22,808 bases of DNA from positions 1 through 22,808 of IMG/VR virus record IMGVR_UViG_3300042564_000082. One strand, given 5' to 3'. This DNA comes from a virus. The translations under genes and the position numbers were made by a program. The notes beneath the pieces were generated by a model. It was not told where the DNA came from and did no database searches. It saw only the letters and a program-made list of their open reading frames with translations. Of the stretch, positions 1-22,808 are shown in pieces (the first letter of the stretch is position 1; the number at the start of each line of letters is the position of its first letter).

Positions 1-320
1 TTGCTGGTTTCGGTCAAAACGAAATCGACATCGAGATCGATGGTGGCAAGTTGATAGTCAAGGGTAATGTTCAAACTAGCGCAGAACAAGCTAGCAATTA
101 TCTCTTTAAAGGTATTGCTAATCGTGCATTCACTCGTGCCTTTGCCATTGATGATCAAATCGAAGTCAAGGATGCAGAACTTTTTAATGGTATGTTAAAG
201 ATTGCTCTTGAGCGTCTTGTACCAGAAGAAAAGAAGCCAAAGAAAGTAGCTGTAAAGACCAAAGGTCAGAAGCAGTTTCTAACTGAGGAGGAACGTGATG
301 AAATTACTACAAAGCTGTAA
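1..320 (+). CDS. hsp20: Hsp20-family small heat shock protein, 5' end cut by the window
   Basis: The reading frame is open from base 3, so the gene begins outside the window; the visible part is 105 codons ending in TAA at 318-320. The first visible residues, AGFGQNEIDIEIDGGKLIVKG, have the pattern of the alpha-crystallin core (AGF-x-x-x-x-I-x-V-x-x-x-x-L-x-V-x-G). It continues with FKGIANRAFTRAFAI and LFNGMLKIAL, which match IbpA-type YLHRGIA-R-F-R-F and LENGLL-I-L. The end is PEEKKPKK, also typical of IbpA. Family members are ATP-independent holdases that keep unfolding proteins soluble; in T4-like phages they may help capsid or host proteins during infection, but this is not shown here. 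The TTG at 51 lies inside the conserved core and is not the start. The next ORF begins inside its last codons. Confidence 0.9.
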   Translation, partial: AGFGQNEIDIEIDGGKLIVKGNVQTSAEQASNYLFKGIANRAFTRAFAIDDQIEVKDAELFNGMLKIALERLVPEEKKPKKVAVKTKGQKQFLTEEERDEITTKL

Positions 321-405
321 ACGTGCATTTTCTTGGTGGGTCTCATTCACCAATGAAACTTTAGATGCTATTAAAAAAGCAAAAGAAGATAACATGAAGC
401 GTTAA
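298..405 (+). CDS. Small ORF of 35 aa, function unknown
   Basis: ATG at 298 opens 35 codons ending in TAA at 403-405. A full-strength Shine-Dalgarno AGGAGG at 286-291 sits 6 bases before it, inside the 3' end of hsp20, so translation is well supported. The two genes overlap by 23 bases. The peptide begins MKLLQSCKRAFSWW and ends AKEDNMKR: a basic, aromatic amphipathic front and a charged tail, with no recognised domain. It could be a short membrane-associated or regulatory peptide. The strong ribosome site is the main reason to believe it. Confidence 0.55.
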   Translation: MKLLQSCKRAFSWWVSFTNETLDAIKKAKEDNMKR

Positions 406-415
406 TCATACCTGT

Positions 416-433
416 GGGGATCTTCGGATCCCC
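416..433 (+). terminator. C(UUCG)G hairpin after the hsp20 unit
   Basis: GGGGATC (416-422), loop TTCG (423-426), GATCCCC (427-433): a perfect 7-bp stem closed by C and G around UUCG, the extra-stable tetraloop seen repeatedly between T4 genes. No T-run follows (next bases TAAATACTTG), so it may act as an RNA 3'-end stabiliser or a translation/transcription punctuation element rather than a standard intrinsic terminator. Confidence 0.65.
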
Positions 434-440
434 TAAATAC
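433..440 (+). promoter_or_regulatory. Possible T4-type late promoter (CTAAATAC)
   Basis: CTAAATAC resembles the T4 late -10 element TATAAATA, which has no -35. The same CTAAATA core occurs in two other intergenic or gene-end sites of this window (16242 and 20744). A start point 6-7 bases downstream would fall at about 445, on the ATG of the next ORF, giving a leaderless message. That oddity lowers confidence. Confidence 0.35.
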
Positions 441-444
441 TTGT

Positions 445-651
445 ATGATGAAACCGAAAATATCCCCTAACTTAATTTCGTTTGTTACAGTGCGTAGAGG
501 AAACTGGATCTTAAAAGTATCCGTTTACAAAAATAAAACTATACTTGTTGTGGCAAGACACTACTTTGATTTAGATAAAAGCCTTGTGCAGTTTTTTGAT
601 GATCAAAATGATGCTGCTGACTTTTTAGATAATATTGCAGAGAAAGAATAA
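445..651 (+). CDS. Small protein of unknown function (68 aa)
   Basis: The ORF runs from ATG ATG at 445/448 to TAA at 649-651. The protein is basic at the front (MMKPKISPN) with alternating hydrophobic stretches (ISFVTV, WILKVSVY, ILVVARHYF) that suggest a small beta-rich fold, then an acidic helical tail (FFDDQNDAADFLDNIAEKE). No Shine-Dalgarno precedes the ATG; immediately upstream is the CTAAATAC motif and the UUCG hairpin. It is separated from the next gene by one base. I do not recognise the family. The reading frame is long for the gap and ends neatly before the next start, so it is probably real. Confidence 0.6.
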   Translation: MMKPKISPNLISFVTVRRGNWILKVSVYKNKTILVVARHYFDLDKSLVQFFDDQNDAADFLDNIAEKE

Positions 652-652
652 A

Positions 653-946
653 ATGATTAAAGTGTTTAAATTGATTACTGGTGAAGAATTGATTTCTAAA
701 GTTACCAGTGGGTCAGATGTTGGTTGGTATCTAGAAGATCCCGCTATCGTGATGGTTCAGCGTACTCAAGAAGGTATGGGCGTTGGTTTAGCTCCTTTCC
801 TTGCGTATACTTCTGGAAAGATCTATCTCAACAAATCAGGGGTCATCGTCGAGGCTCAAGCCGATAGCCAGATGGAAAACGAATACAACCGACTATTTGG
901 TGCTGGGATCGTCGTCGCACCTGCATCCGCTCTTATACGCCCTTAA
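653..946 (+). CDS. Conserved phage protein with possible Sm-like/SH3 beta fold (97 aa)
   Basis: The start is taken at ATG 653, one base after the previous stop, giving MIKVFKLITGEELISKV; the longer frame from 635 would overlap the previous gene. The front pattern (M-I-K-x-x-K-L-x-T-G-E-E-x-I) followed by a predicted change of strands (WYLEDPAIVMVQ, GLAPFLAYT, KIYLNKSGVIVEAQ) is one I associate with small Sm/SH3-like proteins common in T4-like phages. In those, a GEE-type turn is followed by P-x-x-I/V, then PF. It ends with NEYNRLFGAGIVVA. Function is unknown; RNA or protein binding would fit the fold but is inference. A terminator follows 30 bases after the stop. Confidence 0.7.
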   Translation: MIKVFKLITGEELISKVTSGSDVGWYLEDPAIVMVQRTQEGMGVGLAPFLAYTSGKIYLNKSGVIVEAQADSQMENEYNRLFGAGIVVAPASALIRP

Positions 947-976
947 ATGTAACCCAAAAGTTTACTTTTCAAGAAT

Positions 977-1001
977 AACCCTACCGAGTGTAGGGTTTTT
1001 T
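977..1001 (+). terminator. Rho-independent terminator
   Basis: AACCCTAC (977-984) pairs perfectly with GTAGGGTT (990-997) around loop CGAGT (985-989), and the T-run covers 996-1001. It closes the hsp20-side unit just before the promoter at 1012. Confidence 0.88.
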
Positions 1002-1011
1002 CATTTAGGTG

Positions 1012-1040
1012 TTTACTTTAATTCGGTTCTGATGTATAAT
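1012..1040 (+). promoter_or_regulatory. Sigma70-type (early) promoter
   Basis: -35 TTTACT (1012-1017; four of six bases match TTGACA), 17-base spacer, and a perfect -10 TATAAT (1035-1040). The predicted start is near 1047, about 24 bases before the ATG at 1071. It directly follows a terminator and stands at the head of the long co-directional run of ligase, replication and modification genes, as expected of a promoter read by unmodified host polymerase. Confidence 0.8.
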
Positions 1041-1070
1041 AGTCTTATGATGATTAGAAAGGGTTCTGAA

Positions 1071-1271
1071 ATGGGTTTCGAAAAAGTGGTTCTGGCTGAA
1101 GTTGCTAAGGTTATGAAGTCTGATCGTAAAGCAGCGTTTACCTGTGGTACTCTGTTTGTTGAGTGCTCTGTCAAAGAAGCTGTTAAGATTGAAACAGCTT
1201 TGCTAAAGATTCTTGGTTGTGGCATTATCCTTTCCCGTGTTGGCGAAGAATCTGCCTTTGATTTTGTTTAA
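1071..1271 (+). CDS. Small protein of unknown function, first gene of the replication unit (66 aa)
   Basis: The start is placed at ATG 1071 (MGFEKVVLAEV), with AAAGGG at 1058-1063 seven bases upstream. The in-frame ATGs at 1047 and 1050 lie at the predicted transcription start, and the frame further upstream crosses the terminator and promoter, so those starts are not credible. The protein is a mix of helix and strand (VLAEVAKVMKSDRK, AAFTCGTLFVECSV, VKIETALLKILGCGIILSRV) with three cysteines but no paired CxxC motif. I do not recognise it. As the first product of an apparent early operon, it could be a host-takeover or regulatory protein; that is inference from position only. Confidence 0.65.
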   Translation: MGFEKVVLAEVAKVMKSDRKAAFTCGTLFVECSVKEAVKIETALLKILGCGIILSRVGEESAFDFV

Positions 1272-1289
1272 TTGAAAGAGGAATATATT

Positions 1290-1484
1290 ATGAACGTCGT
1301 TTACAAATCTCAAGTCCGTGAGCAATCTTCTGATGCACTGCAGCAATTCTTTGCTCGTGGTGGACAAGTCCAAGTCGTCAAAGCACGCAAATCTCCAACT
1401 CCAAAAATGCTAGGTAAAAACTCACGTGGGTTCCGCACTGGCACCTCTGGTTTTGCTACTGGCTATCCTTCCAAGTCTCTGTGA
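1290..1484 (+). CDS. Small basic protein of unknown function (64 aa)
   Basis: ATG 1290 has a clear Shine-Dalgarno AGAGGA (1277-1282) 7 bases upstream; the in-frame TTG at 1272 would sit upstream of that site and is rejected. The product is MNVVYKSQVREQSSDALQQF..., with FFARGGQVQVVKA in the middle and a Lys/Arg/Gly/Ser-rich tail (KSPTPKMLGKNSRGFRTGTS). The F-x-A-x-GG-x-V-x-x-x-x-x pattern looks like a small motif seen in many short phage proteins (helix, GG turn, short strand). The basic tail suggests nucleic acid binding, but no family is recognised. The stop TGA overlaps the next ATG (TGATG). Confidence 0.65.
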   Translation: MNVVYKSQVREQSSDALQQFFARGGQVQVVKARKSPTPKMLGKNSRGFRTGTSGFATGYPSKSL

Positions 1485-1666
1485 TGCGTGCGTTTCTTGA
1501 GACCACTAAAGATTGGGCACACCCATGCCCAAATCATATCTACTATCTCACTGACGACAAGTCCAAGCTGGTTGCTTTTTATAATGTAGTTACAAAGAAA
1601 GTCACCAAGATGTCCAAGCCTATTCGCTTTGACACTCGCTACCGTACCTTTAAGGAATTGAAATGA
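1484..1666 (+). CDS. Small protein of unknown function (60 aa)
   Basis: ATG 1484 shares its A with the TGA stop of the gene before it (TGATG), which implies translational coupling. The peptide MRAFLETTKDWAHPCPNHIYYLTDDKSKLVAFYN continues with a basic tail (VTKKVTKMSKPIRFDTRYRTFKELK). The IYYLTDDKSKLVAFYNV segment looks like a beta hairpin. No family is recognised. Its stop TGA overlaps the ligase ATG (ATGA), so it belongs to the same message as the ligase. Confidence 0.65.
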   Translation: MRAFLETTKDWAHPCPNHIYYLTDDKSKLVAFYNVVTKKVTKMSKPIRFDTRYRTFKELK

Positions 1667-2964
1667 ATCTGAATAAGTTTTTTAATAGTCTAGCTGACAA
1701 CGCATCCCGTAATTTTAAAATCGAACAACTAACGGCTAACAGCGATAACGAAACCTTGCGCGAAGTTGTTAGGCTGGCTCTCGATCCTTTCACTCAGTTC
1801 TATCAACGGAAGATTCCAAAGTATACCCCGAACAATAATCCCTTAGGCGACAACTTAGATTGGGCATTGGATCAACTGCTAACTATGTTAGCAAGTCGTA
1901 AGGTTACAGGTAATGCTGCCATTGAGCATCTACAATACGTTCTTGAGAACATCACTGCAGATAATGCCAAGGTTATTGAACGAATCATTCAAAAGGATCT
2001 CAAATGTGGAGTGCAAGTCTCGACCGCAAACGCAGTGTGGACTGGCTTGGTGCACGAATATCCAGTCATGCTGTGCAGTCCATTCGACGAGAAACTGGTA
2101 AACAAAATCAAGTTCCCAGCTTACGTCCAGTTGAAGATGGATGGGATGCGGTTCAATGCAATCGTAAAAGATGGTAAGTGCGAGTTCCGTAGTCGTAATG
2201 GTAAAGAGATACAGCTGCTTGGGTTTCTAGAAACAGACTTTATCAAGATGGCAGCTGGATTTAATATGGTGTTTGATGGTGAACTTCTTGTAAATGACAA
2301 GGGTGTGATTCTTGATCGGCAAACAGGCAATGGTATTTTAAATAAAGCCAACAAAGGTACAATCTCTGACTTGGACGCACGTAAAGTTCGTGCCACTGTA
2401 TGGGATGTTATTCCTTTTGATGCGTTTGCTTCTGGAATCTGTAAAGTTGATTATGCCACTCGACTAAATGGACTTGAACGCATGATTCAGAAAAGCTCTC
2501 CAGCAAAGGTTAATCTTGTACAAACTGATCTTGTACAAACTCTTGATATGGCTCAAAGTATTTTTGAATCATATCTTGCCGATGGACTAGAAGGAATTAT
2601 TCTGAAGTCTAGTGATGGAATTTGGGAAGACAAACGCAGCAAGTCTCAGATCAAATTTAAGGGTGAACTAGAATGCGATCTACGTATTGTTGGTGTGCAA
2701 ATGGGTACAGGCAAGTATGATGGTATGCTTGGCGCAATTCTTTGTGAATCTGCAGATGGTGTGATTAAGGTTAGTGTTGGCTCTGGATTCTCTGATGAAC
2801 AACGCAAAGAATTGATGAAGCAAAATTTACTTGACGGAATTGCTGCTATCAAGTATAATATGAGAATAAAGAACAAAGCTGGAGAAGAATCTTTGTTCCT
2901 TCCCATTGTTTTAGAGATTCGTGATGATAAAGAAGTTGCAGATTCTAGTAAGGATATTAAATGA
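1663..2964 (+). CDS. 30: ATP-dependent DNA ligase, T4 gp30-like
   Basis: The protein (433 aa; T4 ligase is 487) seals nicks using ATP through a lysine-AMP intermediate. Residues 1-140 form a helical N-terminal region. Motif I is K158-M-D-G with the conserved R163 after it, which places the nucleophile almost where T4 has K159. Motif III is FDGELLV (204-210), motif IV EGIILK (310-315), and motif V lies around IKFKGELECD (330-339). The C-terminal OB-fold region contains VQMGTGKYDGMLGAIL. The start at 1663 overlaps the previous stop (ATGA) and has AAGGA at 1652-1656, six bases upstream. The role is Okazaki-fragment joining with the polymerase and helicase encoded downstream. A short tandem repeat in the DNA near 2515-2541 repeats VQTDL/VQTLD and does not break the frame. 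Confidence 0.96.
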   Translation: MNLNKFFNSLADNASRNFKIEQLTANSDNETLREVVRLALDPFTQFYQRKIPKYTPNNNPLGDNLDWALDQLLTMLASRKVTGNAAIEHLQYVLENITADNAKVIERIIQKDLKCGVQVSTANAVWTGLVHEYPVMLCSPFDEKLVNKIKFPAYVQLKMDGMRFNAIVKDGKCEFRSRNGKEIQLLGFLETDFIKMAAGFNMVFDGELLVNDKGVILDRQTGNGILNKANKGTISDLDARKVRATVWDVIPFDAFASGICKVDYATRLNGLERMIQKSSPAKVNLVQTDLVQTLDMAQSIFESYLADGLEGIILKSSDGIWEDKRSKSQIKFKGELECDLRIVGVQMGTGKYDGMLGAILCESADGVIKVSVGSGFSDEQRKELMKQNLLDGIAAIKYNMRIKNKAGEESLFLPIVLEIRDDKEVADSSKDIK

Positions 2965-3155
2965 TACTTGAAACTATTGTTCGTAGTAAACGATGCTTTG
3001 ATGTAAACTCAAAAAAAGATATTGAGATGTTTACTCGTTATCTTAAAACAAAGGCATGGGGTAAAGAAGGATGTCCATTTGCATTGGAATTCCCACACCT
3101 CACTGTTCCTGACATGATTAAAGAGAAACTTATTTTTAAATTCTTAAAGGTTTGA
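2961..3155 (+). CDS. Small conserved-looking protein of unknown function (64 aa)
   Basis: ATG 2961 overlaps the ligase stop (ATGA) and has a good ribosome site (TAAGGAT, around 2950-2955, spacing about 6). The sequence has MILETIVRSKRCFDVNSKKDIEMF, then FTRYLKTKAWGKEGCPFALEFPHLTVPDMI, and ends in basic KEKLIFKFLKV. The pattern (short strand, acidic helix, W-G-x-x-G-CPF, PH-x-x-VP-x-M-I) looks like a defined fold, but I cannot name a function. Coupling to the ligase suggests expression with replication genes. Confidence 0.7.
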   Translation: MILETIVRSKRCFDVNSKKDIEMFTRYLKTKAWGKEGCPFALEFPHLTVPDMIKEKLIFKFLKV

Positions 3156-3156
3156 T

Positions 3157-3582
3157 ATGACCGAAGATGTTAAGTATGATGCTTTCGAGAAAAGCATGCA
3201 TGAAAAATACCCAAAGATGTTTGCACAACCATACGGTGGCTTTGCTGTCAGTGAAGGTTGGTGGTTGATCATTGAACGTCTTTGTGCTAAAATTCAACAT
3301 TATATTGACTGGCAGAATAAGAATCATGAGAAGCATCCTGTAGTTGAGCAAGTAGTTGTTCTTCAAATAAAAGAAAAGTTTGGAGGCTTACGGTTTTATT
3401 ATTCAGGCGGAGACGAACAGGTGTATGGTATGGTTCGTATGGCAGAATCATGGGCAAGTAATAGCTGCGAGACTTGCGGGAATCGTGGTGTGAGTCGTAG
3501 TGGTGGTTGGATTAGAACGTTGTGTGACGAACATGAAACAGAACGTCAAAAAGATATGAAAGAAAGGTACGGAGATGACTGA
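3157..3582 (+). CDS. Phage protein with a C-terminal zinc-binding motif (141 aa)
   Basis: ATG 3157 follows the previous stop by one base, with AAAGG at 3146-3150. The N-terminal half has GWWLIIERLCAKIQHYI, then VVVLQIKEKFGGLRFYYSGG, a set of motifs I recognise from many uncharacterised phage proteins. The C-terminal part has C104-x-x-C107, then W118-I-R-T-L-C123-x-x-H126, a likely four-ligand zinc site. It may bind nucleic acid or a partner protein; no enzyme motif is seen. The end overlaps the next gene by 8 bases. Confidence 0.75.
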   Translation: MTEDVKYDAFEKSMHEKYPKMFAQPYGGFAVSEGWWLIIERLCAKIQHYIDWQNKNHEKHPVVEQVVVLQIKEKFGGLRFYYSGGDEQVYGMVRMAESWASNSCETCGNRGVSRSGGWIRTLCDEHETERQKDMKERYGDD

Positions 3583-3865
3583 TAAAGTATGGGTAATGGT
3601 TGAGTGTGTTTCGATGTTTCGTATGCGTTATATGGTTGAGGCACCTGCTGCCAATCCAGAGTATGCACTTGACACTGTGACAATGAATGAGGCTAAAGAG
3701 TTTAGTCAAGAACATATAACTGAGAGCATTATTTCTCATAGAGTTATGAGTGAAGCAGAAGCTCTCAAGTTTTGCGATACCGACAATGACTATTGTTTGG
3801 GTTGGACTGAAGAACAAAAGATCAATGCCTTCTTTACTAGAGAAGATGAAAAGGTAGTTCTATAA
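3575..3865 (+). CDS. Protein of unknown function (96 aa)
   Basis: ATG 3575 lies inside the end of the previous gene; AAAGG at 3563-3567 is 7 bases upstream. The front MTDKVWVMVECVSMFRMRYMVEAP reads as two beta strands. The middle has PEYALDTVTMNEAKEFSQEHI, then a turn and helix, SEAEALKFCDTDNDYCLGWTEEQKINAFF. The A-L-D-x-V-x-x-x-E-x-x-E-x-S-Q-x-x-I pattern followed by an L-GWT-x-E-x-K segment resembles small phage proteins of unknown function found next to DNA metabolism genes. Its stop TAA overlaps the dexA start (TAATG). Confidence 0.7.
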   Translation: MTDKVWVMVECVSMFRMRYMVEAPAANPEYALDTVTMNEAKEFSQEHITESIISHRVMSEAEALKFCDTDNDYCLGWTEEQKINAFFTREDEKVVL

Positions 3866-4440
3866 TGTTTATTTTTGATATAGAAACTCTTGGTGTTGAG
3901 TCAACTGCGGTTGTTCTTAGCGCAGCTTTGATTTATTTTGATCCAGAACAGCGTCCAAGTTATAAAGATCTATTGGAGTCTGCCTTGTTTGTTAAGTTCA
4001 ATGCAAGAGATCAGATTCAAAGATTGAATCGAACTATTGATCCATCTACTTTAGAGTGGTGGGAAAATCAGCATGAGTATGTTCAGCAAGTTTCTTTGCG
4101 CCCATCTTCTACTGATATAAAAGCTGAGGATGGTATTATCATGCTGCATAACTATATGAACAGGATCCAGAATGCTCAAAAGCATACCATGTGGGCACGT
4201 GGGTCTTTAGATCAGCTGGCAATTGATAGCCTTGCAGTTCGCTGTGAAATGCAACAAATCACTAGCTATGCTGCATGGAGAGATATTAGAACTGCAGTAG
4301 ATATTCTTACAGGATCCACAAACGGATACTGTGATGTAGTTTACGACGGGTTTGATCGGCACGAAGTTATTAAACATCACCCTGTGCATGATTGCGCACT
4401 TGATGCAATGATGTTAATGTATGGAAAATCTAAAGAATAA
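3865..4440 (+). CDS. dexA: DexA-like 3'-5' exodeoxyribonuclease (exonuclease A)
   Basis: The protein (191 aa) belongs to the DnaQ/DEDDh exonuclease superfamily. Exo I is F-D5-I-E7. The T4 DexA signature blocks are in order: TLEWWENQ (62-69; T4 has TIEWWKNQ), a W-x-RG-S-x-D segment ending at D116, WRDIRT (138-143; T4 QRDIRT), and HDCALD with H175 and D180 as the Exo III pair (T4 HDCAKD). T4 DexA is 227 aa, so this copy is shorter. It degrades DNA 3' to 5', with a likely role in host DNA breakdown or end trimming. It overlaps the genes on both sides (TAATG at each end), with the DNA polymerase next. Confidence 0.92.
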   Translation: MFIFDIETLGVESTAVVLSAALIYFDPEQRPSYKDLLESALFVKFNARDQIQRLNRTIDPSTLEWWENQHEYVQQVSLRPSSTDIKAEDGIIMLHNYMNRIQNAQKHTMWARGSLDQLAIDSLAVRCEMQQITSYAAWRDIRTAVDILTGSTNGYCDVVYDGFDRHEVIKHHPVHDCALDAMMLMYGKSKE

Positions 4441-6929
4441 TGCATTTTTATACTAACGTATTTCCCTTTGGCGATCAGATGTTCGTACGTGGTTACGACA
4501 ATGGTCGCCCTTTTTCACATAAGGTGGAATTTTACCCAACACTGTACGTTCCTTCAAAGAAGCACGACAGTGATTGGCGCACACTTGATGGAACTGTAGT
4601 AGATGTGGTCAATCCTGGAGGTGTCAAAGATACCAAAGAGTTTGTCAAACGATACGAAGATGTCAAAGGGTTCGATATCTATGGTAACACTAATTACGTT
4701 TGCCAGTATATCAGCGATACTTATGAAAGTGATATCAAGTGGGACATGGATCTCATTAAGGTATACACGATTGACATCGAGACTAAAACCGAAAGTGGAT
4801 TCCCTGATATCAAAACTGCCAATGAAGATATCTTGCTAATCACAATCAAGGATCTTGCCAGTAAAAAGGTTATCACATTCGGAACTAAAACGTATGTGAA
4901 TAGTAGAGACGATGTAGTTTATCTGCATTGCGAAAGCGAAACGCATCTGTTGCGAGAGTTTGTAGCTTGGTGGCAACAGAACTATCCAGATATCATCACT
5001 GGTTGGAATACAGAATTCTTTGACGTGCCTTATCTTGTTCGACGTATTGAGCGTGAACTTGGCGAGCCTTATGCCAAGAAACTATCTCCATGGGGATACT
5101 ACAACGAACGCAAGACTTTCATTAAAGGTTCCGAAGAGATTCATTACGACATCCATGGTATTGCGCACTTGGACTTTCTTGCCCTGTACAAGAAGTTTAC
5201 TTACACCAAGCAAGAATCATATCGACTTGACTATATTGCTGAGCAAGAACTTGGCGATAAGAAGAAAGAAAACCCTGGAGAATCATTCAAGGATTTCTAC
5301 ACAAATCACTGGCAACAGTTTGTTGAATACAACATCCAAGACGTAGAGTTGGTCGACCGTATGGAAGACAAGATGCGCCTAATTGAACTGTGTTTGACTA
5401 TGGCGTACAACGCAAAGATTAATCTTGAAGATGTATTCTCACAGGTTCGTATGTGGGACGCCATCATCTATAACCACTTGCGTGAAAAGCGCATTGCTAT
5501 CCCCGCAAAGAATATCTTTGGTGGTAAAGATGCTCAATTTGAAGGTGCGTATGTTAAAGATCCGCTAATTGGTATGCACAAATGGGTTGCTTCATTCGAC
5601 TTGAACTCGCTGTATCCACATTTGATTATGCAATACAACATCAGTCCAGAGACTCTTACACACGAGAAGATTTCTTGTACAGTTGATCAGCTATTGAATC
5701 AAGAGATTGATACTTCATATGCTAAGAACAATGAGCTGTCCATGACTGCAAATGGGTGGTGCTATCGTAAAGACATCAAAGGGTTTATGCCTCAGTTGAT
5801 GGAAAACATGTACAAGGATCGATCTAAGTTTAAGAAACAGATGTTGAAGATTGAGCAAGAGTATCAAGATGATAAAAGCAAGAAGCACTTGCTAAAGGAT
5901 ATCTCCAGATTGAATAACCTTCAGATGGCTATGAAGATTGCATTGAACTCTGCTTATGGTGCTATGGGTAATCAATACTTTAGGTACTTTGATCTACGCA
6001 TGGCTGAGGGTATTACAACTTCTGGTCAGTTGTCTATTCGTTGGATGGCTAATGAGTTTAATGCATACATGAACAAGTTGCTTAAGACCAAGGACGCTGA
6101 TTACGTTATTGCCATTGATACTGACTCGATCTATTTGACACTTGAGCAACTGGTTGAAACCGTCGCAGCTGATAAGGATACGATAGGTAAGATCAAGTAC
6201 ATGGACAAGATCTGTGAAGAAATCTTCCAGCCTTTTATTGATAATACATATAAGAAGCTGTCTGAGTATATGAATGCTTACTCGCAAAAGATGATTATGA
6301 AGCGAGAGGTTCTGGCTGATAAAGGTATCTGGACTGCTAAGAAACGATACATTCTTAACGTGCATAACTCTGAGGGTGTTCAGTTTGCAAAGCCAAAGGT
6401 CAAGGTCATGGGTTTGGAAATGGTCAAGTCATCTACACCTTCAATCATTCGCAATAAACTTAAAGAATCTATTCCTGTTATTCTAGATGGTGATCAAAGT
6501 AAGCTGCATGATTTTATTGAAAAGTTTCGTAGTGAATATAAATCATTCTCAGTTGTAGAGATTGCATTCCCACGAGGTGTCAATGGAATAAAGACCTATG
6601 CAGGTTCACCAATCTATACAAAGGGAACTCCAATTCATGTTCGTGGTGCATTGCTACACAACCACTATCTAAAGAAGATGCAGTTGGATAAAGTTTACCA
6701 ACCTATTCGTGATGGAGATAAGATCAAGTTTGTTTATGTAAAGAAGCCAAATCCATTCCAAGAGGATGTGATTTCTTTCTCACAAACCTTACCTGAAGAG
6801 TTTGGTCTAAATAGATTCATTGATTATGATCTCCAATTCGAGAAAACATTTTTAGATGCACTACAAACCGTAATTGAGCCACTTGGTTGGCATACCGAAG
6901 AAAAAGCATCATTGGAGGATTTCTTTTGA
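4440..6929 (+). CDS. 43: Family B DNA polymerase, T4 gp43-like
   Basis: The replicative polymerase has 829 aa (T4 898). Proofreading domain: Exo I D112-I-E114, Exo II WNTEFFD with D195, Exo III YNIQD with D301. Polymerase domain: motif A D387-L-N-S-L-Y-P, motif B K499-x-x-x-N-S-A-Y-G (499-507), motif C D560-T-D562-S, and KKRY at about 650. All catalytic residues are present. The last residues, KASLEDFF, match the position and character of the T4/RB69 polymerase C-terminal peptide (KASLFDMFDF) that binds the gp45 sliding clamp. Codons of that peptide also supply the GGAGGA ribosome site of the next gene. The start overlaps the dexA stop (TAATG) with only a weak AAAGAA upstream, so coupling is likely. 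Confidence 0.98.
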   Translation: MHFYTNVFPFGDQMFVRGYDNGRPFSHKVEFYPTLYVPSKKHDSDWRTLDGTVVDVVNPGGVKDTKEFVKRYEDVKGFDIYGNTNYVCQYISDTYESDIKWDMDLIKVYTIDIETKTESGFPDIKTANEDILLITIKDLASKKVITFGTKTYVNSRDDVVYLHCESETHLLREFVAWWQQNYPDIITGWNTEFFDVPYLVRRIERELGEPYAKKLSPWGYYNERKTFIKGSEEIHYDIHGIAHLDFLALYKKFTYTKQESYRLDYIAEQELGDKKKENPGESFKDFYTNHWQQFVEYNIQDVELVDRMEDKMRLIELCLTMAYNAKINLEDVFSQVRMWDAIIYNHLREKRIAIPAKNIFGGKDAQFEGAYVKDPLIGMHKWVASFDLNSLYPHLIMQYNISPETLTHEKISCTVDQLLNQEIDTSYAKNNELSMTANGWCYRKDIKGFMPQLMENMYKDRSKFKKQMLKIEQEYQDDKSKKHLLKDISRLNNLQMAMKIALNSAYGAMGNQYFRYFDLRMAEGITTSGQLSIRWMANEFNAYMNKLLKTKDADYVIAIDTDSIYLTLEQLVETVAADKDTIGKIKYMDKICEEIFQPFIDNTYKKLSEYMNAYSQKMIMKREVLADKGIWTAKKRYILNVHNSEGVQFAKPKVKVMGLEMVKSSTPSIIRNKLKESIPVILDGDQSKLHDFIEKFRSEYKSFSVVEIAFPRGVNGIKTYAGSPIYTKGTPIHVRGALLHNHYLKKMQLDKVYQPIRDGDKIKFVYVKKPNPFQEDVISFSQTLPEEFGLNRFIDYDLQFEKTFLDALQTVIEPLGWHTEEKASLEDFF
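6914..6919 (+). promoter_or_regulatory. Shine-Dalgarno that fixes a TTG start
   Basis: GGAGGA lies 6 bases before TTG 6926, inside the codons for the polymerase C-terminal Leu-Glu-Asp. It chooses the TTG (overlapping the polymerase TGA as TTGA) over the frame's earlier ATG at 6887 and later ATG near 6950. Confidence 0.7.
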
Positions 6930-7489
6930 AAAACTTAGCTGACTATGTAATGATTGTTGATCATGTATTGACAGAAGACTTTTGTAACTCATTGATTGAA
7001 CGATTCGAGAAACAAGAACAAAAACTAACTAATAACACATGGGGTAATCATATGATGAACTTCCATGAGTTAAACATTACAAAACATGTAGAAGAGTCTA
7101 AGTTGTTTTACGATCTAACACAAGATCTTTTTAAGTTTTACATTGATAAAAATAATGTAGAATTTATGCCTAGTAAAATTGGGTACGAAGATGCAAGAAT
7201 GAAACGATACGATCCAAATGGTATTGACCAGTTCGGTTGGCATACTGATGTTGGGGATTATGCATCTGCAAAAAGATTTCTTGTTATGTTCTATTACCTA
7301 AACGATGTTGAAGAAGGTGGACAAACCGTATTCAACGATGTTACATACGATGATAAAACAAACTTGACTATAAATGCTAGACGAGGTAGAATAGTAATAT
7401 TCCCTCCTATGTGGATGTACCCACACAAGGGTATGCCTCCAATTAGTAACTCTAAGTATATTATATCCACATACTGCCATTACCTATAA
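6926..7489 (+). CDS. 2-oxoglutarate/Fe(II)-dependent oxygenase, prolyl 4-hydroxylase type
   Basis: The protein starts at TTG 6926 (187 aa), chosen because GGAGGA sits 6 bases upstream and the start overlaps the polymerase stop. The double-stranded beta-helix signature is complete: H106-x-D108 in FGWHTD, a second half with FYYLNDVEEGGQT (122-134) and GRIVIFPP, the distal iron ligand H167 in YPHKG, and K177 as the likely 2OG carboxylate contact. Family members hydroxylate proline or other side chains using O2 and 2-oxoglutarate. The target here is unknown. Such oxygenases are common in marine T4-like phages. It is a different branch from the TET/JBP-like enzyme downstream, and I see no reason to assign it to DNA. 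Confidence 0.9.
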   Translation: MKNLADYVMIVDHVLTEDFCNSLIERFEKQEQKLTNNTWGNHMMNFHELNITKHVEESKLFYDLTQDLFKFYIDKNNVEFMPSKIGYEDARMKRYDPNGIDQFGWHTDVGDYASAKRFLVMFYYLNDVEEGGQTVFNDVTYDDKTNLTINARRGRIVIFPPMWMYPHKGMPPISNSKYIISTYCHYL

Positions 7490-7497
7490 GGACAAAT

Positions 7498-7749
7498 ATG
7501 AAACTATTAAAATTTTCTGCTGAGTGGTGCAATCCATGCAAAACTCTAACCCAAGTTATCATCAAAGCTGGTGATAAGATAACTGTGCCTGTTGAGCAAG
7601 TTGACATTGATGCTCAATCTGATATTGCCATGCACTATGGAATCCGTAGCGTTCCAACCATGATTTTGATTGACGACAATAATGCAGAGATTAAACGACG
7701 TGTAGGTTCTATGAACGAAGCACAATTGCTAGACTTTTTGAAAGGTTAA
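7498..7749 (+). CDS. Small thioredoxin/glutaredoxin-fold protein
   Basis: The protein (83 aa) has the redox site W10-C11-N-P-C14-K, a strand PVEQVDID, and the cis-proline loop SVPT (P53), all in the usual thioredoxin order. It is shorter than cellular thioredoxin (about 105 aa), as phage versions are. The expected role is reducing a dithiol partner such as ribonucleotide reductase. An inference from the neighbours is that it could also keep an iron enzyme or other phage protein reduced. AAGGA at 7488-7492 precedes the ATG by 5 bases. Confidence 0.9.
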   Translation: MKLLKFSAEWCNPCKTLTQVIIKAGDKITVPVEQVDIDAQSDIAMHYGIRSVPTMILIDDNNAEIKRRVGSMNEAQLLDFLKG

Positions 7750-7750
7750 T

Positions 7751-8812
7751 ATGAACATTTTAGATAAGATTAAAAAGAATTCAACGATCAAAGAGTCTGC
7801 GATTTTGGCAAACTCTAAGTTCTTTCAAAAGAAAGATATGATTGCTACGACCATTCCTGTTATCAACGTAGCATTTTCTGGTCGACTTGATGGTGGTTTT
7901 GTTCCTGGACTTACCATGTGGGCTGGTCCATCAAAACACTTTAAGACTGCATTCTCTTTGCTAATGGCTAAGTCTTATATGGATAAGTATCCAGATTCTG
8001 CTTTATTGTTCTACGACTCTGAGTTTGGCACACCTCAATCCTACTTTGATTCTTTTGGTATTGACACCAATAGAGTTGTTCATACTCCAATCATGGACGT
8101 TGAGCAATTGAAGTTTGATATTATGCAGCAACTAGCTGGCATCGAGCGCACTGACAAGATGATGATTGTCATTGACTCTATTGGTAACCTTGCTTCTAAG
8201 AAAGAAGTTGAAGATGCCATGGATGGAAAGTCTGTTGCTGATATGTCTCGTGCTAAACAGATGAAGTCTTTGTTCCGTATGGTTACACCACACTTGACTA
8301 TGAAAGACATTCCAATGGTAGTTGTCAATCATACTTACAAAGAAATTGGTTTGTATCCTAAAGACATCGTTGGTGGTGGTACTGGTTCTTATTACTCAGC
8401 TGACAACATCTTTATCTTGGGTCGTCAACAAGAAAAAGAAGGCACTGAAATCGTTGGTTACAATTTTATTATCAATGTGGAAAAATCTCGTTATGTTAAA
8501 GAAAAATCTAAGATACCTGTTAGCGTATCTTTTGATGGTGGCATTAGTCGTTGGTCTGGTCTATTGGACATCGCACTCGAGTCAGGGCATGTGGTTAAGC
8601 CAAGCAACGGATGGTACTCAAAGGTTGACTCTGATGGAGTTGTTGAAGACAAGAAGTATCGTTTGAAAGATACTGATACCAAAGACTTCTGGATGTCAGT
8701 TGTAACTTCAAAGACATTCAATGAGTTCGTCAAGAATAAGTATGCAATCTCTACTGGTGATATTATGCAAGGTGAAGACATTGATGCAGAACTTGCTGCA
8801 ATAGAAGGATGA
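7751..8812 (+). CDS. uvsX: UvsX recombinase (RecA-like)
   Basis: The protein (353 aa; T4 UvsX about 391) carries Walker A GPSKHFKT (59-66), close to the T4 AGPSKSFKS, and Walker B MMIVID (137-142). Other UvsX-like segments are LLFYDSEFGTP (85-95), the MSRAKQMKSLFRM helix, the PMVVVNHTY strand and the GGTGSYYSAD loop. It forms filaments on single-stranded DNA and drives strand exchange for recombination-dependent replication and repair. AAAGG at 7741-7745 lies 5 bases before the ATG. It is in the same message as the polymerase and helicase. Confidence 0.96.
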   Translation: MNILDKIKKNSTIKESAILANSKFFQKKDMIATTIPVINVAFSGRLDGGFVPGLTMWAGPSKHFKTAFSLLMAKSYMDKYPDSALLFYDSEFGTPQSYFDSFGIDTNRVVHTPIMDVEQLKFDIMQQLAGIERTDKMMIVIDSIGNLASKKEVEDAMDGKSVADMSRAKQMKSLFRMVTPHLTMKDIPMVVVNHTYKEIGLYPKDIVGGGTGSYYSADNIFILGRQQEKEGTEIVGYNFIINVEKSRYVKEKSKIPVSVSFDGGISRWSGLLDIALESGHVVKPSNGWYSKVDSDGVVEDKKYRLKDTDTKDFWMSVVTSKTFNEFVKNKYAISTGDIMQGEDIDAELAAIEG

Positions 8813-8813
8813 T

Positions 8814-9146
8814 ATGTACGAAGTACCTGAAGATTTCCAACTACCTGCCCATGTAGTTTTAGAAAATAAGGTGGACAAAACACAGGCAATAAAGTTGCTT
8901 GTGAGTCCATATGAGGGTATAATATTCTCTTATGGTAAGGTATCTTTTGATAAGATCGTTGGGGATGCAGAAGAAGAACATGCACATATGCAGTTTGAGT
9001 ATAACGTGCATGATTATGCTGGCAAAGATTTTAGTGCAAAGCAGAAAGCTGTCTTCGAAGAATTCCTTGGTGACTTCTTAAGAGACCTTATAATTTTTGG
9101 TATTAATGAAAACAACATATCATATACTGGTGGTATTGAAGGGTAG
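8814..9146 (+). CDS. Conserved hypothetical between uvsX and the helicase (110 aa)
   Basis: ATG 8814 has GAAGGA at 8804-8809. The sequence contains LVSPYEGIIFSYGKVSFDKI, then an acidic stretch GDAEEEHAHMQFEYNVHDY, then a helix KQKAVFEEFLGDFLRDLII. The order of strands and helix suggests a compact alpha/beta protein, and the acidic nature could suit a DNA-mimic or protein-binding role. I recall small unknown genes in this slot between uvsX and gene 41 in marine T4-like phages but cannot name a function. It lies one base after uvsX and 8 bases before the helicase. Confidence 0.75.
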   Translation: MYEVPEDFQLPAHVVLENKVDKTQAIKLLVSPYEGIIFSYGKVSFDKIVGDAEEEHAHMQFEYNVHDYAGKDFSAKQKAVFEEFLGDFLRDLIIFGINENNISYTGGIEG

Positions 9147-9154
9147 AAATTTTA

Positions 9155-10564
9155 ATGCGTATTGAACAAGCCATTCTGTCTAATCTTATTCATAATGAGG
9201 AGTATTGCCGAAAGGTAATTCCTTACCTCAAGAAAGAGTACTTTGCTGATCGCAAGGATTCGACAATTGCTGCTCTGTTGATTTCTTTCTTTGAGAAGTA
9301 TAACAAACCTGCATCATCAGAGATTATTGCCATTGAGGTAACTAATCTTCCAGGGCTAACTGATAAAGAAGTTCCAGAATTGCATGAGTATGCGAAATCA
9401 CTCGTGTGTGATGTGACGACCAATCCTGATTGGTTACTAGAGAATACTGAAAAGTTTTGTAAAGACCGAGCAGTATACAATGCGATTCTGGCTTCGATTA
9501 AAATTATTGATGGTAAAGATAAAGTGCACAACCAAGATGCGATTCCATCCATCTTATCTGATGCACTTGCTGTAAGTTTTGATAGCCACATTGGTCATGA
9601 TTACATAGACGATGCTAATGAGCGTTTCGAATTCTATCATAGAATTGAAGAAAAGGTTGCTTTTGATCTTGAGATGTTTAACCTTATCACTAAGGGTGGA
9701 CTTTCCAGGAAAACTCTGAACATTGCACTTGCTGGTACTGGTGTTGGTAAGTCTCTGTTTATGTGTCACGTTTCTGCATCTAGTTTGATGCAGGGTAAGA
9801 ATGTTCTTTACATTACCATGGAAATGGCAGAAGAACGTATTGCTGAACGTATTGATGCAAACCTATTGAATATTACCATGGATGAATTGAAGGTCATCGA
9901 TAAAGATATCTTTGATTCTAAAATGGATAAATTGGCTAAGAAAACTCAAGGCAAGCTAATCGTCAAAGAATATCCAACTGCATCTGCCCATGCTGGTCAC
10001 TTTCGTGCTTTGCTTGAAGAATTGAAGATGAAGCGTGACTTCCGACCAGATATTATCATGATTGACTATCTAAACATCTGTTCTTCTCAGCGTGTCAAGC
10101 AAGGTGGCTCTGTAAATTCTTATACATATATTAAGTCGATTGCTGAAGAGTTACGTGGTCTTGCTGTAGAGTATAATGTGCCGATTCTGTCTGCAACCCA
10201 AACTACTCGTAGTGGTTTTACCAATAGTGATCCAGGGTTGGAAGATACGTCAGAATCATTTGGTTTACCAGCTACTGCTGACTTTATGTTTGCTTTGGTA
10301 TCCAATGAAGAACTTGAACAACTGAATCAAATCATTGTCAAACAACTGAAGAATCGTTACAACGATCCAGGATTTTATAAACGATTCGTTGTTGGTATTG
10401 ATAGATCAAAGATGAAGTTATATGATGTAGAAGCCTCTGCTCAACAGAACTTGTCAGACGCTGGTCAATCTTATAGTATGAAAGAAGACAAGCCTCTCTT
10501 CGATCAAAGTGATTTTGGCAAACGACTACCTAGTAATACTGGGTTCGCTGATTTTAAATTTTAA
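9155..10564 (+). CDS. 41: Replicative DNA helicase, DnaB/gp41-like
   Basis: The protein (469 aa; T4 gp41 475) has an N-terminal helical domain (MRIEQAILSNLIHNEEYC) and a RecA-type motor. Walker A is GTGVGKS (194-200), the catalytic glutamate is E223 in YITMEMAEE, and Walker B is IIMIDYL (300-306). The SATQTTRSG stretch and the adjacent FG-x-P-x-TADF segment match the DnaB-type arginine-finger/sensor region. It is the hexameric 5'-3' helicase that unwinds the fork and organises priming. The C-terminus ends GFADFKF. The ribosome site is weak (AAGGG, 11 bases upstream). The base-modification genes follow within 10 bases. Confidence 0.96.
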   Translation: MRIEQAILSNLIHNEEYCRKVIPYLKKEYFADRKDSTIAALLISFFEKYNKPASSEIIAIEVTNLPGLTDKEVPELHEYAKSLVCDVTTNPDWLLENTEKFCKDRAVYNAILASIKIIDGKDKVHNQDAIPSILSDALAVSFDSHIGHDYIDDANERFEFYHRIEEKVAFDLEMFNLITKGGLSRKTLNIALAGTGVGKSLFMCHVSASSLMQGKNVLYITMEMAEERIAERIDANLLNITMDELKVIDKDIFDSKMDKLAKKTQGKLIVKEYPTASAHAGHFRALLEELKMKRDFRPDIIMIDYLNICSSQRVKQGGSVNSYTYIKSIAEELRGLAVEYNVPILSATQTTRSGFTNSDPGLEDTSESFGLPATADFMFALVSNEELEQLNQIIVKQLKNRYNDPGFYKRFVVGIDRSKMKLYDVEASAQQNLSDAGQSYSMKEDKPLFDQSDFGKRLPSNTGFADFKF

Positions 10565-10573
10565 GGAGTAGAT

Positions 10574-11875
10574 ATGGTTAAGGTTATTGTTGCTGATAGA
10601 AAGTATAACAGCGAACATTTGCTAGGGCAGTTTGTTGATGAGAGTCACTATGACTTGTTGGTTGAAGAGGATTGTGACGTTTACATGCCACTACCTGTTG
10701 GTGACGACGAAACATATCCAGAAGATCGTATCGTCTTTAAGTTCCGCAAGAACTACTTTTCCAAAGAACAGCAAGATGCAGCATACGCTGGCTTGCGTGA
10801 AGCTGCAATTGAAACACAGAATCGTGGACTAGCTGCAGGACCACGTGCAGATAAACTTGGTAATCGTGAGTGGGTTACTGAGTACGAGTACGAAATTGTA
10901 GACTACTTCTTGAAGCCTACTGAGAATCTTTTTGGTGAAGATCCAATCGAAGAAATTCGTAAGAAGTACGGCAATAAAAAAGATTCAATCTCTAATCGTG
11001 CCAACGTTTGGTCTATTGAACGTGTTAAGAAAGAGAAGTTTAAATTCGAAGACTGGGTTAACAAAACTAAACTGTTACCCCAAGAAGAACAACAGGCAAG
11101 TGCAGCGCATGTAGCTGATAAGTTAATCTGCGCTACTACGTATGCTAACTCTGTAAACTCTGGCATCGCTGGATGGTTCGATCGTTATCCACGTATTCCT
11201 TATGGTCGTGCCACTGCATATACTTCAAAGAATCCAGAGAAGTTTGCCATGGCATTCCCATTCTTACAAAATCTTGCCAAGGGTTTTAAAGATCTTCTTC
11301 CATGGAGATACAATAACCAAATGGAAGCTGCAAAGAAACTTGATCCTGCATTCTTAGTTCCTGGAACTCCATTCACTACAGTAACTGTCAATAAGACTTT
11401 CCGTACAGCTGCGCATTACGATGCTGGTGACTTGACTTCTGGTTTGTCTAACTTGCTGACATTGTCCAATGATGGTAACTACTCTGGTGGTTATCTTATT
11501 GCACCAGAGTATCGTATTGCTGTAAACGTTCGTCCAGGTGACTTGCTGTTGATTAACAACCATGAAGTTATGCATGGTAATACACCTATTGTTTGCCAAG
11601 AAGGTTCTGAACGCATTTCCCTAGTTGTTTACTTTAGAGAGAAAATGCTAGAGTTGGGAACTAAAGAGTACGAAGAATGTCGCTTTGACTTTGTTGAGTC
11701 TCGCAGACTGAATAAAGAACATAAAGAATGGCGTCAACTATGGAACGGTGTTTCACCTAGCATGTGGGACAGCGAAGAATGGTATGACTTCTGTGAGCAA
11801 AAACTAGGTCGTGATACACTTGAGAAGTATCATCCCGACTCTGTAAAATCAAACTCATTGGAAGGATTCTTTTAA
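10574..11875 (+). CDS. TET/JBP-family 2OG/Fe(II) dioxygenase acting on DNA bases (predicted)
   Basis: The protein has 433 aa. The C-terminal half carries the JBP-like block: TVNKTFRTAAH281-x-D283-AGDL, then SGGYLIAPEY, VRPGDLLLINNH330-x-x-x-H334-GN, and ER347-ISLVVYFREKM. H281 and D283 with H334 (or H330) are the likely iron ligands, and R347 the 2OG contact. In kinetoplastid JBP proteins this enzyme hydroxylates thymine in DNA; in TET it oxidises 5-methylcytosine. No cytosine methyltransferase is in the window, so thymine is the simpler substrate, though this is unproven. The N-terminal 200 residues are not recognised. The last residues SNSLEGFF closely match the polymerase end KASLEDFF, a likely clamp-binding peptide. 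A strong AAGGAG lies 5 bases before the ATG. It heads the modification block. Confidence 0.85.
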   Translation: MVKVIVADRKYNSEHLLGQFVDESHYDLLVEEDCDVYMPLPVGDDETYPEDRIVFKFRKNYFSKEQQDAAYAGLREAAIETQNRGLAAGPRADKLGNREWVTEYEYEIVDYFLKPTENLFGEDPIEEIRKKYGNKKDSISNRANVWSIERVKKEKFKFEDWVNKTKLLPQEEQQASAAHVADKLICATTYANSVNSGIAGWFDRYPRIPYGRATAYTSKNPEKFAMAFPFLQNLAKGFKDLLPWRYNNQMEAAKKLDPAFLVPGTPFTTVTVNKTFRTAAHYDAGDLTSGLSNLLTLSNDGNYSGGYLIAPEYRIAVNVRPGDLLLINNHEVMHGNTPIVCQEGSERISLVVYFREKMLELGTKEYEECRFDFVESRRLNKEHKEWRQLWNGVSPSMWDSEEWYDFCEQKLGRDTLEKYHPDSVKSNSLEGFF

Positions 11876-12573
11876 TGTGTTCTATTATTGGTGCGATCAT
11901 CCGTAACCCTACGAGTGATCACTTTGATATGATACGACGTGTGTTCCATGAGTCTAAGATTCGTGGAATGCATGCTACAGGAATGTCTATATTATTTGAT
12001 AATAAAATTATGACGTTCAAAGAACCTGTCTCTGCAGACAAGTTTGTTCATTTAGATTCTTTGGAGGAAATGGTAAATCATGACGGTACTTTATATCTTA
12101 TTGGTCATTGTCGTTACAGCACTAGCGATCTGGAATATAATCAACCCCTAGCAAACGAGGAATGTTCTATCGTACACAACGGTGTTGTTACACAAGAACT
12201 ACCTGAGAACTGGAAGACTTTGTTTCCTGAATATGTTTGTGAAACTAAAAATGATAGTGAATTGATTTTACACTCACCTTCACCATTAGAAGAATTCCCT
12301 GATTCTTCTATTGCTGCATGTGAGTTATGGGCTGATAAAAAACTAATTACATATCGTAATGGTAAGCGTCCATTATATTTGACTTCTATGCTAGATGGAT
12401 GTATAATTACTTCTACAACTAATATTGCAAGACGAGCAGGAGTCGATGGTGTTACTATGGAAGTTCCCATGAACACTTATATGACTATTGATTCTAGTCT
12501 TACATTCGATATGCAAATAGTAAAGACAAATAAACGAGACTTACAAAGGGTTGATTATGAATTATCCGTCTAA
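11875..12573 (+). CDS. Class II glutamine amidotransferase domain protein
   Basis: The protein (232 aa) is a stand-alone Ntn-hydrolase amidotransferase. After Met removal Cys2 (M-C-S-I-I-G-A-I) becomes the N-terminal nucleophile. The other class II blocks are RGMHATG (30-36), GHCRYST (77-83), VHNG (100-103) and NDSE (126-129), in the same order as GlmS and PurF glutaminase domains. It should release ammonia from glutamine. No synthase domain is attached, so the ammonia must go to a partner; the amidoligase that overlaps it by 17 bases is the obvious one. It starts in the TET/JBP stop (TAATG), with GAAGGA 8 bases upstream. Confidence 0.88.
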   Translation: MCSIIGAIIRNPTSDHFDMIRRVFHESKIRGMHATGMSILFDNKIMTFKEPVSADKFVHLDSLEEMVNHDGTLYLIGHCRYSTSDLEYNQPLANEECSIVHNGVVTQELPENWKTLFPEYVCETKNDSELILHSPSPLEEFPDSSIAACELWADKKLITYRNGKRPLYLTSMLDGCIITSTTNIARRAGVDGVTMEVPMNTYMTIDSSLTFDMQIVKTNKRDLQRVDYELSV

Positions 12574-13432
12574 CAAATACACATGGGGCTATGAGATTGA
12601 ATGGGGTGATGTAGATCGTAGACTAGTCGTTCCCGAACATCTTGGTAAGTGGGAATTCGCTGAAACTGATATTGTAAACATTCATGAACCTTTTAAATAT
12701 ATCGCTTGTGATCCTCTTGGTACTGATCCATACATGGGTGGTGAGATTAACACTAAGCCAACTAATACTTGGCAAGAACAAGTGGATCGAGTCATGGAGA
12801 TACATAGCTTCTTTGCTGATGCTGGCAATAAGCCTTCTGCTTCTTGTGTAAACCATGGTCACCTTCATGTGTTTGTTCCTGGTCTTAAAGATGATGTAGC
12901 TACACTTAAGAAGTTAGTCTCTTATATCAAAGCCAATCAAACAGATACTATTGAAGCATGCTATGGTTTCTACGAAGCATCTCAAATGAAATCATGCAAG
13001 GGTGCTAAGATGTATCTCAAGTATGACGGCGGACGAGAAATGCCAGAATATATGTGTGACAATATCGTCAATCTGGCAACAGACTTTGAACACTTTATCA
13101 AGTTGCATGCTGCTGGCAAAGATGGTGTATCAATGGGTCGTCCATTCCGATACGCCATCAATACATACTGCATGAAGCATACTGGTACTATCGAGTTCCG
13201 TTGTTTCCGCTCAACAACTAAGCGTGACGAGATGGAAGCCCAGTTCCGTTTTGCCGAGAAGTTTATTGAAGCTGCATTGAACGATGGACCAAGCGTCAAA
13301 GAAATCCTTGCTGCAGATAACTATAAGTTCCCTCCATTCGTATGGGATCTTAATGAGTATGTTGGTTGGGAAAAGACAAAGTGGGATAAAGAACGTGGTA
13401 ACAAACAACGCGAATACCTTGCTGTTGCGTAA
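12557..13432 (+). CDS. Amidoligase of the COOH-NH2 ligase (glutamine synthetase-like) family
   Basis: The start is placed at ATG 12557 (291 aa), with AAAGGG at 12545-12550 six bases upstream. The blocks match the phage amidoligase pattern: GYEIEW (11-16), GGEINTKPT (61-69), VNHGHLHVFVPG (98-109, the G-x-H-x-H type), and HTGTIEFRCF (209-218). The acidic and histidine residues would bind metal-ATP. Family members form amide bonds between a carboxylate and an amine, as in peptide or amino-acid tagging. With the amidotransferase before it and an acetyltransferase after it, it may build an amide on a small molecule or on an amino acid attached to a base. Function is inferred from the fold and neighbours, not shown. 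Confidence 0.82.
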   Translation: MNYPSNKYTWGYEIEWGDVDRRLVVPEHLGKWEFAETDIVNIHEPFKYIACDPLGTDPYMGGEINTKPTNTWQEQVDRVMEIHSFFADAGNKPSASCVNHGHLHVFVPGLKDDVATLKKLVSYIKANQTDTIEACYGFYEASQMKSCKGAKMYLKYDGGREMPEYMCDNIVNLATDFEHFIKLHAAGKDGVSMGRPFRYAINTYCMKHTGTIEFRCFRSTTKRDEMEAQFRFAEKFIEAALNDGPSVKEILAADNYKFPPFVWDLNEYVGWEKTKWDKERGNKQREYLAVA

Positions 13433-13961
13433 ATGCACCCGAGACGAATTCGTAGCAGCAATCACTGATGATAAAGCTGACGGTTTCGCCAAGACATTCA
13501 GAGCCAAAGCAGATATGCAGGATCAATGGGATGAATGTCTTGGTGCCTTTAATGCTGACGGTGAGCTCATGGGTGCAATCATTACCACTCTTGGAAAGAC
13601 TAATCCCCGTGTGGCAAACCTACAGCTGCTACATACTTTTGCTAAACATAGACGTAAGGGTATAGGAAAGCAATTGACCTTAGCTTCTTATAACGATGTC
13701 GTTTCCCGTGGATCAGTATACTTTAGAGTGTCTGCGGAGCCTGATGCTGTAGTGTTTTATGAGAGTATTGGGTTTAAGTTCTGGGGTTTACAAAAGTCTG
13801 GATGTAGTTTGAGTATGTTTAAAGTTGTTGGTAGTATCAATGAAGGACTTTACAACGATGCTGATCCAATCTTACAACGAGCATTATACAGTGGACGCAA
13901 GGGAAGTCTTGCATCGTCATATAAAGAAACACAGCCAGTTGACTTAGCATCTTTTATATAA
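13419..13961 (+). CDS. GNAT-family N-acetyltransferase
   Basis: From TTG 13419 the protein has 180 aa and starts MLLRKCTRDEFVAAI, as GNAT domains usually do. The acetyl-CoA loop is RRKGIGK (78-84), preceded by the NLQLLHTFAKH strand, and the domain closes with FYESIGFKFWG (113-123). It transfers an acetyl group to an amine; the acceptor is unknown. The start is uncertain: the frame has no ATG after the amidoligase stop at 13432, and other in-frame starts are GTG 13395 and ATG 13353 and 13359. All of these overlap the amidoligase and none has a good ribosome site. It ends two bases before the next gene. Confidence 0.82.
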   Translation: MLLRKCTRDEFVAAITDDKADGFAKTFRAKADMQDQWDECLGAFNADGELMGAIITTLGKTNPRVANLQLLHTFAKHRRKGIGKQLTLASYNDVVSRGSVYFRVSAEPDAVVFYESIGFKFWGLQKSGCSLSMFKVVGSINEGLYNDADPILQRALYSGRKGSLASSYKETQPVDLASFI

Positions 13962-13963
13962 TT

Positions 13964-14983
13964 ATGGATTACAGACTAAAAGAAAATCGTCGTGAAGCAT
14001 TCATCCGCTGGTACGCATGGTCATTGAAGTATGATGACTGCGATCCAGCTGTATGGGCTACTAACTATCTCAACAAACGCTACGAGCACAACGATGAGCA
14101 ACGACTCTGGCTTTGCTGGCTCTATGGAAATACATACCACTTACCAACTGCATGGGTTCTGATGAACGAGTTCCCTGACTTTGAGTTGGCAACAGTTGAT
14201 CGTATGCAGCAGTGGAACACTACTAATAACAAGCGACTGCGATATCAAACAGATACAAAGTGGAACAAAGGTCACTTACCTACCATGTTTGCTTCATATC
14301 AGAAGTTTATTGGTGGCAAATCTCAACGTGAAGTTATGGAGGCTCATTATGGAGACAACGAGGAAAAGTCATTTGATAATTTGTGGGAAAGTGCTAAGAC
14401 ACAGCTGCATAAATTTGGTCGTTATTCTACTTGGTTTTATCTTCAGCATCTTAAGCATACCGCTGATGTTCGGATTAGCCCTACTAGTCTCATGCTTGAC
14501 GATTATGATGGGTCTCGCTCTCACCGTAATGGGTTGCATCTTGCCCTCGGCGAAGATGACAAGTACGATCAGAAACTGGACAGAGCAGCTTATGTATCTC
14601 TTGAAAGTCAAGCCAGAGAAATCTTAGAAGAAACCATCAGAAGATTCCCTGAGTTAAAGAATCAAGTTGACTTCTTTACAATGGAAACCTGCCTGTGTTC
14701 TTTCAAGAAGATCTTTAGAGAAAAGCATGGTCGTTATCTTGGTTACTATCTTGATCGTCAAGCTGAAGAAGTTATGCAATGCGAGAAAGATGGTTGGTAC
14801 GGTATCGATTGGGATGTTCTATGGCAAGCTAGAAACGAAACTATTGACCTTCGCTTAGACCATAAACGAGGAATCAATAAAGAAAAGTATCCTAACTTTA
14901 TTAGATCAGGTAGAATAGAAAACTTAGACTGGTTCTTTGATGATGAAGAGCCTCAACATATTGGATTGGAGATGTTTGGATGA
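13964..14983 (+). CDS. Predicted amino acid:DNA transferase (alpha-glutamyl/putrescinyl-thymine pyrophosphorylase-like)
   Basis: The protein has 339 aa and is helical. The front block is MDYRLKENRREAFIRWY and then DEQRLWLCWLYGNTYHLPTA (44-63), followed by a MNEFPDF segment (67-73). This is the pattern I recall for phage proteins annotated as amino acid:DNA transferase or alpha-glutamyl/putrescinyl-thymine pyrophosphorylase. In phages SP10, phiW-14, M6 and ViI, related enzymes replace the (pyro)phosphate on 5-hydroxymethyluracil in DNA with an amine. Which clade this belongs to cannot be decided by eye. Aromatic NLDWFF and terminal GLEMFG near the C-terminus may be further clamp-type peptides, but this is weak. 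The following kinase starts in its stop codon (ATGA), consistent with the two acting in sequence. Confidence 0.7.
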   Translation: MDYRLKENRREAFIRWYAWSLKYDDCDPAVWATNYLNKRYEHNDEQRLWLCWLYGNTYHLPTAWVLMNEFPDFELATVDRMQQWNTTNNKRLRYQTDTKWNKGHLPTMFASYQKFIGGKSQREVMEAHYGDNEEKSFDNLWESAKTQLHKFGRYSTWFYLQHLKHTADVRISPTSLMLDDYDGSRSHRNGLHLALGEDDKYDQKLDRAAYVSLESQAREILEETIRRFPELKNQVDFFTMETCLCSFKKIFREKHGRYLGYYLDRQAEEVMQCEKDGWYGIDWDVLWQARNETIDLRLDHKRGINKEKYPNFIRSGRIENLDWFFDDEEPQHIGLEMFG

Positions 14984-15519
14984 AAAAGATTATTGCTGTT
15001 GGTGGTCAACCAGGAACTGGTAAAACTACTCTTTTCCGTAAGTTTATCGATAACTACGATTGGAATAAGTGCGAGCCTAAGAAACTACTCAATGCTATGT
15101 ATTGCGAAGAGATCGATACTTATGTCTTAGGTAAGTACGAGGACGGAGAAACCTTTGCTGGAACTGATCGCTTATCAATGGCAGTCCAACCAGCAGCGCA
15201 AGAGTTTGTAGCTGGTACTAAGTGCAATGTCCTATTCGAAGGCGATAGAATCTTCAATCAATCCTTTTTGGAGTTCTGCATGGCTCTGCCCAACAGAGAC
15301 TTGCAAGTTGTATATCTAAAGGTTCCTGATACTATGCTTAAGGAACGATATGCCGAACGTGGCTCTGATCAGTCGGAGGTTTTCCTAAAAGGCAGGGCGA
15401 CTAAATATAGTAATCTGCTTTCAAATTTTGAATTGATGTCCTATATTACTGAGTTTGCAAACACTAACTTAGAGGAGCAAGCGAAGGTTCTAGCGTTTCT
15501 GGATTCCCATCTAGCATAG
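14980..15519 (+). CDS. P-loop kinase, predicted hydroxymethyl-base DNA kinase
   Basis: The protein (179 aa) has Walker A GQPGTGKTT (9-17) at the N-terminus, TDR (62-64), NVLFEGDR (83-90) as the second-strand acidic motif, and a lid region KERYAERGSDQSEVFLKGR. Overall it resembles small nucleotide/base kinases. In thymidine-hypermodifying phages, a P-loop kinase phosphorylates 5-hydroxymethyl-dU in DNA so that the transferase can displace the phosphate; the direct overlap with the transferase gene supports the same role here. Alternatives are a nucleotide or metabolite kinase, which cannot be excluded by eye. GGAG lies 8 bases before the ATG. Confidence 0.8.
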   Translation: MKKIIAVGGQPGTGKTTLFRKFIDNYDWNKCEPKKLLNAMYCEEIDTYVLGKYEDGETFAGTDRLSMAVQPAAQEFVAGTKCNVLFEGDRIFNQSFLEFCMALPNRDLQVVYLKVPDTMLKERYAERGSDQSEVFLKGRATKYSNLLSNFELMSYITEFANTNLEEQAKVLAFLDSHLA

Positions 15520-15541
15520 CGTAAGAGTCTTCTGGAATACG

Positions 15542-16249
15542 ATGAAATTCCTAGAAGAAGCTAATTTCAATTGGATGGATATGCTCAATTTTCATGAGCG
15601 TCCATTTAGGGCTAAATTCATCCCCGCAAAAGTTTGGAAAGATCTAGATCGTTATAAGAATGATGAACGGGGTCTTTCCAATTATTTTAAAAAGTGGCGA
15701 ACTCGGCTAGAGTTTACGCCTGAGATATCTAAAGCCAAAATATACGAGAAGTATATTGCTGTTGGCGGAGAATACGACCCTGATGTGCGTCAATGTGTTC
15801 TACAGATTCGAACTATATACTACGATACATTCCCCTTTACTCCTCCTACATGGGACAGGTTTAAGTATAAACTTATACAGGTTCTTATGCATGAGATCAT
15901 TCACTTTATGCAGTTTGATCGTCGTGGAGATGAGTGGAGTAACTACATAGTTCCATATAAAAAAATTGGTAAACAACAAGTAGATGATGAGCGACAATAT
16001 CTATCTGGTTTTGATGAGATCCAAGCCTATGCTCATTGCGTATGGATAGATTATAGATCTTTTCGTCCAAAATTTTCCATAGAAGATCTGCTTGCTCGTT
16101 CAAACACAAGTCACGATTCCAGCACCCTACGATATTTTCTTAAAACCTTCAACTACGACTATCGTAACAATGAAGCTATCCCTAAGATTATTCAGCAAAT
16201 AGGTAAATGGGAGCGTAAGTATCATCGTGTGCTGAAGAAGCCTAAATAA
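15542..16249 (+). CDS. Putative zinc metallopeptidase with HExxH motif
   Basis: The protein (235 aa) contains H117-E-I-I-H121 and, downstream, FDE159-IQAYA, a spacing that fits a gluzincin-type third ligand. No signal peptide or membrane segment is seen, so it would act inside the cell or on virion proteins; substrates are unknown. Head maturation or host protein cleavage are possible, but T4 uses a different protease (gp21), so no role is assigned. It lies 22 bases after the kinase and its stop overlaps the CTAAATA motif. It is either the last gene of the early/middle block or part of the late one. Confidence 0.7.
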   Translation: MKFLEEANFNWMDMLNFHERPFRAKFIPAKVWKDLDRYKNDERGLSNYFKKWRTRLEFTPEISKAKIYEKYIAVGGEYDPDVRQCVLQIRTIYYDTFPFTPPTWDRFKYKLIQVLMHEIIHFMQFDRRGDEWSNYIVPYKKIGKQQVDDERQYLSGFDEIQAYAHCVWIDYRSFRPKFSIEDLLARSNTSHDSSTLRYFLKTFNYDYRNNEAIPKIIQQIGKWERKYHRVLKKPK

Positions 16250-16252
16250 TAG
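16242..16252 (+). promoter_or_regulatory. Possible T4-type late promoter (CTAAATAATAG)
   Basis: CTAAATAATAG is identical over 11 bases to the site at 20744-20754 and similar to the T4 late -10 TATAAATA. The start would be near 16255, about 20 bases before the ATG at 16275. It overlaps the stop codon of the gene before it, so part of the match could be chance. Confidence 0.5.
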
Positions 16253-16274
16253 GTTATAACTATCAGGTTACACT

Positions 16275-17189
16275 ATGGCTACTGCTAATACAATTCTATC
16301 CGACATTAATGAAATCCAGACAGGATATTTCCTAGCTGGAGAAAAATGGTTTGATAACGACGCAAAAGAACAATTCAATATGCGTGCCAAACAAGCCACG
16401 CCCGCAGAGGTAGCTGATGCTATTGGTAAAGCTAGGGTAATGGCACAAGAGTTTATCGTATGGGCTAAAGCCAATGGATATAAGACACCTATTAGAGATG
16501 TTTGGTGGACTGCTAGACCAAACTCTATGACTAGAGCAGTTGGCTATCCAGTCGACCAGAAAAAGAATCCAACTGACGTACTAGTTAAATTTACATCAGG
16601 ACCATCTGACGGTTTCCTTGGATTGTCTGCTAAAGCTACGCAAGGTAGCGGTGATATTGGATTTAAAAATCCAGGACTAGGTACTGTTGATAGAAACTTA
16701 AATATGAAGTTGGCTCAAGAATACGACAACCAACTTAAACAAACTATTAGAAAATTTGCATTACCTGAAGCCTCTGCTGCACGAAAGTTACACATTCGTT
16801 CTAATCCAGGTATAAAGAAACAAACTGAAGAAATCGGTGTTCAGATTTTAGCTGCAATGCGTGATGAATTGTTAGTTCGTCTAAACAAATTCAAACAACC
16901 TGAACTAATAAAGTATCTACTAAGTGACTGGATGGATGCGGAGATCGTCAAGCCACCTTACATCAAAGTCACTGGTCAAGGTAACAAAGAACCATACAGA
17001 GCAGTTGCAATGGATCCAACAAAGAATGAAAAGTTGGACGCACTAGCAAAATATAAAGTCACTCTTGAAAAAACAGGCAATGAGTCTATTGGCGTCAAGG
17101 CAGGTGAAAAGAAAATCATGAAGATCCGTTTCAAATTCGAATCAGAAAAGATGGCATCTTCAGTAAAACTATCTGGAGATCCATGGTAA
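16275..17189 (+). CDS. Unknown phage protein with a PD-(D/E)XK nuclease-like signature (304 aa)
   Basis: The ATG at 16275 has only AGG upstream but follows the putative late promoter. The front is helical (ILSDINEIQTGYFLAGEKWF). The middle reads NPT-D101-VLVKF then GFLGLS-A-K120, i.e. an acidic residue at a strand start followed by S-x-K on a second strand. This is like the D...(E/S)xK core of many restriction-enzyme-type nucleases. A region GSGDIGFKNPGLGTVDRN follows, and the C-terminus is strand-rich and basic (KKIMKIRFKFESEKMASSVK). I do not recognise a named family. The coupled downstream gene (TAATG) carries a ligase-like KxDG, so the pair may act on DNA ends; this is speculation. A virion role is also possible. 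Confidence 0.65.
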   Translation: MATANTILSDINEIQTGYFLAGEKWFDNDAKEQFNMRAKQATPAEVADAIGKARVMAQEFIVWAKANGYKTPIRDVWWTARPNSMTRAVGYPVDQKKNPTDVLVKFTSGPSDGFLGLSAKATQGSGDIGFKNPGLGTVDRNLNMKLAQEYDNQLKQTIRKFALPEASAARKLHIRSNPGIKKQTEEIGVQILAAMRDELLVRLNKFKQPELIKYLLSDWMDAEIVKPPYIKVTGQGNKEPYRAVAMDPTKNEKLDALAKYKVTLEKTGNESIGVKAGEKKIMKIRFKFESEKMASSVKLSGDPW

Positions 17190-18418
17190 TGAAATCATTA
17201 AAGTCCTTTATCATTGAGGAAAAGAATACTCATATGGAGCACCTTGAAGACCTAGTCTTCAATGAAGGTGTTGCTGGCGCCCGCAAAGCTATCAATTTCT
17301 TGCGTGACCTTCGCGATATGCTTGCTGGTAACTCTACTTCTAAGATCACTGCCACTGTTAAGTGGGATGGCGCACCAGCTATCTTTGCTGGTATAGATCC
17401 AAGAGATGGAAAGTTCTTTGTAGCTAAGAAAGGTATCTTCAACAAAGAGCCTAAAGTATACAAGACCGCAGCTGAAATTGACGCTGAACTATCTGGTGAT
17501 CTAGCAGACAAGTTTAAAATTGCACTCTCGGAGTTCTCGAAACTAGGCATCAAGTCTGGTGTTTATCAAGGTGACCTTATGTTCACCGATGATAAAAAGA
17601 TCGAGACTATTGATGGTGAGAAGTACGTAACCTTCCATCCAAACACTATTGTTTACGCTATCCCTTACTCTAGCGAACTAGGTGCTAAGATTCGTTCAGC
17701 TAAGATTGGTATCGTTTGGCACACTACCTACGAAGGTAAATCTTTTGAGACTATGTCAGCATCCTTTGGTAAAGGTATCGTAGAAAAGTTCAAGGATGTT
17801 TCTACCATATGGATGGATGATGCAAACTATAAAGACTATTCTGGAACTGCAACGTTTACTAAGTCAGAGACTGCTGCAGTAACTAAAATGCTTTCTGATG
17901 TAGGTTCCATGTTTCAATCAATGAACCCACTAACCCTCAACGCAATCTCCCGTGATGAAGATCTATTGATGCAGGTTAAGACCTACAACAACTCCAAGAT
18001 CAAAGCCAACACACCAATCACTGACATCAATGCACATGTCACTGGACTTTTCAATTATATTCATGACAAGTTCCAGAAGGAAATTGATACCAAGAAGACT
18101 CAAAAGGGTAAAGACGTTCAAGAAGAAAAGCGTAAGAAGATTCTGGCATTCTTTGCCAATCACGACAAGCGTGAGATCGTTAAGATCTTTGAGATAGCCG
18201 AGAAGCTAACAGCCATCAAGGAAATGATTATTAACAAGATGAACGAAGCTGGTCATATCTCTACCTTTATTAAGACTGCTTCTGGATTCAAAGTTACTGG
18301 CGTAGAAGGTTTCGTGGCAATTGATCACCTATCAGGTGGTGCTGTTAAGATTGTTAATCGTATGGAATTTAGTAAAGCTAACTTCTCTTCCGATGTTATT
18401 AAAGGATGGCAGAGATGA
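17189..18418 (+). CDS. Unknown phage protein with a ligase-like KxDG motif (409 aa)
   Basis: The start is set at ATG 17189 (MKSLKSFIIEE), which shares a base with the previous stop (TAATG) and has GGAGAT at 17175-17180, eight bases upstream; the ATG at 17183 would put a spurious Met-Val ahead of it. The K58-W-D-G61 in ATVKWDGAPAIF followed by GKFFVAKKG and VYQGDLMF (125-132) resembles motifs I and III of covalent nucleotidyltransferases (ligases, capping enzymes), though motif III has Asp for the usual Glu. The second half is helical and lysine-rich. I connect it with a common unknown family of marine T4-like phages. It may be an inactive ligase fold in a virion protein, or a true enzyme. It is coupled to the gene before and after. 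Confidence 0.7.
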   Translation: MKSLKSFIIEEKNTHMEHLEDLVFNEGVAGARKAINFLRDLRDMLAGNSTSKITATVKWDGAPAIFAGIDPRDGKFFVAKKGIFNKEPKVYKTAAEIDAELSGDLADKFKIALSEFSKLGIKSGVYQGDLMFTDDKKIETIDGEKYVTFHPNTIVYAIPYSSELGAKIRSAKIGIVWHTTYEGKSFETMSASFGKGIVEKFKDVSTIWMDDANYKDYSGTATFTKSETAAVTKMLSDVGSMFQSMNPLTLNAISRDEDLLMQVKTYNNSKIKANTPITDINAHVTGLFNYIHDKFQKEIDTKKTQKGKDVQEEKRKKILAFFANHDKREIVKIFEIAEKLTAIKEMIINKMNEAGHISTFIKTASGFKVTGVEGFVAIDHLSGGAVKIVNRMEFSKANFSSDVIKGWQR

Positions 18419-19299
18419 GCGAATTAAATGATTTTCTGAAACTAATGGCAGAGGGTAAAAAGAAAGACCCAGTTGCCATTCGTTCTCAGGAAATCAAAGA
18501 AAACATCAAGACAGATCTGGGAAGTTTATTCTCAGAGATATCTATCATCAAGAGTCAAGATCCTAAGGTTCAGAAAACTAAAGAGATCAAGAGTCAACTC
18601 AAAGAAAAACTTGAGTTCGATCTGAATGATGTTTTCGCAGAACTATCTTCTCTAAAGAAGCAGAAAGAAGAACTTGAAACAGTAGTTGAACCTATCGTTG
18701 AAGAAGTTCTTATTGAAGTTGCTCCACTACCAACACCTATCGGAGTTGTCCCACCTGCTGCACAACTGCCAGATGTTGCATCATATCTGCCACCGCAGAA
18801 ACAAGAACCAGATGTCACGCAACGTGATATTAAAACTGTAAAGGACAAGATTAAATTTCTTGAACAGTGGATTAGTAAGATTCAAAATGCTGGTCCAGGT
18901 GGTGGTGAAGTAAACCTTCGCTATCTAGACGACGTTGCAAGAGAAACAATCTCTGATGGTCGTTGGTTAAAGTATGATGGTGCTCGCAAGAAATTTGTAT
19001 TTGATGACATCAATCCATATGAAGTTGTATATAATACAACTGAAGTGACTACTACAACTTATACTGTTCAGGATACTGATTACTACATTGGTGTCAACTA
19101 TGCTGGTCCAGTTACCATAACCCTACCAACATCTGCAAATTCTGGTCGTATGTTGATCATCAAAGATGAAGATGGTGATGCAGAAACAAACCCTATTACT
19201 GTCCTCGGCAATGTTGACAATGATGCTGGCGGATTTATAATTCAAATTAACAATGGTGCCATTCAGATGATATATCGCAATGGCTGGAGAATCGTATGA
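18415..19299 (+). CDS. Probable virion protein with duplicated coiled-coil front and beta C-terminal domain (294 aa)
   Basis: The start is ATG 18415, with AAAGGA at 18401-18406 and overlap of the previous stop (ATGA). The N-terminus MSELNDFLKLMAEGKKK is followed by two similar units, DPVAIRSQEIKENIK... (18-45) and DPKVQKTKEIKSQLK... (49-80), predicted helical. A proline-rich linker (about 103-135) precedes another helix (VKDKIKFLEQWISKIQ). The end is a beta domain with TITLPTSANSGRMLIIKDED and IQMIYRNGWRIV, the kind of small domain seen at the ends of phage fibre or neck proteins. No enzyme motif is present. Position in the late region and sequence style support a structural protein; the exact place in the particle is unknown. 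Confidence 0.7.
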   Translation: MSELNDFLKLMAEGKKKDPVAIRSQEIKENIKTDLGSLFSEISIIKSQDPKVQKTKEIKSQLKEKLEFDLNDVFAELSSLKKQKEELETVVEPIVEEVLIEVAPLPTPIGVVPPAAQLPDVASYLPPQKQEPDVTQRDIKTVKDKIKFLEQWISKIQNAGPGGGEVNLRYLDDVARETISDGRWLKYDGARKKFVFDDINPYEVVYNTTEVTTTTYTVQDTDYYIGVNYAGPVTITLPTSANSGRMLIIKDEDGDAETNPITVLGNVDNDAGGFIIQINNGAIQMIYRNGWRIV

Positions 19300-20717
19300 C
19301 ATATTTGTTCACAAACAATCAAGAAGTTAAGAATGATACTGGTAATCCATTACCAGTATCAAAGAACACTACAGTAAACTCTTCAGAAAATCCAATCTTT
19401 GTTGATACTGGTCTAACTATTCCAGCAGTATTTGATGGAGAGATTAAAAATGATTCTGGTAATCCAATTCCAGTATCTAAGAATACATCAACCAATTCTG
19501 ATACAAATCCAATCTTTGTTAAGGGAACTTCTGACTCGAGTTTCTTTGCTCCAACTCAATCAGATGCATTCGGTAGACTGCGTGTGAGTAATCCATATAC
19601 TTTATTTGATGGGGGTGTGCGCTTTTCGGACAACGCATTTAAGTGGGATCAACAGGATATTGGTGCAGCAGCTTCAACTTTCTTGCCAAATGAAAGTTCT
19701 ATATTAATGGCAACCACTGGCGCAGGATCAGCTATTCGTCAGAGTAAACAAGTGTTTTCCTATCAGCCTGGAAAAAGTTTATTAAGTATGTTGACTTTTG
19801 TTATGAATACTCCTACTGCTGGAGTTACTCAACGAGCTGGATATTTTGGAGCACAGAACGGAATCTATTTTGAAGTAGCAGGAACCACAAAAAATCTTGT
19901 TATTAGAAAATATACTTCTGGTTCAGTAGATGACACTACAGAAAAGTTCGCTCAAAGTTCTTGGAATGGTGATAAATTAGATGGGACTGGAGCTAGTGGA
20001 ATAACATTAGATGTTTCTAAAGCACAGATTTTTTGGTGTGACATTGAATGGTTAGGTGTAGGATCGGTTCGTTGCGGATTTGTTATAGATGGACAGTTTA
20101 TTGTGTGTCATACTTTTCATCATGCTAATATAGCAAACAAAGTCTATATGACCACTGCTACATTACCGTTACGATATGAAATTATTAGTACTGGACCAGC
20201 AGCTTCAATGAGAGCGATCTGTTCCACAGTTATATCAGAGGGTGGCTATATGAATCGTAGCGAAACCCGTGCCATAGGAACAGCACTGACTGGTAAAGAT
20301 CTTAGCAACACAGTTTATAGACCTTTAGTATGTTTAAGATTGGCGTCAACTGCTATAGACTCTATTGTAGTTCCAACCGCATTTGATGTATTTGGATTAC
20401 AACTAGCAGCTTTTGCATATCGTATTATTCTTAATCCAACTCTCACGGGAGCCAATTGGACTTCTGCTGGTACAGATAGCACAGTAGAATATGACATTTC
20501 TGCAACTGCTCTTTCTGGTGGAAAAGTAATAACACAAGGTGTATTTGTAGGATCTAACAAGGGTGGATCTGCTCAGGTTACTTCCAATGACATAGACTTT
20601 AGCCAACAATTAGGTAGAACCATAGCAGGTGTGTCAGACATATGGTGCTTAGCAGCAATCGCCACTACTAACAATGATGATGCTGTTGGTATAGTAAACT
20701 GGCAAGAACATAACTAG
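19296..20717 (+). CDS. Probable virion/fibre structural protein (473 aa)
   Basis: ATG 19296 overlaps the previous stop (ATGA) and has GGAGA 5 bases upstream. The front has two near-identical 27-residue repeats, EVKNDTGNPLPVSKN... (10-36) and EIKNDSGNPIPVSKN... (49-75), spaced 39 residues apart. These are followed by a DAFGRLRVSNPYTLFDGG block. The remainder is beta-rich with many Gly, Thr, Ser and Asn (FSYQPGKSLLSMLTFVM, GIYFEVAGTTKNLVIR). DAFGRLRVS-x-P-x-T-L-F-D is a motif I associate with large structural proteins of marine T4-like phages. Function would be attachment or particle decoration; no catalytic motif is seen. It comes after the smaller structural gene and before a late promoter-like site. 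Confidence 0.75.
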   Translation: MTYLFTNNQEVKNDTGNPLPVSKNTTVNSSENPIFVDTGLTIPAVFDGEIKNDSGNPIPVSKNTSTNSDTNPIFVKGTSDSSFFAPTQSDAFGRLRVSNPYTLFDGGVRFSDNAFKWDQQDIGAAASTFLPNESSILMATTGAGSAIRQSKQVFSYQPGKSLLSMLTFVMNTPTAGVTQRAGYFGAQNGIYFEVAGTTKNLVIRKYTSGSVDDTTEKFAQSSWNGDKLDGTGASGITLDVSKAQIFWCDIEWLGVGSVRCGFVIDGQFIVCHTFHHANIANKVYMTTATLPLRYEIISTGPAASMRAICSTVISEGGYMNRSETRAIGTALTGKDLSNTVYRPLVCLRLASTAIDSIVVPTAFDVFGLQLAAFAYRIILNPTLTGANWTSAGTDSTVEYDISATALSGGKVITQGVFVGSNKGGSAQVTSNDIDFSQQLGRTIAGVSDIWCLAAIATTNNDDAVGIVNWQEHN

Positions 20718-20743
20718 TATGTATAAGTCAGAATTTAAAATGA

Positions 20744-20754
20744 CTAAATAATAG
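20744..20754 (+). promoter_or_regulatory. Possible T4-type late promoter (CTAAATAATAG)
   Basis: CTAAATAATAG in the 63-base gap after the structural gene, identical to 16242-16252. The predicted start is near 20757, about 24 bases before the ATG at 20781. Unlike the earlier copy it overlaps no codon of a neighbouring gene, which makes it the cleanest of the three sites. Confidence 0.55.
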
Positions 20755-20780
20755 TAGATATATTTTTATAGATGGAAACA

Positions 20781-22808
20781 ATGAAAAAGTTTAATCAGTT
20801 AGTCCGAGAGTTGCCTTCCAATACCGTTGTTTTCGCATTCGGTAGATTCAACCCACCCACATCTGGGCACGAGCTATTAGTCAAGACAGTTAAGAAATTA
20901 GCTAAGACTCACAATGCTTCTCACGCCATCTATGCATCTAAAACTCTAGATGCTAAAAAGAATCCCCTAACTGTAGAAAAGAAGGTTCACTATTTGAACC
21001 TTATGTTCCCTGACACCAAATTCGTTGCAGCAAGTGCAACTGTTCGTACGTTTATTGAAGCAGCAAAAGAACTTAATAAAAAGTATAAGAACTTAATCAT
21101 GGTTGCTGGCAGCGACCGAATTCCTGAATACGAGAAACTCTTGAACCGATATAATGGTCAAGAGTTTCATTTCGATTCGGTAATGGTTATTTCTGCAGGT
21201 GAACGAGATCCAGACTCTGATGACGCATCAGGTATGTCTGCTTCTAAGATGCGTGCTGTTGCTTCTAAAGGTGACTATGCTCAGTTCAAGAAGGGTTTAC
21301 CTTCTTCTATGAGAGACATTGATGGTCGTCGTTTGATGAATGACGTTCGTCAAGGTATGGGTCTAGACGTTGTTAAAGAACAAGTAAAGTTTACAGTTGA
21401 TGCTATCCGTGAGAAGTATCACAAAGGTAAGATATTCCAAATAGGACAATTTGTAGAAAGTGGTGGTTCTACATATGAGATCTTAGACAGAGGCGCTAAC
21501 TATCTAACAGTTGTTGACTCTGTAGGAAATACCCACCGCAAGTGGTTACATGATGTAGTTTTAGCAAAAACTAAAATCAGAGAAGATGTTCCTGTAGGCT
21601 ATGCTCCAGATGAAATTACATTTAAGGGCTATACCACAAAGAATTTCCACCACGTTCCTGATGCTGCAAAAGCATTTATGCAAACTATTGAACGTGCTGG
21701 CGCTGCCGATCCAATCGCAGTCTTAAATGCTATCAAAGCAACTGATACATATATGGGTTTGAACGATTCCCATATTGGATATGGTGAAGGTCCACAACCA
21801 GACGAAGTTAATGATTGGAAAGCTGCTCACGATAAAGCCAAAGAATCTCTAGACAGAGTCGGAGAATTTATGCATCATATGGATTATTGGCATATGCATC
21901 AACACGAATTGGAAGCTATGCTTGGTGACTTTGCAGAAACTGGTAAAGCAGAATTCCAAGAATCCATAGAGGAAGATATGAACGAAGAATTAACAAACAA
22001 GACATTAAAATCAACTGACAAAGTAAAAGTTGCTCGTATGATAGCAACTATGCTTGGAACTGAGAATGCTGAAGCGTCAAGTTCTCCAGAACAGTTGGTT
22101 AATTCTGCCTTACGCAAGGTAAAGAATAAAGCTCTAAACGCAGAAGCATTGAAGATCTTAGACAACATGCTTCAACTAGCTACTGATGTTGGTATTAAGT
22201 TTGATGGAACTCTTAAGCCACAAAAGCTAAAAGAAGAGAATGAAGAAGATCTACTGATGGTTCAGCAAGATGCAATCCAACACAATCATAAAATGAAGAC
22301 TGGTCATACTTTACATCCTGCAGTAGTAGGTAGTGATCATGCTCGTCTTGCAAAGATTAGAAAACAATTAGGCGAAAAGACTATCGAAGGTAAAGCAGTT
22401 AAGTTACCAGATGACTCTCAAATGCTTGGAACAGTTAGTCAAGCTCAAGATGCATTTGTAAACAACACACCAGAAATGCCTGCAATTCACACCCCAGAAG
22501 AAGACTTTGATGACAACTTCGATGACGATATCGAAAAGATGTCTGACGATGACTACTATGATGCATATGAAGATGATGAGTTTTCTCTAGTCGATGATGA
22601 CACTGGTGAAGAAATCGAAGATGACGAAGAAAATAAAAAGATCAAAGAATCTACCTTAATGGAAGTTCTTTCTAGAGCAGAAAGAATCCGTGCTCGTGTG
22701 CGTTTGGCTAAGACCCAATCAAAGCGTGAACGTTCCGTTAAAATTGCACTAAAGCGTTACTCCCCACCTGCAACAATTAACAAAAGAGCAAGACGTCTTG
22801 CCATTAAG
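20781..22808 (+). CDS. Nucleotidyltransferase-fold protein with long C-terminal extension, 3' end cut by the window
   Basis: The frame is open from ATG 20781 (or 20772) to the window end: 676 codons without a stop. Residues 1-165 are a HIGH-type nucleotidyltransferase: FGRFNPPTSGH (20-30) with T-x-G-H, VAGSDR (108-113) and SASKMR (153-158) as the ISxTxxR-like motif, as in NadM or cytidylyltransferases. A short SH3/KOW-like part follows (FQIGQFVES, then a Y-x-I-L-D-R-G strand; about 218-262). A helical middle comes next, then a strongly acidic stretch (22500-22630: DDNFDDDIEK, DDDYYDAYEDDE) and an Arg/Lys-rich end (SRAERIRARVRLAKTQSKRE). The basic tail and late position suggest a virion-associated protein. 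The start MKKFNQLVRE resembles the MKSLKSFIIEE of the gene at 17189. Its substrate is unknown. Confidence 0.8.
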   Translation, partial: MKKFNQLVRELPSNTVVFAFGRFNPPTSGHELLVKTVKKLAKTHNASHAIYASKTLDAKKNPLTVEKKVHYLNLMFPDTKFVAASATVRTFIEAAKELNKKYKNLIMVAGSDRIPEYEKLLNRYNGQEFHFDSVMVISAGERDPDSDDASGMSASKMRAVASKGDYAQFKKGLPSSMRDIDGRRLMNDVRQGMGLDVVKEQVKFTVDAIREKYHKGKIFQIGQFVESGGSTYEILDRGANYLTVVDSVGNTHRKWLHDVVLAKTKIREDVPVGYAPDEITFKGYTTKNFHHVPDAAKAFMQTIERAGAADPIAVLNAIKATDTYMGLNDSHIGYGEGPQPDEVNDWKAAHDKAKESLDRVGEFMHHMDYWHMHQHELEAMLGDFAETGKAEFQESIEEDMNEELTNKTLKSTDKVKVARMIATMLGTENAEASSSPEQLVNSALRKVKNKALNAEALKILDNMLQLATDVGIKFDGTLKPQKLKEENEEDLLMVQQDAIQHNHKMKTGHTLHPAVVGSDHARLAKIRKQLGEKTIEGKAVKLPDDSQMLGTVSQAQDAFVNNTPEMPAIHTPEEDFDDNFDDDIEKMSDDDYYDAYEDDEFSLVDDDTGEEIEDDEENKKIKESTLMEVLSRAERIRARVRLAKTQSKRERSVKIALKRYSPPATINKRARRLAIK

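What the first reader, a model, noticed from the sequence alone, without database searches (positions are those of the whole stretch)
10574..15519. Six-gene block that reads as a DNA-base hypermodification pathway
Seen: a TET/JBP-type dioxygenase (H281, D283, H334, R347), a class II amidotransferase (Cys2), an amidoligase (GYEIEW, GTIEFR), a GNAT (RRKGIGK), a protein resembling amino acid:DNA transferases and a P-loop kinase (GQPGTGKTT), within 5 kb, one strand, mostly overlapping. Known: in phages SP10, phiW-14, M6 and ViI, a P-loop kinase and a pyrophosphorylase/transferase convert 5-hydroxymethyluracil in DNA into amine-linked thymines. Comparative work (Iyer and colleagues) predicted that phage TET/JBP enzymes supply hydroxymethyl pyrimidines for such pathways. 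Inferred: the dioxygenase makes the hydroxymethyl base after replication instead of through a nucleotide pool, the kinase and transferase install an amine or amino acid, and the amidoligase set extends or caps it. The end product is not known to me.
Basis: partly seen in the sequence, partly recalled or inferred. Interest (0 to 1): 0.88.

Follow-up and report, generated by a model that had tools for sequence, protein, structure and literature searches.

The report
Phage pathway that decorates thymine bases
A block of six genes in an uncultured T4-like virus of water bacteria most likely oxidises thymine in the virus's own finished DNA, attaches an amino acid or amine to it and then caps that side chain, a disguise against host defences that uses a different first step from the well-studied phages and two enzymes not yet described in such pathways.

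Summary
Tet_JBP (8e-25), ADDT amino acid:DNA transferase (2.4e-23), Ploopntkinase3 (4e-11) and GATase_6 (3e-7) pass Pfam cut-offs. The amidoligase does not, but its model (pLDDT 92) has the glutamine-synthetase/YbdK fold (Z about 10). The ADDT model matches PaMx11 gp46, the 5-phosphomethyl-dU glycinyltransferase (Z 18.4).

The block fills one genomic slot in many aquatic T4-like phages. Among 41 distinct contigs, 27 of 27 ADDT-type slots carry TET, GAT, ADDT and kinase; 14 put other cassettes behind the same TET. Four 162-174 kb relatives, one 99.9% identical to the window, lack a C5-cytosine methylase and a thymidylate-synthase-type hydroxymethylase, but have TET and ThyX. ADDT phages ViI, M6 and phiW-14 have the hydroxymethylase and no TET. 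So TET probably makes 5-hydroxymethyluracil from thymine in finished DNA.

The TET-ADDT-kinase core is already on record (phage Tonitrus). New are the T4-like setting, the cassette exchange and the GATase/amidoligase tailoring, supported by an amidoligase inside the M6-like locus of phage Simon. All chemistry is inferred; the end product is unknown.

The parts
10574..11875 (+). TET/JBP-type 2-oxoglutarate/Fe(II) dioxygenase; inferred: oxidises thymine in DNA to 5-hydroxymethyluracil
   Evidence: Pfam Tet_JBP 8.1e-25; H281/D283/H334/R347, conserved at 97% or more in homologues; TET2 alignment; AAGGAG upstream of the ATG
11875..12573 (+). stand-alone class II glutamine amidotransferase (glutaminase) domain; inferred ammonia supply or gamma-glutamyl hydrolysis
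   Evidence: GATase_6 3.2e-7; GlmS glutaminase alignment; Cys2, R78, H99-N100-G101, D124 at 97% or more in 127 homologues
12557..13432 (+). amidoligase (glutamine synthetase-like carboxylate-amine ligase); ORF also open from TTG 12551
   Evidence: Amidoligase_2 0.0036, below cut-off, homologue above cut-off; model pLDDT 92; YbdK/GS/GCL fold Z about 10; invariant E15, E17, H104, H106, E215, R217
13419..13961 (+). GNAT acyltransferase (start probably TTG 13419; the longer ORF from 13284 overlaps the amidoligase)
   Evidence: Acetyltransf_10 1.2e-9; start codons, homologue starts
13964..14983 (+). ADDT, amino acid:DNA transferase; inferred: displaces the phosphate of 5-phosphomethyl-dU with an amino acid or amine
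   Evidence: ADDT 2.4e-23; model pLDDT 92; PaMx11 gp46 glycinyltransferase 8z2n, Z 18.4 over 253 residues
14980..15519 (+). P-loop kinase (Ploopntkinase3); inferred hydroxymethyluracil DNA kinase
   Evidence: PF18751 3.9e-11; family profile reaches the M6 HMUDK-family kinase at 3.5e-5; shared Walker A, G-x-D and EG motifs
9155..10564 (+). T4 gp41-like DnaB helicase: left border of the slot
   Evidence: DnaB_C 1.1e-19; flanks the slot in relatives
15542..16249 (+). conserved ORF of unknown function with an HEIIH motif: right border of the slot, kept whatever cassette is present, so probably not part of the pathway
   Evidence: slot tables; no Pfam match

Best explanation
The block is a post-replicative thymine hypermodification pathway of a T4-like phage. 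Step 1 (inferred): TET oxidises the methyl group of thymine in DNA to 5-hydroxymethyluracil. Step 2 (inferred): the P-loop kinase phosphorylates it to 5-phosphomethyl-dU. Step 3 (inferred): ADDT displaces the phosphate with the amine of an amino acid, probably a small one such as glycine, leaving a free carboxylate. Step 4 (inferred, uncertain): the glutamine synthetase-like amidoligase activates a carboxylate with ATP and forms an amide, with the GATase most simply delivering ammonia from glutamine; the GNAT acylates a remaining amine. The bulky, charge-altered thymine should protect the phage genome from host nucleases. Shown here: family membership of five proteins (the sixth, the amidoligase, by predicted fold), conservation as a unit, and absence of the alternative sources of a hydroxymethyl pyrimidine in near-identical and related genomes.
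For: Family matches. The ADDT model matches the 5-PmdU glycinyltransferase gp46 of PaMx11, Z 18.4, with DNA glycosylases next at about 9 or less. 27 of 27 ADDT-type slots on distinct contigs hold TET+GAT+ADDT+KIN. No PF00145 in 16 relatives; no PF00303 in G001-G004; ThyX present with an RHRSFSFQEFSQRY motif. ADDT phages have either a PF00303 hydroxymethylase (ViI, M6, phiW-14, VPALA, Cygsa01, PWKp5, phage Simon) or TET (G001-G004, Cr30, VioletZ). In phage Simon an amidoligase lies between ADDT and the kinase of an M6-like locus that also has the hydroxymethylase. Other cassettes in the same slot bring further tailoring enzymes: radical SAM, LMW phosphatase, Trp halogenase. Precedent: 5hmdU DNA kinase followed by transferase (PMC6449724); amide ligase acting on a phage DNA base (PMC12783734).
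Against: No chemistry measured. The window's phage is uncultured. The kinase matches Ploopntkinase3 rather than the HMUDK family of M6 and shares only remote similarity with it. Methylophilales phage Melnitz pairs a related kinase and a TET with a HhaI-type C5 methylase and no detected ADDT, so this kinase family may also serve cytosine. The class II GATase is universal in ADDT cassettes of this slot even where no amidoligase exists, so the ammonia-to-amidoligase pairing is a guess.
Confidence: 0.82

Rival explanations
1. The target is cytosine: TET oxidises 5-methylcytosine to 5-hydroxymethylcytosine, which the kinase and ADDT then decorate.
For: Characterised phage TETs act on 5mC (from memory, Burke 2021, not held). 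Melnitz phage has a HhaI-type C5 methylase, a TET and a kinase of this family together. TAGT, known from hydroxymethyl-dC phages (PMC13390438), occupies the same slot in relatives.
Against: No C5-methylase (PF00145) in any of 16 relatives, including four of 162-174 kb. The ADDT fold match acts on 5-phosphomethyl-deoxyuridine, and ADDT otherwise occurs with thymidylate-synthase-type hydroxymethylases in thymidine-modifying phages.
Confidence: 0.09
2. The GATase, amidoligase and GNAT form a separate metabolite, peptide or 7-deazaguanine pathway that merely neighbours a TET-kinase-ADDT core.
For: LUZ24-like phages carry amidoligase, GATase_6 and ATP-grasp genes near each other, with no hypermodification role described (PMC3890496). 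The amidoligase homologue of Vibrio phage 2.275.O lies beside QueF-, QueC- and GTP cyclohydrolase-type genes.
Against: No QueC in G001-G004 while the Vibrio control rings. GATase is present in every ADDT-type cassette of the slot and was not found in the 14 other cassettes. Phage Simon has the amidoligase inside an M6-like thymidine hypermodification locus, without such a GATase detected in that stretch.
Confidence: 0.15
3. GATase feeds ammonia straight to ADDT, so the first product is 5-aminomethyl-dU, and the amidoligase then joins a carboxylate metabolite to that amine. This is a sub-variant of the best explanation, so its confidence is not exclusive of it.
For: GATase tracks ADDT rather than amidoligase; class II catalytic residues conserved.
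Against: The matched enzyme gp46 is a glycinyltransferase by its PDB title; no ammonia-using ADDT is known to me.
Confidence: 0.2
4. Hydroxymethyl-dUTP is made in the nucleotide pool and TET has another role.
For: ADDT phages of the ViI and M6 kind are thought to use the pool route (PMC6449724).
Against: No PF00303 protein in G001-G004, only ThyX with its canonical motif.
Confidence: 0.02

Closest known systems
Thymidine hypermodification loci of phages ViI, M6, PaMx11, phiW-14
   Same: ADDT transferase (PF18724 found in ViI, M6, phiW-14) and a P-loop kinase (M6); same inferred intermediate 5-phosphomethyl-dU; variable tailoring enzymes
   Different: ViI, M6 and phiW-14 have a thymidylate-synthase-type hydroxymethylase and no TET; here TET and no hydroxymethylase; GATase and amidoligase tailoring
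TET-ADDT-kinase loci of actinophages (Rhodococcus phage Tonitrus, PMC11955845; mycobacteriophage VioletZ gp2-gp4)
   Same: Same core triad; kinase of the same Pfam family (VioletZ gp4 1.7e-73)
   Different: No GATase or amidoligase found in the VioletZ stretch examined; unrelated phage group; a ParB-like gene is part of the Tonitrus locus
Caulobacter phage Cr30 (cultured T4-like)
   Same: TET 45% identical, ADDT, and kinase 36% identical within about 9 kb
   Different: Genes not adjacent, no GATase or amidoligase detected there, has a thymidylate synthase scoring 373 bits
CmoA/CmoX/CmoY 5-carboxymethylcytosine system of Synechococcus phage S-B43 (PMC12783734)
   Same: ATP-dependent amide bond formation on a phage DNA base; some ligases there carry a glutaminase domain
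   Different: Cytosine; asparagine-synthetase-type AMP-forming ligase rather than glutamine synthetase fold; carboxyl comes from carboxy-SAM
Base J pathway (JBP dioxygenase plus glucosyltransferase, kinetoplastids)
   Same: JBP/TET oxidation of thymine in DNA as the first step (known biology)
   Different: Decoration by kinase and amino acid transfer; the GT-type cassettes of sister phages are the closer analogues

Membership tests
TET/JBP dioxygenases | profile match above curated cut-off | tested here: met
   Tet_JBP 87.4 bits against 34.9
TET/JBP dioxygenases | HxD...H iron triad and C-terminal Arg for 2-oxoglutarate | tested here: met
   H281, D283, H334, R347; equivalents conserved in 150 homologues
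TET/JBP dioxygenases | oxidises 5-methylpyrimidine in DNA | not testable with these tools
   needs enzyme assay
ADDT amino acid:DNA transferases | profile match above cut-off | tested here: met
   PF18724 83.5 bits against 26.2
ADDT amino acid:DNA transferases | fold of a solved member | tested here: met
   8z2n/8z2m PaMx11 gp46 Z 18.4 and 17.4, 253-256 residues
ADDT amino acid:DNA transferases | transfers an amino acid to phosphorylated hydroxymethyl-dU | not testable with these tools
   needs enzyme assay
5-hydroxymethyluracil DNA kinases | member of HMUDK family PF18748 | tested here: not met
   Pfam places it in Ploopntkinase3 PF18751; only a remote relative of M6's PF18748 kinase. Filed as 'works like', not as a member
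Class II glutamine amidotransferases | N-terminal Cys nucleophile after Met1 and R, HNG, D glutaminase residues | tested here: met
Amidoligase_2 / glutamine synthetase-fold ligases | Pfam cut-off of Amidoligase_2 | tested here: not met
   17.7 against 22 bits; a slot homologue passes with 23.3
Amidoligase_2 / glutamine synthetase-fold ligases | glutamine synthetase/GCL fold with conserved acidic, His and Arg residues | tested here: met
   Z about 10 to YbdK, GS, GCL; invariant E15, E17, H104, H106, E215, R217
Phage thymidine hypermodification systems | source of hydroxymethyluracil plus kinase plus ADDT | tested here: met
   TET in place of hydroxymethylase
Phage thymidine hypermodification systems | modified thymidine in virion DNA | not testable with these tools
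   needs LC-MS
Phage TET plus C5-methylase cytosine hypermodification systems | phage-encoded C5-cytosine methyltransferase | tested here: not met
   0 of 16 relatives, including G001, which is 99.94% identical to the window over 21 kb
7-deazaguanine DNA modification | QueC-type preQ0 synthesis | tested here: not met
   no PF06508 in G001-G004; Vibrio 2.275.O control positive

The most novel reading that the evidence does not exclude
A TET enzyme starts a thymine pathway that ends in an amide: an amino acid attached through its amine by ADDT, its carboxylate then amidated by a glutamine synthetase-like ligase with ammonia from a stand-alone glutaminase (or the reverse, an acid joined to an aminomethyl group). 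That would be an undescribed DNA base, spread through abundant aquatic T4-like phages and exchanged with glycosylation cassettes behind the same TET.
Probability: 0.4. Interest if true: 0.8.

Novelty: new variant of a known kind. Interest (0 to 1): 0.64.

Why it matters
Thymidine hypermodification has been worked out in phages that make hydroxymethyl-dUTP in the nucleotide pool. Here the same transferase family is fed by a TET/JBP enzyme acting on finished DNA, so a subset of thymines could be chosen and no dTTP replacement is needed. It extends the TET route from actinophages to T4-like phages common in water metagenomes, names two tailoring enzymes (class II glutaminase and glutamine synthetase-like amidoligase) not described for thymine as far as I could find, and shows decoration modules being exchanged behind one TET. 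Each step gives a mass that LC-MS can look for, and cultured phage Cr30 has the core genes.

Tried and rejected
Cytosine route: rejected as the main reading because no PF00145 methylase was found in 16 relatives and a strict motif scan of the loci fetched by then found none. Pool route: rejected. 7-deazaguanine route suggested by the Vibrio 2.275.O neighbourhood: rejected; the TGT search is uninformative because the Vibrio record gave no hit either. GATase and amidoligase as one obligatory pair: rejected, since GATase occurs without amidoligase in 35 of 77 ADDT-type slots, some contigs counted more than once. The PDB sequence searches with the ADDT and amidoligase profiles found nothing credible; only fold comparison did. 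Promoter and terminator scans were at chance level. The DLP6 paper's restriction digests give no usable result in the text. Key papers (Iyer 2013, Lee 2022, Burke 2021, Wen 2024) are not held, so statements about them rest on memory or on how held papers cite them. The near-identity search of the phage collection found only short matches covering 1%.
Full report
What is there. The window is a 22.8-kb piece of a T4-like phage: DNA ligase (1663), family B polymerase (4440), UvsX (7751) and gp41-like helicase (9155) precede the block. It is 99.94% identical over 21.3 kb to a 168-kb IMG/VR contig (G001), which I use as the nearest thing to its full genome. Six genes lie at 10574-15519 on one strand. 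Pfam puts five above their curated cut-offs: Tet_JBP 8.1e-25, GATase_6 3.2e-7, Acetyltransf_10 1.2e-9, ADDT 2.4e-23, Ploopntkinase3 3.9e-11; the amidoligase scores 0.0036, below cut-off. Two starts need moving: amidoligase to ATG 12557 and GNAT probably to TTG 13419.

Structure evidence. The amidoligase model from a 35-sequence alignment has pLDDT 92. Foldseek and VIA-align list YbdK, glutamine synthetases and glutamate-cysteine ligases, Z about 10 over roughly 170-230 residues. Invariant E15, E17, H104, H106, E215 and R217 fit a metal and ATP site of that superfamily (inference). The ADDT model (pLDDT 92) matches the 5-phosphomethyl-2'-deoxyuridine glycinyltransferase gp46 of Pseudomonas phage PaMx11 at Z 18.4 over 253 residues; the next matches are helix-hairpin-helix DNA glycosylases at Z about 9 or less. 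A near-identical relative of the M6 ADDT is in the PDB (25qc) and is close to gp46. E241, C245 and K248 of the window protein are shared by 8 or 9 of 9 ADDT proteins from different phages.

The slot. Hundreds of relatives exist in IMG/VR. The genes fill the slot between gp41 and a conserved ORF (15542). In 41 distinct contigs where the slot can be read, 27 are of the ADDT type and all 27 contain TET, GATase, ADDT and kinase; 14 have none of the last three and carry other genes behind TET. In the larger table of 91 slots, in which some contigs are counted more than once, 77 are ADDT type; amidoligase is in 42 of these, always with the window-type GNAT or with an LMW phosphatase-like gene, and the other 35 have instead a different GNAT-like gene (families). 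Further optional genes are a radical SAM protein, a small unknown protein, a ParB-like protein, and once a tryptophan halogenase family protein. The 14 other slots hold TAGT (TET-associated glycosyltransferase), GT1 with or without a cytidylyltransferase, or unidentified genes. On the TET tree the two kinds switch at least 6 times, at least 3 of them forced by well-supported branches. So one TET is combined with exchangeable decoration cassettes.

Which base. TET needs a 5-methylpyrimidine, which means thymine, or 5-methylcytosine made by a methylase. No PF00145 methylase was found in 16 relatives, among them four of 162-174 kb, all four with a T4 portal gene. These four also lack any PF00303 protein, the family of the known dUMP and dCMP hydroxymethylases, and have ThyX with its canonical motif. 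Among ADDT-bearing phages the two sources are complementary: ViI, M6, phiW-14, VPALA, Cygsa01, PWKp5 and phage Simon have a PF00303 protein and no TET; G001-G004, Cr30 and VioletZ have TET (VioletZ weakly, below the Pfam cut-off) and no such hydroxymethylase; Cr30's PF00303 hit scores 373 bits and is read as an ordinary thymidylate synthase. I conclude that TET here probably oxidises thymine in finished DNA. The limits of this argument: contigs may be incomplete, a host methylase could supply 5-methylcytosine, and Melnitz phage shows a TET and a related kinase next to a C5 methylase.

How it would work. TET makes 5-hydroxymethyluracil; the kinase makes 5-phosphomethyl-dU; ADDT displaces the phosphate with the amine of an amino acid. 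A kinase followed by transferases is the accepted order for pool-fed phages (PMC6449724), and the PDB title of gp46 names the substrate. The added amino acid keeps a carboxylate. A glutamine synthetase-like ligase next to a glutaminase most simply turns it into an amide; GNAT would acylate an amine. Amide formation on a phage DNA base by a different ligase type is known for cytosine, and some of those ligases carry a glutaminase domain (PMC12783734). Independent support that the amidoligase belongs to thymine modification: in phage Simon, an M6-like phage, ADDT, a flavin oxidoreductase, amidoligase, LMW phosphatase, HMUDK-like kinase and the hydroxymethylase lie in one run. The order of steps 3-4, the donor and the end product are unknown; because GATase occurs without amidoligase, ammonia may go to ADDT instead.

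What is known and what is new. TET with aGPT-PPlase2/ADDT and a hydroxymethyluracil kinase has been named as a thymidine hypermodification system in Rhodococcus phage Tonitrus (PMC11955845), and VioletZ has the same triad. New here, as far as the held literature shows, are the setting in abundant T4-like phages, the amidoligase/GATase tailoring, the TET versus hydroxymethylase complementarity, and the cassette exchange. I therefore rate it a new variant of a known kind.

Noticed in passing
L059:4015-4815, L084:8025-9792, L015:2685-4031: Close relatives of this phage carry glycosyltransferases (TAGT; GT1 with a cytidylyltransferase) directly behind the same TET gene, a possible base J-like or 5hmC-like cassette.
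   Followed up: partly
L178:10139-11614: A tryptophan halogenase family protein (7.9e-93) sits inside an ADDT-type cassette, between ADDT and the kinase.
   Followed up: no
L165:11020-12450 and L072: Radical SAM proteins, up to two per cassette, between ADDT and kinase, mostly in amidoligase-less variants.
   Followed up: partly
L006:4852-12531 (phage Simon): Unannotated M6-like hypermodification locus with amidoligase and LMW phosphatase where M6 has other tailoring genes.
   Followed up: yes
L274:4010-8090 (Melnitz-3): HhaI-type C5 methylase, TET, ParB/GIY-like protein and a kinase of the window's family: probably a cytosine counterpart.
   Followed up: partly
L102:4542-5837, L240:1-798, L274:6269-7552: ParB-like genes recur beside TET/kinase loci in unrelated phages; role unknown.
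   Followed up: no
phages collection: TET homologues are annotated 'SNF2 DNA repair protein' and kinase homologues 'terminase small subunit' or 'adenylate kinase' in public phage records.
   Followed up: no
L005:7905-11518: Vibrio jumbo phage 2.275.O has an amidoligase of this family beside QueF- and QueC-type genes, a possible amide-modified 7-deazaguanine.
   Followed up: partly
6887-7489: A second 2OG-Fe(II) oxygenase (2OG-FeII_Oxy_3, 8.6e-11) lies just behind the DNA polymerase; small 2OG oxygenases also appear inside some cassettes (L205, L219, L026).
   Followed up: no
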